Notes under the pieces: model-generated | What the model saw: the letters and a program-made list of their open reading frames with translations, nothing else | Databases searched by the model: none | What the model was told of the DNA's origin: nothing | Program-made: the position numbers and the translations under genes | Assembly (NCBI RefSeq): GCF_900102365.1 | Contig: NZ_FOIN01000006.1 | Span: 1 to 64,000, forward strand | From: Thomasclavelia cocleata | GTDB taxonomy: Bacteria > Bacillota_I > Bacilli_A > Erysipelotrichales > Coprobacillaceae | DNA: 64,000 bases | Reading direction: 5' to 3' | Part shown: piece after piece, positions 1-64,000 of the stretch | How the letters are laid out: the number at the start of each line of letters is the position of its first letter | How positions within the stretch are numbered: position 1 is the stretch's first letter

Positions 1-1
1 A

Positions 2-154
2 AACCAGGGATATAACAGATTACGCCGAAGAGGAGAATCCGGTGTGAAACTGGAAATATATATGATAGCAATAGGACAAAATATCAGGAAATATCACCGC
101 AGGAAAATAGAAAACAGGAAAAAGGCAGAAAAGTTATTGTCAGTATTAAATTAA
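2..154 (+). pseudogene. C-terminal end of an IS transposase (runs in from the left edge)
   Basis: An open frame enters from the window edge and codes for 50 basic residues ending in a TAA at 152-154. The sequence, including RRRGESGVKLEIYMIAIGQN followed by an arginine- and lysine-rich tail, has the look of the last helix of DDE transposases (IS1182/IS5-like), where a Glu sits before a helix and a basic tail. Only the tail is visible, so family assignment is tentative and it cannot be told whether the gene is intact upstream. A strong terminator lies about 45 bp downstream. Confidence 0.55.
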
Positions 155-199
155 AGAGCCAATTTTTTTGAAAAAGAGCAGGTTCTTTTTAAGTGCGTC

Positions 200-250
200 A
201 AAAATCCATAAAAGTTATTCACAATGAAACAACACTTATGGATTTTTTTA
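200..250 (+). terminator. Rho-independent terminator after the IS tail
   Basis: Arms AAAAATCCATAA (200-211) and TTATGGATTTTT (from 237) form a 12-bp stem followed by a run of T on the plus strand. It closes the transposase transcript and is a plausible end of the insertion sequence. Confidence 0.65.
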
Positions 251-264
251 TATGAAAGGGATTA

Positions 265-290
265 ACAAAAGAAAAAGAGCTGAACGCTCT
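265..290 (-). terminator. Terminator of the ABC exporter operon
   Basis: Read on the minus strand, AGAGC-GTTCA-GCTCT is followed by TTTTTCTTTT. The stem is short but the U-tract is good, and it sits just past the permease stop codon at 311. Confidence 0.6.
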
Positions 291-310
291 AAATAATTAA
301 TAAAAATTAC

Positions 311-2557
311 TTAGTCGTTACAGCCCCTTTTAAGTTTTGATAAAATAATAAATATGATAATAAATATAGAGAGGATAATCACATGTATAACTGAAAATTC
401 ATTAATAATAAAGTTGCCTGAAAAGAAACTATTTAAAGATATTTTATTGATAAAGGAGATATCTATGATTCCAATGCCTAAAGGAAAAGCTAGGCTGGCA
501 CAAAGTATAAAAAGAGCAGGATATGTATTTTTTACTATTTGCGAAATCATAAAGATAAGAGTTATTGTTATATATATCATAAATAAGCGAATTAAATAGA
601 GTAAGATAATTTGGTAAATTAAAGGTACATGTAAAGCAATATTTGATAATTCCAGAATAGCCTGATTAGATACAGTTATATTAGATAGACCATATTTTTG
701 AATAATGTAAACAAGTTGAGGGGTATATGTAATAAATGTACATAAAGTGGAAATCAAAATACATAATTTCCATTTTTGTTTAAATAACTTTTTACTTCCA
801 TTTTTTTGTACACTAATGAGTTTGATCATACCAGAAGAATATTCGCTAGCAATAAAAGGTGTAAATAAAATGATAAGTGTTAAAATTAAAAGCAGCATTA
901 AAGTAAAATCAGTTTTATAATTATCAAAGCCTTTTCCAAATAATTCTAAATATCCAGTTTCATAAATAATGGGATAATCAGGATTTTCAAGGACGTAGTT
1001 CACTCGTTCAAGAACTCTTTGAAAAGCTCTTTCACTTAATAATTGGCTAGAGACGTAATTATCAATTGCATTTTTTTCATTTTCACTAATTTTGCCAGAT
1101 TGTAGATCAAGGGATGCTTGATTGCTTTTTTGATGAAGCTCTTCAAATCTTTTTGTTTCTTTTTCAATAATCTGTTGTTTTTTTGTATCATATGGACCAT
1201 TTAGAACAGACATATAATTTTTATAATAATATTCATCTTCAAAAATATCATGGTTAATATTCATTGTATACCAGGATGTAGCGATACTAAATATAATTAG
1301 GATAATTAGTCCTTTTTGAAGGAACAGTAATTTATAACATTCATGATAGAATATACTGACATTTGTTTTAAAATTATTTTTTCTTTTTGGATGCCAGGAT
1401 GTTAATGTGTCTGCTGTTTTATCTTTAGAAAATACATAGATATTTAAGAAAGTAAAAAATGGGAGAATTATAGAAATAATGATCCAAAAAATTGTTATGG
1501 TATTAATTGGATAGCCAATAATATTGAGATTTAAATAAGTTTGATAGATGGGGTTTACTAGTAAATAGGGAATGATATTGATATATTTTAAAATAGTAAA
1601 GGTAGAATTATCTGGTATTGTTAGATATAGAGTAAAAGATATACCAAATAAAAGAATAGTTAAAAAGTATAATTCAATAGTTTTCTTTGACATTAGGGCA
1701 ATGAATAAAAATATCATTCCTATAAGCGAATAAATACATATTTTTGAAACAAGAAATAAAAGTAAGTATTGACTTGTTGAAATAGCCAAAGTTGAAGTTG
1801 TAAAACTAGTGATAGATTGAATACTAACAGATAAAGGGAGAGAGCCATTTTTTATACAACTAACAAAGATATTACTCCCCCAAAATAATAAGACTGTCAT
1901 AAGTGACATTAAAAGAATTACAGAAGTTTTAGCAGTAATCAAACCCGTTCTTCCCTTTTTGGTAGATTTTAATAAAAAGAAGAGCTGATGTTCTTTTTCA
2001 TATATAAGAAGAGAACTTATGATAAAGAATATAAAAGCTAGCGCAATAAGGTCAGTAGGAGCAAAATCAATTGAATCTATAAATGCATTAACATTTGTGA
2101 ATGTGAGTTTTACATTGTCTAATCCTTGATAGTCTTTAATTGTTTTATTAGCATTTCTTTTTTGAAAATCACTTTGATTTTTAAAGATTGCAACTTGTGA
2201 GTCTTGACTGCTTTGTTTTATTGAAGCAAGAAAATCGGGATAAGAAGATATTTTATTCCATTGTTTATTTAAGTTGTTGAAAAGCTCTAATTCTCCCATA
2301 AAACTATGGGTATATTTGTATTCATTGATATTATTGAATATAAGTGATTGATAATATTCTTCAATAAATGTGCCTTTTTTATCATCATTTAGAGTACTGA
2401 TTTTATGATAAGCTTTTTGATAATTGGCAGCATTATAATATTCACCAGGGTTTGTAGCTGCTAATAAACCGATATTTATTACAAGGGCGATGATAAGGGC
2501 GAGTATACATGATTTATTACGTAAAATTTTATGAAATTCTTGAAAGAAGATATGCAT
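311..2557 (-). CDS. ABC-2 type transporter permease with two homologous halves
   Basis: This 748-residue polytopic membrane protein is the membrane part of an ABC exporter whose ATPase lies directly upstream. Each half begins with an amphipathic segment and a membrane helix (FFQEFHKILRNK at the N-terminus, FYHECYKLLFLQKG in the middle), then a charged extracytoplasmic stretch and a cluster of about five to six membrane helices, so it looks like a fusion of two ABC-2 permease domains. The start at 2557 is chosen because AAAGGAGG lies 4 bp upstream; a longer frame to 2641 would overlap the ATPase gene. The ATPase stop codon is 1 bp from this start, so the pair is translationally coupled. Two-half permeases of this size are known in peptide export or self-immunity, but the substrate here is unknown. 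Confidence 0.8.
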   Translation of the reverse strand: MHIFFQEFHKILRNKSCILALIIALVINIGLLAATNPGEYYNAANYQKAYHKISTLNDDKKGTFIEEYYQSLIFNNINEYKYTHSFMGELELFNNLNKQWNKISSYPDFLASIKQSSQDSQVAIFKNQSDFQKRNANKTIKDYQGLDNVKLTFTNVNAFIDSIDFAPTDLIALAFIFFIISSLLIYEKEHQLFFLLKSTKKGRTGLITAKTSVILLMSLMTVLLFWGSNIFVSCIKNGSLPLSVSIQSITSFTTSTLAISTSQYLLLFLVSKICIYSLIGMIFLFIALMSKKTIELYFLTILLFGISFTLYLTIPDNSTFTILKYINIIPYLLVNPIYQTYLNLNIIGYPINTITIFWIIISIILPFFTFLNIYVFSKDKTADTLTSWHPKRKNNFKTNVSIFYHECYKLLFLQKGLIILIIFSIATSWYTMNINHDIFEDEYYYKNYMSVLNGPYDTKKQQIIEKETKRFEELHQKSNQASLDLQSGKISENEKNAIDNYVSSQLLSERAFQRVLERVNYVLENPDYPIIYETGYLELFGKGFDNYKTDFTLMLLLILTLIILFTPFIASEYSSGMIKLISVQKNGSKKLFKQKWKLCILISTLCTFITYTPQLVYIIQKYGLSNITVSNQAILELSNIALHVPLIYQIILLYLIRLFMIYITITLIFMISQIVKNTYPALFILCASLAFPLGIGIIDISFINKISLNSFFSGNFIINEFSVIHVIILSIFIIIFIILSKLKRGCND

Positions 2558-2558
2558 A

Positions 2559-3437
2559 TTATCCTCCTTTCTTTTCGTCACTGAAGTGATATAAATAAAC
2601 ATCTTCAAGATTTGGAATTGATTCTTGATAATGATAGCCAATAGGTGGTTGATCAGTTAAAATACGAACTAATAAGCCATTAGCTTGTTGAGTAATATTA
2701 CTTATTAGATATATATCTTGTACTTTTTTTAGCTCTTTTTCTTCAATAAATATTTCAAAAACTTTTCCTTGGATAGATTTACAAAATTCTAAGGGAGATT
2801 GATGGTTTAAAATACTACCATTTTTTATAAGAATAACTTCTTTAGCAATATGTTCAATGTCAGATACAACATGGGTAGCAAAAAGAACGATTTTATCACC
2901 TGCTATTTCAGATATGATATTTCTAATTCGAATCCGTTCTTTAGGATCAAGTCCAGCAGTTGGTTCATCTAAAATAATAATATCAGGCTGGTTCATAATA
3001 GCTTGTGCGACGAGAATTCTTTGTTTCATTCCGCCAGAATATTGTCCTAATAAACGATGGGCATCTTTTTGTAGATTGACAATTTTTAAAACACGTTCAA
3101 TCTCAGCTTTAGTTGTTTTTTTATCCATTCCTTTTAAAGCTGCCATGTAATTTAAAAAGCGATAAGCATTAAATTGTTCATATAAACCCTGTTGTTGAGG
3201 CATATAACCTAAAATAGCTCGATAATCTTCATTTAATTCACTGATATTTTTACCATTGTATAAAATACAGCCATTACTAGGTTTTAAATTACCAGTTAAA
3301 AGATTAATAAGTGTTGATTTTCCTGCACCATTTGAACCTAAAAGAGCATAAATACCTGGAGTTAATGTTAGATTAATATTATTTAAGGCTAATATATTTC
3401 CATATGATTTAGATAGATGTTGTATTTCTATTTTCAT
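2559..3437 (-). CDS. ABC transporter ATP-binding protein
   Basis: This 292-residue protein has the full ABC ATPase set: Walker A GSNGAGKS near residue 35, signature YSGGMKQR, Walker B IIILDEPTAGLDP and the H-loop FATHVVSDIEH. The C-terminal third after the H-loop is a short extension of the kind seen in bacitracin or lantibiotic self-resistance ATPases (BcrA-like) and is probably regulatory. It is the first gene of a two-gene operon with the downstream permease. The ATG has AGGAAATAAG upstream and lies about 30 nt below the expected start point of the operator-controlled promoter at 3474-3540. The predicted role is energising export of a peptide or lipid-active compound. Confidence 0.85.
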   Translation of the reverse strand: MKIEIQHLSKSYGNILALNNINLTLTPGIYALLGSNGAGKSTLINLLTGNLKPSNGCILYNGKNISELNEDYRAILGYMPQQQGLYEQFNAYRFLNYMAALKGMDKKTTKAEIERVLKIVNLQKDAHRLLGQYSGGMKQRILVAQAIMNQPDIIILDEPTAGLDPKERIRIRNIISEIAGDKIVLFATHVVSDIEHIAKEVILIKNGSILNHQSPLEFCKSIQGKVFEIFIEEKELKKVQDIYLISNITQQANGLLVRILTDQPPIGYHYQESIPNLEDVYLYHFSDEKKGG

Positions 3438-3473
3438 AACTTATTTCCTCACAATCTTTATGACTATATTTTT

Positions 3474-3540
3474 ACTATAACATAAAAAAAGAGAAAAAAT
3501 TATTTTCTCAATTAAATGGTTAAATATCTGATTAAATGGT
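3474..3540 (-). promoter_or_regulatory. LytTR-like direct-repeat operator and promoter of the ABC operon
   Basis: On the minus strand two identical half-sites ACCATTTAAT (3540-3531 and 3520-3511) repeat with a 20-bp period. A TATAGT -10 box (3479-3474) follows 31 bp after the second half-site, and no good -35 box is seen. The same arrangement recurs at 5687-5754 and 8903-8970. Tandem half-sites one to two helical turns apart just upstream of a poor -35 box are typical of LytTR-type activators. Confidence 0.7.
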
Positions 3541-3800
3541 TATTTTTTTAATAATGTACTTTTTTAGTTATATATTTATTGGAATTGTTTTTTATTTTTT
3601 GATTTTATTGATAATTGAGATCAAAAGTCTTTTTACACTAATTAGGAATCAAAATACTTATTGGCTTTGGTGTATTCAATAAAATTAAGCTCTTTATCTA
3701 ATTGATAGATTATATGTATAAATTCTTAATTTATCTATTATTGCGATATCAATTTCTATTTTTTATTCATTTAAATTTAATAACAGTAAAATAAAAAGAT
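3541..3800. other. AT-rich intergenic stretch without a recognised gene
   Basis: Between the ABC operator and the NrdD-like gene nothing coding could be supported in six frames. The only recurring word is AACAGTAAAATAAAAAGATTAT near 3782 (first 20 bases shared best), which returns in similar form near 5289 and 8264, again close to units of the duplicated cassette. Confidence 0.5.
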
Positions 3801-3841
3801 TATTAAAAAGCTATCATCATTAATATATGACGATAGCTTTT
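3801..3841 (-). terminator. Terminator of the NrdD-like/28-aa peptide unit, copy 1
   Basis: On the minus strand AAAAGCTATCGTCAT pairs with ATGATGATAGCTTTT through one G-T wobble, followed by a T-rich tail. The stem begins within the stop codon of the NrdD-like gene. A matching hairpin closes the second copy at 8315-8348. Confidence 0.65.
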
Positions 3842-4118
3842 ATGCATGTTTAATTCGATCTTTTTCTTCAGCTGCTTTAGCATCATTAAAACGATCAAGT
3901 GTTCCTACTAAATATCCAGTAATTCTTCTAATTCTTTCAAAGTTTTGGGGCTGGAATACATAATCTAGATCAACATCTTCACCATCAATTGTGATTGAAA
4001 GTGATTTTAGGGTTTCATCAGGATGCTTATTTTCTAGATATTTTATATATGCTTGAATTTCTTCTTCATCCATATATCCATTTTTTACTTCTACTTTAAC
4101 ATTATCAAAATCTTTCAT
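3840..4118 (-). CDS. Stand-alone NrdD C-terminal (glycyl-radical) domain protein, copy 1
   Basis: This 92-residue protein ends in RIRRITGYLVGTLDRFN and KDRIKH. That matches the C-terminal signature of anaerobic ribonucleoside-triphosphate reductase NrdD (E. coli: RRVCGYLG, FNAGK, RRVKH), in which the Gly of the GY pair carries the radical; here that Gly is residue 68. Small proteins of this type are sometimes named anaerobic ribonucleotide reductase, but the whole catalytic barrel is absent. By analogy with YfiD/GrcA for pyruvate formate-lyase it could be a replacement radical domain, which is inference. The ATG at 4118 has GAGGTGAT upstream. It sits 62 bp below a 28-residue peptide gene, and the same pair recurs at 8347-8770. 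Confidence 0.6.
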   Translation of the reverse strand: MKDFDNVKVEVKNGYMDEEEIQAYIKYLENKHPDETLKSLSITIDGEDVDLDYVFQPQNFERIRRITGYLVGTLDRFNDAKAAEEKDRIKHA

Positions 4119-4180
4119 TAAAATATCACCTCAAAAACATTATAACAGTTTAATAAGCTTTTAACATCTAAAATGCACTA

Positions 4181-4267
4181 TTATAACCAGTAACAAATAA
4201 TCATAAAGATAATCATTGAAAGAATAATTGATAGAACCTGGTTGATTTTCTTAAACATATATTTCAT
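4181..4267 (-). CDS. 28-residue membrane peptide, copy 1
   Basis: A short gene reads MKYMFKKINQVLS followed by about 13 hydrophobic residues (mostly Ile, Met, Phe and Leu) and ends CYWL. One positively charged end plus a single membrane-spanning stretch is visible, and no signal peptidase site or double-Gly leader. AAAGGAATG lies 12 bp before the ATG. A paralogue with the same length and mostly conservative changes lies at 8684-8770, again directly upstream of an NrdD-like gene, which supports real coding. Function is unknown: a signalling peptide, a small membrane regulator or a type I toxin-like peptide are all possible. Confidence 0.6.
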   Translation of the reverse strand: MKYMFKKINQVLSIILSMIIFMIICYWL

Positions 4268-4392
4268 ACTAACTTTACATTCCTTTCTGTTTGTAGTTAT
4301 AAGATGTACATAATTATGAATAAAATCTTGTTTTATTGAAGGGGTCTTTAAGTAAGTGTTTTTTTATTTGAATGTACTAGATTTATTTAGAT

Positions 4393-4427
4393 TATCATCA
4401 GTATATTATATGTATATACTGATGATA
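4393..4427. repeat. Perfect 14-bp inverted repeat
   Basis: TATCATCAGTATAT and its reverse complement ATATACTGATGATA flank a 7-base loop. No T-tract follows on either strand, so it is more likely a regulator site or an mRNA structure than a terminator. It lies between the LytTR gene and the 28-residue peptide gene. In the duplicated unit only the right arm region (near 8783) is recognisable. Confidence 0.5.
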
Positions 4428-4488
4428 TTAGTCATAGCATTAGACTAGATAAAATATATAGTTAATCAGTAATACTAATTTTTATGGT

Positions 4489-4519
4489 AAAAAGATGAAG
4501 TTTTTAATTTCATCTTTTA
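4489..4519 (-). terminator. Terminator downstream of the LytTR gene
   Basis: Minus-strand AAAAGATGAA and TTCATCTTTT pair around a 9-base loop and are followed by T-rich sequence, about 30 bp past the regulator stop codon. Confidence 0.6.
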
Positions 4520-4545
4520 GTAGCTAAGTATTTAATTAAATGATA

Positions 4546-5211
4546 TTAATGATTTTCTTCATAAAAAGCTTTTAAAACTGAATTTTTATTACGACGACTT
4601 ACATCAAATAAACAATTGACGCCATTTAAATAAATTCCTTCTTTAGTTAATTTACAAATTTTCTTTTTATTCACAATTACACTGCGATTAACTTGGATGA
4701 AATTATTTTTTAAAAGCTGCAACAGTTCTTTTAATGTTTTGTTTTTTATTATTATTTGCTCATCATCAAATATTACAGCAATATTCATATCTCCTAAGTA
4801 CATACAATATATTATGCTGTTTATTTGGATATCAAGCATTTCACCATCTATTTTTAAATTAACAATATGATGTTTTTTAATCCTGTTAATCATCTTTGAA
4901 ACGTTTACAACTAAGTCTTTTTTTAAATTATCCTTGCTAATAAAACCATAGATATTAGGTCCAAAGGCTTCTTTACAGCGAGAATAATTGTTAGCTATAA
5001 AAAGTATTTTTTTATCCTCATTAATTTTTGCATACTTTATACCATCATAATCAGGCATATCAATATTTAAAATAACAAAATCAAAATCTTTATTAAGCTG
5101 ATAAATAGAATTATATGTATAAACTCTAATATCATCAAATTTTAGTAACAAGATATCTTTTATTTTATCACAAGATACTTGTTTATCATCTATTATTCCA
5201 ATTGTAATCAT
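4546..5211 (-). CDS. LytTR-family response regulator with a degenerate receiver
   Basis: The 221-residue protein has an N-terminal receiver (residues 1-105) with the acidic pair D8-D9 and a C-terminal LytTR DNA-binding domain (about 113-215, with FIQVNRSVIVNKKKI and the start of strand NRSV typical of AgrA/ComE). The motif that should carry the phosphorylated Asp reads ILNIDMPDYDG, so the acceptor position is Asn49. No histidine kinase gene is near. AgrA-like regulators bind tandem 9-10 bp repeats, and three such repeat pairs lie around this gene (3511, 5687, 8903), so it is the obvious candidate controller of the ABC exporter, the secreted protein and the lipoproteins. The start has GAGGGGGGAA upstream. 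Phosphorylation-independent action is inferred. Confidence 0.85.
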   Translation of the reverse strand: MITIGIIDDKQVSCDKIKDILLLKFDDIRVYTYNSIYQLNKDFDFVILNIDMPDYDGIKYAKINEDKKILFIANNYSRCKEAFGPNIYGFISKDNLKKDLVVNVSKMINRIKKHHIVNLKIDGEMLDIQINSIIYCMYLGDMNIAVIFDDEQIIIKNKTLKELLQLLKNNFIQVNRSVIVNKKKICKLTKEGIYLNGVNCLFDVSRRNKNSVLKAFYEENH

Positions 5212-5680
5212 TATTTTTCCCCCCTCAATCTCTCTGTATTATGAAGATATTGCTCCCATTTCTTGTATAATATCATTGAATTAAATAGCAGTAAAATAAT
5301 AAGATAATAAATATAAATAAATAATTTTTAATATCAGAAAGTTAATGTATTTCTTATATATTTATAATACTATAAATTGATTTTTAATTGTATTATTTTA
5401 ACTTTATTTTGTCAGTATTAAATTAAAAAATAAAATTATAAGTTTTTTATCTAGTTTAAATTAAAGTGGTGTATAAATATAAAAACTTATAAAAAGTAAT
5501 ATTGAAAAACCATGGATAAATATTGGGTTTTATCAAAAGAAACTATATTAAACATAGAAGTAAAAAATATTTTAATAAATTAAAGTAGCTAAATATAATC
5601 ACTGGTAACATTAAGAACAATGTACCAGAAATGTTTATTTAGACATGATAAAAAGTTTAAAAATAGTGTATATTATATAA
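5212..5680. other. AT-rich region upstream of LytTR, no gene supported
   Basis: About 470 bp without a convincing gene. It must hold the minus-strand promoter of the LytTR gene, but no copy of the shared operator is present there, so the regulator does not obviously control itself. A 23-codon frame at 5512-5583 lacks a ribosome binding site. Confidence 0.5.
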
Positions 5681-5686
5681 AATAAC

Positions 5687-5754
5687 ACCGTTTAATTAGA
5701 TATTTAACCATTAAATGGGGAAATGAATAATTTCTTATTTTATTGTGTTATAGT
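5687..5754 (+). promoter_or_regulatory. LytTR-like operator and promoter of the secreted-protein unit
   Basis: Half-sites ACCGTTTAAT (5687) and ACCATTAAAT (5707) repeat with a 20-bp period, and TATAGT at 5749-5754 follows 32 bp after the second. The first half-site fits the published LytTR consensus (W-M-M-GTT-N-R-K) at eight of nine positions. Flanks on both sides (AAATAGTGT before, ATAATTT and TTGTGTTATAGTAAA after) are shared with the copy at 8903-8970. A leader of about 225 nt separates this promoter from the first gene. Confidence 0.72.
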
Positions 5755-5986
5755 AAAGATAAGAAAAGAGATAATAATAGAAGTTATCAATATACTAGGA
5801 AAAGTTTTCATTATATAAATAATTTATATTAGTATTAAATAATTTTGGTAGTTAATAAAATATATTTCATTAATTACTCAGATAAAAAAGGAGTGAAGAT
5901 ATTTGTATCAGGATTAATGAAACATAAGTGTTATTTTATTAATTTCTTATAAATATATATATAATTAAATATGAGGAGGAAAATTT

Positions 5987-6346
5987 ATGAAACACAAAAA
6001 AATTTTATGTTGTTTTGTCTCAACATTATTATTTGGATTATTTATAGTACCAGTAATGGCAGCGGAAAGTTCTAATCAAACAACTGATGGAAAATATATT
6101 GTTTCTGTTACTTGTAATGCAAATGGTTCATCTCACACTATCAACGCTCGAAATGGTGCTACATATCCAATGGGTAAAGCTTATGTTACATATTCTGTAA
6201 GTGGTTCTGTGAAAGAAAATGTTTCAGTAAATGGAGCATCATATAGATCATATTGGACTGCTAGTCGCCCTAAAAAGTCAGATAATGAAACTTTTATAAA
6301 TGCAACTACATCAGGTTATGGTATAAAGGTTTATACTTCAAATTAA
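5987..6346 (+). CDS. Small secreted protein, unknown function
   Basis: The 119-residue product has a classic signal peptide (KHKK, hydrophobic core, cleavage near VMA-AES at residue 25-26) and a mature part of about 93 residues rich in Ser, Thr, Asn, Gly and Tyr with one Cys. GAGGAGGAAAATTT precedes the ATG. It is the first gene below a LytTR-type operator and is followed by a 12-bp-stem terminator and then a lipoprotein. Size, composition and the presence of an ABC exporter recall lactococcin 972-type bacteriocins, but the characteristic Trp/His motifs of that family are not clear, so this is only a suggestion. Confidence 0.75.
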   Translation: MKHKKILCCFVSTLLFGLFIVPVMAAESSNQTTDGKYIVSVTCNANGSSHTINARNGATYPMGKAYVTYSVSGSVKENVSVNGASYRSYWTASRPKKSDNETFINATTSGYGIKVYTSN

Positions 6347-6360
6347 TAGTTTTTAATAAA

Positions 6361-6390
6361 ATATAGTGCTAGTAATAACTAGCACTATAT
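6361..6390 (+). terminator. Hairpin between secreted-protein and lipoprotein genes
   Basis: ATATAGTGCTAG and CTAGCACTATAT form a perfect 12-bp stem with a 6-base loop. The tail is A-rich then T-rich, so termination may be partial and act as an attenuator for the lipoprotein gene that has no other obvious promoter. Confidence 0.5.
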
Positions 6391-6472
6391 AAAAATTTAT
6401 AGAATATTTTTTGTTTGAATGTTAAATGGAAAAAATATTTAATATTATTGATAATTGATGGGGGGAGAAAAA

Positions 6473-7951
6473 TTGAAAAAATTTTTACTTTTAACAATAA
6501 GTTTAATATTAGTTTTACAAATAACTGGATGTACAAAAAAGAATGAAATTGATACTGGTACAGTTGTTTGGAGAGTTGCAGCAGGTGGAAATATTGAAGA
6601 TATGACAAATGAAATGATAGAGGTATGGCAGAAGCCTCTTAATGAGTTATTAAAAGAAAAAAAGGCATCATATCAAGTAAAAATTATACCATTTAGTAAT
6701 AAGAAGGAAAATAAGCAGATACAAGATTTAAAAGAATTGAAAAAAAATGGAGAGCAAACGGATGTTATTACTATATTGCCAGAGAGTCAGGATTATGAAT
6801 TAACATCATGGAATAATACTTATAAACATGCAGTTGAAAACAAGTTACTTTTAGATTTAGATAAATGGAAAGAAAAGAATCAGAAGATCTTAGAAGAAGT
6901 ATTGACTCCATATGATTTTGAACTTTCAAAAATAGATAATAGATTATATGGTATTTCAAGTAATGTACCAATGACTTCAGGAATTATGTATCAAAAAGAA
7001 CTTTTAGATAAGACTGGAATAGATATCAAAGACATAAAAAGTAACGTATTTGAAAATAGTAATTTATTAACTCAAGTAAAAGATAAAATTAATAGAATTC
7101 CTCTTAATAATGTATATTTAGATCCTGGATTATGGATTGTATCTCCTGTTGATAATTTAGTGTGGACAAAAGATAAAGGATTTATTTCTTTAAGTAAATC
7201 AAGAGAGTATAAAGATTTACTATATCAATGTGTTACTTTAAGACAACAAGGATTACTTGAACTTGAGTCGGTTGAGGAAAGTGCTGTGTCGTTTGCTGCT
7301 TCATTTGGAAGAGGTATAAGTACACGGGCTATATTTAAAAGTTTGTCTGTATCACAGAAAGAATTTATAGTAGTTCCTGATGAATCAAAGCCAGACATGA
7401 ATTTATATTGGGGTGATAATAAAACAGGAATTGCTTCATGGTCTGAAAATAATAAAAATGCAGAAGATTTTCTTTTAAAACTTTTTACAGATAAAGATAT
7501 CGCTAATTTGATTCAGTATGGAATTGAGGGGAAGGATTATCAGCTTGATGAAAATAATCATGTTAAAGTAATTACTGATAAATTAGGATTAAAGATTTTT
7601 GGTTATCAATACACAAATCCCAAAATTACATATTCTTCAATTTATGAAGAAGATGACAAAATTGAATATTCAAATTGGTTTTATTCAAAATATGGAGAAG
7701 ATTTTCCTAAAGGTTTTAGATTTGAAGCAATGCCAGTAATAAAAGATATTAATACAGTTAATAAAGTATGGAATACATATTTTGATGAACAAACTGCTAC
7801 TGGATTAACCAATAAGTTGTATATGTTAGATGTTAAAGACATAGATGTTTTTTTAGAAGATTTAAATAAAACATTAGACGATGCTGGAATGCAAAAAATA
7901 GTAGATGAAGCCAATCGTCAATATCAAGAATGGTTGAAAGAAGCAAAATAA
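6473..7951 (+). CDS. Solute-binding-type lipoprotein, copy 1
   Basis: The 492-residue product has a lipoprotein signal with lipobox ITGC (Cys20 from the chosen start) and the layout of family 1 extracellular solute-binding proteins of the LplA/DUF3502 kind: the C-terminus GMQKIVDEANRQYQEWLK is typical. The start is taken as TTG at 6473 because GGGGGAG lies 6 bp before it; in-frame starts at 6455/6458 would overlap this site. It is paralogous along its whole length to the lipoprotein at 9047-10573. No sugar or peptide permease genes are nearby, so it may be a receptor rather than a transporter component. Confidence 0.75.
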   Translation: MKKFLLLTISLILVLQITGCTKKNEIDTGTVVWRVAAGGNIEDMTNEMIEVWQKPLNELLKEKKASYQVKIIPFSNKKENKQIQDLKELKKNGEQTDVITILPESQDYELTSWNNTYKHAVENKLLLDLDKWKEKNQKILEEVLTPYDFELSKIDNRLYGISSNVPMTSGIMYQKELLDKTGIDIKDIKSNVFENSNLLTQVKDKINRIPLNNVYLDPGLWIVSPVDNLVWTKDKGFISLSKSREYKDLLYQCVTLRQQGLLELESVEESAVSFAASFGRGISTRAIFKSLSVSQKEFIVVPDESKPDMNLYWGDNKTGIASWSENNKNAEDFLLKLFTDKDIANLIQYGIEGKDYQLDENNHVKVITDKLGLKIFGYQYTNPKITYSSIYEEDDKIEYSNWFYSKYGEDFPKGFRFEAMPVIKDINTVNKVWNTYFDEQTATGLTNKLYMLDVKDIDVFLEDLNKTLDDAGMQKIVDEANRQYQEWLKEAK

Positions 7952-8082
7952 GATATAATATAGATTAAAAAATTATAATTTTTATTGTTTTAAATACTGT
8001 TTTTGTAAGTGGTTGCTATAAGAATACAGAAAGTCCAAGTGATATTGATGTGGAAGTATATAAACAGTTTTGAACATTAGAA
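7952..8082 (+). pseudogene. Remnant of the second lipoprotein gene (copy 1)
   Basis: Directly after the copy 1 binding protein, DNA resembles the first 130 bp of the lipoprotein gene at 10575: matching words include ATTGTTTTAAATACTG, TAAGTGGTTGC and AACATTAGAATC. The start codon is ATA instead of ATG, two As are missing from the poly-A run after it, and homology fades after about 8080. This shows the two-lipoprotein unit was duplicated and its second gene lost here. Confidence 0.7.
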
Positions 8083-8310
8083 TCTTTAATGAATCAATAG
8101 TTATTTGTTCATTTATTCTAAGAAAGATAATTTGATTTATGTATTGAATTAGTTGTATATATTTTAAGATTATCAAGAATTAAAAGTACTATATCTCAAT
8201 AGATTTTATTTATTTTCTATTAATGTAACTGTAATTGATGTGATTTCTTTTGTTTTGCCATAACAGTGAAATAAAAAGATTATAAATAGTAGGATTGTAG
8301 AAAAATGGTT
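8083..8310. other. Decayed intergenic DNA
   Basis: No gene, RNA or repeat could be supported. It probably represents the eroded remainder of the lost lipoprotein gene, because it occupies the equivalent place, but recognisable similarity stops near 8080. Confidence 0.4.
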
Positions 8311-8314
8311 ATTA

Positions 8315-8348
8315 AAAAGCTATCATCATTAAAATGATAATAGCTTTT
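8315..8348 (-). terminator. Terminator of the NrdD-like unit, copy 2
   Basis: AAAAGCTATCATCATT and AATGATAATAGCTTTT form a long stem with one mismatch. It is homologous to the hairpin at 3801-3841. Confidence 0.55.
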
Positions 8349-8625
8349 ATACATATTTAACACGATCACTTTCTTCTGCTGCTTTAGCATTATTAAAACG
8401 ATTAAGAGTTCCAACTAAATAATCAGTTATTTTTCTAATTTTTTCAAAATTTTGTGTCTGGAATATATAATCTAAATTTACATCTTTACCATCAATTATG
8501 ATTGAAAGTGATTTTAATGTTTCATCAGGAAACTTATTTTCTAAATATTTAATATAAGCTTGAATTTCTTTATCTTCCATATAACCATTTTTAACTTCAA
8601 CTAGTATATTGTTAAAATCTTTTAT
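8347..8625 (-). pseudogene. NrdD C-terminal-like protein, copy 2, decayed
   Basis: The frame is homologous over its full length to the 92-residue protein at 3840-4118, but three defects stand out. The original ATG is ATA (8625-8623), the GAGGTGAT ribosome binding site has become CAAGTAATATC, and the Gly that would carry the radical is Asp (KITDYLVG in place of RITGYLVG). A shorter product could start at an internal ATG at 8580 (77 residues) but no Shine-Dalgarno sequence serves it. The 28-residue peptide gene upstream remains intact. Confidence 0.65.
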
Positions 8626-8683
8626 TGATATTACTTGAATTATTATAACAGTTATAAAAATATTTAATATCTAATATGCACTA

Positions 8684-8770
8684 TTACAGCCAATAACGAA
8701 TAATCATAAATATGATTATTGATAAGATGATTGAAAGAACCTGGGTAACTTTTTTAAACATATATTTCAT
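8684..8770 (-). CDS. 28-residue membrane peptide, copy 2
   Basis: This gene reads MKYMFKKVTQVLS, then an Ile-rich hydrophobic stretch and RYWL. It differs from copy 1 at only four positions (IN to VT, one Met to Ile, Cys to Arg) and keeps the length and reading frame, while many silent third-position changes separate the two. That pattern suggests selection on the peptide, more so than on the neighbouring NrdD-like copy. GGTGAT lies 3-8 bp before the ATG. Confidence 0.6.
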   Translation of the reverse strand: MKYMFKKVTQVLSIILSIIIFMIIRYWL

Positions 8771-8902
8771 GTTATCACCATTATATGTATATAGTAATGA
8801 GATTAGTTATAACATTAAAGTATGTTTATTAAAAAATATTGTAAATATATTTATGATTTATTCTTGATAAAGTACTTAAAAATAGTGTGTGTATAAAATA
8901 CA

Positions 8903-8970
8903 ACCATTTAATTAGATATTTAGCCATTAAATAGGGAAACGAATAATTTTTTATTATATTGTGTTATAGT
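8903..8970 (+). promoter_or_regulatory. LytTR-like operator and promoter of the lipoprotein pair
   Basis: Half-sites ACCATTTAAT (8903) and GCCATTAAAT (8923) repeat with a 20-bp period, and TATAGT at 8965-8970 follows 32 bp after the second. Arrangement and flanks match the operator at 5687-5754. The gene start at 9047 lies about 70 nt below. Confidence 0.72.
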
Positions 8971-9046
8971 AAATATAATAAATGTCTTTCGATAATTAAT
9001 AAAATATATTTTACTCATTAATTCTAAACGAAATGGGGATGAAACA

Positions 9047-10573
9047 ATGAAAAAAGTATTACTGTTTATTTTAACTTTAGCACTGTGTTTACAAATAACA
9101 GCCTGCACACAAAATAATAATACAAAAAAAGGTGATGTAGATAAGAAAACTGTTGTATGGAGAATTGCAGATCCTGGTGGTATGGCATCTTTAGGTGATG
9201 AATTAATTGAAGCATGGGAAGAACCGCTTAATGAATTGTTGAAGGAAAAGGGTGCTTCTTATCAAGTTAAGATTATGACTTTTAATACTCAAGAAACAGA
9301 TAAGAAACTAGATGAGTTAAAAGAACTAAAAGAAAATGGGGAACAAACTGATATAGTATCAATGTTCTTTACATCTTATAATGATACTGAAGTTGATGAT
9401 TGGAAAAATACGTATAGATATGTTGTTAATAATAAATTACTTAGAAATTTAGATGAGTGGAAAGAAAAAAATAAAGAGATATTAGAAAAGGTGCTGGTTC
9501 CTTATGATTTTGAGTTATCAAAAATGGATAATGAATTGTATGGTATTTCAAGTCATGTACCTATTATTAATGGTTTGATGTATAATAAAAAAATGTTAGA
9601 TGAGTATGGAATTAATATTAATGATATTAAGGATAATATATTTGACAATACTGAATTGTTGATTCAGGCAAAGAAAAATAGCAAGGAAATTCCAATACAA
9701 TTTATAGGACTTGATTCTAGTACGCTAGGTTTGTGGATTGTACCACCGACAAATAATCTAGCCTGGAAAAAAGGTGAAGGTTTTATTTCTTTAAGCCAGT
9801 CAAAAGAGTATAAAAATTCATTGGCTAACTATTTATCACTAAAACAGCAAGGTTTGCTTGACCAGGCTCTTCCTAAAAATAACGTTATTCCTTTTGCTAC
9901 AGTGGCTACAATGAGTAGGCGAGATGCATTTGAAATCAATACAGCTTATCGTTCTATGTCCCAAACAGTACAAAGTGATGATTTTGTTATTGTCCCTAAT
10001 TATTCTACACCAAATATGGAATTATATTGGGGAGATAATAAAACATCAATTGCATCTTGGTCTGAAAATATTGAAAATGCAGAAGATTTTCTTTTAAAAT
10101 TATTTACAGATAAAGATATTGCAAATCTTATTCAATATGGCGTTAAAGATCAAGATTATACACTCGATAAAGACAATCATATTACTGTAACTACTAAAAA
10201 TAATGGATTATCTATATTTGGATATCAGTTTACAAATCCTAAGATTACTTATTCATCTGTTTATGAGGAAGATGACAAAGTTGAATATTCAAATTGGTTT
10301 TATACAGAATATGGTGATAACTTTCCTAAAGGTTTCAGATTTGATCCAATTCCAGTTTTAGATGAAATTAGTGCTACGAATAAAATAATGACAGGGGATT
10401 TCATTAATGAATATCAAGAAAGTGAATGGATGAATAAAATAGCTAAATTAGAAATAGAAGATTTAGATACTTTCTTAAAAGATATGAATAAAGAATTAGA
10501 TAAAGCAGGTATGCAAAAAATAGTAGATGAAGCTAATCGTCAATATCAGGAGTGGTTAAAAGGAGTAAAATAA
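9047..10573 (+). CDS. Solute-binding-type lipoprotein, copy 2
   Basis: This 508-residue lipoprotein (lipobox ITAC, Cys20) is the paralogue of the protein at 6473-7951; both share stretches such as FLLKLFTDKDIANLIQYG and the C-terminal GMQKIVDEANRQYQEWLK. It has the fold-level features of family 1 extracellular solute-binding proteins with a DUF3502-like tail. Its ATG has GGGGATGA upstream and it lies directly below a LytTR-type operator. The final codons contain the AAAGGAG that serves the next gene, whose start is 1 bp past this stop codon, so the two are coupled. No cognate permease is encoded nearby. Confidence 0.78.
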   Translation: MKKVLLFILTLALCLQITACTQNNNTKKGDVDKKTVVWRIADPGGMASLGDELIEAWEEPLNELLKEKGASYQVKIMTFNTQETDKKLDELKELKENGEQTDIVSMFFTSYNDTEVDDWKNTYRYVVNNKLLRNLDEWKEKNKEILEKVLVPYDFELSKMDNELYGISSHVPIINGLMYNKKMLDEYGININDIKDNIFDNTELLIQAKKNSKEIPIQFIGLDSSTLGLWIVPPTNNLAWKKGEGFISLSQSKEYKNSLANYLSLKQQGLLDQALPKNNVIPFATVATMSRRDAFEINTAYRSMSQTVQSDDFVIVPNYSTPNMELYWGDNKTSIASWSENIENAEDFLLKLFTDKDIANLIQYGVKDQDYTLDKDNHITVTTKNNGLSIFGYQFTNPKITYSSVYEEDDKVEYSNWFYTEYGDNFPKGFRFDPIPVLDEISATNKIMTGDFINEYQESEWMNKIAKLEIEDLDTFLKDMNKELDKAGMQKIVDEANRQYQEWLKGVK

Positions 10574-10574
10574 G

Positions 10575-11738
10575 ATGCAACATAGATTAAAAAAAATTAT
10601 AATTCTTATTGTTTTAAATATTGTTTTTATAAGTGGCTGCAGTACGAATACAGATACTCCAGGTGAAAATAATGTGCAAGTGTATGAACAATTTGGAGCA
10701 TTAGAATTTTCAACAGATGATGGATTCTATCATACTAATAATAGTGGTTATTTATATTTTTTTGATTATGAAACTAAAAAAGATGTTCTAACTTGTAGTA
10801 AGGCTAATTGTAGAATGGAAGCACAGCTAAAAGAAGATTCTGAAGCTTATATTGGTAATAATGGAGCTGGATTTGTAAGTGGTGATAAGTTGTATGTTAT
10901 TAGTAAAAATGATGATATAGAAAAAAAATATTCATTAATTGAATCTAATTTAGATCGGAGTAATCAAAAAGAGATCGTTAAAATAAATAGTACTATGATT
11001 TTGTCATTTGCGGTAATCAAGGAAACAGCCTATTTTGCAATTGATGAAGTTATTTTTACAGAATCGGAAAGTGGGGCTATTGTTGAAGAACCTAAGCATA
11101 ATTGTTATCTTCTTGGGGTTGATTTAAAAAGTGGTAAACAAGAAAGATTAACAGAACCTAAAAATAATTTTAATAATTCTTTAAAAATTGTTGCAGCTGA
11201 TGAAAATATGATTTATATGACTTATAATTATTTTGAAAATTATTTTGATGGAACAAATTTTAAAGATGCTAATGAAAAAATAGAGAATTACGAATATGAT
11301 ATTAAAACTAAAAAACTTACCTCTGTATTAGAAGATAGAAATATTGTAAAAGGACAACTTATTGGAGATACATTATTAACAGTTGAATCAAAGTACATAA
11401 ATGAAAAAGAAGTAAATAGTGAAAAACTTTTCACGGTTATGAAATATACTTTACCTGATTATAAACCAATAGAAATAGTGTCAACCAGGCAATATCCAAT
11501 TTTTAACAATGACGAGTGGATATATCAGGATGATAAAACAAAAGAGTTTTATTCATTAAATTTTGAGACAGTAGAATCAAAAAAAATAACAATGAATGGA
11601 GCTAAGGGAATAATAATATTTAATGATGCTAAAGATTATTACTATATAAGTTATATGAAAGATGGGAAAATGGAACGTGGTTTTATTTTAAAATCTGATT
11701 ATAAAAAGGGTAAGAAAGAAATTATTGAAGTTCATTAG
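10575..11738 (+). CDS. Lipoprotein with predicted beta-propeller-like repeats
   Basis: The 387-residue product carries a lipobox ISGC (Cys22) and a repetitive beta-rich body with motifs such as YFFDYETKKDVLTCSKANC, a variant of the CSKPNC motif common in surface lipoproteins of clostridia and their relatives (DUF5050/propeller type). It is co-transcribed and translationally coupled with the binding protein upstream. A broken copy of its 5' end remains at 7952. Its role is unknown; being exported and lipid-anchored, it may work with the binding protein at the cell surface. Confidence 0.7.
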   Translation: MQHRLKKIIILIVLNIVFISGCSTNTDTPGENNVQVYEQFGALEFSTDDGFYHTNNSGYLYFFDYETKKDVLTCSKANCRMEAQLKEDSEAYIGNNGAGFVSGDKLYVISKNDDIEKKYSLIESNLDRSNQKEIVKINSTMILSFAVIKETAYFAIDEVIFTESESGAIVEEPKHNCYLLGVDLKSGKQERLTEPKNNFNNSLKIVAADENMIYMTYNYFENYFDGTNFKDANEKIENYEYDIKTKKLTSVLEDRNIVKGQLIGDTLLTVESKYINEKEVNSEKLFTVMKYTLPDYKPIEIVSTRQYPIFNNDEWIYQDDKTKEFYSLNFETVESKKITMNGAKGIIIFNDAKDYYYISYMKDGKMERGFILKSDYKKGKKEIIEVH

Positions 11739-11760
11739 ATATTTGTGATAGATGAATAAT

Positions 11761-11780
11761 AAAAGAATTATAATTCTTTT
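11761..11780. repeat. 20-bp perfect palindrome
   Basis: AAAAGAATTATAATTCTTTT is self-complementary without a loop. It lies 23 bp after the lipoprotein stop codon and may be an upstream part of the terminator region or a protein-binding site. Confidence 0.4.
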
Positions 11781-11798
11781 AATCACATCGACATAATG

Positions 11799-11850
11799 AA
11801 AAGATTAAGATATGTAGCTTACACACTACAATAATTTTAATCTTTTTTGT
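11799..11850 (+). terminator. Terminator of the lipoprotein operon
   Basis: AAAAGATTAA and TTAATCTTTT enclose an inner GTAG/CTAC stem and are followed by TTGTTTTTT on the plus strand. Confidence 0.65.
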
Positions 11851-11971
11851 TTTTTATAAAAAAATTGAGTATACAAAAAAGTGTTATTTTTTCTAAATTT
11901 TATATTTAATTTTCGATTATCCGCATAAATACTATACTTTCAAGCATTTTTAAGTATGGAAAATCATTCAT

Positions 11972-11992
11972 TTTACCACGAATTTACCACGA
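11972..11992 (+). repeat. Integrase arm-type repeats, left end of the mobile-element remnant
   Basis: TTTACCACGA occurs twice with an 11-bp period. The same word recurs directly after the truncated integrase at 15674-15735. Paired repeats of this sort at element ends are typical arm-type sites bound by the N-terminal domain of Tn916-family integrases, so this marks the left end of the remnant. Confidence 0.6.
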
Positions 11993-12027
11993 TTGAATGA
12001 GCCTTGATATGACATTAAATCAACAAT

Positions 12028-12066
12028 GGGAGATAGCACAAAACCTCTGTGTATCTCCCGTTTTTC
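12028..12066 (+). terminator. Hairpin with T-tract inside the element's left end
   Basis: GGGAGATA and TATCTCCC pair with inner CACA/TGTG, and GTTTTT follows on the plus strand. It would stop plus-strand transcripts entering the element. Confidence 0.5.
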
Positions 12067-12081
12067 ATTCTCGTAATATGA

Positions 12082-12321
12082 TTACTTCACTCTGATTTCA
12101 AATTTCAAGATTGCTTTCATCATTTCTGTATGAATTTGATCTTTTAATTTTTCATCAAGCTGCATAGTGATTTTACCACTTTCAGAGTGGTAAAACGGAC
12201 GCAAGCATAATTTACTGATATAAGCGTCATAAAACTTCAAAATTTCTCTTATGGCAGTTTCATTTTTAGCGGACGCTTGACATATTACTTCTAATGTAGG
12301 GTAGCCATATTCCTTTCTCAT
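12082..12321 (-). CDS. Tn916 Orf8-like helix-turn-helix regulatory protein
   Basis: The 79-residue protein has the organisation YPTLEVICQASAKNETAI, ILKFYDAYISKL and LKDQIHTEMMKAILKFEI. This matches the small conjugation-module regulator family found next to the sigma-like Orf7 in Tn916-type elements. Its start lies 4 bp below the stop of the sigma-like gene, as in those elements. No strong Shine-Dalgarno is visible. Its presumed job, control of element excision and transfer, is likely moot here because the rest of the conjugation module is missing. Confidence 0.7.
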   Translation of the reverse strand: MRKEYGYPTLEVICQASAKNETAIREILKFYDAYISKLCLRPFYHSESGKITMQLDEKLKDQIHTEMMKAILKFEIRVK

Positions 12322-12325
12322 TGGT

Positions 12326-12744
12326 TTAATTTCTTTCTTTCAATAGTGTTTTTAGTTTCTTCAATCCGTTACTTCTTCTGTGATAAACAACAGAACGTGA
12401 TACATGATATAATTCTGTAATTTCTTGGTCGCTCATGCTTTGAAAATAGCGTAATAAAATAACATCACGCTCTTTATTCGATAACTGCAATAAAGCAATA
12501 GCAAGTTTCTCATTTGATATTTTGATTGTAAAATTCAAGACTTCAAAAGAAATATAATCACAAGAATATTTATCCTCTGTCCTAGACTCAAGTTTTTTGT
12601 ATTTGATAATTCACAGAATAAGATTTCACGCTTGGAACGTCTTGTAAACTGTCTGTTTCTGTTTTTTACTGTACATTTAATAACAGTCATCATCAAAGCA
12701 TTAAACTGTATTTTAACGATATGCTCGAAAGAAGATGTGTGCAT
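12326..12744 (-). pseudogene. Tn916 Orf7-like sigma factor, frameshifted
   Basis: The N-terminal half (start ATG at 12744 after AAGGGGGGA, SSFEHIVKIQFNALMMTVIK) and the C-terminal half (LSNKERDVILLRYFQSMSDQ, with an HTH SRSVVYHRR) together form the roughly 140-residue sigma-70-like protein of Tn916-family elements. The frame is broken in a run of six As (minus strand of about 12593-12598); a seventh A would join them through KLESRTEDKYSCDY. Either a true one-base deletion or a sequencing error explains this. Confidence 0.7.
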
Positions 12745-13088
12745 AATCCCCCCTTTCCGCATATGCTGAAACTATATAAACGGGGACACCGTTTATACCT
12801 TTGGAAAGTGCAGAAATACAGGTAAGAAAAAAGCCCAGTAAAACGTATTTGTTTTATTGGACTTCGTCTTTTTGGGGCATGGGAAACTATTGTTGATTTT
12901 ACATCAGAAATATGAAAATCATTTTTTCTCGTTAGTGAGGGGTTTTCTCATAGCCTTTCGTTCCTTTGTCTTTGAAAAGAGGATAGTGCCTGTAATCAAG
13001 CAACTACCCTCATAAGTTATTACTGATATAGTCTTATTAGAAACAATTACTCTTCAAGGGAGTTTTATATATAATCGCCTTGTCTTAA
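12745..13088. other. Element-borne leader region between sigma-like and kinase genes
   Basis: No gene is supported in this 340-bp stretch. It contains a good minus-strand terminator (12825-12864) and, on the minus strand, a short frame beginning MRKPLTNEKK near 12945 without further support. Base composition is less AT-rich than the flanking chromosome, as in the rest of the element. Confidence 0.45.
12825..12864 (-). terminator. Terminator of the MATE/kinase unit
   Basis: Minus-strand AAGTCCAATAAAAC pairs with GTTTTACTGGGCTT (one mismatch) and is followed by TTTTTTC. It lies below the kinase-like gene. Confidence 0.65.
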
Positions 13089-13697
13089 CTATTTAGTGTT
13101 TTTATATAGAGCAGAAACAACTTCTATGATAGTATGTTGTTCAAATTTGGAAGCATTGAAACAAATATCATAATTTTCTTTTTCGCCCCATTTTTGCCCA
13201 GTATAAAATTTGTAATAACTTGCCCTGTCCTTTGTGATTTGAACGATATGTTTTCTTATATCTGTCAATGATATATTACTTGCTGTATTCTCTTTATACA
13301 AACAGCGTTTTATTTTGTATTCAATATCAGCATAGATAAAAACTTTCAAAGGGTTCATATCGTTTAAGATATAGTCTGAACAGCGTCCAACGATAATACA
13401 TGAAGATTTCTCTGCTAATTGACGGATAATTTTATGTTGTACTGTATATATGGTGTTTTGCTGTTCCAATGTATGGTTAGGAATACTAAAGGAATGTGCC
13501 GATAATATAGGGAATGGAAAATACATTGGTGTTTCCATGATTTTCTCAACATAATTTTCGGCAAGTTTTGTATGTTCAGCTATTTGTTTTAAGATTTCTT
13601 TATCGTAATAAGGTATGTTGAGTGTCTTTGCAAGTTCTTGTGCTATCTCTCGACCGCCACTTCCGAACTCTCTGCTGATAGTAATAATTTTATTCAT
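13089..13697 (-). CDS. Cytidylate kinase-like family protein
   Basis: The 202-residue protein begins ITISREFGSGGREIAQELAK, the P-loop region of the cytidylate kinase-like family in which GSGGREI replaces the usual Walker A. YDKEIL and the RCSDYIL and DRASYY segments are also typical of this family. The real substrate of these stand-alone proteins is not settled. The gene overlaps the end of the MATE gene by 8 bp, so they form one operon; this pairing with a MATE pump may link it to drug or toxicant response, which is inference. Confidence 0.75.
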   Translation of the reverse strand: MNKIITISREFGSGGREIAQELAKTLNIPYYDKEILKQIAEHTKLAENYVEKIMETPMYFPFPILSAHSFSIPNHTLEQQNTIYTVQHKIIRQLAEKSSCIIVGRCSDYILNDMNPLKVFIYADIEYKIKRCLYKENTASNISLTDIRKHIVQITKDRASYYKFYTGQKWGEKENYDICFNASKFEQHTIIEVVSALYKNTK

Positions 13698-15033
13698 ATA
13701 TATGTTCTTCCTCAGCTGGTAATCTTTTTGTGTATCGAATCATAGTAGCAATAGCAAAAACCGCAACTATCAATTCTGTAAAAGGCATTGTAAGCCAAAT
13801 ACTGTTGGCATTTATTAACGGTAGTATAAAAATCAAAATGCCACTTATCACTAATCCTCGAAACACTGAAATAATAAATGACGCTTTTGGCTTTAATAAT
13901 GCTTGAAAGTAATAAGTAGAAAAAATATTTAGTGGCAACAAAAGGAATGAAAGCCCATAGCAATGTATAATTGCTGGTGCTATTTTCAAAATTTCTTCCG
14001 TTGGTGTCATAAAAATTCGTACAAACATATTCGGAATAAGCAGTGATAATAATGTCCATAAAAGACTAAAAAATATTACTGAATATATCGCATATTTTAA
14101 TGTTTGTTTTATTCTATTGCCAAATTTCGCACCATAATTGACAGATATAATAGGTTGTGAAGCCTGTCCTACGCTATAAGCACAACATTGAACAAAAGTG
14201 CTAACATTTACAATAATTCCATAAATAGATAGTGCATTTGTTCCTAAATATTTCATAATCTGTCTATTAAATAAGATAGTTAGAATTCCCATAGCAACAT
14301 CAATAAAGAATGTTGAAAAACCTGTAACGGATATATCTTTTAATTTACACAATATTTGAGTAGACTTTACAAAAGCTAATGAATTTCTTTTTGATACAAA
14401 ATGAGTTAGCATAGCAATACATGATATGACTGAACCAATAGCGGTTGCTAACCCAGCACCAAAGATCCCCATATCAAAAACAAACACAAAAATATAATCA
14501 CCCAATATATTAAATATCCCTCCAGATAAAACACCAACAGTTGCAAGCATTGGGTTTTTATCGTTTCTTAAAAAGGCGGATAACATTTGAACAAATAAAA
14601 AGCATGGAACTACAAATTTTATCGGAATAATATAAGCTTCAGCCAGAGCCAATAATGTTTCGTCGGCACCGAAAAATCTCAATAATTCTCTGTCAAAAAA
14701 TACAATGACTATCCATGTAATGATAGATAAAATAATTGCACCTATTACAGCAACCGTAAAATACTCATTTTCGTTTTCAGATTTTTTATCTGCCTTTCCC
14801 TTTAATGTACTAAAAATTACGGAACCGCCAATCCCCATAAGTAACCCCAAGCTATATATGATGTTCCAAATAGGTGCTACAACAGCAAGTGCCGCTGTTC
14901 CGTCTGGACCTTGATATTGTCCTACCATAGCCATATCTGCAATGGAATAAACAGAAGTGATTAATGCACTTCCAAATGCAGCAGCTAAGTACTTAAAATA
15001 AAGTGGTCGGATTTTTCCATGTAAGAAATCCAT
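13690..15033 (-). CDS. MATE family multidrug efflux transporter
   Basis: The 447-residue protein has about 12 membrane helices in two similar halves and typical MATE features (SVYSIADMAMVGQYQGPDG, and a second-half SVGQASQPIISVNYGAK). It should export cationic drugs or toxic compounds in exchange for sodium or protons. The start at 15033 follows AAAAGGAGGAAAACG. A leader with an intrinsic terminator precedes it (15053-15106), so expression is likely attenuation-controlled. It is cargo of a Tn916-type remnant. Confidence 0.85.
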   Translation of the reverse strand: MDFLHGKIRPLYFKYLAAAFGSALITSVYSIADMAMVGQYQGPDGTAALAVVAPIWNIIYSLGLLMGIGGSVIFSTLKGKADKKSENENEYFTVAVIGAIILSIITWIVIVFFDRELLRFFGADETLLALAEAYIIPIKFVVPCFLFVQMLSAFLRNDKNPMLATVGVLSGGIFNILGDYIFVFVFDMGIFGAGLATAIGSVISCIAMLTHFVSKRNSLAFVKSTQILCKLKDISVTGFSTFFIDVAMGILTILFNRQIMKYLGTNALSIYGIIVNVSTFVQCCAYSVGQASQPIISVNYGAKFGNRIKQTLKYAIYSVIFFSLLWTLLSLLIPNMFVRIFMTPTEEILKIAPAIIHCYGLSFLLLPLNIFSTYYFQALLKPKASFIISVFRGLVISGILIFILPLINANSIWLTMPFTELIVAVFAIATMIRYTKRLPAEEEHIYE

Positions 15034-15052
15034 ATCGTTTTCCTCCTTTTCC

Positions 15053-15106
15053 AAAAAAAGAGCTGAACAAGAAACAGATATTTCAATCTGTCGCCTTGTC
15101 CAGCTC
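15053..15106 (-). promoter_or_regulatory. Transcription attenuator in the MATE leader
   Basis: On the minus strand GAGCTGGACAAG pairs with CTTGTTCAGCTC around an inner CAGAT/ATCTG stem and is followed by TTTTTTT, all before the ribosome binding site of the MATE gene. The region is also open in frame with the MATE gene from an ATG at 15111. This is the layout of drug-induced attenuation in Gram-positive resistance genes; the inducing signal is unknown. Confidence 0.65.
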
Positions 15107-15151
15107 ATCATTTCTTATATGTATGAATGACTTGCCCTCCGAGCAATCCTT

Positions 15152-15179
15152 ATTATAACAAAGTAGTATTGAATGTCAA
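15152..15179 (-). promoter_or_regulatory. Sigma-A promoter of the MATE gene
   Basis: Minus-strand TTGACA (15179-15174) and TATAAT (15157-15152) are separated by 16 bp. Both boxes match consensus. The leader would be about 110 nt. Confidence 0.75.
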
Positions 15180-15195
15180 GGGCTAAAAATACCTT

Positions 15196-15668
15196 TTTAC
15201 AATGTTGTGATTATCGACCACCAGTTACTAAAGAGCAAGGAACAGGGCTATTACATTGAAACGCCTAAGACAAAGAGCGGAACAAGGCAAGTGCCACTCA
15301 GCAAAGAAACGATACAGGCATTTCAACGGGTTATCAAGAGCCGACCAAAAACAACCATAGAGATAGACGGTCGCACAGATTTCTTGTTTGTCAATCCGAA
15401 AGGCAAGCCTAAAGTTGTGATTGATTACAACGCTTTATTTATCCGTATGGTAAAGAAATACAACAAGCACCACAAGGACAATCCCCTGCCACATATCACA
15501 CCGCATACGCTACGCCATACATTCTGCACAAGGCTGGCAAGTAAAAACATGAGCCCGAAAGATTTACAGTATATCATGGGACATTCCAACATCAGTATCA
15601 CAATGAACTGGTATGCTCATGCGTCCATAGATACCGCAAAATCAGAGGTTCAGCGTCTAATTGCATAG
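15196..15668 (+). pseudogene. Tyrosine integrase, C-terminal part only (Tn916 type)
   Basis: The frame codes for the last 155 or so residues of a tyrosine recombinase: the catalytic Lys region KTKSGTRQVPL, the box HTLRHTFCTRL with His and Arg, and the terminal GHSNISITMNWYAH with His and the Tyr nucleophile. The N-terminal arm-binding domain, the core-binding domain and the first catalytic Arg are absent, and the frame fuses near 15195 to the promoter region of the MATE gene. It is therefore an inactive remnant left when cargo and integrase were joined by deletion. Confidence 0.8.
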
Positions 15669-15673
15669 AAGTA

Positions 15674-15735
15674 TTTACCACGATTTTAACCACGATTGAC
15701 ATGAAAAATATAAGAAGATGTGAGGTTTACCACAA
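15674..15735 (+). repeat. Integrase arm-type repeats, right end
   Basis: TTTACCACGA (15674), TTAACCACGA (15686) and TTTACCACAA (15726) follow the integrase stop codon. With the repeats at 11972-11992 they bracket the remnant. Confidence 0.6.
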
Positions 15736-15740
15736 AAGTA

Positions 15741-15782
15741 AAATGCCCGTAGAGCCGATAAAATAAGGCTTTGCGGACATTT
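15741..15782 (+). terminator. Terminator at the right end of the element
   Basis: AATGCCCGTAGAGCC and GGCTTTGCGGACATT pair with two wobbles and one mismatch around a GATAAAATAA loop, followed by a short T-run. Similar hairpins follow int in Tn916-like elements. Confidence 0.5.
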
Positions 15783-15841
15783 AAGAAGATATAAAAAGAT
15801 AGTCAAAAAGACATATATAATTTAATCTTACATACTATAAA

Positions 15842-16025
15842 ACTTTTAAAAATACTAGCTCAATTATACAACAAGAAACTGTAGTACATGAATTTGGATG
15901 TGCTTTAGGTTTAGGGTATACTTTAACTTCAAAGGAGTTAAAATCTGTTATGAAAGTTTTAGGATTTAATAATATATCCATTATCAGATGATATCAGTGG
16001 TATTAAAGTAAAATATAATTTTTAA
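15842..16025 (+). pseudogene. C-terminal remnant of a matrixin-like zinc metalloprotease
   Basis: The frame contains ETVVHEFGCALGLGYT, a damaged version of the metzincin zinc motif HEFGHALGLxH: the second and third His are Cys and Tyr. After FNN the frame shifts by one base and continues as YPLSDDISGIKVKYNF, the typical C-terminus of matrixin-type proteases (DDI-GI). The N-terminal half is missing. It adjoins the mobile-element end, so insertion may have truncated it. The product cannot be an active protease. Confidence 0.65.
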
Positions 16026-16040
16026 AAAGGAAAGATTTGG

Positions 16041-16270
16041 ATGAATAAAAATAAATATTTATTAATTGGTCTATCTTTAATAATGTTTCTAGCCTTTGTT
16101 GGATGTAATAATAAGGATAATAATATTTTTTCAAAACATAAAGATGTATTTATCAATGCTAAAAAAATTTTTATTCATATGCATTAGCTAGCAGTATTGT
16201 CTATATTATGTATCAAAATATGTCAACGTTATTTTGTTGTGCAAATAGGAAACAGATTAAAAAAATCTAG
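16041..16270 (+). pseudogene. Broken lipoprotein gene
   Basis: A frame starting at 16041 after AAAAAGGAAAG codes for a lipoprotein signal (LAFVGC, Cys22) and stops after 48 codons at 16187. Shifting by one base inside the run of seven As near 16161-16167 extends the frame to 16270 (FYSYALASSIVYIMYQNMS). It could have been the partner of the broken protease upstream. No function can be given. Confidence 0.5.
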
Positions 16271-16635
16271 ACCTGAAGCTAAGTTGTAGAACAATAGCAA
16301 ACTGGATCATACTGAGTACTAATGAATGGTTAAAACTTGATGCATACTAGGAATATGAGAATTTATATGCTGGTGGAGTCTAAAGTTTATAAAAATTATA
16401 TAGAATCATACTATATAAAACAAAAAAGAAGTAGAAATGTCATTTTACTTCTGGTTAATTTTACTCATTATATATTTTATTTTGGTTAGTAAAAACCAGT
16501 AATTATAAATAAATGTTTTAGTATATGGGTATGAATTTCTCATATTTTTATTTAATTAATAAAAGTTTATTTTTGGATTGAAAAAAAGTCATCAATTTGA
16601 TAAAATTTTGTAAATACATGAAAAGGAGGGGAATT
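16271..16635. other. Intergenic region before dapF
   Basis: About 365 bp with stops in all frames. AGAAGTA/TACTTCT near 16430-16450 can form a hairpin. The dapF promoter must lie in the second half, but no lysine riboswitch-like structure was recognised. Confidence 0.4.
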
Positions 16636-17469
16636 ATGCGATTACATTTTACTAAAATGGAAGGTCTTGGTAATGATTATATATATTTTGATGGAATAAA
16701 TCAGAAAATTCCCATGGATAAAGAATTTATCACGAAAATAAGTGATCGACATTTTGGAATTGGAAGTGATGGAATGATTGTTATTCTAGCATCAGATAAA
16801 TATGATTTTAAAATGCGAATGTTTAATCTTGATGGCAGTGAAGCAATGATGTGTGGTAATGGAATTCGTTGTTTTGCGAAATTTATTTATGATCATAAAT
16901 TAAGTGATAAACATGTATTGAAAATTGAAACCAAATCTGGATTAAGAATTGTTGAATTATTGTTTGAAGATGGTAGATGTATTGGGGCTAAAGTAAATAT
17001 GGGTAAACCGATTTTAAGATGTAAAGAGATTCCCTGTATTTATGATAAAGAGAAAATGATTAATGAAGCTATGATAGTTGATGATCATGAATATCATTTG
17101 ACAACGATTTCAATGGGGAATCCTCACACAGTAATCTTTGTTGATGATTTAGAAATTTTGGATTTAGCAGTGCTTGGTCCTAAATTTGAGCATCATGAGT
17201 TATTTCCTGAAAGTGTTAACACTGAATTTGTTCAGGTAGTTAATGAACAGTATATAAAGATGAGAGTTTGGGAAAGAGGTTCAGGTGAAACTATGGCTTG
17301 TGGTACTGGAGCTTGTGCTTCAATGTATGCAAGTTATCTAAATGGTTATACTAAAGATAAAGTTATTGTACAATTATTAGGTGGTTGTTTAGAAATTGAG
17401 TATCTTGATGGCATAATTATGATGTCTGGACCAGCTGTTAATGTTTTTGAAGGAATAATTGAAATATAG
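16636..17469 (+). CDS. dapF: Diaminopimelate epimerase
   Basis: The 277-residue enzyme converts LL- to meso-diaminopimelate, the last step before peptidoglycan cross-linker and lysine. Both catalytic Cys motifs are visible: EAMMCGNGIRCF (Cys73) and ETMACGTGACAS, together with the N-terminal FTKMEGLGNDY. The ATG at 16636 follows AAAGGAGGGG; an in-frame start at 16597 has no such site. It leads a four-gene operon for the acetylated diaminopimelate route. Confidence 0.95.
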   Translation: MRLHFTKMEGLGNDYIYFDGINQKIPMDKEFITKISDRHFGIGSDGMIVILASDKYDFKMRMFNLDGSEAMMCGNGIRCFAKFIYDHKLSDKHVLKIETKSGLRIVELLFEDGRCIGAKVNMGKPILRCKEIPCIYDKEKMINEAMIVDDHEYHLTTISMGNPHTVIFVDDLEILDLAVLGPKFEHHELFPESVNTEFVQVVNEQYIKMRVWERGSGETMACGTGACASMYASYLNGYTKDKVIVQLLGGCLEIEYLDGIIMMSGPAVNVFEGIIEI

Positions 17470-17483
17470 AATAGGAGCGAATT

Positions 17484-18188
17484 ATGTTAAATAGTGCAGA
17501 AGAAATTATTAAATTTATTGGTGATGCTGAAAAACAAACAATAGTAAAGGTTTATTTAAAAGGTGAAAATTTACCTGAGGCAACTGATTTTAAGATGTTT
17601 GGTGGAGATGAAAGTAAAGTTTGTATAGGTAATCTAGATGTAATAAAAGCATATATGGAAGCTAATGAAAATATTATTACTGATTTTTATTTAGAACAGG
17701 ATCGACGTAACAGTGCAATTCCATTATTAGATGTGACAAATATTAATGCTCGTATTGAACCAGGAGCTTTAATTAGAGATCATGTAAAAATTGGTAATAA
17801 TGCTGTTATTATGATGGGTGCAATAATTAATATTGGAGCTGTAATTGGCGAGGAAACAATGATTGATATGGGAGCTGTTTTAGGTGGCCGTGTTGAAGTT
17901 GGAAAACGTTGTCATGTTGGAGCGGGAGCTGTTCTAGCAGGGGTAATTGAACCACCTAGTGCAACACCAGTAATTTTAGAAGATGATGTTTTAATTGGGG
18001 CTAATGCAGTAGTTATTGAAGGAGTAAGAATTGGTAAAGGAGCTGTTGTTGGAGCGGGAGCTATTGTTAGACAAGATGTTCCAGCTGGTGCAGTAGTGGT
18101 TGGGAATCCAGCTAGAATCATTAAACAGCAAAAAGATGAAAAGACTGATAGTAAAACCCAGTTAATGGATGATTTAAGAAAATTATAG
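17484..18188 (+). CDS. dapH: Tetrahydrodipicolinate N-acetyltransferase
   Basis: The 234-residue protein has an N-terminal alpha/beta domain (ADFKMFG-like [10 protein letters not shown]) and a left-handed beta-helix built of hexapeptide repeats ([20 protein letters not shown] and onward). It acetylates tetrahydrodipicolinate using acetyl-CoA, the first committed step of the acetylase route to diaminopimelate. Length and motifs match DapH rather than the succinyltransferase DapD. The start lies 14 bp after dapF with TAGGAGCG before it. The short Lys/Asp-rich tail is usual for the family. Confidence 0.93.
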
Positions 18189-18197
18189 GAGAAAGAT

Positions 18198-19328
18198 ATG
18201 GATGCTTTAGAGCAAATAAAAAAATGGCGTCAAGAATTACATCAAATTCCTGAGCCTGGTTTGCATGAGTATAAAACTTCAAAATATCTAAAAACGGAAC
18301 TTCTTAAAATGGGATATCAGCCAATTGCTGTATTAAAGACAGGTGTCCTTGTATATATTGATAATGGTTATGATAAAACACTTGCTTTTCGCAGTGATAT
18401 TGATGCTTTAAAGATAAAAGAAGAAACTAAGTGTAGTTTTATTTCTCAACATGATGGATATATGCATGCTTGTGGTCATGATGGACATATGGCTGCTTTG
18501 TTAGGGTTTGCTAAAAAATTAAAAGATAAACCTTTATCATCAAATGTTAATATCTTACTTATTTTTCAACCTGCTGAGGAATCACCAGGTGGTGCTAAAT
18601 TATTAGTTGAAGCTGGGATATTGAATAAATATAATGTAAAAGCAATTTTTGGAATGCATCTAATGCCAACAATAGATGAAGGTAAGATTGCTTGCCGAGC
18701 TGGTCCTTTAATGGCCCAAAATGGTGAACTGGATGTGACTGTAATTGGTAAAAGTGCTCATGCAGGATTATATCATTTTGGTGTTGATTCAATCGTAATT
18801 GCTAGTTCGATAATTGGTCAATACCAAAATATTATTTCTCGAGTTGTTTCTCCTGTTGAAAGTTGTGTAATTAATATTGGGGAAATCAGTGGTGGAACAG
18901 CTAGAAATATTGTTGCAGATAAAACAGTATTTAGAGGAACAGTAAGAACTTATAGTGAAGCAGTATTTAAAAAAATCACTGATACAATGCAGGCAATTAA
19001 TTGTGGGATGGAAAGAAGTTATGGATGTAAAATTGAATTTAGTTGTCCACCGATGTATCCACCTGTGTTAAATGATTATGGTTTATATCAACAGTTTGTT
19101 AGGATAGTTAATGAAAATTATCTTGAACTTAAAGAACCATTAATGTTAGCTGAGGATTTTGCTTTTTATCAAAAAGAAATTCCAGGAATTTTCTTTTATC
19201 TAGGAACTAAGACTTCTCAGTATTCAAGTGGTTTACATACAGAAATATTTAATTTTAATGAAAATGTATTAATTAAAGCAGTTGATGTTTATTATCAGCT
19301 TGCTGCTAAAATAAAATTGGGGGAATGA
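18198..19328 (+). CDS. N-acetyl-LL-diaminopimelate deacetylase (M20 peptidase family)
   Basis: The 376-residue protein has M20/amidohydrolase metal-binding motifs: MHACGHDGHMA, the FQPAEESPGGAK segment with the catalytic Glu pair, and GMHLMP. Such enzymes include hippurate hydrolases, but its place between dapH and an acetylornithine-type aminotransferase fits N-acetyldiaminopimelate deacetylase (YkuR-like). GGAGAAAG precedes the ATG 9 bp after dapH. Its stop codon overlaps an ATG of the next gene. Confidence 0.88.
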   Translation: MDALEQIKKWRQELHQIPEPGLHEYKTSKYLKTELLKMGYQPIAVLKTGVLVYIDNGYDKTLAFRSDIDALKIKEETKCSFISQHDGYMHACGHDGHMAALLGFAKKLKDKPLSSNVNILLIFQPAEESPGGAKLLVEAGILNKYNVKAIFGMHLMPTIDEGKIACRAGPLMAQNGELDVTVIGKSAHAGLYHFGVDSIVIASSIIGQYQNIISRVVSPVESCVINIGEISGGTARNIVADKTVFRGTVRTYSEAVFKKITDTMQAINCGMERSYGCKIEFSCPPMYPPVLNDYGLYQQFVRIVNENYLELKEPLMLAEDFAFYQKEIPGIFFYLGTKTSQYSSGLHTEIFNFNENVLIKAVDVYYQLAAKIKLGE

Positions 19329-19330
19329 AA

Positions 19331-20518
19331 ATGAGTTATTATGATAGAGCTAATAATGCGTTTATGAAAGCATATGGTAGATTTGATGTTACTTTTGATT
19401 ATGGTAAAGGAGTTTATCTTTATGATAAAGATGGTAAAAGGTATTTAGACTTTTATTCTGGAATAGGTGTTAATTCATTTGGTTATGATTATAAACCATA
19501 TGTTGATGCAATGACTGATCAGTTGCATCGCTTAATGCATATATCAAATTATTTTAATAGTGTTGAAGCGATAGAAGCAGCTGAAGCAGTTATTAAAGCA
19601 ACAAAATTAAATCAAGTATTTTTTACAAATAGTGGTACAGAAGCGACAGAAGGAGCTTTGAAATTAGCTCGTAAATATTATTATGAAAAGCATGGTAAGG
19701 CAGATAGTGAAATCATAAGCTTAAAACATTCATTTCATGGTCGTTCTACTGGTTCAGTTACACTAACAGGAACTCCTGCCTATCAAACAGCATTTGGACC
19801 ATTGATTGAAGGAGTTAAATACGCTGATATTAATGACTTAGAATCAGTTAAGAAATTAATTACACCTCGCACAGCAGCGATTATTCTAGAACCTGTTCAA
19901 GGTGAAGGTGGCGTTCATGTTTGTAGCCAAGCATTTATGAATGGAATAAGACAAATATGTGATGAATATGATATTGTGATGATTTTAGATGAAGTTCAAT
20001 GTGGAATGGGTAGAACAGGAACAATCATGACATATTTTCAATATGGAATCTTGCCAGATGTTGTTTGTTTAGCTAAAGGAATTGGAGCTGGTTTTCCAAT
20101 AGGTGCCTTTGTTGCTAACAAAAAGGTAGGAGATGCGTTAAAACCAGGGGATCATGGTTCAACTTATGGTGGTAATCCAATGGCTGGCTGTGCTTGTAAA
20201 ACAGTATTTAAAATTATTGATGAGCAGAAAATGTTAAAACATGTTCAAGATATTAGTGAATATTTAATTGATAAATTAGATGAGATAGTAGAAAAATATG
20301 ATTGGATAAAAGAGCGTCGAGGATTAGGATTGATGATTGGTTTAGAGTTTACTCATCCAGTTAAGCCATATATTCAAAAAGCATTAGATAAAGGTTTAGT
20401 TTTAATTACAGCAGGAACTAATGTAATTAGGATGTTACCACCATTTATTATTGAGGAAAAAGATGTTGATGAAATGATTAAAATCTTGACAGAAGTAATT
20501 GAGGAAGTTAATAATTAG
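19331..20518 (+). CDS. ArgD-like class III aminotransferase, probably N-acetyl-diaminopimelate aminotransferase
   Basis: This 395-residue PLP enzyme has the acetylornithine aminotransferase signature: FTNSGTEATEGALKLAR, ILEPVQGEGG, ILDEVQCGMGRTG and the Lys-bearing CLAKGIGAGFPIGA. In this operon the missing step is the amino transfer to N-acetyl-2-amino-6-ketopimelate, normally done by PatA or a bifunctional ArgD/DapC, and no arginine genes are near, so that role is inferred. ATG codons at 19325 and 19331 are both possible; GGGGGA (19319-19324) is better spaced for the second. Confidence 0.85.
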   Translation: MSYYDRANNAFMKAYGRFDVTFDYGKGVYLYDKDGKRYLDFYSGIGVNSFGYDYKPYVDAMTDQLHRLMHISNYFNSVEAIEAAEAVIKATKLNQVFFTNSGTEATEGALKLARKYYYEKHGKADSEIISLKHSFHGRSTGSVTLTGTPAYQTAFGPLIEGVKYADINDLESVKKLITPRTAAIILEPVQGEGGVHVCSQAFMNGIRQICDEYDIVMILDEVQCGMGRTGTIMTYFQYGILPDVVCLAKGIGAGFPIGAFVANKKVGDALKPGDHGSTYGGNPMAGCACKTVFKIIDEQKMLKHVQDISEYLIDKLDEIVEKYDWIKERRGLGLMIGLEFTHPVKPYIQKALDKGLVLITAGTNVIRMLPPFIIEEKDVDEMIKILTEVIEEVNN

Positions 20519-20525
20519 ATTAGAT

Positions 20526-20560
20526 AAGGGATTTAGTTTGATTAAATCCCTTTAATTTTA
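20526..20560 (+). terminator. Terminator of the dap operon
   Basis: AAGGGATTTA and TAAATCCCTT form a 10-bp stem followed by TAATTTTATTT, just after the aminotransferase stop codon. Confidence 0.75.
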
Positions 20561-20595
20561 TTTGAAATAACTAATTAACTAAGAAAGGTGATATA

Positions 20596-21153
20596 ATGGA
20601 TAAGAAACTACTATTAAAATTATTTATAACAAATTTATATTTAAGTGCTTTTACTTTTGGTGGGGGTTATGTAATTATAACTCTAATGAAAAAGAAGTAT
20701 GTGGACGAATTGGATTGGATTAAAGAAAAAGAGATGTTAGATTTAATTGCAATTGCTCAATCAGCACCAGGTGCAATTGCTATAAATGGAGCAATTGTTA
20801 TTGGATTTAAATTAGCTGGTATTTTTGGGGCACTTATATCGATTTTGGCAACTATCATTCCACCTTTTGTTATTTTGTCATTTGTTTCATTTTTTTATGA
20901 AATTTTTAAAAATAATGAGTTATTTGCCTTAATGCTTTCAGGAATGCAGGCAGGAGTTGGTGCAATAATTGCTTCTGTAACTTATGATATGGCTGTTGGT
21001 ATAATTAAGGAAAATGAAATTTTACCAATAATTGTAATGGTTTTAGCATTTGTTGTTACATATATATATGATATTAGTGTAATATATGTAATTTTAAGTT
21101 GTGGAATAATAGGAATTATTCAAAATAAATTACAATTCTGGAGGAAAAGATAA
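20596..21153 (+). CDS. Chromate transporter family protein, first half (CHR)
   Basis: The 185-residue membrane protein has the CHR-domain hallmark FTFGGGYVIITLMKKKYV and QSAPGAIAINGAIVIG, with about six membrane helices. Short CHR proteins occur as adjacent pairs that together equal one ChrA transporter. Actual substrate in anaerobes (chromate, sulfate or another anion) is uncertain. AAAGGTGAT precedes the ATG, and the next gene starts at its stop codon (TAATG). Confidence 0.85.
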   Translation: MDKKLLLKLFITNLYLSAFTFGGGYVIITLMKKKYVDELDWIKEKEMLDLIAIAQSAPGAIAINGAIVIGFKLAGIFGALISILATIIPPFVILSFVSFFYEIFKNNELFALMLSGMQAGVGAIIASVTYDMAVGIIKENEILPIIVMVLAFVVTYIYDISVIYVILSCGIIGIIQNKLQFWRKR

Positions 21154-21716
21154 TGATTCTATTAAAGTTATTTATTAGTTTTCTTCAAATTGGAGCTTTT
21201 AGTTTTGGTGGTGGTTACGCAGCTATGCCATTGATCCAGCATCAGGTTGTGGAACTATATCAATGGTTATCAATGGTTGAATTTAGTGATTTAATTACTA
21301 TTTCTCAAATTACTCCAGGTCCTATTGCAATCAATTCGGCAACATTTGTTGGTTTAAAAATAAATGGTTTTATTGGGGCATTAGCAGCTACAATGGGTTG
21401 TATTATTCCTTCATGTATTATTGTCTCTATAATTGCTTATATTTATTTAAAATATCAACAGATGTCGATTATTCAAAATATTTTGAAATATATTCGCCCT
21501 GCAGTTGTAGCAATGATTGGTGGATCTGGGTTATTAATTATAGTAAATAGTTTTTTTAATGGTAATGTTGATTTAAAACATTTTCAGTTAATGTCAGTAA
21601 TTATTTTTGCAGGTGCATTATTTTTGTTAAGAGTAAAAAAATTAAATCCTATTTACATAATGTTTATTTCAGGAATAATACAAGTACTGATATATTACTT
21701 ATTTGTTTCTTTGTGA
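21153..21716 (+). CDS. Chromate transporter family protein, second half (CHR)
   Basis: The 187-residue partner of the preceding gene has the same hallmark FSFGGGYAAMPLIQHQVV and QITPGPIAINSATFVG. Its start shares a base with the previous stop codon, which ensures coupled synthesis of the two halves. About six membrane helices are expected. GGAGGAAAAG inside the upstream gene serves as ribosome binding site. Confidence 0.85.
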   Translation: MILLKLFISFLQIGAFSFGGGYAAMPLIQHQVVELYQWLSMVEFSDLITISQITPGPIAINSATFVGLKINGFIGALAATMGCIIPSCIIVSIIAYIYLKYQQMSIIQNILKYIRPAVVAMIGGSGLLIIVNSFFNGNVDLKHFQLMSVIIFAGALFLLRVKKLNPIYIMFISGIIQVLIYYLFVSL

Positions 21717-22229
21717 TTTTTTAAGTATAATAAAAATCAAGATAAGATATATGGATGATGATCAAAATATCTAAATAAGTATACAATATCGAAAAGTTAT
21801 ACTATTGATGAAATATTATATGTAGTGTGTCTGATATTTTGGTTTTAGATATAGATAATGGTTATATCATGATGTTTTTTAAAGAATAATATAGATAAAA
21901 TTTATATCTTCAAAGGTGAAAGAAAATATAATTATGGTTTAATAACTGGTAGGGAAATATCTTATTTTGGATACAGAAGAAATAATAAAAATGAACAGAG
22001 ATTATGCTTTAATAATAGTATAAATGCTAAGAATTAATTATATTGCTATGCAATTAATTTGTGAAATAATAGAAAAAAGATGAATATAGGAGTATACTTT
22101 AATAAAAAAGGAAGATTAATCTTGATATATTTATTAATAATAATGTTTAAGTAATTATGGATTTAACTTTTGCTAGTAATTAGTATAAAATTGGCAATAA
22201 AAGTATATTTTTACAAACTAAATTGTAAT
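21717..22229. other. Gene-poor AT-rich stretch
   Basis: No supported gene. Short open pieces such as YNYGLITGREISYFGYR near 21920-21990 suggest worn-down coding DNA but cannot be joined into one frame. Confidence 0.4.
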
Positions 22230-22735
22230 GATGTTAGTATTTATCAAGGAATTAATATTATTGGTGAAGAAAACAATGATTAGAAGATTGAGTTTTGGAT
22301 AGTTATTTTTATTTGCTTTGTTATATTATTACATGTAATAATTGTATTAATAGGATATATTTATCAAAAATAATATATTATCTTATCAAATTTTGTCTAA
22401 AAATTATTGGATAAATTTCAAGATGAAGTTGGTAATTATATTGAGTGCTTTAAAAATATTATTGAAATATTGACATTGGTGATATTAGTTTTTAATATAG
22501 TTTTTTCTTATTTATTAAATTAATGAATAAAAGATATAGTTATTTAAGTTTAAAGTGTTATAGTATTGAAGAAAAATATTTTGAATAAATTGAATATTTA
22601 AAGGAAAATTATGGTAATGATAACTTACAGTTTAGAATATAGCTCTTTAAAAAGGAGAAGCATTTTCTTTATCATTTTTTAGTACATATAATTGGGATAT
22701 TTTTATACAAACACAGTAATTTGAAATATAGTATA
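22230..22735 (+). pseudogene. Decayed membrane-protein gene
   Basis: Pieces in the plus-strand frames read SIYQGINIIGEENND, stop, KIEFWIVIFICFVILLHVII (a membrane helix), then KLLDKFQDEVGNYIECFKNI, a second hydrophobic stretch and SIEEKYFE, stop, IEYLKENYGNDNLQF. The mix of plausible membrane and amphipathic segments with in-frame stops suggests a dead gene with two or more membrane helices. No family was recognised. Confidence 0.35.
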
Positions 22736-22772
22736 CTTTTATAAAGAAATAATATAAAGGGAAGTGATTTAT

Positions 22773-23960
22773 TTGAAAAAAAGAGTTAAATTAAAAGTTA
22801 AGTTATTAGGTGGATTAAAAATATTTAATGGAAAAGTTGAATTTCCATATGAAAAGAAAAGGAGTTCTCAAGTAGATTTGCTGATTGCTTTTTTGATAAT
22901 TAATCGTAATAAGAGTGTTACTAATTTACAGTTAATAGATTATCTTTGGCCAAGTGGAAATTCTAATAAACCTGAAGGGGCATTAAGGAATTTAGTATAT
23001 CGTGCAAGAAAGGAAATGAAACATTTTTTTGAAGATGTTGATTGTATAAAATCAAAAGGACACCGCTATTTTTGGAATCTAGAAGTTGATTGTAATGTTG
23101 ATTATGAGGATATATTAAAGCTTTGTAATAAAGTTGAAAAAAAAAATGATCCATATCAAAAATATGAGATTTGTTTAGATTTGATAACTAAATATAATAG
23201 TGAGATATTACCAGAATTAAATTATAATGAATGGATAGTGGAGATGAATAACTCATTATCAAGAAATTGTTTAGAAGCAATTTTAAATACTCTTTTAGTT
23301 TTAGCTAATCATAATAAATATGAGGAAATATTAAAGATTTGCAATCATCAAAATTGTTTAAAATTAAAAGATCTGCGTATATATCAAATACAATTATATG
23401 CATATTATAAAACTAATAAAATTGATTTAGGATTATCGTTTTATCATAAAGTAGTAGACTATTATTATAGTAAATATGGTATTGAAGTATCACATAAACT
23501 AAAGAAGATTTATAAGATGCTTATAGATACTACTTCATCTATTCAAATAGATGTAGAGGAATTAGAAAAAAGTTTAGTTAGTGATAATAATGATGATGAT
23601 GAAAATACTTTTTATTGTGATTTTGATGTATTTAAAAATATATATCAAATAAATGCTCGTTCAGCCAAATGTTCGATGAAAGCACGAATATTAGCTTTAT
23701 TGACTGTTGTTGATACAAGTAATAGTTTAGATGAAAAGAGCATAAATAATGAGGTTGATATTTTAAAAGATGTTATTTCTAATAGTTTGAGAAAAAATGA
23801 TGTTTTTTCAAAATTTAACATGACTCAATATTCATTAATATTAGCTTCATCTGATTTAGAAGGGGCACAAATAGCCATAGATAAAACTATTTCTCGTTAT
23901 AATGAAAGGAAAAAGCATGATGAAGTCATTCTAATAAGTGATTTAAAGAAAATTAGATAA
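22773..23960 (+). CDS. SARP/BTAD-type transcriptional regulator with a nucleotide-cyclase-like C-terminal domain
   Basis: The 395-residue protein starts with an OmpR-like winged helix (VKLLGGLKIFNGKVEF, then QLIDYLWPSGNSNKPEGALR with the recognition helix RNLVYRARKEM), followed by a helical BTAD/TPR-like region (about 110-260) and an acidic linker. The last 130 residues (ALLTVVDTSN to QIAIDKTISRYNERK) resemble the GGDEF/cyclase fold but without GGDEF catalytic residues, so it is probably a sensory or structural domain. TTG at 22773 is preferred: AAAGGGA is well spaced to it, while GTG at 22764 is too close. The target is unknown. Confidence 0.7.
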   Translation: MKKRVKLKVKLLGGLKIFNGKVEFPYEKKRSSQVDLLIAFLIINRNKSVTNLQLIDYLWPSGNSNKPEGALRNLVYRARKEMKHFFEDVDCIKSKGHRYFWNLEVDCNVDYEDILKLCNKVEKKNDPYQKYEICLDLITKYNSEILPELNYNEWIVEMNNSLSRNCLEAILNTLLVLANHNKYEEILKICNHQNCLKLKDLRIYQIQLYAYYKTNKIDLGLSFYHKVVDYYYSKYGIEVSHKLKKIYKMLIDTTSSIQIDVEELEKSLVSDNNDDDENTFYCDFDVFKNIYQINARSAKCSMKARILALLTVVDTSNSLDEKSINNEVDILKDVISNSLRKNDVFSKFNMTQYSLILASSDLEGAQIAIDKTISRYNERKKHDEVILISDLKKIR

Positions 23961-24352
23961 AAATGTTTTAGTTTGGAAAATATTGATATATAGTGGTAAC
24001 TATAATTTTGTTAATTGTTTATGGATAATTGATTGTATAACATTAAACAGATGATTTAGTGAATGATAAATTGCTTAGTGACATTTAGTTTTCTTGTTTG
24101 TGCTTAATAATATTAAATAAATATTTATGATTTGTTTTTTCATTTCATAGATTGTAATATAAAAAATTAGTAAATAATAAATATAATTTGAGGAACGTAT
24201 AATTACGTTCTTTTTTATTATTTATGACTAATCCGAATAGGATGTGAAAAAAATAGCGAAAATATACTGTATGCAATAATCATTTATGTAGATAGTTATA
24301 ATACTTTTATTCAATGGTTAAAATATAAAATATGGAAAGGAGAGTAGGAATA
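23961..24352. other. Intergenic region between the two regulators
   Basis: Nothing coding is supported. The stretch holds the terminator at 24191-24217 and, after it, the probable promoter of the XRE gene (AT-rich, TATAATAC near 24297). Confidence 0.45.
24191..24217 (+). terminator. Terminator after the SARP-like gene
   Basis: GAACGTA and TACGTTC pair around TAAT and are followed by TTTTTT. Confidence 0.7.
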
Positions 24353-24715
24353 GTGGAGATAGACTATAAAGCAATCGGTCAAAGGATTAAAATCGCAAGG
24401 ATTAAAAAAGGTATGACTCAAGAAGTTGTTTCATATATAGTTGATGTAACACCAGCACATATGAGTAATATTGAAACTGGAAAAACTAAAGTTAGTTTGT
24501 CAACTTTAATTGCGATTGCAAATGCACTTTCTGTTTCTGTTGATGCTCTTCTATGTGACAATGTATTGAATGTAAAAGTGATATTTGAGATAGAGGCAAA
24601 AGAATTGTTTAGTGATTGTGATGAATACGAGATAAGGTTACTAGTTGATATTCTAAAGTCTGCAAAAAAAGCAATTCGTAAAGATCGAAAAGTAAGAAAT
24701 ATGTTTGAAATGTAA
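24353..24715 (+). CDS. XRE-family transcriptional regulator
   Basis: The product of about 120 residues has an N-terminal Cro/CI-type helix-turn-helix (IGQRIKIARIKKGMTQE, then VTPAHMSNIETGKTKVSLST) and a helical C-terminus with a run of Lys and Arg. GTG at 24353 is preferred because GGAAAGGAGAG lies upstream; an in-frame ATG at 24332 would lie before that site. It stands alone between terminators. It could control the peptidase-containing exporter gene about 670 bp downstream, but no operator was found. Confidence 0.8.
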   Translation: MEIDYKAIGQRIKIARIKKGMTQEVVSYIVDVTPAHMSNIETGKTKVSLSTLIAIANALSVSVDALLCDNVLNVKVIFEIEAKELFSDCDEYEIRLLVDILKSAKKAIRKDRKVRNMFEM

Positions 24716-24766
24716 AAAACTATGATAATAAATCACAGTAATAAGATTAGTGTCATAGTTTTTTTA
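24714..24766 (+). terminator. Terminator after the XRE gene
   Basis: AAAAAACTATGA and TCATAGTTTTTT enclose a 29-base loop and are followed by more T. It begins at the stop codon. Confidence 0.7.
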
Positions 24767-25380
24767 TTTAAAACTTAAGTAGTTATTAATATAAGAATAT
24801 ATGTAGTAGCTTTAAAAATAAAAACTTTGGGGTTAATTAAAGTTAATCATAAAAGATTATATCTACATAAATATAATATAGATAAGATGGGCGAAGTCTA
24901 AATGACTTTGTTTTATATCCATTCACTTTAGTTTAACAGTTGGCTGTTGCTTGATTCCATATCTTTTTGATTAAGGTGTTTTAACCTGGTTTCGCCTTTT
25001 CAGAGTAACGATTCTTACAATGATTTATATTATATTTTCCATAGCACTCTTATCTTAGCCGTTGATTTCATTTAGATTATGAAATATTACCACATTGTCT
25101 TGTAAGCTTTCTAACCCAGACTTCACATAAAGAAATCAGACGTGATATACAGATTTATATATTATAGGAGATTTACCATACTTTTACTGTGATTCAGTGA
25201 GAAGTTATACTGATATATACTAAGTATCAACCAATAATAAAACTAGCGTGAGTACTGATAAATAGAGGTTTTTTATACTTATGAAAATTTATGATAAGAT
25301 ATAGAAAATCTTAACATTCTTTTATCTTAAAAAAGAAAACTTCTTATTAAGAGAGTAAATAATAATAGGAGGTTTTTTAT
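24767..25380. other. Long non-coding stretch with an unexplained, less AT-rich core
   Basis: Between 24890 and 25170 the DNA is visibly richer in G and C than its flanks. Read on the minus strand, one frame gives VKSGLESLQDNVVIFHNLNE, KSAMENI, RIVTLKRRNQVKTP, YGIKQQPTVKLK and MDIKQSHLDFAHL interrupted by four stops, so it may be a dead gene from a mobile element; a structured RNA is the alternative. The end of the stretch holds the promoter of the exporter gene (GGAGG at 25370). Confidence 0.4.
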
Positions 25381-27423
25381 ATGTATAAATATCCAATATA
25401 TAAACAAGATAATAATTATAGTTGTGGTGCATATTGTATTAAAATGATTTTAAAATATCATCATCTTGATATAAAAATTAAAGAAATTAAAGAAAGGTGC
25501 CGCTTAACGAGTGAAGGTATAAGTGTTTATGGTTTAGTTCGCTGTTTACAATCGTATCATTTTGATGTTAAAGCTTATCAATGTGATTTTAATATTTTAT
25601 TAGATGAAGCAAGATTACCATGTATAATTCATGTTGTTAGAGATAATATGACACATTTTGTAGTGTTGTATCAAATAACTAAAAAATATTTAATTATCGG
25701 TGATCCTGCAAAGGGCTTAACTAAACTTAGTTATGAAGAAGTGGAAAGTGTTTTTAGCGGTGTTTGTGTTTGTATTAATCATGTGGGAAGATATATGGTT
25801 AAAAAAGAACAAAAAGAGATAAGTTTTAGAGAATTTATAATTCAACATTTAAAGTCTAATTACCGATATATTGTAAAACTTTTATCTAAAGCTTTGTTTA
25901 TATCCATGTGTAGTATTATTAGTTCTTTTTATTTTCAAATCCTAATTAATACGATTGATGAAGTAAATTATTATTTTATAATATGTTTTAATGCAGTTTT
26001 TATTTTTATTGCAGGAATTAGGGTGCTGCTAAATTATCAACGTAAAAATTTAGAGATTGAGATTCAAAAAAAATTGAACTATGAATATGTAAATAAAACA
26101 GTTCTTCATATGTTGTATTTACCATTTAAATATTTTAATTGTAATCAAGAAGGAGTGTTATTAACCAAAGTACAAAATTTGTATTCTTTGAGTGATTTTT
26201 TTATTCATTTTTATCTTGTTATATTTATGGATGTGATTTTAATGTTAGGAATAATTATGGCTTTATTAATATTTTCATTTCAGATAGGGTTAAGTGTAAT
26301 TGTTATTTTAGGTATAATTGCTTTAGTAGTATTAAATGGGATGAAGAAATTAAATGAGTTAAATAAAAAAATTATTGGTAGTCAAGAAGAAATGAATCAG
26401 GGATATTTAGAGTATTTAAAGAATTTTTATAATAGTCATCAGTTTTTTTTAAAACAGTTTACAAAGGAAAAAATGAACTTTTTATTTGATGAGTATAATT
26501 TAAATGTTTATTGGCGTGATAAAAACTTAAATAGTTTAAATGTTGTTAGTGAAATGTTAATTCAAGGGTTATCCTTTTTGGTGGTTTTAGTTGCTTGTTA
26601 TTTTTATAAACAAGGAAAAATTAATGTTGGCGATATTGTATTTTTTTATATGTTAACAACATATTTAATTGAACCTTTATTTAATTTTATTGCTTTGGTT
26701 TTTGAAAAAGATGAGGTGAAAATTTTATATGAACGTTATAAAGAGGTTATTCCAGATAAAAGTGAACGAAAGTTAAAAATAAAAGGACGTATTAGAGAGA
26801 TTAAGTTTGATCATATAACATATAGTTATGGTTATAAAGAACCAATCATTGAACATTTAGATTTAGTAATTAATAGTTCTTTGTGGTTAAAGGGAGATAC
26901 TGGAGCAGGAAAGTCAACTTTATTAAAATTATTGATGAAACATGATGATTTGATTAAAGGAAATATTTTAATAAATGGAGTTTCTTTAACTAGAATTGAC
27001 TCTAGTTCATTGTATCGAAAGATTATTTATATAGATAAAGAACCAATATTTTATCAAGAATCATTAAAGTTTAATTTATTATTAAAAAATAATAATCAAA
27101 GATTATTAGAAAAATTATTAAGAGAATTTGAATTAGAGAACTTTATTGATAAATTAGAAATGATGATTGAGATAGATGGTAAACCATTATCTTCTGGACA
27201 GAGACAAATAATGATGATTATAAGGGCTTTATTATTAAAACCTGAGGTATTGATTTTAGATGAGGCACTTAGTAATGTTGATGATCATAAAATGTATAAG
27301 ATTTTAAATTATATTAATAATTATAGAAAGGAAATTATTGTTGTTATTGTAGCTCATCAAACAAAACTAGTGAATCAATTTTATGACTGTGCTATAATTA
27401 AAGATGGAAAAATTTATAAATGA
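25381..27423 (+). CDS. Peptidase-containing ABC exporter (C39 protease, membrane and ATPase domains)
   Basis: The 680-residue protein cleaves a leader peptide and exports the rest. Residues 1-140 are a C39 cysteine protease with Cys15 (NNYSCGAYC), His92 (MTHFVVLY) and Asp108 (IIGDPAKG). Residues 150-440 hold six membrane helices, and the ATPase domain follows with Walker A GDTGAGKST (about 503-511), signature LSSGQRQ, Walker B VLILDEALSNVD (about 622-633) and H-loop AHQ. All catalytic residues are present. No double-Gly leader peptide gene or accessory membrane-fusion gene lies near, so the substrate is encoded elsewhere or unrecognised. GGAGGTTTTTTAT precedes the ATG. It ends 9 bp before ybeY. 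Confidence 0.9.
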   Translation: MYKYPIYKQDNNYSCGAYCIKMILKYHHLDIKIKEIKERCRLTSEGISVYGLVRCLQSYHFDVKAYQCDFNILLDEARLPCIIHVVRDNMTHFVVLYQITKKYLIIGDPAKGLTKLSYEEVESVFSGVCVCINHVGRYMVKKEQKEISFREFIIQHLKSNYRYIVKLLSKALFISMCSIISSFYFQILINTIDEVNYYFIICFNAVFIFIAGIRVLLNYQRKNLEIEIQKKLNYEYVNKTVLHMLYLPFKYFNCNQEGVLLTKVQNLYSLSDFFIHFYLVIFMDVILMLGIIMALLIFSFQIGLSVIVILGIIALVVLNGMKKLNELNKKIIGSQEEMNQGYLEYLKNFYNSHQFFLKQFTKEKMNFLFDEYNLNVYWRDKNLNSLNVVSEMLIQGLSFLVVLVACYFYKQGKINVGDIVFFYMLTTYLIEPLFNFIALVFEKDEVKILYERYKEVIPDKSERKLKIKGRIREIKFDHITYSYGYKEPIIEHLDLVINSSLWLKGDTGAGKSTLLKLLMKHDDLIKGNILINGVSLTRIDSSSLYRKIIYIDKEPIFYQESLKFNLLLKNNNQRLLEKLLREFELENFIDKLEMMIEIDGKPLSSGQRQIMMIIRALLLKPEVLILDEALSNVDDHKMYKILNYINNYRKEIIVVIVAHQTKLVNQFYDCAIIKDGKIYK

Positions 27424-27432
27424 GGTAATATT

Positions 27433-27891
27433 ATGGAGATAGATTTTGCATTAATCAATGAAGTTGAAAGTTTTAAAGAAGATTATCAACAAGATTATTT
27501 AGCAATTATTGAAGAAGCTACTAAACAATTAAATATTGATGAAAGTCTTGAATTATCATGTATTTTAGTTGATGATCAAAAAATTCATGATATTAATAAT
27601 GAATATCGTAAAATTGATCGTTCAACTGATGTAATTAGTTTTGCGTTAGAAGATAGTGAGCAATATTATGTAAAAGGAATGCCAAGAAGTCTTGGTGATA
27701 TTTTTATTTCTGTTGATCATGCTAAAATGCAGGCAGAAGAATATGGACATAGTTTAAAAAGGGAAATGTGTTTTTTATTTACTCATGGTCTATTACATTT
27801 GTTAGGATATGATCATATAGAAAAAGATGATGAAGAAAAGATGTTGAGAATACAAAAATCAATTTTAGAAGCATTAGGGATAGGGAGGTAA
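27433..27891 (+). CDS. ybeY: Endoribonuclease YbeY (16S rRNA maturation)
   Basis: The 152-residue zinc metallo-RNase has the family motif HGLLHLLGYDH with the three His ligands, preceded by DVISFALED and PRSLGDIFIS. It takes part in 16S rRNA 3' end processing and ribosome quality control. The ATG has GAGGTAAT upstream, placed in the 9-bp gap after the exporter gene, so the two may be co-transcribed. It begins the conserved ybeY-cdd-era-recO block. Confidence 0.95.
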   Translation: MEIDFALINEVESFKEDYQQDYLAIIEEATKQLNIDESLELSCILVDDQKIHDINNEYRKIDRSTDVISFALEDSEQYYVKGMPRSLGDIFISVDHAKMQAEEYGHSLKREMCFLFTHGLLHLLGYDHIEKDDEEKMLRIQKSILEALGIGR

Positions 27892-27893
27892 CA

Positions 27894-28289
27894 ATGGATT
27901 ATCAAGAGATAATAAAAAAAGCTTTTGATGCAGCTAAAAACTCATATTCACCATATTCTAATTTTAAAGTTGGAGCATGTGTTGAAATGAATGATGGTGT
28001 ATATTTTTTAGGAACTAATATTGAAAACGCTGCATATGGTTCAACGATGTGTGCAGAAAGAAATGCAGTGTATGGGGCATATTGTAATGGGTATACAAAG
28101 TCTGATATCAAACAATTAGCAATTGCTGCTGATTGTAATATAGTTGTTTCACCATGTGGGGCATGTCGACAGGTTTTAAGTGAATTAATTCCTGAAAAAT
28201 GTCCAATCATTTTAGCGAATCATCAGAAATATATAATAACTTCAATGAAAGAATTATTGCCAATGGCATTTACAGAGGAAAATTTATGA
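27894..28289 (+). CDS. cdd: Cytidine deaminase
   Basis: The 131-residue enzyme deaminates cytidine and deoxycytidine to uridine forms for pyrimidine salvage. The zinc site is complete: GSTMCAERNAVYGA (Cys and catalytic Glu) and SPCGACRQVLSE (two Cys). Length is typical of the homotetrameric form. GGGAGGT lies before the ATG, 2 bp after ybeY, and the last codons overlap the start of era (ATGA). Confidence 0.95.
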   Translation: MDYQEIIKKAFDAAKNSYSPYSNFKVGACVEMNDGVYFLGTNIENAAYGSTMCAERNAVYGAYCNGYTKSDIKQLAIAADCNIVVSPCGACRQVLSELIPEKCPIILANHQKYIITSMKELLPMAFTEENL

Positions 28290-29179
28290 TATTTAAATCA
28301 GGGTTTGTAAGTATAGTTGGACGTCCTAATGTAGGTAAATCAACACTATTAAATTGTATCTTAGATACAAAATTAGCAATTATGTCAGATGTTGCTCAAA
28401 CAACAAGAAATACAATTCAGGGAATTTATACAGATGATGAAGCACAAATTATTTTTATGGATACACCAGGTATCCATAAACCTCAAGATCGTTTAGGAAC
28501 TTTTATGAATACTACTGCTTTAAATAGTATTTATGGAGTTGATTTAGTTTTGTTTTTAGCACCAGCAAATGAAACTATTGGGCGAGGTGATAAATATATT
28601 ATAGAACGATTAAAAGAAGCAGATGGGCCAGTATTTTTAGTTTTAAATAAAATAGATATGGTTAGTAAAGAGGAATTGATTATAAAATTACAAGAGTGGC
28701 AGTCACTATTTGAATTTAAAGAGATTATTCCAATTAGTGCTAAGAATGATGATAATGTCGATTTATTATTAAAAAATATTAAAAATTACTTACCAGAGGG
28801 GAATATGTATTATCCTGAGGACCATTTAACAGATCATCCAGAACGATTTGTAATGGCTGAATTTATTAGAGAAAAGATCTTATATTTTACAAGAGATGAG
28901 ATACCACATAGTGTGGCAATTGTTGTTGAAAGAATGCTTGAAGATGATCAGGGAGTAGAAATAATTGCTACAATTGTTTGTGACCGTAAAAGTCAAAAAG
29001 GAATCATTGTTGGTAAACAAGGTTCGATGATTAAAAAAATTAGGTTAAATGCTCAAAGAGAAATGAAACGTTTTTTACAGGTACCAGTTCATTTAGAACT
29101 GTATGTGAAAGTTGAAAATAATTGGCGTAATAAACAAAAATATTTAAAAGAATTTGGTTATAACGAAGATGACTATTAG
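28286..29179 (+). CDS. era: GTPase Era
   Basis: The 297-residue protein is the ribosome assembly GTPase that binds the 3' end of 16S rRNA. GTPase motifs GRPNVGKST, DTPGIHKP and NKIDM are in the first 170 residues, and a KH domain with GKQGSMIKKI is near the C-terminus. The start at 28286 overlaps the cdd stop codon and has AGAGGAA before it; an upstream in-frame start at 28199 lies inside cdd and is rejected. Confidence 0.96.
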   Translation: MIFKSGFVSIVGRPNVGKSTLLNCILDTKLAIMSDVAQTTRNTIQGIYTDDEAQIIFMDTPGIHKPQDRLGTFMNTTALNSIYGVDLVLFLAPANETIGRGDKYIIERLKEADGPVFLVLNKIDMVSKEELIIKLQEWQSLFEFKEIIPISAKNDDNVDLLLKNIKNYLPEGNMYYPEDHLTDHPERFVMAEFIREKILYFTRDEIPHSVAIVVERMLEDDQGVEIIATIVCDRKSQKGIIVGKQGSMIKKIRLNAQREMKRFLQVPVHLELYVKVENNWRNKQKYLKEFGYNEDDY

Positions 29180-29915
29180 TGGTGAAGTAAGTGTTGAAGG
29201 AATTGTTTTAAAAAATAAGGCTTATAAAGAAAATGATATGTTAGTCTGGATATATACTAAAGATTATGGCAAGATTGCTTTAATTGCTAGAGGGGCTAAA
29301 AAATTGAAAAGTAAAAATGCTCCTGCTTGTCAAACAATTACTTTAGGGGATTATACATTTATACCAAGGATAGGATTATCGACTTTAATTAAGGCTTCTT
29401 CATGTGATTATTTTAGGCATATTAAAGAGGATATTGAGTTAGAATCTTATGCAAGTTATTTTATTGAGTTTATTTATAAGTTTACTAAGGATAACGATCC
29501 AGATGAACTGAGTTATAAAAATTTATTTTTAGTATTGAAATATTTAGATGCTGGTTATGACCCTAAATTGGTTTATCTATTGTTTAATGCTTATATTATG
29601 GAAATTACAGGTTCAGCATTAGAGGTAGAACAATGTACAGTCTGTGGACGTCATGATCACATTGCTGGTATTTCTATTCATGGTGGTGGTTTTGTTTGCC
29701 AAGAGTGTATAGGAATATATGATCTTAAATTAGAGGTAGATGTTTTAAAAGGATTTCGTTATATTAATTTGTGTAAACTAGAAAATATTGATAGGCTTCA
29801 TCTTGATGAAGCAGTAATTATAAAACTAATAGAGATTATGGAAGCTTATATTGATGAGTTTACAGGGATGACTTTTCAAAGCAGAAAATTTATTCGTCAA
29901 TTTAATGGTTTATAG
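29169..29915 (+). CDS. recO: DNA repair protein RecO
   Basis: The 248-residue protein loads RecA with RecF and RecR. The N-terminal OB-fold starts VEGIVLKNKAYKENDMLVWI, and a four-Cys zinc site is visible (EQCTVCGRHD and FVCQECI). The start overlaps the end of era by 11 bp; the ATG at 29169 is the nearest that includes the whole OB-fold. The gene order era-recO is conserved in Bacillota. Confidence 0.9.
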   Translation: MTISGEVSVEGIVLKNKAYKENDMLVWIYTKDYGKIALIARGAKKLKSKNAPACQTITLGDYTFIPRIGLSTLIKASSCDYFRHIKEDIELESYASYFIEFIYKFTKDNDPDELSYKNLFLVLKYLDAGYDPKLVYLLFNAYIMEITGSALEVEQCTVCGRHDHIAGISIHGGGFVCQECIGIYDLKLEVDVLKGFRYINLCKLENIDRLHLDEAVIIKLIEIMEAYIDEFTGMTFQSRKFIRQFNGL

Positions 29916-30000
29916 TTGTTTTATGTTATTGATTTAAGAAAAAATAAATTTAAAAGATTGACAGTGCATTTTAAATATATTAATTAAATGTGAAATTATA

Positions 30001-30040
30001 GACAAAAGTTATAATAACTTTTGTCTATTTTATTTATTTT
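30001..30040 (+). terminator. Terminator after recO
   Basis: GACAAAAGTTA and TAACTTTTGTC form an 11-bp stem with a 3-base loop followed by TATTTTATTTATTTTTT. Confidence 0.75.
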
Positions 30041-30087
30041 TTGTGTTTTTATGTATATAATAAGTTAATAAAGAAAGAGGGATAACT

Positions 30088-31914
30088 GTGAGTGATTTTT
30101 TACCTGTAAATCGTCAAGAAATGGAAGAAAGAGGTTGGCAGCAACCAGATTTTGTATATATTTGTGGAGATGGATATGTAGATCATCCATCATTTGGTGC
30201 GGCTATAATATGTCGTACATTAGAAAGTCATGGTTTTAAAGTGTGTTTTTTAGCACAACCTGATTGGCATAATGTTGAGGAATTTAGACAATTTGGTAAA
30301 CCGAGACTTGGATTTTTGATTTCATCAGGAAATATTGATTCAATGGTTAATCATTATACGGTTGCTAAAAAAAGACGTCATAAAGATTTATATACACCAG
30401 GGAGTGAGGGATTTAAGCGTCCTGATCGAGCAGTAATTGTGTATAGTCAAATGGCACGTCAAGCGTATCGAGATGCTAATATTATAATTGGTGGGATTGA
30501 AGCTAGTTTGAGGCGATTAGGTCATTATGATTATTGGGATGATAAAGTTCGTAAATCGATTATTATTGATGCTAATGCTGATTTATTATTATATGGTATG
30601 GGGGAAAACAGTATTATTGAAGTAGCTGAAGCATTGGATAGTGGCTTAGATATTAAATATTTGACTTATTTAGATGGAACAGTTTTTAAAACTAAGAATC
30701 TTGATGATGCTCATGAACCAATCATGTTACCAAGTTATGAAGATATTTGTAAAGACAAAGAAGCTTATGCAAAATCTTTTCAAATTCAGTATTTGAATAC
30801 TGATCATTATAATGCTAAAACATTAGTTGAGCCTTATCAGGGTTGGTATGTGGTACAAAATCGACCTAATCGACCTTTGACTCAACGTGAATTTGATCGA
30901 GCATATTCATTAGATTATATGCGAACTTATCATCCTAGTCATAAACATATTCCTGCTATTGATGAAGTAAAGTTTTCATTGATTAGTAATAGGGGATGTT
31001 TTGGTTCATGTAATTTTTGTGCTTTAGCGTTTCATCAAGGTAGAATAGTTCAAACTCGTTCTCATGAATCAATAATTGCTGAAGCATCAAAAATGGTTTG
31101 GGATCCAGAGTTCAAGGGTTATATTCATGATGTTGGTGGACCAACTGCAAATTTTAGGCATTCAGCATGTAAAAAGCAAGATACTCATGGTGCTTGTCCA
31201 ACAAAGCAATGTTTATGGCCTAAGCCTTGTAAAAATTTAGAAGTTAGTCATCAAGATTATAAAGAATTATTAAATGAATTGAAAATGCTGCCTAATGTTA
31301 AAAAGGTTTTTGTTCGTTCAGGAATTAGATATGATTATCTAATGTATGATAAAGATGATAGTTTTTTTAGAGAATTAGTTCAAAATCATATTAGCGGACA
31401 ATTAAAAGTTGCACCTGAACATATAAGTAATCAGGTTCTAGACAAAATGGGTAAACCACGAAGAGGTTTATATGAAAAATTTGTTGATAAATATTATCGA
31501 TTAAATAATGAATATAATAAAAAACAGTTTTTAGTGCCATATTTAATGTCATCTCATCCAGGATGTACATTGGAAGATGCTATTGAATTAGCAGAGTATT
31601 TGCGAGATATTCATCATCAGCCTGAACAAGTTCAGGATTTTTATCCAACTCCAGGAACACTTTCAACAACGATGTATTATACAGAATTAGATCCTCGGGA
31701 TATGTCAAAAGTATATGTCCCTAAATCACCCAAAGAAAAAGCAATGCAAAGAGCATTGATCCAGTATCGTAATCCTAAAAATTATGATTTGGTTTATGAA
31801 GCGTTAATTAAAGCGAATCGTAAAGATTTAATAGGTTTTGGCAAAAAATGTTTAATAAAACCAAGAAAGACTAGCAATCAATATAATAATCAAAAGTGGA
31901 GAAAAAAACGATGA
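30088..31914 (+). CDS. YgiQ family radical SAM protein
   Basis: The 608-residue protein belongs to the UPF0313/YgiQ family of radical SAM enzymes. The cluster motif RGCFGSCNFCALAFHQGR (Cys-x3-Cys-x2-Cys) is at about residue 305, with the typical N-terminal cobalamin-binding-like region (FGAAIICRTLESHGF) and the C-terminal FYPTPGTLSTTMYYT. The reaction is not established for the family. It starts with GTG after AAAGAGGGAT. The last 30 residues are basic (KPRKTSNQYNNQKWRKKR). It overlaps the next gene by 4 bp. Confidence 0.88.
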   Translation: MSDFLPVNRQEMEERGWQQPDFVYICGDGYVDHPSFGAAIICRTLESHGFKVCFLAQPDWHNVEEFRQFGKPRLGFLISSGNIDSMVNHYTVAKKRRHKDLYTPGSEGFKRPDRAVIVYSQMARQAYRDANIIIGGIEASLRRLGHYDYWDDKVRKSIIIDANADLLLYGMGENSIIEVAEALDSGLDIKYLTYLDGTVFKTKNLDDAHEPIMLPSYEDICKDKEAYAKSFQIQYLNTDHYNAKTLVEPYQGWYVVQNRPNRPLTQREFDRAYSLDYMRTYHPSHKHIPAIDEVKFSLISNRGCFGSCNFCALAFHQGRIVQTRSHESIIAEASKMVWDPEFKGYIHDVGGPTANFRHSACKKQDTHGACPTKQCLWPKPCKNLEVSHQDYKELLNELKMLPNVKKVFVRSGIRYDYLMYDKDDSFFRELVQNHISGQLKVAPEHISNQVLDKMGKPRRGLYEKFVDKYYRLNNEYNKKQFLVPYLMSSHPGCTLEDAIELAEYLRDIHHQPEQVQDFYPTPGTLSTTMYYTELDPRDMSKVYVPKSPKEKAMQRALIQYRNPKNYDLVYEALIKANRKDLIGFGKKCLIKPRKTSNQYNNQKWRKKR

Positions 31915-32804
31915 AATTTAGTGAAACTTTTACGTCTGTTACTAAAACATATGTGAATTTTGATGTTTATCTTCCTACTGTAATGATTCGTTATAAAGCA
32001 ATTATTCAGATTCATCATGCTATGGGTGAACACTTAGGGCGTTACCAGCGTTTTGCTGAATATTTAGCTCATGATGGCTTTGTTGTTGTTGTTAGCGATT
32101 TTCCTGGTCATGGAATGTCTTTATATAATTATGAACAAGGTTATTTTGGGGATGGAGATGCTACAAAAAATTTAGTTGAAGATATGCAGAGACTTCGAAA
32201 TATGATGGCTGCTAGATATCCTGATTTACCATATTTTATGATTGGTAATGAGCTTGGTTCAATTGTTTTACGTAAATATGTAGCAAATTACGGAGACTAT
32301 GTTCAAGGATGTGTGTTTATGGGGACATGTGGAAAGCTAAGACATATAAATCTTGGTAAAGCATTTGTAAAAGGTGAAGTTATTTTAAGAGGAAATATGT
32401 ATCGTTCCAAATTAATTAAAAAAACAATTGTCAAATGTGAAACATACATAACATCTGATTTAAATGAATTGGAATTATATCATCAAGATCCTTTCACAGA
32501 CTTTATTTATACTAATCAGGCATATAATGATATTTTAAAGCTTATTAAAGAAGTAACTTTATCTGAAACAATTAAGAAAATTCCTGATTATTTATCAGTA
32601 TTTATAGTTTCAGGTTTAAAAGATTCTTTTGGTAGATTTGGAAAAGGACCAAAATGGTTATATGATAATCTTTTAGATAAAGGGGTTAAGGATCTTTCAT
32701 TAAAATTATATGAGAATAGTCATCAGGATATTTTACATGATTGCCAACGTCTAGAAGTATATAAAGATATTTTAGAATGGTTAAATGAGCGAACTTTTAT
32801 TTAG
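31911..32804 (+). CDS. Alpha/beta hydrolase family protein with a Glu at the nucleophile position
   Basis: The 297-residue protein has the lysophospholipase/monoglyceride lipase layout: oxyanion region IHHAMGEHLGRYQRFAEYL, VSDFPGHGMS, a late Asp (SGLKDSFG) and a terminal His (ENSHQDIL). The nucleophile elbow, normally GHSMG, reads IGNELGS, so Glu114 replaces the catalytic Ser. The enzyme may be inactive, non-hydrolytic or mechanistically different. The ATG at 31911 has GTGGAG 10 bp before it and overlaps the YgiQ stop codon. Confidence 0.75.
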   Translation: MKFSETFTSVTKTYVNFDVYLPTVMIRYKAIIQIHHAMGEHLGRYQRFAEYLAHDGFVVVVSDFPGHGMSLYNYEQGYFGDGDATKNLVEDMQRLRNMMAARYPDLPYFMIGNELGSIVLRKYVANYGDYVQGCVFMGTCGKLRHINLGKAFVKGEVILRGNMYRSKLIKKTIVKCETYITSDLNELELYHQDPFTDFIYTNQAYNDILKLIKEVTLSETIKKIPDYLSVFIVSGLKDSFGRFGKGPKWLYDNLLDKGVKDLSLKLYENSHQDILHDCQRLEVYKDILEWLNERTFI

Positions 32805-32850
32805 TACCCTTATGATTGGTTGACAGACAACCACTATAAGGGTATTTTAT
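32804..32850 (+). terminator. Terminator before glyS
   Basis: TACCCTTAT and ATAAGGGTA enclose an inner GGTTG/CAACC stem; ATTTTAT follows. Confidence 0.7.
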
Positions 32851-32960
32851 ATAGTGTATAAAAATAAATTAAGTATAGAGTATATAAATAAACTAGGCTT
32901 GACTATGTTCAAGTCTTTCGTTGTTTATGCATCTAAAACTGGCATATGAAGGAGTAAGTT

Positions 32961-34334
32961 ATGGCAAATAAAGATATGGATAAATTAGTAAATCATGCTA
33001 AGACATCAGGATTTGTTTATCAAGGATCAGAAATTTATGATGGTTTAGCAAATACTTGGGATTATGGACCTTTAGGGGTTGAAATGAAAAACAACATTAA
33101 ACAGTTATGGTGGAAACGTTTTATTCAAGAATCACCATATAATGTTGGTTTAGATTCTGCGATATTTATGAATCCAAAAGTTTGGGAAGCTAGTGGACAT
33201 GTTGGAGGATTTTCTGATCCACTGATTGATTGTAAAGAATGTAAAACTAGACATCGTGCTGATAAATTGATTGAAGATCATGATCCAAATGTTCATAGTG
33301 AAGGATGGACTAGTGAGGAAACAGTAAAATATATTGAAGATCATCAAATTGTTTGTCCAAAATGTGGCAAAAGTAATTTTACTGATGTTAGACAATTTAA
33401 ATTGATGTTTGAAACTAAAATGGGAGTTGTTGAAGATGCTAAATCTACAGTATATTTACGTCCTGAAACAGCACAAGGTATTTTTGTGAATTTTAAAAAT
33501 ATTCAAAGAACAACACGTAAAAAAGTTCCTTTTGGTATTGGACAGATTGGTAAAGCTTTTAGGAATGAAATTACACCAGGTAACTTTATTTTTAGAATGC
33601 GTGAGTTTGAACAAATGGAATTAGAATTTTTCTGTAAACCAGATACTGATTTAGAGTGGTTTGAATATTGGAAAGAATATTGTAAACAATTTTTAAAAGA
33701 TTTAGGTTTAAAAGAAGAAAACTTACGTTTTAGAGATCATGAAAAAGAAGAATTATCATTCTATTCAAAGGGAACTTGTGATGTTGAGTACAATTTTCCA
33801 TTTGGTTGGGGTGAATTATGGGGGATTGCAGATCGTACAGACTATGATTTGACACAACATCAAAATCATTCAAGAAAATCATTAGAATATTTAGATCCAA
33901 CAACTAATGAGAAATATATCCCTTATGTAATTGAGCCATCTGTTGGGGCAGATCGTTTATTCCTATCTGTATTATGTGACAGTTATGAAGAAGAATTATT
34001 AGAAGATGGGGAAACTAGAATTGTAATGAAATTACATCCAGCTTTAGCACCATATAAAGTTGCTGTTTTACCATTAACTAAAAAACAAAGTGAAAAAGCT
34101 ACTGAAATCTATAGTATGTTAGCTAAACATTTTAGTTGTGAATATGATGTTGCTGGACAAATAGGTAAACGGTATCGTCGACAAGATGCTATTGGAACAC
34201 CATATTGTATAACTGTAGATTTTGATACAATAGAGGATAATGCAGTTACAGTACGTGATCGTGATACAATGGAACAAGTTCGTTTACCAATTGATGAATT
34301 AGTGAATTATCTTAATAAAAAGGTTACATTCTAA
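32961..34334 (+). CDS. glyS: Glycyl-tRNA synthetase (dimeric, eukaryote-like type)
   Basis: The 457-residue class II enzyme charges tRNA-Gly. It is the single-chain alpha2 type: motif 1 near WWKRFIQE, motif 2 [25 protein letters not shown], motif 3 [10 protein letters not shown] and a C-terminal anticodon-binding domain ([15 protein letters not shown]). A four-Cys pair (CKECKTRH and CPKCGKSN) in the insertion suggests a zinc site. GAAGGAG precedes the ATG. No T-box leader was recognised. It heads the run to rpoD and yqfO. Confidence 0.93.
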
Positions 34335-34349
34335 TAGGGAGGAGTATTA

Positions 34350-36107
34350 ATGCCAAGGTTATCAGCAGAAAAAATTAATGAGATTAGGCAGAGTGTTGAT
34401 ATTGTTGATGTCATTGGCAATTATCTTTCTTTACAAAAAAAAGGTCGTAATTATGTTTCTCTTTGTCCATTTCATGATGATAGTCATCCTTCGATGTCTA
34501 TTTCACCTGAAAGACAAATTTATATGTGTTTTGTTTGTCATAATGGGGGAAATGTTTTTACATTTTTAAAAAATTATTTAAAGATTCCTTATATTGAAGC
34601 TGTTAAAATGGTTGCTTCAATGGGAAATATAGATATTAGTGAATACAATCTTGAAAAAAGAGTTCAACCTGTTGAACAAAAATTTGAACCATTATATAAA
34701 ATGCATGATGAAGCTAATAAAATATATAATCATTATTTGAATACTAAATTAGCAATTGATGCAAAAGAATATTTAACTAAACGAAAAATAACTGATGAAA
34801 TTATTGATATGTTTGAGATTGGTTATGCACCAAGTAATAATATTTTATTAAAAGCATTTGAAAAAATGAATTTTAATAAAGTGTCAATGTATGAATCAGG
34901 ATTGGTAATTGAATCAAATGCTGGTTATGATCGTTTTAGTAATCGAATCATGTTTCCTTTACATGATGCTAATGGACGTGTTGTTGGTTTTAGTGGAAGA
35001 ATATATCAGCCAAGTCAAAATGAATCTAAATATATGAACTCTCCAGAATCTGATATATTTATAAAAGGAGAGACATTATATAATTATCATCGTGTAATTG
35101 AAGAAACAAGACAGGCTGGTTTTGTAATTATTACAGAAGGATTCATGGATGTTATTGCTTTATATAAAGCAGGGATAAAAAATGCGGTTGCAATTATGGG
35201 AACTGCTTTAACAAAAGGACATGTATCACTATTAAAACGTCTCAGTAAAACAGTTTATCTATGTCTTGATGGTGATAAAGCAGGTAAAAATGCAACAATT
35301 AAAAGTATTGATATCTTATTACATGAAGGTTTTACGATAAAAGTTGTTGATTTACCAGAAAATTTAGATCCAGATGAATTTTTAGATAAAAAAGGTGGAG
35401 ATGAGTTAGAATCATTAATTAAAAGTCCGCTTTCATCTTTAGATTTTAAAATGAATTATTATTATGAAATGACTAACATGGATAATTATGATGATCGTAA
35501 AAAGTACTTAGAAACGATTGCTAAAGAAATAAGTAATCTTAGTGATATAATTGATCAGGATTATTATATCCAGCAATTAGAAAAAAAATCAGGTTTTTCA
35601 AAAGAAACAATTACAAGATTAGTTAGTGATAAAAATGTTTCTAAAATAGAACAAGTTAATCCAAGTAATTATATTCCATATCAAAAAAGTATTCGCTTAA
35701 TTGATAAATATGTAAGAGCGGAACGTGATCTATTATATTATATGATGAATGATAAAAATGTCGCAATGATGTATGAAGCAAAAGCAGGTTTTATGTTTAA
35801 TGATACTTATCGTATTATTGCTTCTTATATAGTTGATTATTATCGTCAGGAAGTAGTTTTAGAGGTTGCGGATTTGATTAGTAGTATTGAAGATGAAAAT
35901 CTTGTTAAAAATATAGTAGAGATTTCGCAATTAGAGTTACCAGAGTTACAAGATAGTAAAGCAATAGAAGATTATATTGAGATAATTAAAGAAAAGACAG
36001 TAAGAATTAAGGTAGAAGAATTAACGAAAGCTTTAAAGGATACATTTGATCCTAAACAAAAAGCACAGATATTAAAAGAAATCATAGCATTAAAAGATAA
36101 GGAGTAA
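34350..36107 (+). CDS. dnaG: DNA primase
   Basis: The 585-residue enzyme makes RNA primers at the replication fork. The N-terminal zinc finger (CPFHDDSHPS with CFVCHNGG) is complete, the TOPRIM core shows EGFMDVIAL and LDGDKAGKNA, and a helical C-terminal helicase-binding region follows. GGGAGGAG lies before the ATG. It is followed 3 bp later by rpoD, the usual macromolecular synthesis operon order. Confidence 0.95.
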   Translation: MPRLSAEKINEIRQSVDIVDVIGNYLSLQKKGRNYVSLCPFHDDSHPSMSISPERQIYMCFVCHNGGNVFTFLKNYLKIPYIEAVKMVASMGNIDISEYNLEKRVQPVEQKFEPLYKMHDEANKIYNHYLNTKLAIDAKEYLTKRKITDEIIDMFEIGYAPSNNILLKAFEKMNFNKVSMYESGLVIESNAGYDRFSNRIMFPLHDANGRVVGFSGRIYQPSQNESKYMNSPESDIFIKGETLYNYHRVIEETRQAGFVIITEGFMDVIALYKAGIKNAVAIMGTALTKGHVSLLKRLSKTVYLCLDGDKAGKNATIKSIDILLHEGFTIKVVDLPENLDPDEFLDKKGGDELESLIKSPLSSLDFKMNYYYEMTNMDNYDDRKKYLETIAKEISNLSDIIDQDYYIQQLEKKSGFSKETITRLVSDKNVSKIEQVNPSNYIPYQKSIRLIDKYVRAERDLLYYMMNDKNVAMMYEAKAGFMFNDTYRIIASYIVDYYRQEVVLEVADLISSIEDENLVKNIVEISQLELPELQDSKAIEDYIEIIKEKTVRIKVEELTKALKDTFDPKQKAQILKEIIALKDKE

Positions 36108-36110
36108 AGT

Positions 36111-37361
36111 ATGAAGAAGAAAAATGTTGTAGGTGTGTCATTTGATGATTTAAAGAAAATAGTTTTAAATGATGCCAAAAAGGGTGATGGAATTCTAACG
36201 CAGGATCAAATTGATAATTATTTGTCTAATTATGATTTGAATGATGAGCTTGCAGAAGAATTATTAGAGTTTATAGGGAATAATGATATTATTATTTCGG
36301 ATGATGGATTAGATGATTTGGATGTTGAAGATGATTTATTATTAACTGGGGTACCAGCTGACTTAGATATGGACCTTGATTTAGATGATGATCTAGGTTT
36401 AGATGATGATACTCCTGATTTAGATTTTGCTGGTGATTTCGATATGATGACTGGAGATACACTTCATATGTATCAAGTTGCAGATGCTGATGCTGAATTG
36501 GATCAAAATCAATTAGGCAGCAATGTTAAAATTAATGATCCTGTAAAGATGTATCTTAAAGAGATTGGTAGAGTTGAGTTATTATCACATGATGAGGAGA
36601 TTGATTTAGCTAAAAAAATCTTAGAAGGTGATGAAATTGCTAAAAAGGAACTTGCTGCTGCTAATTTACGTTTAGTTGTATCAATTGCAAAAAGATATGT
36701 TGGTCGGGGAATGTTATTTTTAGATTTGATTCAAGAAGGAAATATGGGGCTGATCAAAGCGGTTGAAAAATTTGATTACACTAAAGGATTTAAGTTTTCA
36801 ACATATGCTACCTGGTGGATTCGTCAGGCAATTACTAGAGCTATTGCTGATCAGGCTAGAACAATACGTATTCCAGTACATATGGTAGAAACAATTAATA
36901 AATTAACTAGAATACAACGTCAGTTAATACAAGAATTAGGTCGTGAACCAAGTGCTGAAGAGATTGCTGAAAAAATGGATGGGATGACACCTGAAAAGGT
37001 TCGTGAAATTCAAAAGATTTCTTTAGAACCAGTTTCTTTAGAAACACCAATTGGTGAAGAAGATGATTCTCATTTAGGGGATTTTATTGAAGATGAAGGA
37101 GCAATGTCTCCAGATGATTATGCTGCAAATGAACTACTTAAAGATGAGTTAAATGAAGTTTTATTAGAACTTACAGATCGTGAAGAAAAAGTATTACGTT
37201 TAAGATTTGGATTAGATGATGGACGAACTAGAACATTAGAAGAAGTAGGTAAAGAATTTAGTGTAACTAGGGAAAGAATTCGTCAAATTGAAGCTAAAGC
37301 ATTACGTAAATTAAAACATCCTTCACGTTCAAAGAGGTTAAAGGATTTCTTGGATCGTTAG
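36111..37361 (+). CDS. rpoD: Primary sigma factor RpoD/SigA
   Basis: The 416-residue housekeeping sigma factor has region 2 ([20 protein letters not shown] and [17 protein letters not shown]), region 3 and region 4 ([34 protein letters not shown]). Between region 1.1 and 1.2, at about residues 63-115, is an Asp-rich low-complexity stretch ([16 protein letters not shown]) that is longer than usual for Bacillota. GGAGTAAAG in the 3-bp spacer region serves it. All other sigma-A promoters noted in the window should depend on it. Confidence 0.96.
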
Positions 37362-38054
37362 ATGAAACTATCAAAAAGATTACAGTTAATTGCAGATGTA
37401 ATCATAAAATATAAACAAGGAAGTATTTTAGCAGATATTGGAACAGATCATGGCTATTTACCTTGTTATTTAGTTGAAAATAAAGTTATAACAAAGGCAT
37501 ATGCTTGTGATGTAGCTAAAGGACCACTAGATTCTTCTAAAGAAACGATAAAACAATATAAGTTAGATAATCAGGTTTTTCCATTATTAGGGAGTGGATT
37601 AAATCCTATTCTAAAGCGTCAGGTTGATATGATTAGTATTGCAGGAATGGGAGCATATTTAATTTGTGAAATACTTGATGAGCATCGTGAATATTTAAGA
37701 AATATCGAAGTGATGTTTTTACAAGCTAATACTAATAATGATCATTTAAGAAAATATTTATTTGCTAATGACTGGATCATAATTGATGAACAGATGGTCA
37801 AAGATAGTGGGCATATATATGAAGTAATGGTTGTTACAGCTAGGAAAAATAAAGCTATTACTTATAGTCAAAGAGATGAAGAATTTGGTCCGATTTTGAT
37901 TAATAATCAAACACCATTATTTAAAGAAAAATGGAAAAAACAATATTTTGTATATAAAAAAATTCAAAATACATTATCCCAGGATCATCCACGTTATCAT
38001 GAAATAAATGCTAAAATGAAAATGATCAAAGAGGTACTACATGAAAGCTTATGA
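37362..38054 (+). CDS. trmK: tRNA (adenine22-N1)-methyltransferase
   Basis: The 230-residue SAM-dependent enzyme methylates A22 of tRNA. The SAM site reads ADIGTDHGYLPCYLV, and the motif SIAGMGAYLI with the PPN-like QANTNND follows. It begins immediately after the rpoD stop codon and overlaps the next gene by 14 bp. The arrangement rpoD-trmK-yqfO matches Bacillus subtilis (trmK is yqfN). Confidence 0.9.
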   Translation: MKLSKRLQLIADVIIKYKQGSILADIGTDHGYLPCYLVENKVITKAYACDVAKGPLDSSKETIKQYKLDNQVFPLLGSGLNPILKRQVDMISIAGMGAYLICEILDEHREYLRNIEVMFLQANTNNDHLRKYLFANDWIIIDEQMVKDSGHIYEVMVVTARKNKAITYSQRDEEFGPILINNQTPLFKEKWKKQYFVYKKIQNTLSQDHPRYHEINAKMKMIKEVLHESL

Positions 38055-38790
38055 AATAATTAATTATTTAGAAAAATATTTTCCTTTGAATTTACAGCAG
38101 CCATGGGATAAGTGTGGTATGCAAATTGGAGATGTAAATCAAGAAATAAATCGTGTCATGGTTTCGTTAAATGCAGATTTACAAAGTTTACAATTAGCTA
38201 TAGAAAAGGATTGTCAGATGTTAATAACACATCATCCTTTTTTTTTAGAAAAGATTGATAATTTAAGTTTTGATAATCATCATGGCAAGTTTGTTAAATT
38301 GTCAATAATAAATAATATAGTTGTTTATAGTTTACATACATGTTTAGACCAAGGTAAAAATGGTATTTCAATGAATGACTGGTTAATTAATGAATTAGAT
38401 GTTCATGATGTAAAGTGTTATGATGATATTCAGGTTGGAAAGCAGGCTGTTTTAAATAAGCCTTGTTTAACTAGTGAACTAGTAGATAGAATTAAAAAAA
38501 TATTTAATCTACCTGTTAAATATGCAGGTAAAGAAAAAATAATTAAAACTATTGCTATTTGCGGTGGTAGTGGTAGTGATGATTTAGAATATTTAGCTGG
38601 CAAAGTAGATGCTTATATTACAGGTGATACTAAGCATCGTCATGCAAAATATGCTTATGATCATAACATTGTGTTAATTGATGTACCACATCACATTGAG
38701 GTAATAATGGAAAATAAGGTGAAAGATTTATTGAAAGATAAAGATGTGGATGTTATTACTTCAAATTTAAAAGACTATTATATATATTAG
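38041..38790 (+). CDS. Nif3-like dinuclear metal centre protein
   Basis: The 249-residue protein (YqfO/GTP cyclohydrolase I type 2 family) has metal ligands in LITHHPFFLEK, LHTCLDQG and near the C-terminus DVPHHIEVIME. It lacks the inserted PII/CutA-like middle domain of the longer Bacillus YqfO (about 370 residues), so it is the short form. Biochemical role is unresolved. Its start overlaps trmK, with AAAGAGGTACT before the ATG. Confidence 0.85.
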   Translation: MKAYEIINYLEKYFPLNLQQPWDKCGMQIGDVNQEINRVMVSLNADLQSLQLAIEKDCQMLITHHPFFLEKIDNLSFDNHHGKFVKLSIINNIVVYSLHTCLDQGKNGISMNDWLINELDVHDVKCYDDIQVGKQAVLNKPCLTSELVDRIKKIFNLPVKYAGKEKIIKTIAICGGSGSDDLEYLAGKVDAYITGDTKHRHAKYAYDHNIVLIDVPHHIEVIMENKVKDLLKDKDVDVITSNLKDYYIY

Positions 38791-38815
38791 ACAGTTTGAT
38801 AAGCTGTCTTTTATT
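38789..38815 (+). terminator. Terminator of the glyS-yqfO run
   Basis: AGACAGTTT pairs with AAGCTGTCT (one wobble) around GAT and is followed by TTTATT. Confidence 0.65.
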
Positions 38816-38862
38816 GTTATGATAACTTATTGATTTTTATCTGGATAATTAGTTTTTATTTT

Positions 38863-39430
38863 GTACGTATATCTGGCTGGTGAAAATCCAATCGCAGATA
38901 ATTACTGTCAAACATAGTGAATCATAAGTCGTTAACAGTGATGCTATGGTTGGGAAGTGGTGTAGTAAGTTTTTTGAGATTACGAACAGAAATTTGATAT
39001 AAGGCTAAATGGTGGATAATGTAGTACATCAAACTGAAATCCAAGGTCAAAGAAGGTTGTCACAAGAAGTCGGTTTGAGGCATATATAGTAGATATATCA
39101 CTAATAGTGAAGAGTTTAATGTTTATATGGTGTAGCTCACTATGTGTAATATTTAGCCAGTTTGAAATCAAGAATAATTTTATAATTAATAACTGTAATC
39201 TTGTGGGAAAGTAGAGTATAAAGCAACAACATAAAATTAATTGAAGTGATTTTAAGAGATGAAAATTTTAATGAAGCAACAGAAAAATTAAAAGTAATAA
39301 AGGTGTAGCTAGAGTCAATAATAAGATAACAGCGAACAAAATTGATAAATATTTTATAGCTAATAAAGAGAAGATAAAACAGGAAATAATAGAAAATAAA
39401 TATAAACTCTACATTCATGATGAAATAAAT
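38863..39430 (+). pseudogene. Group II intron remnant (ribozyme 5' part and start of the reverse transcriptase)
   Basis: The DNA starts with GTACGTAT (intron 5' ends usually GUGYG) and carries a run typical of domain I of bacterial group II introns: GGTGAAAATCCAATCGC, GTGAATCATAAGTCGTTAAC and GATGCTATGGTTGGGAAGTG. From about 39240 frame pieces read VILRDENFNEATEKLKV, VNNKITANKIDKYFIANKEK and IKQEIIENKYKLYI, matching the N-terminus of intron-encoded reverse transcriptases, with stops and frameshifts. The catalytic YADD region and domains V-VI are absent. It is a dead 5' fragment next to the defence pair. Confidence 0.65.
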
Positions 39431-39592
39431 ACATTGTATATGTCTAAGATTTTGATTTGAAACTTATTTTTAATTAGTTAGTTTTTATTTTACGATATTT
39501 TTTTAAAATGGTTCTAATTATTTTGAAAAGTGTTATAATAATAATGTAATTATAATTTATTTTGAAGAAAATATGCAAAATGAGGTGAAAAT

Positions 39593-40912
39593 ATGTTGTT
39601 AGAATTTAAGACAGAGAATTTTAAGTCATTTTTAGACGAAATGGATTTTTTAATGACACCTGCTCCTAAACAAAAAGATTTAGAATACAGTATTTTAGAA
39701 CATAAAATAGGAAAAAAAACTTATAAAGGATTGTGTTCAGCAATTATTTATGGATCTAATGCATCAGGTAAAACAAATATTATTTGTGCAATGGATGTAT
39801 TTAAAGAAATTATATTAAAAGGAAATATTAGAAATTCTGATGAGATGAGATCACCAAATATTTCAGAGCGAAAGTTAGAACTAATTCCTAATAATTTAAA
39901 TAAATTACCCAAACCCACAAAGTTTTATATTCGATTTGTAGAACAGGATTTATTAGTTGAATATGAATTAATTATTGATTTAGGGTTGTTTTTAGATAAA
40001 AGTTATCAAAGAAAGATAAAATTTGAAAAGTTAACAATTAATAATAAAACTATTTTTGAAAGAACAGAAAATATAGATTTTTTTGATCTTAAGGTTATTG
40101 AACAATATTTAATAAAAGAATTTAGAAAGAATGAAGATAGTGCAAAAGCTTTAGCTAGAAACAATTTAAATCCTACTGAACTATTTTTGACTAATGGTTT
40201 TAAAATGATGTTTAGTTCTAAATTAGTTTCTTTTATTTTAGAATGGTTTGAGGAAAAGTTTATTGTTATATATAGGGCAGATGCCACAGAAATAAAAAGT
40301 AAATTGGATAATTCAAAAGGTGGAACTGTTTTTGTAGAACATACAATTAATGAAGCTGCTAAGTTATTTGGAATTAATTCAAATGCACTAGGTTATGTTG
40401 TACCAAAAGATGGAGGGGAAGTACAATTATGCTCAATATTTAAAGATAATGGTATTGCGATTCCTGCAAAATATTTTGAATCTTATGGGACAGTTCGCTT
40501 TATAAATATGTTTCCACTTATTTTAAAAGCATTAGTAGAAGGTTTGGTTTTAGTTTTAGATGAATTTGATGCTAACATACATCCTATGGCATTAATGAAT
40601 ATTATTAATATTTTTCATGATGACGATATTAACAAAAAGAATGCACAATTGATATTCAATACACATAATCCAATTTTCTTAAATGCAAATATTGTAAGAA
40701 GAGATGAGATAAAGTTTGTTGAAAGGGATGATAATACGCATCTAAGTACGCATTATTCGTTGTCTGATTTTAAAACAGCTGGTCATAGAGGTGTGAGAAA
40801 AGCTGATGACTATATGAAACATTATTTTTTAGGAAGATATGGAGCTGTTAAAGATATAGATTTTTATGAGCTGTTAGAAAAATTTATAAATGATATCTCA
40901 GAGGTTGAATAA
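39593..40912 (+). CDS. AAA-family ATPase, RloA/AbiLi-like
   Basis: The 439-residue protein has Walker A IIYGSNASGKTNII (near residue 50), a long helical middle and a C-terminal ABC-like part with LVLDEFDANIHP and IFNTHNPIFL. This is the AAA_15/21 type found as the ATPase partner of nuclease-like effectors in anti-phage pairs. It opens with LLEFKTENFKSF, typical for the group. The ATG follows TGAGGTGAAAAT. The next gene begins 1 bp after its stop codon. The pair resembles AbiL (AbiLi plus the RloB-like AbiLii). Confidence 0.8.
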   Translation: MLLEFKTENFKSFLDEMDFLMTPAPKQKDLEYSILEHKIGKKTYKGLCSAIIYGSNASGKTNIICAMDVFKEIILKGNIRNSDEMRSPNISERKLELIPNNLNKLPKPTKFYIRFVEQDLLVEYELIIDLGLFLDKSYQRKIKFEKLTINNKTIFERTENIDFFDLKVIEQYLIKEFRKNEDSAKALARNNLNPTELFLTNGFKMMFSSKLVSFILEWFEEKFIVIYRADATEIKSKLDNSKGGTVFVEHTINEAAKLFGINSNALGYVVPKDGGEVQLCSIFKDNGIAIPAKYFESYGTVRFINMFPLILKALVEGLVLVLDEFDANIHPMALMNIINIFHDDDINKKNAQLIFNTHNPIFLNANIVRRDEIKFVERDDNTHLSTHYSLSDFKTAGHRGVRKADDYMKHYFLGRYGAVKDIDFYELLEKFINDISEVE

Positions 40913-40913
40913 T

Positions 40914-41561
40914 ATGTTTAAAAAGGAATGTAGAATATATTATTTTTCTGTGGAAGGAGAAACTGAAAAATGGTATTTAGAATGGTTGCAAGGACAAATA
41001 AACAGTAATGAAAATGCTAGATATAATGTGAAGTTTATTCTTAAAGTAGAAAAAAATCCTAAAAAAATGATAAAAAAGATAAATGTATTAAGTGATATAG
41101 AAATATTACATGTATTTGATTTTGAAGAACTACAGAATGAAATGTCTTTTCAAAGAACGTTATCAGTTATGAAAGAAGCTTCAAAACTTAAAAAGAAAGT
41201 TAAGTATGTACTAGGATACTGTAATTATACATTTGATTTATGGATAATTTTGCATAAAAAATGTGCTATGGAGAATAGAAGTCATAGGAGGAACTATTTA
41301 AATGATATTAATCGTTGCTATAGTAAATCCTTTGAATCAATGTTAGAGTATAAAGAGGAGGCTAATTTTAAAAGAATATTAAACTCTCTTACAATAAATG
41401 ATGTTTTATATGCAATTCAAAATGCAGAAAGAATTTGTGAGAAAAATGAAATAATATATCAAAAAATTAAATATAGTAGTTATGAATATTATAAAGAAAA
41501 TCCATCATTAAATTTGCATGAATATATAAAAGATATATTACAAACAGTCAATATATGTTAG
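40914..41561 (+). CDS. RloB-like protein, putative effector of the defence pair
   Basis: The 215-residue protein matches the RloB family: an N-terminal SVEGETEKWYLEWL with conserved Glu residues, ILHVFDFEEL (usually a D-x-D type site) and CNYTFDLWIILHKK corresponding to the F-E-x-W-x-x-x-H motif. The family has a TOPRIM-like fold and is thought to act as nuclease effector; no activity can be read directly. GAGGTTGAAT precedes the ATG. It is coupled to the AAA ATPase gene upstream. Confidence 0.75.
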   Translation: MFKKECRIYYFSVEGETEKWYLEWLQGQINSNENARYNVKFILKVEKNPKKMIKKINVLSDIEILHVFDFEELQNEMSFQRTLSVMKEASKLKKKVKYVLGYCNYTFDLWIILHKKCAMENRSHRRNYLNDINRCYSKSFESMLEYKEEANFKRILNSLTINDVLYAIQNAERICEKNEIIYQKIKYSSYEYYKENPSLNLHEYIKDILQTVNIC

Positions 41562-41575
41562 TAAAAAATTAATTC

Positions 41576-41603
41576 AAAGCAGATCGAAAGATTTGCTTTT
41601 TTG
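41576..41603 (+). terminator. Terminator of the AAA/RloB pair
   Basis: AAAGCAGATC-GAAA-GATTTGCTTT with one wobble is followed by TTTT. Confidence 0.75.
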
Positions 41604-41746
41604 TTGTTTAGAAATTCATTAATCGTAGATTATTTTACCTTATTATAACTTATTAAAAAGCTGTCCTTGTTTTTACTTTGACAGATGTCAAAATTGAAAG
41701 ATTTAATTAAATTTAGAGATTCACCAAAAATATTAGAGTTTTTATT

Positions 41747-41778
41747 TTTAAATTAAAATCCCCATTAATAGGGGATTT
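41747..41778 (-). terminator. Terminator of the ispH transcript
   Basis: On the minus strand AAATCCCC and GGGGATTT pair around TATTAAT, followed by TAATTTAAAA. The stem touches the ispH stop codon. Confidence 0.65.
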
Positions 41779-42688
41779 ATAGAATTTTATTTAAATCTAT
41801 ATTTGGTTTAATATATGTTGAAGTATCATGATAGTTAAATTGTTTTAAATAGTTGATTACTTGATTTGTTAAATAGGTTGGAGTGGATGCTCCAGAACTA
41901 ACTGCTGCAACTTTTTTATCTTTTAACATTTCTAAAGTAATATCATTTACACTCTCAATCATATAAGTAGTTTTATTAGCTTTATTAGAAGATATACTTG
42001 CTAACTTTTGTGTATTATTAGAATGAGGATCACCGACAATGAAGACAACATCTACATCATCATTGATTTTAGCAATAGCTTCTTGTCTGATTGTTGTTGC
42101 TTGGCATGTTTCTTTAGCAATAGTTATATTTTTAAGTACAGTTTTAGCATATTCGCATAAATCATATACATCATATAGAGACATTGTAGTTTGATTTGTT
42201 ATAACATAAACTAAATTTGGATTTAAGTTATCAATATCTTTTTTTGTTTCAATTAAATGAATATGTTTAGAATCAATAGATAAAGCTCCCTCAGATTCAG
42301 GGTGACCACTTTTTCCTATATATAGAATCTCTATTTTTTTATCCAAATATCTTTTTATTAAATCATGTGTTTTAATAACATCTGGACAAGTAGCATCAAT
42401 TACATTTAGATTTTTCTTTCGAGCTTTGTTAATTACTTGTTCACTTGCACCATGAGCAGTGATAATTACAGTTCCTTGATCAACTAAGTCAAGGAGTTCT
42501 TCACGTGAAGCTCCTTTTTTATCAATAGTTTTAATGCCTAAATTTTCTAAAGCATCAACAATATATTGATTATGCACAATCATTCCTAAAATATAGATAT
42601 CATCTTGATATGCTTGTTTTTTAGCAATTTCGATAGCTTGGATAACACCTTTACAATAACCTCGAGGAATAACTTGATAAACTTTCAT
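41777..42688 (-). CDS. ispH: 4-hydroxy-3-methylbut-2-enyl diphosphate reductase
   Basis: The 303-residue iron-sulfur enzyme does the last step of the MEP isoprenoid pathway. Cluster Cys residues are in RGYCKGVIQAIE, DATCPDV and AKETCQAT, with the substrate His in HNQYIVDAL and the TNQTTMS segment. GAGGTGATT lies before the ATG. With ispG at 45771, two MEP steps are encoded within 5 kb, both on the minus strand. It is downstream of the YqfQ-like gene in one transcript. Confidence 0.95.
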   Translation of the reverse strand: MKVYQVIPRGYCKGVIQAIEIAKKQAYQDDIYILGMIVHNQYIVDALENLGIKTIDKKGASREELLDLVDQGTVIITAHGASEQVINKARKKNLNVIDATCPDVIKTHDLIKRYLDKKIEILYIGKSGHPESEGALSIDSKHIHLIETKKDIDNLNPNLVYVITNQTTMSLYDVYDLCEYAKTVLKNITIAKETCQATTIRQEAIAKINDDVDVVFIVGDPHSNNTQKLASISSNKANKTTYMIESVNDITLEMLKDKKVAAVSSGASTPTYLTNQVINYLKQFNYHDTSTYIKPNIDLNKIL

Positions 42689-42703
42689 AAAATCACCTCA
42701 AAG

Positions 42704-43054
42704 CTATTGTATCATATTTTCAAATTCTACGTCATCATTAGTAGTATTTTTTGTTTGATTTTCATTGATTGGAGTGATATTTTGTTCTACTTCGTCAAAA
42801 TTAATATCATTAATATGATTTACTGCCTGAATGACACGAAATGCGTTTTTTGTATTATTAATAATAGGACGAATTTGATAAATTAATGGTATTACTTGAT
42901 TAATTGTATAAATAGTTTTTGAAGCATAGTGTATAGATTTTCTCAAATTCATTTTAGTTTTCATTTTGCGGTCAAGTGGATTTATTTGATTCATAGAATA
43001 GATTTGTGGATTAAAATTATCGTAGTAGAAATTTTCATCATAGAATGGGTTCAT
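42704..43054 (-). CDS. YqfQ-like protein of unknown function
   Basis: The 116-residue protein starts MNPFYDENFYYDNFNPQIYS, has a basic amphipathic middle (LRKSIHYASKTIYTINQVIP) and an acidic end. Bacillus subtilis has yqfQ (VrrA-like) between ispH and cshB, the same place as here, and the organisation fits, although sequence similarity cannot be judged. No signal peptide or membrane helix is clear. AAGGAGGGATAAC precedes the ATG. It overlaps no other gene and ends 15 bp before ispH. Confidence 0.65.
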   Translation of the reverse strand: MNPFYDENFYYDNFNPQIYSMNQINPLDRKMKTKMNLRKSIHYASKTIYTINQVIPLIYQIRPIINNTKNAFRVIQAVNHINDINFDEVEQNITPINENQTKNTTNDDVEFENMIQ

Positions 43055-43245
43055 GTTATCCCTCCTTTAATATATATTATGTAATATTTTTTTATTTGTG
43101 CATATCAACAAATATCTGTAAATTAGGTATTTTTTTCTTTAAATATATCAAAATACATAAAGAGAGAATTATAAACAAATTTATTTGCTTTTTAGTGTTG
43201 TTGTGATAAAATTAATTGAATTTATCAAAGAAAAGGAGGAAAAAG

Positions 43246-44616
43246 ATGAATAAATTTGAAAATTATAAATTTCAAGAATTTTGTTATCAAACAATTAACG
43301 AGCTAGGTTTCACTAAACCAACACCAATTCAGGAAAAAGTAATTCCTTTAGTATATAAAAATAATGATATAATTGGTATTTCGCAAACAGGAACTGGTAA
43401 AACACATGCATTTTTATTACCAATTATAGATCGTATAAATACTGATGATGATTCTGTTCAAGCAGTAATTACTGCTCCAACTAGAGAATTAGCAACACAA
43501 ATTTATAATAATGCTAAGTTGTTTATTAAATATAATAAAGATATTAGAGTATCTTTAATTATTGGAGGTAGTGATCGTCAAAAAGCAGTTAATAAATTAT
43601 CAACCCAGCCACATATCGTTATTGGTACACCTGGTAGAATTAAAGATTTATCTTTAGATGAACAAGCTTTAAAAATAACTACAGCATCTATTTTTGTTAT
43701 TGATGAAGCCGATATGACATTAGAGTTTGGATATTTAGAGGATATTGATGCAGTTGCAGGTAAAATGAAAGATGATTTAAGAATGATGGTTTTTTCTGCA
43801 ACAATTCCCCAGATGCTTAGACCATTTTTAAAGAAATATATGAAGACACCAGTAATAATAGAAATTGATGATGATAAAGTTACTACTGATAATGTTGAAC
43901 ATATTTTGTTAGCAACAAAACATCAAAATCGTTATGAAGTTTTAAAGAAGATAATGATGATTATTGATCCATATATTTGTATTATTTTTGCAAATAAACG
44001 TGATGAAGTTGCTAGAATTACTAAAAAATTGCGTGAAGAAGGATTTAAAGTTGGTGAAATTCATGGAGACTTAGAGCCTCGTGAACGTAAACAAATGATG
44101 CGTAGAATCCATAATAATGAATATCAATATATAGTTGCTACAGATATTGCAGCTAGAGGTATTGATATAGATGGGGTTTCTCATGTTATAAATATGGAAC
44201 TTCCTAAAGAAGCTGATTTCTATATTCATCGTAGTGGTCGTAGTGGACGTGGAAATTATATGGGAATTTGTTATAGTATGTATGACAGTGCTGATGAAGA
44301 TAATTTAAGGATTTTAGAGAGAAAAGGTATCTCTTTTAAGAATATGACAGTTAAAAATAATCAATTTGTAGATTTAGGGGAACGTCTAAAAAGAACTAAA
44401 CGTCCTAAGCAGCAAACTGAATTAGAAAAAAAGGTTCAAAGTATTATTAGAAGACCAAAAAAAGTTAAACCAGGTTATAAGAAAAAAAGAAAACGTGAAG
44501 TTGAACAGGTAGTTCGAAAACAAAAGCGTCAAATGATTCAAGATGATATCAGACGCCAAAAAAAGGAACGGGCAAGAGCAGCTCAACGTGAAAAAAGAAA
44601 TGGAGTAGAAGATTAA
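43246..44616 (+). CDS. cshB: DEAD-box RNA helicase, CshB-like
   Basis: The 456-residue helicase has all core motifs: Q motif [13 protein letters not shown], motif [10 protein letters not shown], motif II VIDEADM, motif III FSATIP, motif [15 protein letters not shown] and motif [11 protein letters not shown], followed by a highly basic tail ([17 protein letters not shown]). Motif II ends DEADM, as in this family. AAAGGAGGAAAAAG before 43246 fixes the start. It should help fold or unwind mRNA and rRNA in the cold. The next gene overlaps by one base. Confidence 0.92.
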
Positions 44617-45476
44617 TGATAATTGGAAGTCATGTATCAATGTCTGGTAAAGAGATGTTATTAGGATCAGTTAAAGAAGCCTTGTCATATCAGGCTAATA
44701 CATTTATGTTTTATACTGGCGCCCCCCAAAATACAGCTCGTAAACCTATAGAACAATTAAGAGCTGACGAAGCTAAAGTGTTAATGAAAGAAAATGGTAT
44801 AGATATTAATAATGTTGTTGTCCATGCACCATATATTATTAATTTAGCAAATACTACAAAACCAGAGACCTTTGAATTAGCTGTAAGCTTTTTAAAACAA
44901 GAAATTGAACGTTGTAAAGCATTAGAAATGACAAAATTAGTTTTACATCCAGGGGCACATGTTGGAGCTGGAAGTCAGATTGGTTTGGATAGAATAGTTG
45001 AAGGATTAAATGAAGCGACTAAAAACTGTGGTAATGTAAAAATAGCGCTAGAAACTATGGCTGGTAAAGGTTCAGAATGTGGACGATCATTTGATGAAAT
45101 CAAATATATTATTGATCATGTTGATAATAATGATTGTTTAGGAGTATGTTTAGATACTTGTCATTTACATGATGCTGGCTATGATTTAGCTAAGTTTGAT
45201 GATATTTTAGCTGAATTTGATCAAAAAATAGGTTTGGAACGTTTATTAGTTGTTCATGTTAATGATTCTAAAAATGAATGTGGGGCTAGCAAAGATCGGC
45301 ATGAAAATATTGGTTATGGACACATTGGTTTCGATACATTAAATATGATTGTTCATCATGAAAAATTAAAAGATGTTCCTAAGATTTTAGAAACACCATA
45401 TGTTGAAAAAATTGCTCCATATAAGGAAGAGATTGAAATGTTTAGAAATCAAATTTTTAATCCAAATTTAAAATAA
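44616..45476 (+). CDS. nfo: Endonuclease IV (AP endonuclease)
   Basis: The 286-residue zinc enzyme cleaves DNA at abasic sites. Ligand motifs are [71 protein letters not shown] and GYGHIGFDT, all intact (longest given as pieces). It starts in a TAATG overlap with cshB, the order known as yqfR-yqfS in Bacillus subtilis. The 3' end overlaps the convergent small gene by 28 bp. Confidence 0.94.
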
Positions 45477-45718
45477 TTAGGAAAATTAATTAAAAAAGAT
45501 TTTATTTTAAGACAAGTAGAAATACTTGTCTTTTCACTTATATAATTATAAAGTACTTCGTTGTAATGACTATCTACTAAAGCATATTGATTATTTTGAA
45601 TAAGTTCATAGATAATCAATAATTGTTTTTCATCAATATCAACACCTTGTTCATATACAAGTTTTTTAAACTCTATAAAATCAAGACTAAATAAATCATC
45701 ATAACTACTATTGCTCAT
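45449..45718 (-). CDS. YqfT-like small protein (DUF2624 candidate)
   Basis: The 89-residue protein ([20 protein letters not shown], then [19 protein letters not shown]) is helical and has no export signal. It occupies the place of yqfT, which follows nfo in Bacillus subtilis and encodes a DUF2624 protein of similar size, but here it is on the opposite strand. GGAGGGCAAATA before the ATG supports translation. It runs into the end of nfo for 28 bp. Function is unknown. Confidence 0.65.
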
Positions 45719-45751
45719 TATTTGCCCTCCGTATTAAATAATATGCATAAA

Positions 45752-45776
45752 TAATAAAAGTAGCACTAGGCTACTT
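45752..45776 (-). terminator. Terminator of ispG
   Basis: AAGTAGC and GCTACTT pair around CTAGT and are followed by TTATTATTTAT on the minus strand. Confidence 0.65.
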
Positions 45777-46826
45777 AATCATTTTCAATATTTCTTTTTT
45801 CAATTCATCAACAATATTTTCTTGTTTAACCTTACGAATAATTTCACCCTTTTTAATCAACAATCCTTCATTGACTCCTCCAGCAATACCAATATCAGCA
45901 TGTTTTGCTTCACCTGGACCATTAACAGCACATCCCATTATTGCAACTGTAATATTAGCTTTGATTGTATTTAAAAAATCTTCAATTTCTTTAGCAATAG
46001 GAATTAAATCATATTGAATTCTACCGCAAGTAGGACATGAAACTAGGGTAGGAACATTGTCAATTAATTCTAATTCTTTTAATAATATTTTACCAACCTT
46101 TATTTCTTCAATTGGATTATCGCTTAACGATACTCTAATTGTATTACCAATTCCCTGGTATAAAATAGTCCCAATTCCTAAACTAGATTTGATTGTTCCA
46201 CCTAGTTTAGTACCAGCTTCAGTAACCCCAATATGTAATGGGTAAGGGAATGTTTCACTGGCAAGTTGATATGCTTCTATTGTAAGTAAGGTATTAGATG
46301 ATTTTAAAGAGATACAAATATCATAGAAATCAAGACTTTCTAATATTTTAATATGTTTTTTGGCACTTTCGATCATTCCTTTAGCAGTAGGACGACCATA
46401 TTTTTCTAAGATATCTTTTTCTAGTGAACCGCCATTAACACCGATTCGAATTGGAATTTGTCTTTTTTTACAAGCTTCCACTACTAATTTTACTTTATCA
46501 ATAGAACCAATATTTCCAGGATTGATTCTAATTTTATCAATTCCAGATTCTATTGCTTGTAAAGCAAGACGATAATCAAAATGGATGTCAGCTACTAAAG
46601 GAATATTTACTTGTGATTTAATTTCTTTTATTGCTAGAGCATCTTCCATATTTAATACAGCTAAACGAACTAATTGACACCCAGCATCTGCCAGTTCATT
46701 AATTTGTTTAACAGTAGCTTTTATATCTTTAGTTTTAGTATTTGTCATTGATTGAATAATTACTTCGTTATTACCACCAATAGTAAGGTTACCTATTTTG
46801 ATAGCTCTTGTTTCATCTCTTTTCAT
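45771..46826 (-). CDS. ispG: 4-hydroxy-3-methylbut-2-en-1-yl diphosphate synthase
   Basis: The 351-residue iron-sulfur enzyme does the sixth step of the MEP pathway. It shows the barrel start [21 protein letters not shown]-like IRINPGNIG, and cluster Cys residues in SCPTCGRIQ and [12 protein letters not shown]. The ATG at 46826 has GAGGTGAAATTC before it; the in-frame extension to 46859 is rejected. Together with ispH it supplies isoprenoid precursors. Confidence 0.95.
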
Positions 46827-47035
46827 GAATTTCACCTCAGTATAATTATAACATATCATTATATATTTATGAAAATAAATAAACTATTATTTTATAAAGA
46901 GAAATGTAGGATAAGTAGTAGATATTTGTTTATAAGTGTGGTAAAATTTTATCGTTTTTTATAGAAATTTTAGTCTTATTTTATAAGATGATAATAAGAG
47001 ATATGAATATTAAAATAAGAATGAGGGTATTGATT

Positions 47036-48442
47036 ATGAAGGATAATAAAGAGGAAAAGGTTGCATCAATAAGTACAGAAAACATCTATGTATTAAATGG
47101 ACGTGTTCCATTAAAAAAAGCGATACCTTTTGGATTACAGCATGTTCTGGCGATGTTTGTTTCTAACTTAGCGCCAGTGTTGATTGTTTGTGGTGCAGCT
47201 ATCGTGAGGGGGACAGGAGAACATCTAACTTCTGCTGAAATTACTCAATTGTTACAATGTGCAATGTTTGTAGCTGGTATTGGAACTTGTATGCAACTTT
47301 ATCCAATCTGGAAGATTGGTTCAAAGCTTCCGATTGTAATGGGAGTGAGTTTTACTTTTTTAGGCAGTTTACTAGTCATATGTACAAATCCACAATTAGG
47401 ATATGAAGGAATGATTGGTGCAGTTATTTTAGGTGGGATTTTTGAAGGTTTAGTAGGATTAAGTGCAAAGTACTGGAAACGTTTTTTAACACCAGTAGTA
47501 TCTGCTTGTGTAGTAATTGCAATTGGGCTTTCACTTTTATCTGTTGGTATGGATTCCTGGGGTGGTGGAAATGGTGTAAGTGATTTTGGGGCTTGGTATC
47601 ATTTATTAGTTGGAGCATTTACTTTAATTGTTTGTTTAGTATCACGCTATTTATTAAAAGGGGTTTATAAAAATTTAAATATTTTAGTTGGGTTAATATT
47701 TGGATATTTATTATCAATAATTTTTACGGTTGCGAATATTGCACCAATGGTAGATTTTTCTGGGATATCCAAAACTATTAGTGAAGTTGGGATTTTTAGT
47801 ATTCCTAAGTTAGTATTTTTTACTAGTCACACACCAGTATTTGATTTAGGTGCATTTTTTACAATTGCAATTGTATTTTTAGTGTCTGCAGCAGAAACAA
47901 CTGGGGCTACAACTGCAGTATGTACAGGTGCTTTAGGGCGTGATATCAAAATGGAGGAATTACAAGGTTCTTTAGCTGTTGATGGTTTCTCTAGTGCTGT
48001 TTCAGGTTGTTTTGGATGTATTCCATTAACATCTTTTAGTCAAAATGTTGGATTAGTTACGATGACTAAAGTTATTAATCGCTTTACAATTTTAATGGGA
48101 GCTTTAATTTTAATTTTAGCTTCATTATTTCCACCATTAGGAGCATTCTTTAATTCATTGCCCCAAGCTGTATTAGGTGGATGTACAGTCATGATGTTTG
48201 GTTCAATTATGTATGAGGGGATCAAAATGCTTAAAGAAAATGAATTTGATGATCGAACAATGATTATTGTTTCTCTTGCTTTTTGTATTGGTGTTGGTTT
48301 AACACAAACATCTGGTAACTTTTTTGCAGCTTTTCCAGCGGTAGTAGGAGATATTTTTAATGGAAATGCTGTAGCTGGGGTATTTGTTATATCATTTTTA
48401 TTAAGTCTGGTTCTTCCAAAAAAGAAAAAGACAAAAAAGTAA
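47036..48442 (+). CDS. Nucleobase permease of the uracil/xanthine family (NCS2)
   Basis: The 468-residue protein has about 14 membrane helices and NCS2 motifs: PFGLQHVLAMFVSNLAPVLI near the N-terminus and SAAETTGATTAVC in helix 8, followed by AVDGFSSAVSGCFG. These favour xanthine/uric acid-type or uracil transport in symport with protons, but the exact base cannot be read. GAGGGTATTGATT precedes the ATG at 47036. No purine riboswitch was recognised upstream. Confidence 0.85.
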   Translation: MKDNKEEKVASISTENIYVLNGRVPLKKAIPFGLQHVLAMFVSNLAPVLIVCGAAIVRGTGEHLTSAEITQLLQCAMFVAGIGTCMQLYPIWKIGSKLPIVMGVSFTFLGSLLVICTNPQLGYEGMIGAVILGGIFEGLVGLSAKYWKRFLTPVVSACVVIAIGLSLLSVGMDSWGGGNGVSDFGAWYHLLVGAFTLIVCLVSRYLLKGVYKNLNILVGLIFGYLLSIIFTVANIAPMVDFSGISKTISEVGIFSIPKLVFFTSHTPVFDLGAFFTIAIVFLVSAAETTGATTAVCTGALGRDIKMEELQGSLAVDGFSSAVSGCFGCIPLTSFSQNVGLVTMTKVINRFTILMGALILILASLFPPLGAFFNSLPQAVLGGCTVMMFGSIMYEGIKMLKENEFDDRTMIIVSLAFCIGVGLTQTSGNFFAAFPAVVGDIFNGNAVAGVFVISFLLSLVLPKKKKTKK

Positions 48443-48443
48443 T

Positions 48444-48492
48444 AAAAAAGATGTTTGATGAATCAATTGTGATTCTCTAAACATCTTTTTTA
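48444..48492. terminator. Bidirectional terminator between permease and pepF
   Basis: AAAAAAGATGTTT and AAACATCTTTTTT form a 13-bp stem with an inner GAATCA/TGATTC stem; both strands carry T-runs. Confidence 0.75.
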
Positions 48493-50261
48493 GTTTTTTT
48501 AATTGTTTCAAACTGATTTAATAAATTTTCAAAATAATTAAAAGCATCAGCATAAATTTGATCATCTAAAGGATCCACACCAGCTTTTTTTAGTAAATCA
48601 ACTGGAGCCATACTACCACCAGATTTTAAGAAGTTTAAATAATTATCTATTTGATTTTGATCACCTTTTAAGATTCGATTAACTATTGCTAGAGCAACTG
48701 TCATTCCTAAAGTATATTTATAAACATAATAATTATAATAGAAATGTGGTACATAATAACAAGACCAGCCAACCAATTCATCCATTACAACATCATCACC
48801 ATAATATTCTTGATTTAATTTTGCATATAAATCTGTAATTACTTGTGATGATAATGGTTCATTATTTTCTGCCATTGTGTGTAATTTATGTTCAAAATCT
48901 GCAAACATAGGTTGTCTAAAAATTAATCCAACGCAATTTTCAAGCTGCTCATAGATAAAATATGCTTTTTCTTGATCGTTTTTAGCATTATTGATCATAT
49001 AATTAATTAGTAATGTCTCGTTTACAGTTGAAGCAACTTCAGCCACAAAAATACGATAACTTGCATTAACTGATTCTTGATTTTGGTTTGATAAATAGCT
49101 ATGAACACTATGTCCTAATTCATGAATTAAAGTTGATAGAGAATTATAATCACCAATGAAATTCATTAAAATAAATGGATTTGTATCGTAGCTGCCACTA
49201 GAATAAGCACCAATTCTTTTTCCAGGTGTTGGATAATAATCAATCCAGCGTTCTTCTCTTGCTTTGTTAATGATTTTTAAATAATCTTGACCAAATGGTT
49301 TTAAACATTCGTTGATGATTTCAAAACATTTATCAATCGTGTATTCTTTTTTTATTGATGAAACAAGGGGAATATTTAAATCATAATTATAGATTATTTC
49401 CTTGTTTAAAAGTTCTTTTTTTAAGCAATTATAACGATGAAATAAATGACGGTATTTAACATTAGCACTATCTAATACTTTGAAAAATAATTCACTTGGA
49501 ACATCATCATCAAAAACACTAGCTTCTAAAGCATTATCGAATTTACGAACATTTCCATAAAAAACATCTTTTTTCATTACACCAGATAAAGTTTGAGCAA
49601 AAACATTTTCAAATTTCTTATACTCTTTAAAAAAGTTAGTATATGCTTGTTTACGAACATTATCATCTTTACTTTTTAAAAATTGATTTAAAGTTGCATT
49701 ATTTAAAGTTTTCATTTCGCCATTTTCTAAAACATCATCATATTCAAGTCGTAAAGCATTAAATACCTGACTTGAAGTATCAGCAATACTTTCAGCCTTA
49801 GCTAGAAGCTCTTCTTGTTCTTTTGGTAGGATATGGTCTTTAAATAACATTAATGAATTAATTTTATAAGTATATTTTTGAAGTTTGGGATCTTTAATGT
49901 ATTCTAAAACCTTTTCTTTAGCTTCAATTATTTCATTATCAATAAAAGATATCTTAACTGATGAAGCTTCTAAGACACCAATTGTAGCAGCCATCATAGT
50001 TTGATATTCTTGATTATTAGGCTCTACATCACAGTTTAAATGGGCATAACAATATAATTTATTAACCAATCGTTCTATTTGGTCTTTAGTAGTTAAAAAA
50101 TTATAAAAACTATCAATTGTATTACATATTTTTCCTTGATAACTAACTAGTTCATCGATTAATGTTTTAGCTTTTTCTAAATCATGATAAAAGCTTTTAT
50201 GATCATTATAGATAGTACTTAAATCCCAAGTATCTTTAATATCAATATCTTTTCTTTCCAT
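48477..50261 (-). CDS. pepF: Oligoendopeptidase F
   Basis: The 594-residue zinc peptidase of family M3B degrades short peptides in the cytoplasm. It has the zinc motif LIHELGHSVHSY with the second Glu in VAEVASTVNETLL, and the start RKDIDIKDTWDLSTIY is typical of PepF. AGGAGAAAATTGT precedes the ATG. It lies below rpsT, separated by a terminator, and is convergent with the nucleobase permease gene. Confidence 0.93.
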   Translation of the reverse strand: MERKDIDIKDTWDLSTIYNDHKSFYHDLEKAKTLIDELVSYQGKICNTIDSFYNFLTTKDQIERLVNKLYCYAHLNCDVEPNNQEYQTMMAATIGVLEASSVKISFIDNEIIEAKEKVLEYIKDPKLQKYTYKINSLMLFKDHILPKEQEELLAKAESIADTSSQVFNALRLEYDDVLENGEMKTLNNATLNQFLKSKDDNVRKQAYTNFFKEYKKFENVFAQTLSGVMKKDVFYGNVRKFDNALEASVFDDDVPSELFFKVLDSANVKYRHLFHRYNCLKKELLNKEIIYNYDLNIPLVSSIKKEYTIDKCFEIINECLKPFGQDYLKIINKAREERWIDYYPTPGKRIGAYSSGSYDTNPFILMNFIGDYNSLSTLIHELGHSVHSYLSNQNQESVNASYRIFVAEVASTVNETLLINYMINNAKNDQEKAYFIYEQLENCVGLIFRQPMFADFEHKLHTMAENNEPLSSQVITDLYAKLNQEYYGDDVVMDELVGWSCYYVPHFYYNYYVYKYTLGMTVALAIVNRILKGDQNQIDNYLNFLKSGGSMAPVDLLKKAGVDPLDDQIYADAFNYFENLLNQFETIKKTKKDV

Positions 50262-50278
50262 ACAATTTTCTCCTTTAA

Positions 50279-50305
50279 AATAAAAACCCTATCTTTAGAT
50301 AGAGT
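50279..50305 (-). terminator. Terminator after rpsT
   Basis: ACTCTATC and GATAGGGT pair around TAAA on the minus strand, followed by TTTTTATTTT. The left arm overlaps the last codons of rpsT. Confidence 0.7.
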
Positions 50306-50555
50306 TCACTAATTTAGCTAATCTAGATTTTTGTCTACTAGCATAGTTTTTATGATGAATTCCTTTTGAAACAGAAGCATCTAATTTTGAAGCAACAACG
50401 TTGTAAGCTTCTACAGCTCCATCTTTATTTCCAGCTTCAACTTCAGCTAATAATTTTTTAATTGCAGTTTTTAATGCTGATTTATAAGAAGCGTTTTTTG
50501 CTCTTTTTACATTATCATTTTTATAACGTTTAATTTGTTGTTTCATATTTGCCAT
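50295..50555 (-). CDS. rpsT: 30S ribosomal protein S20
   Basis: The 86-residue basic protein binds 16S rRNA. It shows the family features MANMKQQIKRYKNDNVKRAKN, an Ala/Lys-rich helix pair and HHKNYASRQKSRLAKLV. GCGAGGTGAAAGATC precedes the ATG. It is a single gene divergent from gpr, as in many Bacillota. Confidence 0.96.
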   Translation of the reverse strand: MANMKQQIKRYKNDNVKRAKNASYKSALKTAIKKLLAEVEAGNKDGAVEAYNVVASKLDASVSKGIHHKNYASRQKSRLAKLVNSI

Positions 50556-50699
50556 GATCTTTCACCTCGCTTTATTCTTGCTTTTACATTATATATAATT
50601 AATTGATTAAATGCAACTTTTTTTTGAATTGAGATGATATTATTTAGATAAAAATGTATTAAAATCAAAGAATTGGTGATATTTATGATAGGTGATAAG

Positions 50700-51659
50700 A
50701 TGAATTTTAAAAATATACGTAGTGATTTAGCAACAGAATCATTGAGCCAACTAGAAGCTGGTAAACATTATAATAAGGAAGAGTATGTTAATAATGGAGT
50801 AAAGGTCGAAAAAGTATCTATTATAAAGCCTCATCAAAGTATTAATCAAGGAATTGGAACATATATTGAAATTAGTTTTAAGAACTATTTAGATCAACAA
50901 ATAATTATTAATGAGGTAGTAAATAATTTAAAGCCTTTAATTGATAAAATCGATTATCCTAGAATACTAGTTGTCGGTCTTGGAAATCAGTATTTAACTA
51001 ATGATGCTCTAGGACCTAGAACATTAAGAGATATTCGAATTACCCATTTTCTTGATGACGAAGATAAACTTTTAAATCATTATTATGATATTTTAGGGAT
51101 TGCACCAGGGGTAAAAGTGCAAACTGGAATGGAATCGAGTGAGATTGTAAAAGCACTTGTTGATAAGGAAGATATAGATTTAGTAATTGTAGTAGATGCT
51201 TTATGTGCAAAAAATTATCGTAAATTGGCACATGTAATTCAGATTAATGATGTAGGAATTAATCCAGGTAGTGGAATAGGTAACTATCGTCAAGCTATTA
51301 ATGAAGAAACAGTAGGTGCTAAGGTTATAGCTATAGGTATTCCTACAGTTATTTATGCTAGTAGTTTAGTTAGTGATGTTTTAAATTATACGATTGATTA
51401 TTTTGGTGATAGCTTGAATCCAGTAAATAAGTTAAAAGTTGGAAAGCGTGAGAAATATCAAGGTAGTTTAAATGAGGAACAGAAAGAAATGATGTTGGGT
51501 CAAATTGGTAAATTAGATGATAGTGAATTAGAGTTGTTATTTAATGAAGTGTTAAATCCAATTGATTGTAATTTTGTTTTAAGTGATAAACAGATTGATG
51601 AACAGTGTGAGATAATGTCAAAAATAATTAGTAAAAGTATTAATGCTTTAAGGTACTAA
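50700..51659 (+). CDS. gpr: Germination protease GPR
   Basis: The 319-residue aspartate-type protease degrades small acid-soluble spore proteins during germination. The N-terminal NIRSDLATES is the family propeptide start, and GLGNQYLTNDALGP, VVDALCAKN and GSGIGNYRQ are typical catalytic-core segments. The ATG at 50700 follows AGGTGATAAG, the spacing seen at other starts in this genome; ATG codons at 50685 and 50673 are less likely. It proves that the organism belongs to a spore-forming line. Confidence 0.92.
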   Translation: MNFKNIRSDLATESLSQLEAGKHYNKEEYVNNGVKVEKVSIIKPHQSINQGIGTYIEISFKNYLDQQIIINEVVNNLKPLIDKIDYPRILVVGLGNQYLTNDALGPRTLRDIRITHFLDDEDKLLNHYYDILGIAPGVKVQTGMESSEIVKALVDKEDIDLVIVVDALCAKNYRKLAHVIQINDVGINPGSGIGNYRQAINEETVGAKVIAIGIPTVIYASSLVSDVLNYTIDYFGDSLNPVNKLKVGKREKYQGSLNEEQKEMMLGQIGKLDDSELELLFNEVLNPIDCNFVLSDKQIDEQCEIMSKIISKSINALRY

Positions 51660-51710
51660 ATCCTACATTTCATGCATACAATTAGTTGTATAATATAGTG
51701 GGTGATGAAG

Positions 51711-52463
51711 ATGAGACTAAAAAATACTTTTTTGATTTTATTGAAATTAGCCGTTATAGTTGGTTTGATTGTTTATCTTCCAAGTAAAGTATCTACTTCT
51801 TCTAATGCACAAATTATTAATGCGATTAATCCAAATCCTGATGATTCAACCCCAGTAGCAACTAATCCACAAAATACAAGTTTTCCTATTACTAAAGATA
51901 AAAAAATTCATATTTATAATACTCATCAAGGAGAAGAATATGATGGGTATAATGTAGTATTAGGTGCTAATTATTTAAAAGATTGTTTAAATAGTCAGGG
52001 TTATCAATGTGATGTAGAAGGAAATGATTTTGAGGGTTATAAGGCAGTGCATAATATTGCTTATAAAAATTCCTATTCTGTTTCAAAGATGTATTTGGAA
52101 CAGAGTTTACAAAATAATGGGGGTTATGATTTAATTATTGATTTTCATCGGGATTCTATTTCTAAAGAGTTATCAACGATTAGTCATAATGGAAAATCAT
52201 ATGCTAAGATTATGTTTGTAGTAGGAAAAAGTAGTGGTAAATTTGATGCAGTAAATCAGTTATCGCAAAAGTTATCAGATATTGCTAATAGGACAGTTCC
52301 TAAAATCAGTAGAGGGGTATATGTAAAAAACTCTCACTATAATCAAGGAATAAGCGATAATATGGTTTTAATAGAAGTTGGAGCACAAAGTAATACTAAA
52401 GAAGAAATCCAGGCAACAGTTGAAATTATTGCTAAAGCAATTGGAGATTATTTAGGCGGATGA
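51711..52463 (+). CDS. spoIIP: Stage II sporulation protein P
   Basis: The 250-residue protein is a membrane-anchored peptidoglycan amidase of the engulfment machinery with SpoIID and SpoIIM. A single N-terminal helix (FLILLKLAVIVGLIVYL) is followed by a linker and the amidase domain with IYNTHQGEEY, IIDFHRDS and VLIEVGAQSN, holding the zinc His and Glu residues. It is shorter than the Bacillus protein (about 400), lacking most of the extended N-terminal part. GGTGATGAAG before 51711 fixes the start. It lies 50 bp below gpr. Confidence 0.9.
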   Translation: MRLKNTFLILLKLAVIVGLIVYLPSKVSTSSNAQIINAINPNPDDSTPVATNPQNTSFPITKDKKIHIYNTHQGEEYDGYNVVLGANYLKDCLNSQGYQCDVEGNDFEGYKAVHNIAYKNSYSVSKMYLEQSLQNNGGYDLIIDFHRDSISKELSTISHNGKSYAKIMFVVGKSSGKFDAVNQLSQKLSDIANRTVPKISRGVYVKNSHYNQGISDNMVLIEVGAQSNTKEEIQATVEIIAKAIGDYLGG

Positions 52464-52744
52464 AAGATTTTTTAATTGATTTGTGTCTGGTAGGATTACT
52501 TTTGTTTATGATTAATGGTTTACTTGGTAATTTTGGAGTTCAAAAAGCAATGTTTGAGCAAAACCTTGAACAATTTGAAGAAGATATAAAACAACAACAG
52601 CCAATTACAACTGATTATGGAACTACTAATGATAATGATGAAAATGCATTATCATTAGTAGTGAAAAAGATTAGTGATGGATGTATTAAAGTAATTGAAA
52701 CTTTAGTATTGATTATTTCTAATATTATTAGTACACTTTTATAA
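52460..52744 (+). CDS. Small two-helix membrane protein in the YqxA position
   Basis: The 94-residue protein has an N-terminal hydrophobic helix (FLIDLCLVGLLLFMINGLLG), an acidic/Gln-rich middle and a C-terminal hydrophobic helix (VIETLVLIISNIISTLL). Its start overlaps the spoIIP stop codon. Bacillus has yqxA in the same place after gpr-spoIIP, so a sporulation role is suggested by position only; family membership cannot be confirmed. Confidence 0.7.
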   Translation: MKDFLIDLCLVGLLLFMINGLLGNFGVQKAMFEQNLEQFEEDIKQQQPITTDYGTTNDNDENALSLVVKKISDGCIKVIETLVLIISNIISTLL

Positions 52745-52759
52745 GAAAGTGGTGATTAA

Positions 52760-53713
52760 ATGAAAGAAGTAAAAATAGTATTTATGGGTACTGCTAGTTT
52801 TTCTAGACATGTACTAGAAAAATTATTGGAAAACAATTTTAAGATTATTGGGATAGTTACCCAACCTGATCGTTATGTCGGCCGTAAAAAAGTATTAACT
52901 ATGCCTGAAGTTAAAGAACTAGCTTTAGAAAATGATATTCCAGTATTTCAGCCACAAAGGATTAAACAGGATTATCAAGAAATTATTGATTTAAATCCTG
53001 ATTTGATTGTTACTGCTGCTTATGGTCAAATTATTCCTGAGGCATTACTAAATGTACCTAAACTTGGTTGTATTAATGTACATGCATCATTATTACCTAA
53101 GTATCGTGGTGGGGCACCTGTACATTATGCTATCATTAATGGAGAAAAAGTTACTGGTGTAACAATTATGTATATGGTCAAAAAGATGGATGCTGGAAAT
53201 ATTATTAGCCAATTAGAAGTTGAAATTAGTGATCAAGAAACAACGGGTGAATTATATGAAAGATTAAGTATTGCTGGTGGAGAATTATTGATTAAAACAT
53301 TACCAGGTATTATTGAAGGAAGCAATGATTCTATTGAACAAGATGAACAATTAGTTACATATGCACCAACAATTAGTCATGAACAAGAAAAGTTAAACTT
53401 TAATAAAAGTGCTTTTCAAGTTTATAATCAAGTTCGAGGAATGAATCCTTGGCCTGGGGCTTATACTGTTTATCAAGGAAAAGTAATAAAAATTTGGGCT
53501 GGTAAGATTCATGAATGTGAAAATGCTAAAAAGCATCATAGTCATCAGGAAAATGGAACAATTGTTAAAATTTTTAAAGATGCAATTGGTGTAAAAACAG
53601 GTGATGGAATCTATTTAATTACTGAATTACAAGTTGCAGGTAAAAAAAGAATGTTAGTGCGTGATTATCTAAATGGTAATAATATATTTATGGTAGATAC
53701 TAAATTTGAATAA
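52760..53713 (+). CDS. fmt: Methionyl-tRNA formyltransferase
   Basis: The 317-residue enzyme formylates initiator Met-tRNA. It has FMGTASFSRHVLEKL, the catalytic Asn/His/Asp set in INVHASLLPKYRGGAPVHYA and the loop VTGVTIMYMVKKMDAGNII, plus a C-terminal tRNA-binding domain. GAAAGTGGTGATTAA precedes the ATG. It follows the small membrane protein by 15 bp, so fmt may be read with the sporulation genes. Confidence 0.94.
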   Translation: MKEVKIVFMGTASFSRHVLEKLLENNFKIIGIVTQPDRYVGRKKVLTMPEVKELALENDIPVFQPQRIKQDYQEIIDLNPDLIVTAAYGQIIPEALLNVPKLGCINVHASLLPKYRGGAPVHYAIINGEKVTGVTIMYMVKKMDAGNIISQLEVEISDQETTGELYERLSIAGGELLIKTLPGIIEGSNDSIEQDEQLVTYAPTISHEQEKLNFNKSAFQVYNQVRGMNPWPGAYTVYQGKVIKIWAGKIHECENAKKHHSHQENGTIVKIFKDAIGVKTGDGIYLITELQVAGKKRMLVRDYLNGNNIFMVDTKFE

Positions 53714-53800
53714 ACTGGAAGCTGTAATGAAATAAACTTTTAAAACGGGTTTACTTCGTTCGGCTTTTTTAGTAAGTTTATATTAATATTGGAGGATTCT

Positions 53801-55105
53801 ATGATGAGAATGGTGGATTTAATTGAATTAAAAAAGAATAAACAAGTATTAACTAAAGAACAGATACACTTTATTATTGAAGGATATTGTAATCAAAGAA
53901 TTCCTGATTATCAAATGAGTGCCTTGTTAATGTCAATATGCTTTAATGGGTTAACTAAACAAGAAACAGCATTTTTGACAGATGAGATGCTTCATAGCGG
54001 GGATATTATTGATTTAAGTGCAATTGAAGGAATAAAAGTAGATAAACATTCAACTGGTGGGGTTGGTGATAAAACATCATTAGTTTTAGGACCAATGATT
54101 GCAGCATGTGGTGTTAAGGTTGCAAAAATGTCAGGACGGGGACTAGGACATACTGGTGGTACACTAGATAAGTTAGAGTCAATTCCAGGTTTAAATATTA
54201 ATGTTAATAGAGAGGATTTTATAAAACAGGTTAACGAGATTGGTATTGCAATAATTGGACAAAGTACAAATCTTGTTCCAGCTGATCAAAAAATGTATGC
54301 ATTGCGTGATGTTACAGCAACAGTTGATTGTATTCCATTGATTGCTTCATCAATCATGTCAAAAAAATTAGCTTCTGGCAGTGATACTATTTTATTAGAT
54401 GTAAAATATGGTAAGGGAGCTTTTATGAAAACTAAAGAAGAAGCAAGGAAATTAGCTTATACTATGATTGAAATCGGACAACATTTAGGAAAAGATACTA
54501 GAGCTGTTATATCAAATATGAATCAGCCTTTAGGGAATGCAATTGGTAATTCTTTGGAAGTAATTGAAGCAATTAATATTTTAAAAGGTGAAGGGCCTAA
54601 AGATTTATTAAATTTGTGTTTAGAAGCTGGAAGTCATATGTTAGTTCAGGCTAAAAGATGTCAAAACGAAGCTGAAGCATTACAATTATTAAAGCAGGTA
54701 ATTGTTGATGGTTCAGCACTAAATAAATTAAAAGAAATGGTTTACTACCAGCATGGTAATATTGATGTTATTGATAATCCAAATTTATTTAAACAAGCTA
54801 AAATTATATTACCTGTAAAAGCAAAAAAAGAGGGATTTGTTAAAGAATTAGAAGCTAAGACTTTAGGGATAATTTCAATGAAACTTGGTGGAGGACGTTT
54901 AACTAAAGATGATACAATTGATCATAGTGCAGGAATTATTTTAAATAAAAAGATTGGAGATTATTGTAATAGTGAAGATATTTTAGCTTATTTTTATACA
55001 GACAAAGAAATTGATCAGGAATTAATAGATGAGTTTTATAGTGCATATCAAATAGTCGATTTTTTTGTTGAAAAACCAACACTTATTGATGAAATCCTTG
55101 TATAA
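53801..55105 (+). CDS. pdp: Pyrimidine-nucleoside phosphorylase
   Basis: The 434-residue enzyme splits thymidine, uridine or deoxyuridine with phosphate. It has the family signature KMSGRGLGHTGGTLDKLES and VDKHSTGGVGDKTSLVLGP, and a C-terminal domain with MKLGGGRLTKDD. The start at 53801 follows TTGGAGGATTCT. With cdd it belongs to pyrimidine salvage. Its stop codon overlaps the region that holds the ribosome binding site of the next gene. Confidence 0.92.
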   Translation: MMRMVDLIELKKNKQVLTKEQIHFIIEGYCNQRIPDYQMSALLMSICFNGLTKQETAFLTDEMLHSGDIIDLSAIEGIKVDKHSTGGVGDKTSLVLGPMIAACGVKVAKMSGRGLGHTGGTLDKLESIPGLNINVNREDFIKQVNEIGIAIIGQSTNLVPADQKMYALRDVTATVDCIPLIASSIMSKKLASGSDTILLDVKYGKGAFMKTKEEARKLAYTMIEIGQHLGKDTRAVISNMNQPLGNAIGNSLEVIEAINILKGEGPKDLLNLCLEAGSHMLVQAKRCQNEAEALQLLKQVIVDGSALNKLKEMVYYQHGNIDVIDNPNLFKQAKIILPVKAKKEGFVKELEAKTLGIISMKLGGGRLTKDDTIDHSAGIILNKKIGDYCNSEDILAYFYTDKEIDQELIDEFYSAYQIVDFFVEKPTLIDEILV

Positions 55106-55125
55106 TGGATACATGGAGGTTGAAA

Positions 55126-55965
55126 ATGAGCAAATATTTATTTTTTGATATTGATGGTACTTTAACTGGGCCTAGTAGGAAGGTTACTTTAAAAACAGTT
55201 GAAGGAATTAGACAGGCTCGTAAAAATGGCCATAAAACATTTTTATGTACTGGTAGGGCGCCAATATCTATAATGAAGTCAATTAGGGATATTGGATTTG
55301 ATGGAATTATTTCATCAGCAGGGGGATTTATTAGTATTGGAGATAAATATATTTTTGAAAATTCTATTGATCAATATTTATTATCTGAAGTAATTCTATT
55401 GTTTACTAATGCTAGAATATTATTTAGTTTGGAAACAAAAGATGCATTATATCAGACTCCAGGTGTACAAGAATTTTTTGATCAGAAAAATAGTAGTATA
55501 TTAAAAGAAAACTTAGAATTAGCACGTTTTTTAGAGGAACGTAAAAATGAGGAAGTAAGATTGCCAGTTAGTAAGTTTGATATTTTAAATACTAAGGTTA
55601 CTAAAGTAGGTTTTATTTCTGAAAATAAGTTAGCATTTTATGATTGTGTAAAATATTTAAGTGAATTTTTTAATATAGTTATTTTTTCAAAAGAAACAGA
55701 TGATTTTATTAATGGCGAGATTATTCTAAAGAACTGTACCAAAGGTGATGCAATTAAGCGTGTAACAGAATATTTTAAAGCAAAAATAGAAGACACAGTT
55801 GCTTTTGGTGATAGTATGAACGATTATCAGATGATTGAAGCAGCTGGATATGGAATTGTTTCATATTTGGCTCCTGAAAAATTAAAAGCAATTGCTGATG
55901 ATACATTTGAAGATCCAGATAATGATGGTATTTATAAATGTATGAAACAGCTTAAATTAATTTGA
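55126..55965 (+). CDS. HAD-superfamily phosphatase, Cof type
   Basis: The 279-residue protein has the HAD motifs: FFDIDGTLTGPSRKV with the nucleophile Asp, a Thr motif (FLCTGRA), and the C-terminal VAFGDSMNDYQMIEAAGYGI. The C2-type cap and length place it among Cof-like sugar-phosphate or nucleotide phosphatases; substrate unknown. Its ATG follows ATGGAGGTTGAAA, which fixes it at 55126 rather than 55105. Confidence 0.88.
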   Translation: MSKYLFFDIDGTLTGPSRKVTLKTVEGIRQARKNGHKTFLCTGRAPISIMKSIRDIGFDGIISSAGGFISIGDKYIFENSIDQYLLSEVILLFTNARILFSLETKDALYQTPGVQEFFDQKNSSILKENLELARFLEERKNEEVRLPVSKFDILNTKVTKVGFISENKLAFYDCVKYLSEFFNIVIFSKETDDFINGEIILKNCTKGDAIKRVTEYFKAKIEDTVAFGDSMNDYQMIEAAGYGIVSYLAPEKLKAIADDTFEDPDNDGIYKCMKQLKLI

Positions 55966-55983
55966 TAAAAGGGGACATATTTT

Positions 55984-56358
55984 TTGTCAATAGGACTAGT
56001 CTTAAAACAACTTAGAAGATCTAAAAACATTTCCCAAAGAAAAATAGCGAAAATGTTAGATTTAAGTCTAAGTTCTATCTATCGTTTTGAAAACGGTGGA
56101 CAGATTAGTTTTGATAATTATCTTAAATATTGTAAATATTTAGAGATATCTCCATATATTCCTCTAATTATTTGCAGTGATGACAAAATACTGCTTTTAT
56201 ATAATAAAATCTGTCAATCTATTTTAGATAAGAATATGCGTGATGTGATTTTATCTGTATTTATTCAGGAGCTTAATCAGGGAATAGACGAACAATTTGG
56301 AAAGATATTCCTAAAACTAAATAAGAGAATTAATGACGATTTTATTAAGATAATATAA
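55984..56358 (+). CDS. XRE-family regulator
   Basis: The 124-residue protein has an N-terminal helix-turn-helix (VLKQLRRSKNISQRKIAKML, then LSSIYRFENGG) followed by a helical region of about 60 residues. It starts with TTG; AAAAGGGGAC lies 11 bp upstream. No other starts fit. It follows the phosphatase gene by 18 bp and is closed by a terminator, so it may be part of the same transcript. Targets are unknown. Confidence 0.72.
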   Translation: MSIGLVLKQLRRSKNISQRKIAKMLDLSLSSIYRFENGGQISFDNYLKYCKYLEISPYIPLIICSDDKILLLYNKICQSILDKNMRDVILSVFIQELNQGIDEQFGKIFLKLNKRINDDFIKII

Positions 56359-56408
56359 CTACAGTAGTAGATTTGAGATATTTAAGGAAGATAGACAAAG
56401 TTATAAGG

Positions 56409-56440
56409 AAGAAATAATTTAACGATTATTTCTTTTTTAT
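56409..56440 (+). terminator. Terminator after the XRE gene
   Basis: AAGAAATAAT and ATTATTTCTT pair around TTAACG and are followed by TTTTT. Confidence 0.7.
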
Positions 56441-56500
56441 AAAATATTTTTAAATAAAAGAATTAATTTTATAAATGAATTATTGAATAGGAGGAAAAAG

Positions 56501-57067
56501 ATGACAGAATTGGAAAAAATGAAATTATGTATGTGGTATGATGCAAATAATGATGAAGAGTTATTTAATCAAAGAATTACTGCTAAAGATTTATGTTTTG
56601 ATTTAAATAATTTAAGACCTAGTGATAAAGAAAAAAGATTAGAAGTAATAGAAAAACTATTAGGATATCAACCAAGGAATTTAGAATTAGTTAGTCCTTT
56701 TATGTGTGATTATGGTAGTAGGATCAACTTAGGTAAAAATGTATTTATAAATAGTAATTGTTATTTAATGGATGGTGGTGAAATTACTATTGGAGATAAT
56801 GTTTTTATTGGTCCATCATGTGGATTATATACTGCAGTTCATCCATTGGATTTTAAATCAAGAAATAAAGGACTAGAAAAAGCTTTACCAATTACAATTG
56901 GTAATAATGTTTGGCTTGGAGGAAATGTTGTGATTTTACCAGGAGTTACAATTGGTGCAGGGTGTGTCATTGGTGCTGGGAGTGTTGTAACTAAAGATAT
57001 TGAAGCTAATAGTGTTGCTTGTGGTAATCCTTGTAAAATAGTTAAAAAGGTAAAACTAGATTTTTAA
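56501..57067 (+). CDS. Sugar O-acetyltransferase (maltose acetyltransferase/LacA type)
   Basis: The 188-residue protein has the N-terminal acetyltransferase region ([13 protein letters not shown]-like) and left-handed beta-helix hexapeptide repeats ([52 protein letters not shown]). The His of YTAVHPLD is the catalytic base. Family members acetylate maltose, glucose or galactosides; the substrate is not decided by sequence. AGGAGGAAAAAG before 56501 fixes the start. Confidence 0.85.
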
Positions 57068-57118
57068 TGGATCTGGTTTTATTGTGTTGGTGATAAAAAG
57101 AACTACATTTTTTAAAAA

Positions 57119-57150
57119 GTAAAAATCCACTTCTTTGGTGGATTTTTACT
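57119..57150. terminator. Bidirectional terminator between acetyltransferase and dacF
   Basis: AAAAATCCAC and GTGGATTTTT form a perfect 10-bp stem with flanking A and T runs; it can end both convergent genes. Confidence 0.75.
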
Positions 57151-58291
57151 AAAATAGAGATTTGAATGTCTTAAATAATTTTGAAAAGTAGGTAGCTTTG
57201 TTAGCATCGTTATCACTGTATAGTTCATAACTACCTGCTTCTTTACCATCAATCGTGACTATTAAGGTTCCAACAACGTCACCTTTTTTTATAGGTAGTA
57301 AGTCATCTTTATAGATTATTTCTGTTGTATATTTATCATTACTATTTTTAGCTGTTGTAAAAGCTATATCTTGTTTACACTTTACATCAATAGTTAGGTT
57401 TTCCATTTTATCAATTACATGTTTTTCAATAACTGTATCTTTTTTAAAGATAATTTCTTGTTTATAGTTATTAAAGCCATAGTCAAGCATACTACACATT
57501 TCTTCATTTCTTGTTTTAGGTGCACTTTCTTTCATTAGGACACCTATTATTCTTTGGTTATTACGTTTAACTGTTGTAACAAGACAGTAACCTGCTTCTT
57601 TGGTATAGCCGGTTTTTAAGCCATCAACACCATCATATAATTTTAAAAGTTTATTTGTATTAACTAGCCAAAAACTTTGTTTAGTATCCTCACGAATATA
57701 GCTGTCATAAAGTGATGTAACATTTAATAGATCTTCTCCACCAATTTGAATTAAATAAGCTGCCATTAGGGCTAAGTCATGAGCACATGTATAATGATCA
57801 TCATCATGTAATCCAGTAGCATTTTTAAAATGAGTATTTTTTAGATTCAGTTCTTTAGCTTTATCATTCATCATTGTAACAAATTTATCGATACTACCTG
57901 CGATATGTTCAGCTACTGCAACACTGGCATCATTAGCACTAGCAATAGCAATTGATTTAAACATATCTTTTAATGACATACTTTCGCCTTGTTCTAAATA
58001 AACTTGGGACCCTCCCATGCTGGCAGCATATTTAGAAGTAGTTATTTTATCTTCAAATGAAAGTTTTTTATCCCGAATGGCTTCAAACATTAAAATCATT
58101 GTCATTATTTTTGTGGTTGAAGCAGGATATAGCTTTTCACTAGAGTTTTTATCATATAGAACTTGTTTTGAATTAGCTTCTATTAGAATTGCTGCTCTAG
58201 CGTTAGGGGTTACATCATTATCTAATGCTTTAACATTGGTTATTGGTAATAAACATACAACTATTAAGGTTATAAATATTTTCTTTATCAA
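57149..58291 (-). CDS. dacF: D-alanyl-D-alanine carboxypeptidase, DacF-like
   Basis: The 380-residue penicillin-binding protein trims D-Ala from peptidoglycan stem peptides. It has a signal peptide (FITLIVVCLLPITNVKA), the catalytic triads ASTTK, SAN-like ASANDAS and KTG (GLKTGYTKEAG), and the C-terminal PBP5 domain. A TTG start at 58291 is preferred, with AGAGGCGATC upstream; the longer frame to 58345 lacks such a site. In Bacillus dacF precedes spoIIAA in the same direction; here it is divergent from it. Confidence 0.88.
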   Translation of the reverse strand: MIKKIFITLIVVCLLPITNVKALDNDVTPNARAAILIEANSKQVLYDKNSSEKLYPASTTKIMTMILMFEAIRDKKLSFEDKITTSKYAASMGGSQVYLEQGESMSLKDMFKSIAIASANDASVAVAEHIAGSIDKFVTMMNDKAKELNLKNTHFKNATGLHDDDHYTCAHDLALMAAYLIQIGGEDLLNVTSLYDSYIREDTKQSFWLVNTNKLLKLYDGVDGLKTGYTKEAGYCLVTTVKRNNQRIIGVLMKESAPKTRNEEMCSMLDYGFNNYKQEIIFKKDTVIEKHVIDKMENLTIDVKCKQDIAFTTAKNSNDKYTTEIIYKDDLLPIKKGDVVGTLIVTIDGKEAGSYELYSDNDANKATYFSKLFKTFKSLF

Positions 58292-58460
58292 TTTGATCGC
58301 CTCTATAAATAATATGTCCAAGATTGATAAAAATACATTAAACAATCAGTAATATGATAATTATAGATTATTTCTATTTTTGTTATCATTGTTCTAGTTT
58401 TGTCGAAAGCATTTAATCATAATTTTAAAAGTTGTATGATAGCTTGGAGGAGATGAGATA

Positions 58461-58784
58461 ATGGAAAATAAGATAGAATATAAAATTTTAGATGATAAAA
58501 TTATTGTCTATTTTTATGGTGAACTTAGCTGCAGTAATGTAGTTAAATATCGCAGTTTATTAAATAGTATTTTAGATAAAGGTAATGGTTCTGTATATTT
58601 TGACTTTTCACATACAAGTTTTATAGATAGTTCAGGAATTGGTTTAGTTTTAGGTCGTTATAATCAATTAGTTAATGATCATCGTAAATTGTTTTTGGCG
58701 AATTTAACAAAAACATCATATAAAGTATTTGAATTATCAGGGATGTTTGAATTAATGGATTATGTAGAGGGGGTTAAGGAATAA
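58461..58784 (+). CDS. spoIIAA: Anti-sigma F factor antagonist SpoIIAA
   Basis: The 107-residue STAS protein frees SigF by binding SpoIIAB. The phosphorylated Ser is in FIDSSGIGLVLGRY. Length and arrangement match the Bacillus protein. TTGGAGGAGATGAGATA precedes the ATG. Its stop codon overlaps the start of spoIIAB (TAATG). Confidence 0.95.
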   Translation: MENKIEYKILDDKIIVYFYGELSCSNVVKYRSLLNSILDKGNGSVYFDFSHTSFIDSSGIGLVLGRYNQLVNDHRKLFLANLTKTSYKVFELSGMFELMDYVEGVKE

Positions 58785-59218
58785 TGAATCAAATGGAACT
58801 TAGTTTTAATGCTAAAATAGAAAATGAGCCCTTTGCTAGAACAAGTGTAGCAGCATTTGTCACAGCATTAAATCCAACGATTGATGAGCTGGTAGAAATA
58901 AAGACAATTATTTCTGAAGGCGTGAGTAATGCAATTATTCATGGTTATCAAAATAATGCTGAATGTAAAGTGGTTATTAAAGTATCAATAGAAGATGAAA
59001 GAATAATTAAAATTATCATTCAAGATTATGGAAAAGGAATTGAAGATATAGAAGAAGCAAAAGTACCAATGTATACTTCATTAAAAGAACTAGAGCATGC
59101 GGGGATGGGGTTAACAATCATTGAAGCTCTTTGTGATAATTTAGAAATTCATTCAACACCAAATTTAGGGACAAAACTAACTATTAGAAAACAATTGAAA
59201 GATTCTGACATTGGCTAA
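58784..59218 (+). CDS. spoIIAB: Anti-sigma F factor SpoIIAB
   Basis: The 144-residue GHKL-type kinase holds SigF inactive and phosphorylates SpoIIAA. Motifs are SEGVSNAIIHGY (N box), IQDYGKGIEDIEEA (G1) and HAGMGLTIIEAL (G2). The start shares a base with the stop codon of spoIIAA, and GAGGGGG lies just before. It overlaps sigF by 8 bp. Confidence 0.95.
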   Translation: MNQMELSFNAKIENEPFARTSVAAFVTALNPTIDELVEIKTIISEGVSNAIIHGYQNNAECKVVIKVSIEDERIIKIIIQDYGKGIEDIEEAKVPMYTSLKELEHAGMGLTIIEALCDNLEIHSTPNLGTKLTIRKQLKDSDIG

Positions 59219-59930
59219 AACAGACACTATTGAACTAATTAAAAAAGCAAGACATGGGGATGATCATGCTAAAGAATTAGTTGTAAGTCAAAATCTTGGT
59301 TTAGTCTGGTCGATAGTACATCGATTTAAAAATAACTACTATGATAAAGAGGATCTATTTCAAATTGGATGTATTGGTTTGATGAAAGCTGTTAATAACT
59401 TTGATACTAATTATGGAGTTCAATTTTCAACTTATGCTGTACCAATTATTATGGGTGAAATTAAACGATATTTCAGGGATGATGGAACAATTAAAGTAAG
59501 TCGTTCTTTGAAGGAATTGAATTTAAAAATAAATAAAGCTAGAGAATTATTAATTAATCAAAATGGTCATGAACCTACTGTTGAAACGATTGCAAAATAC
59601 TTAGAGGTTGATGTTCAAGATGTTGTAGAAGCAATTGATTCATCTTATTATCCAACTTCATTAAGTGAACCGATTTATGAAAAAGATGGTTCTTCTATTT
59701 CAATGGAAGAAAGAGTCGAAGATAAACACAACAAAATGTGGTTTGAAAAAATAGCTTTAAAAATGGAAATAGATAAATTAGATGAAAAAGAAAAATTAAT
59801 CTTATATATGCGTTATCAGCTGGATTTTAATCAAGAGAAAGTTGCAAAACGATTAAATATATCACAAGTACAAGTATCACGTTTAGAAAAGAAAATTATT
59901 GCAAAATTACGTAATCACTTGAATGAATAA
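59211..59930 (+). CDS. sigF: Forespore sigma factor SigF
   Basis: The 239-residue sigma factor directs early forespore transcription. Regions 2 (FQIGCIGLMKAVNNFDTNYG, YAVPIIMGEIKRYFRDDG), 3 and 4 (YQLDFNQEKVAKRLNISQVQ) are clear. The start is TTG (ACATTGGCTAAAAC) inside the end of spoIIAB. It completes the spoIIA operon. Confidence 0.93.
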   Translation: MAKTDTIELIKKARHGDDHAKELVVSQNLGLVWSIVHRFKNNYYDKEDLFQIGCIGLMKAVNNFDTNYGVQFSTYAVPIIMGEIKRYFRDDGTIKVSRSLKELNLKINKARELLINQNGHEPTVETIAKYLEVDVQDVVEAIDSSYYPTSLSEPIYEKDGSSISMEERVEDKHNKMWFEKIALKMEIDKLDEKEKLILYMRYQLDFNQEKVAKRLNISQVQVSRLEKKIIAKLRNHLNE

Positions 59931-59962
59931 CAAAAAGTGTTATAATGTCATCAGGTGATAAA

Positions 59963-60496
59963 ATGGCTGAAGAGATACAGACAAGGAAAGTAATTAGAAG
60001 AAGAAAAAGACTTTGGGTGGAATATTTTCAAGTAATTGTAGTGACTTTAATTATTACATATGGAATATTACACTTTGTTCAAATATCAAGGGTTTATGGA
60101 ACTTCGATGATACCAACGTATCATGAAGGAAATATTGTGCTGGTAGATAAAGTTTTTTATAAGCACAGTGAACCTAAAAGAAATGATATTATTGTAGTTG
60201 ATTATAAAGATACTAATTTAAATGAGACATTCATAATTAAAAGGGTTATTGGTATCAGTGGTGATCATATTGAAATCAAAGATAATGAATTATATTTGAA
60301 TGGTGAGTTATTAGAAGAAGACTATATCAATAGCGCAATGACAAATACAGAAGATATGGTAGTTGATGTTCCTAAGGGCAAGGTATTTGTTATGGGAGAT
60401 AACCGTAACAATAGTCTTGATTCGCGTAAATTAGGTTATTTTGATTTTGAAGAAGATGTTATTGGGAAGGTATTTTTTACGGTTCCTTTCTTTTAG
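59963..60496 (+). CDS. Type I signal peptidase, tandem copy 1
   Basis: The 177-residue membrane protease removes signal peptides. A single membrane helix (VIVVTLIITYGILHFVQI) is followed by the catalytic Ser in YGTSMIPTYHEGN and Lys in FIIKRVIGISGDHIEIKD, and the box GDNRNNSLDSRKLG. CAGGTGATAAA precedes the ATG. It is followed by a terminator and a close paralogue, about 145 bp later. Confidence 0.93.
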   Translation: MAEEIQTRKVIRRRKRLWVEYFQVIVVTLIITYGILHFVQISRVYGTSMIPTYHEGNIVLVDKVFYKHSEPKRNDIIVVDYKDTNLNETFIIKRVIGISGDHIEIKDNELYLNGELLEEDYINSAMTNTEDMVVDVPKGKVFVMGDNRNNSLDSRKLGYFDFEEDVIGKVFFTVPFF

Positions 60497-60533
60497 AAAA
60501 GCAGGTAGAATTTGGTTTTATCTGTTTTTTTGT
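60497..60533 (+). terminator. Terminator after signal peptidase copy 1
   Basis: AGCAGGTAGAA and TTTTATCTGTTT pair with wobbles; TTTTTG follows. A near-identical hairpin closes copy 2. Confidence 0.6.
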
Positions 60534-60641
60534 TTATATAAATATTTTAAAAAAAGTGGGATAGGGAAGGGGATTATTGTGAAATTATGTAATTAGTTAA
60601 ATAGGAATCATAAAGGTGATATAATATTTATGGGTGATAAA

Positions 60642-61154
60642 ATGGTTGAGAAAATAGAAAAAAGAAAAGTTTGGTTAGAGTATTTAAAAGTAATAATAGT
60701 TACTTTAATAATTACATATGGGATATTATATTTTGTGCAAATATCAAAGGTTCATGGGGTTTCTATGTTACCAACATTTCATGAAGGAAATATAGTACTG
60801 GTAGATAAAGTTTTTTATAAACATAGTGAGCCAAAAAGAAATGATATTATTGTAGTTGATTATCAAGATGTTAACTTAAAAGAAAAATTTTTGATTAAAA
60901 GAGTAATAGGTATTAGTGGTGATCATATTGAAATCAAAGATAATGGATTATATTTGAATGGTGAGTTATTAGAAGAAGACTATATTAAAGATGTTATGGT
61001 AAATGTAGAAGATATGGTAGTTGATGTTCCTAAGGGCAAGGTATTTGTTATGGGAGATAATCGAAATAATAGTCTTGATTCACGCAAATTAGGTTATTTT
61101 GATTTTGAAGAAGATGTTATTGGAAAGGTATTTTTTACGGTTCCTTTCTTTTAG
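60642..61154 (+). CDS. Type I signal peptidase, tandem copy 2
   Basis: The 170-residue paralogue has the same layout: helix VIIVTLIITYGILYFVQI, catalytic Ser in HGVSMLPTFHEGN, Lys in FLIKRVIGISGDHIEIKD and GDNRNNSLDSRKLG. GGGTGATAAA precedes the ATG at 60642. The last third is almost identical to copy 1 in both protein and DNA and extends through the terminator, while the N-terminus and mid-section have diverged. Both keep all catalytic residues, so substrates or expression may differ. Confidence 0.92.
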   Translation: MVEKIEKRKVWLEYLKVIIVTLIITYGILYFVQISKVHGVSMLPTFHEGNIVLVDKVFYKHSEPKRNDIIVVDYQDVNLKEKFLIKRVIGISGDHIEIKDNGLYLNGELLEEDYIKDVMVNVEDMVVDVPKGKVFVMGDNRNNSLDSRKLGYFDFEEDVIGKVFFTVPFF

Positions 61155-61191
61155 AAAAGCAGGTAGAATTTAGATTTTATCTGTTTTTTTG
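61155..61191 (+). terminator. Terminator after signal peptidase copy 2
   Basis: The stem is homologous to that at 60497-60533 and is followed by TTTTTTTG. Confidence 0.6.
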
Positions 61192-61287
61192 TTGAGTTAG
61201 TGTATTATGATACTTGAAGATATAAAATCTTTTTTTGTTTTTTAATTAATGAAATATGTTAAAATTGAATTAAGGATGTGAAATAGA

Positions 61288-62704
61288 ATGATAGGATCAA
61301 CAAAATATACGACATTATCTGAATCTGAACAAAAAAACAAGTTATTCAGGTTGGATTATAATAACTATTATTGCCTGCATAATTGTTATAATTGTTTTTA
61401 TACCTAAATTGATGGAAAATCTGAAAGAGAAAAAATATAGAGAAGCAGGAACTGTTGAAAAAGTAAATGAGAGTAGGGATAATGAATTGTTTAAACTTTT
61501 AAAAGAAAATGAAATGGAAAATAATATTTTTGCTAAATTAAAAGTACTTGAAGATATGGATGATAAAGAAGGATTATTAGGGCAAGAGGGTCAATATATA
61601 GCTAAAGCTGTAGTTGGTGCAAGAATAGGTGATTATATTAGAAATACAGAAGCTCTAACAGTTGAGGTATTTAATAATAAAGAAGATTTGAAATTATGTG
61701 TGGCGTATTTGCAAGCTCAGAATAATTATCTAGATGGAGTATATAATGATAAATATGGATGTTTGCCTCAAATATCAGATTTGCCTTCTAAACGAGCTGT
61801 TTTTGCAAAAGAGAATGCTTTATTAATAATGAATTCAAGTATATCTGATGATGAAAAGTTAAATTTTTGTAGTTTGTTTTATGAGTCTGTTAAGAAAATT
61901 GATTATAAAGAAAAGTATGTTCTAGATAAGGATAAAATAAAAACTGTTAAAGGGGAAAATAATAAACGATTAACAAATTGGAAAAACAAGTATCCTAAAG
62001 ATGAATTATTATCTACTCTTGAAGCATTGCAAGAACAAATGAATAAACGAGTAGAAACTGCTTATGCCTTAAGTAATAAAAATTTAATTACAAATATTTT
62101 AGATGAATTGAAATTCTATGATGTTGCAAGATTTAAAGATCAATATTCTTTATGGACAGAAAAGCTTACAAATGCTAAACAAAGCCTTGAAAGTGGAACT
62201 ATTTTACTAGAAGCATTAGAAAAACAAAACCAATATAAACAAGCTGTTTATACTGATGGTAGATATGTCATTGGTGAAGATATTTTACCAGTAGTTAAAA
62301 ATGAAGGAGCTCAAAAAGCTGAGGTTAGTGTAAATTATTATAATGCTAAAGTGTTTGGAAATACAACTATAGATGTTAATGTTGATGGTTTAGGAAAAAT
62401 AAACGATAGAACGATAAAACTTGAAGGGGTTACAATGTATCATATTGATAATTCATCATGGCTTGAGTTAAGAGCGCCTGGTACTTTTAAAGTTGGTAAC
62501 CATATTGAAGCAGGTGAATATGAAATTAGTAGTAGTTCTTATTCTGGTTTTTATCTTGTAGATAAATCTATTGATGGTGTGATTGATGAAATTGAATTAA
62601 AGGATGCTTATTGTAGTATTGGTTCAGGAATTAAGACAATTGCTGTTAGAGATGGTCAGTATTTAATATTAAAAGATAGTGATATTCAAATAAAAAAGAA
62701 ATAA
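61288..62704 (+). pseudogene. Membrane-anchored extracytoplasmic protein, frameshifted in a poly-A run
   Basis: A frame starting at ATG 61288 (after AAGGATGTGAAATAG) codes for MIGSTKYTTLSESEQK and breaks in a run of seven As (61331-61337). One A less would continue as TSYSGWIIITIIACIIVIIV, a membrane helix, and then the 430-residue body that is open to 62704. The body has a helical, charged first half and a beta-rich C-terminus (APGTFKVGNHIEAGEYEISS), like surface-exposed sensor modules. Without the shift only a product starting after the helix (about 61409) could be made, without anchor. It may be a sequencing error, a phase-variable gene or a dead gene. It pairs with the Tim44-like gene 9 bp downstream. 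Confidence 0.6.
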
Positions 62705-62713
62705 GGGAAGAAT

Positions 62714-63277
62714 ATGGTAGAAAAAGAGATTGTTGAAGAAATAAAAAAATATGATGCCAATTTTAGTAAGATAGAGTTTAAACGATGGTGTGGAGAGGTA
62801 TTAAAAATACTTCAAGAAGCCTGGTCAAAAAAGGATTTAGAAACTTTAAAATATTATGAAGTTGAAAGGTTATATCTGTTACATGAAGAACAGCTTAAAG
62901 CTATGCAAAAGAATAAAATAATTAATGTTACTAAAGATATGGAAATAAATGAAATTAAAATAATTGATTATAATCGAATGCCAGATTGTGAAATATTTAA
63001 GGTTATAATATCTGTAAGCTTGATTGATTATTATCAAAAAGAAAATAGTATGATGATATTATCTGGTAGTTTAAACCAAAGGGTTAATGCTGATTATAAA
63101 TTAGAAATAGTTAGAGATAAGGACTTTTTAACAGACTGGTTAGTTGATAAAAGTACTATGGTATGTCCTAATTGTGGTGCAGTAATTAATTTGTTGCAAC
63201 AAAAAAAGTGTGCATATTGTGATAGTGTATTTATTACTATGGATACTAGTTATAAGATAATGTCATTAGAAATATAG
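62714..63277 (+). CDS. Tim44-like domain protein with a zinc ribbon
   Basis: The 187-residue cytoplasmic protein has a Tim44-like fold (KRWCGEVLKILQEAWSKKDL, LYLLHEEQLKAMQKN, then strands NVTKDMEINEIKIIDYN) followed by a four-Cys zinc ribbon (CPNCGAVINL and CAYCDSVF). Such proteins are usually encoded next to zinc-ribbon membrane proteins of unknown role. GGGAAGAAT precedes the ATG and it is probably co-transcribed with the gene upstream. Confidence 0.72.
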   Translation: MVEKEIVEEIKKYDANFSKIEFKRWCGEVLKILQEAWSKKDLETLKYYEVERLYLLHEEQLKAMQKNKIINVTKDMEINEIKIIDYNRMPDCEIFKVIISVSLIDYYQKENSMMILSGSLNQRVNADYKLEIVRDKDFLTDWLVDKSTMVCPNCGAVINLLQQKKCAYCDSVFITMDTSYKIMSLEI

Positions 63278-63392
63278 ATTTTTAATAATAATTTAAAAAT
63301 TATTGTATATTGGTAATTTTGTTATTTATTATCAATAAATTAAATTATAATATAGTATTATAGATAGTTATTTTATTAGTTTGGGTATTATG

Positions 63393-63424
63393 AAAAAAGA
63401 CAATCTCATCTTGATTGTCTTTTG
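63393..63424. terminator. Bidirectional terminator
   Basis: AAAAAAGACAATC and GATTGTCTTTT pair around TCATCTT. It separates the Tim44-like gene from the convergent nuclease gene. Confidence 0.75.
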
Positions 63425-64000
63425 TTAATTACTATTATCTATCCTTTGTTTAAATGCTTCAAATTCATCTTCTTCAAATATATATTTGTTTATTAACCTT
63501 AACTGTTTTTCACTTAATCCTTCTATCCATTCACTACATTCCTGATGATATCTTCCTTCAATCAGTTCTTTAGTCATTTCAAACATCACTTTTTTTCCTT
63601 TTTCAATTCCTTGTTTTTCCCCTTGTTCTATTCCTTTTTCAAGCCCTTGTTTTATCCCTATTTCAATTCCCTCTTCTAATCCCTTACTATGATACTCATC
63701 TTTAAATGATTCTGTTCTTATTCTCGCTAACGCTAACTGATTCGCTATCGACCACATTGGCTCATTATTTCTAAACTTGTCATACATCTTTATCACCATC
63801 CCGATTATGTCTTCTTCTTTCTCTTTTATTATACCAGTATATTCATTCTTTATAAACAAATAACATAACCTTTCCAAATCACTTAGTTCTTTAACTTCTT
63901 TTTCTTTTAGAATCTTTTCAATATGTTTCATCTTAATAAAATAGCGATAGTTTAGATTACCATTTTCTATCCTTCCTTTACTGTCTCTATATGCATAATC
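63425..64000 (-). CDS. Rpn-type PD-(D/E)XK nuclease/transposase-like protein, C-terminal part (cut by the window edge)
   Basis: The frame is open to the window end: upstream of the Met at 63931 it continues in frame (DYAYRDSKGRIENGNLNYRY), so this is the last 190 or so residues of a longer protein. It has the YFIKMKHIEK-like segment, a helical middle and the repeats EEGIEIGIKQGLEKGIEQGE typical of the C-terminus of Rpn (recombination-promoting nuclease)/PD-(D/E)XK transposase family proteins. The nuclease domain lies outside the window. These are common selfish or recombination genes in gut Bacillota. Confidence 0.75.
   Translation of the reverse strand, partial: DYAYRDSKGRIENGNLNYRYFIKMKHIEKILKEKEVKELSDLERLCYLFIKNEYTGIIKEKEEDIIGMVIKMYDKFRNNEPMWSIANQLALARIRTESFKDEYHSKGLEEGIEIGIKQGLEKGIEQGEKQGIEKGKKVMFEMTKELIEGRYHQECSEWIEGLSEKQLRLINKYIFEEDEFEAFKQRIDNSN

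Follow-up and report, generated by a model that had tools for sequence, protein, structure and literature searches.

The stretch of Thomasclavelia cocleata DNA analysed here (the window: 64,000 nt, positions 1 to 64,000 of contig NZ_FOIN01000006.1) carries on its minus strand two copies of a pair of short genes, one encoding a 28-residue peptide and the other a small protein that resembles the C-terminus of the class III ribonucleotide reductase NrdD. The features of the locus are listed below with the evidence for each.

3840–4118, minus strand: NrdD-like copy 1, 92 aa, a predicted N-terminal beta-beta-alpha-beta-beta domain followed by the glycyl-radical loop RRITGYLVGTLDRFNDAKAAEEKDRIKHA; candidate NrdD spare part (profiles, alignment, structural model, pN/pS ~0.10)
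4181–4267, minus strand: peptide copy 1, 28 aa, conserved, probably the functional orthologue (amino-acid identity with the relatives G003, G004 and G006; cassette tree)
4405–4412, minus strand: ancestral -10 box CATATAAT of copy 1, which extra sequence has moved to ~140 nt from the start codon (position of the -10 box in the other 23 copies)
8347–8580, minus strand: NrdD-like copy 2, degenerate (alignment; pN/pS 0.27–0.35)
8684–8770, minus strand: peptide copy 2, 28 aa, a paralogue under relaxed constraint (N9T, C25R; alignment, substitution counts)
8780–8787, minus strand: -10 box CATATAAT preceding peptide copy 2, with a Shine-Dalgarno element GGTGA at 8775–8779 (sequence)
16636–20518, plus strand: genes for dapF, DapD_Ac (N-acetyltransferase), an amidohydrolase/deacetylase and an ArgD-family aminotransferase, the ancestral divergent neighbour of the peptide (NCBIfam, synteny)

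Both peptide ORFs lie where the preliminary description of this DNA had placed them, and its account of their differences (four residues and many silent changes) and of an NrdD C-terminal-like gene behind each was borne out. Copy 1 (MKYMFKKINQVLSIILSMIIFMIICYWL) and copy 2 (MKYMFKKVTQVLSIILSIIIFMIIRYWL) are identical at 24 of 28 positions; by the Nei-Gojobori count, 11 of the nucleotide differences between them are synonymous (15.2 sites, pS 0.73) and 5 are nonsynonymous (65.8 sites, pN 0.076). The short ORFs that follow on the same strand match NrdD over their last ~33 residues. Prodigal usually applies a minimum of 90 nt, above the 87 nt of these ORFs, and orthologues of 29–34 aa are at or above that limit. 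Across 24 peptide sequences the entropy at codon positions 1, 2 and 3 was 0.72, 0.35 and 1.13 bits, respectively. Stops interrupted each of the three antisense frames in 24/24 sequences; of the two alternative sense frames, one was interrupted in 24/24 and the other in 16/24. The codon-position entropy, the stops in other frames and the family matches described below indicate that the peptide ORF is not a chance frame.

Profile searches recovered the peptide from 23 genomes in 8 genera of a single bacterial family, including Thomasclavelia saccharogumia, Massilimicrobiota timonensis and Candidatus Stoquefichus, with all matches in the 22 further genomes at E < 1e-12; within the genus, 8 of 9 genomes were positive. 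Outside the family, 295 genomes sampled from the order gave at most one weak, stop-containing match. Members are 28–34 residues long and share an almost invariant start, MKYM[FLW][KR][KR][VI]N, a hydrophobic segment and an end rich in Tyr, His and Trp; M1, Y3, M4, I14, I23 and Y26 are invariant in an alignment of 20 sequences. Copy 1 differs from its counterparts in G003, G004 and G006 by 8–11 synonymous changes and not a single nonsynonymous one (pN = 0 at pS 0.56–0.78). The preliminary description had held that a functional peptide should have homologues elsewhere and favour synonymous over nonsynonymous change, and both expectations were upheld. Searches of Pfam and NCBIfam gave no consistent match for 20 members, and no homologue was present in PADLOC or among PDB sequences. 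For C. ramosum, the main-text table of the SIHUMIx study of small proteins (PMC7903761) gives four novel proteins, of 20, 31, 44 and 58 aa, and none of 28 aa. On these comparisons the peptide represents a real, previously undescribed family of tiny, predicted membrane proteins under strong purifying selection, which is kept in several gut genera including Thomasclavelia and offers a defined and selected target for small-protein work.

The two copies in the window have fared differently. In a cassette tree copy 1 grouped with G003 and G006, and copy 2 stood on a longer branch. Peptide copy 2 differs from the G006 peptide by 3 synonymous and 5 nonsynonymous changes and has lost Asn9, which is present in all 23 other sequences. 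Its NrdD-like partner shows in alignment an ATG to ATA change of the start codon, loss of the ribosome site and replacement of the radical Gly by Asp (RKITDYL), with pN/pS of 0.27–0.35 compared with ~0.10 for copy 1 and its closest orthologues. We conclude from these alignments that the pair is duplicated in this genome, with copy 1 maintained and copy 2 decaying. The earlier view that conservation of so short a frame points to a function thus stands for the orthologues, among which this membrane-type coding sequence is conserved and under selection, so that a function is likely, but not in its original form of conservation through duplication, copy 2 being relaxed.

Every peptide copy contains a strongly hydrophobic segment of 19 residues preceded by an N-terminal charge of +1 to +3; one hydrophobic helix, charge of the positive-inside type and coding selection characterise a single-pass membrane microprotein, with the topology as predicted. 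A Shine-Dalgarno-like element precedes the gene in 24/24 copies and a CATA-type -10 box lies at -17 to -25 from the start codon in 23/24; this box can be read as a sporulation-sigma element or as a sigma-A TATNNT box, and the two readings are not separable. At copy 1, a 14-bp perfect inverted repeat (4393–4406/4414–4427), less perfect in relatives, overlaps the distant -10 box and is possibly an operator or a hairpin; given this overlap and the ~140 nt to the start codon, the regulation of copy 1 may have changed. Directly 3' of the stop codon a hairpin-plus-T terminator was found in several genera, which argues for a monocistronic gene. In this genome the peptide lies ~60 nt before the start codon of the NrdD-like gene, which might suggest a leader peptide (attenuator) that controls the next gene. 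Such a role is extremely improbable, since several other genera have the terminator right behind the stop codon and the next gene on the opposite strand; conservation at the amino-acid level, free synonymous change and the lack of a run of regulatory codons also speak against it.

The peptide would accordingly be expressed from a promoter of its own, in divergent orientation to the dap operon, and translated as a single-pass membrane microprotein consisting of the basic, cytoplasmic N-terminus and one helix of ~18 residues with an aromatic/His cap, in a predicted N-in/C-out topology. KdpF, CydX, AcrZ and Prli42 are bitopic regulatory microproteins of bacteria, and the peptide shares with them its very short length, single helix and stand-alone small gene, differing from them in the lack of a Pfam or NCBIfam sequence match. 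By this analogy, we estimate about an even chance that it serves a larger membrane protein as an accessory or regulatory subunit, with the helix and the conserved N-terminus making the contact. Size, hydrophobicity, the duplicated copy and the absence of family database matches would fit a membrane-depolarising type I toxin controlled by an antisense RNA, which we nevertheless consider quite improbable, given that all other genomes searched have the gene once, at a single syntenic position, that it is kept over 8 genera, that no Rfam antitoxin RNA was detected in the window at gathering thresholds, that promoter-like sites around both copies were no more frequent than in shuffled sequence, and that PADLOC, as noted, gave no match.

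Clustering of neighbour genes across 20 relatives placed the peptide next to the dapF operon: in 17/23 genomes the two are divergent, with 70–140 bp between start codons. Synteny therefore indicates that the dapF operon, and not NrdD, is the ancestral neighbour of the peptide. In the window, the two are separated by an insertion that carries lipoproteins, a LytTR regulator, a MATE transporter and an integrase fragment. The conserved divergent promoter region raises the prospect of a role in diaminopimelate/lysine or cell-wall biosynthesis, co-regulated with the dap operon. We regard this as improbable: G017 has the peptide although no dapF was found there, and in this genome, G003 and G004 it has outlasted large insertions between it and dapF, so that its role seems independent of the dap genes, and same-family genomes with dapF but without the peptide are common. 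In sister genera that lack the peptide, inspection by eye recognised no divergent peptide upstream of dapF.

A meaningful link between the peptide and the NrdD-like gene, as the preliminary description had suggested, was not supported. Direct adjacency is specific to this genus and one further genome; in most other genera the two genes are 1–37 kb apart with opposite-strand genes between them, usually with the NrdD-like gene behind an opposite-strand lipoprotein gene. This lipoprotein gene is absent in Thomasclavelia, and without it the pair stands together. Moreover, of the peptide genomes three have no NrdD-like gene, and in a second family 18 genomes carry the NrdD-like gene but no peptide; the pairing is therefore secondary. 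That the two products work together as a functional pair is thus very unlikely, even though their genes are adjacent in this genus and duplicated together and the peptide also occurs in 20/20 same-family genomes that have the NrdD-like gene.

Other elements of the window were recorded in passing. Three near-identical 30-bp direct-repeat elements, ACCATTTAATNNGATATTTARCCATTWAAT, occur at 3511–3540 (minus strand), 5687–5716 (plus) and 8903–8932 (plus), with 0 expected in shuffled sequence. They lie upstream of an ABC transporter gene, a secreted-protein gene at 5987 and a lipoprotein gene at 9047; their spacing resembles that of LytTR binding sites, and they probably mark the regulon of the LytTR regulator at 4546–5211. 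The secreted protein (5987–6346, plus strand; 119 aa) matched a bacteriocin-like NCBIfam model weakly, below the cut-off, and is encoded near the LytTR regulator and the ABC transporter, making a bacteriocin locus possible. The sole match in an Rfam search of the window was a group II intron domain (RF02001; 38932–39101, plus strand), just above the gathering score.

The second gene of the pair was examined in its own right. The two NrdD-like ORFs match PF13597 with E-values of 6e-7 and 1e-3, respectively, and NCBIfam NrdD models with values down to 3e-12. The match covers profile positions ~531–562 of 562, and the protein is accordingly not a full-length NrdD with barrel, zinc site and glycyl loop; what it has in common with the enzyme is the last ~33 residues, with RRITGYL, at ~86% identity to the cognate NrdD, whereas the catalytic barrel and zinc-binding cysteines are missing. 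The gene was found in 38 genomes, 20 of the peptide's family and 18 of the second family, and encodes a stand-alone protein of 86–95 aa that retains the radical Gly in every orthologue compared except copy 2. Common to 30 aligned orthologues are an N-terminal domain and the loop RIRRITGYLVGT.DRFN..K.AEE.DRVKH. The N-terminal domain is conserved and not NrdD-derived; it is predicted to fold as beta-beta-alpha-beta-beta (pLDDT 79–86 for the block, residues 11–60), and the AlphaFold model is weak over the loop. Foldseek returned no significant match for this domain, the best PDB fold having E 0.14. Because its neighbours vary, the gene is not an operon fragment, and because the three peptide genomes that lack it do have NrdD, it is not essential. 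We also considered the loop identity as a sign that each small protein pairs with its own NrdD (0.86 to the own enzyme vs 0.83 to other NrdDs, the slightly higher identity being reached in 0 of 2000 shuffles), and did not use it as proof, as it is confounded by phylogeny.

Two genomes of the same genus encode NrdD proteins without the radical Gly or the C-terminal tail. G008 was the one complete genome of the genus for which a loop search returned the small gene and no large NrdD. Its NrdD (G008:C1:2176107-2177954) ends in ...GLERIPRINLESE* (also given as ...CPCCGRKENEHHGLERIPRINLESE*) with the radical Gly and tail lost; in G005 (G005:C348:925-2796) the protein ends in ...HERISRITNYLAKKTGDD*, the radical Gly being replaced by Asn and the tail lost. 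In both, nrdG follows immediately. In an order-wide PF13597 search these two were alone, among the matches listed, in stopping before the end of the profile. The tail-less bodies are open over ~745 codons and have pN/pS of 0.09–0.18, overlapping the 0.04–0.17 of intact copies, with pairwise values that involve the G008 NrdD slightly raised (0.15–0.18). The small NrdD-like gene is intact in G008, the one tail-less genome shown to carry it. No small protein was found in G005, where dapF and the peptide are also missing; as that fragmented assembly lacks the whole dapF-peptide-NrdD-like region, the absence is uninformative.

A tail-less NrdD with an intact, constrained body and NrdG, alongside an intact small protein in G008, fits a trans-acting spare part. 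The NrdD-like gene would then encode a stand-alone glycyl-radical loop for NrdD: when the enzyme's own loop is cut by oxygen or lost by mutation, the small protein would bind such an NrdD, NrdG may install the glycyl radical on the bound protein, and activity would be restored in trans, much as YfiD/GrcA does for pyruvate formate-lyase (PFL). The architecture is alike, a short stand-alone glycyl-radical loop with its parent enzyme in the same genome. In contrast, the loop of YfiD/GrcA is that of PFL (PF01228) and the present one that of NrdD (PF13597), with only ~36 residues shared, and a PF01228 search of this genome missed the locus; the N-terminal domain of YfiD is reported to be disordered, whereas that of the NrdD-like protein is predicted to be folded; and the NrdD-like genes, unlike YfiD/GrcA, occur here in strict-anaerobe lineages. 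Validated spare parts comprise YfiD and Y06I only, both for PFL, and spare parts for other glycyl radical enzymes have been considered possible (PMC8683613). The literature covered, which excluded subscription papers, reported no spare part for NrdD.

We put the odds that the NrdD-like protein is a spare part activated by NrdG at close to even. The dependence of the G008 NrdD on the small protein is proposed more tentatively, since G008, like G000 and G002, has a second class III ribonucleotide reductase with an intact loop, so that its tail-less NrdD might no longer be needed and be in the process of loss. Equally provisional is the wider proposal of a first spare-part protein for class III ribonucleotide reductase, on which two Thomasclavelia lineages would depend, their NrdD being a split enzyme whose radical resides on a separate small protein. 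Intact NrdD in most genomes that have the small gene, and the conserved N-terminal domain of other origin, could instead point to a protein that regulates NrdD/NrdG or acts as a decoy for them, for example by competing for NrdG, or the gene could be an NrdD remnant. This we judge unlikely: a random remnant is at odds with strong purifying selection (pN/pS ~0.10) and with occurrence in two families, and a pure inhibitor leaves unexplained both the retention of the radical Gly and the loss of the G008 enzyme's own loop.

The reading that we favour overall, with a probability of roughly 0.55, is that the peptide is a membrane microprotein and the NrdD-like protein a stand-alone NrdD loop, two unrelated small genes lying side by side by happenstance, of which copy 2 is decaying. 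Oxygen destroys glycyl radical enzymes at the radical glycine, and ribonucleotide reductase is required for DNA synthesis; a spare part for NrdD, if real, would account for the recovery of DNA synthesis in gut anaerobes that have been exposed to oxygen. A loop-only protein and a naturally loop-less NrdD make the question of spare parts beyond PFL directly testable.

As a separate observation, a PFL-type glycyl radical enzyme appears to be split in several related genera, where a frame of ~690 aa without the radical loop is accompanied, within a few hundred bases and on the same strand, by a glycyl-radical ORF of ~85 aa; the cases include G031:C110, G015:C6, G037:C15, G017:C55, G014:C4 and G046:C19.
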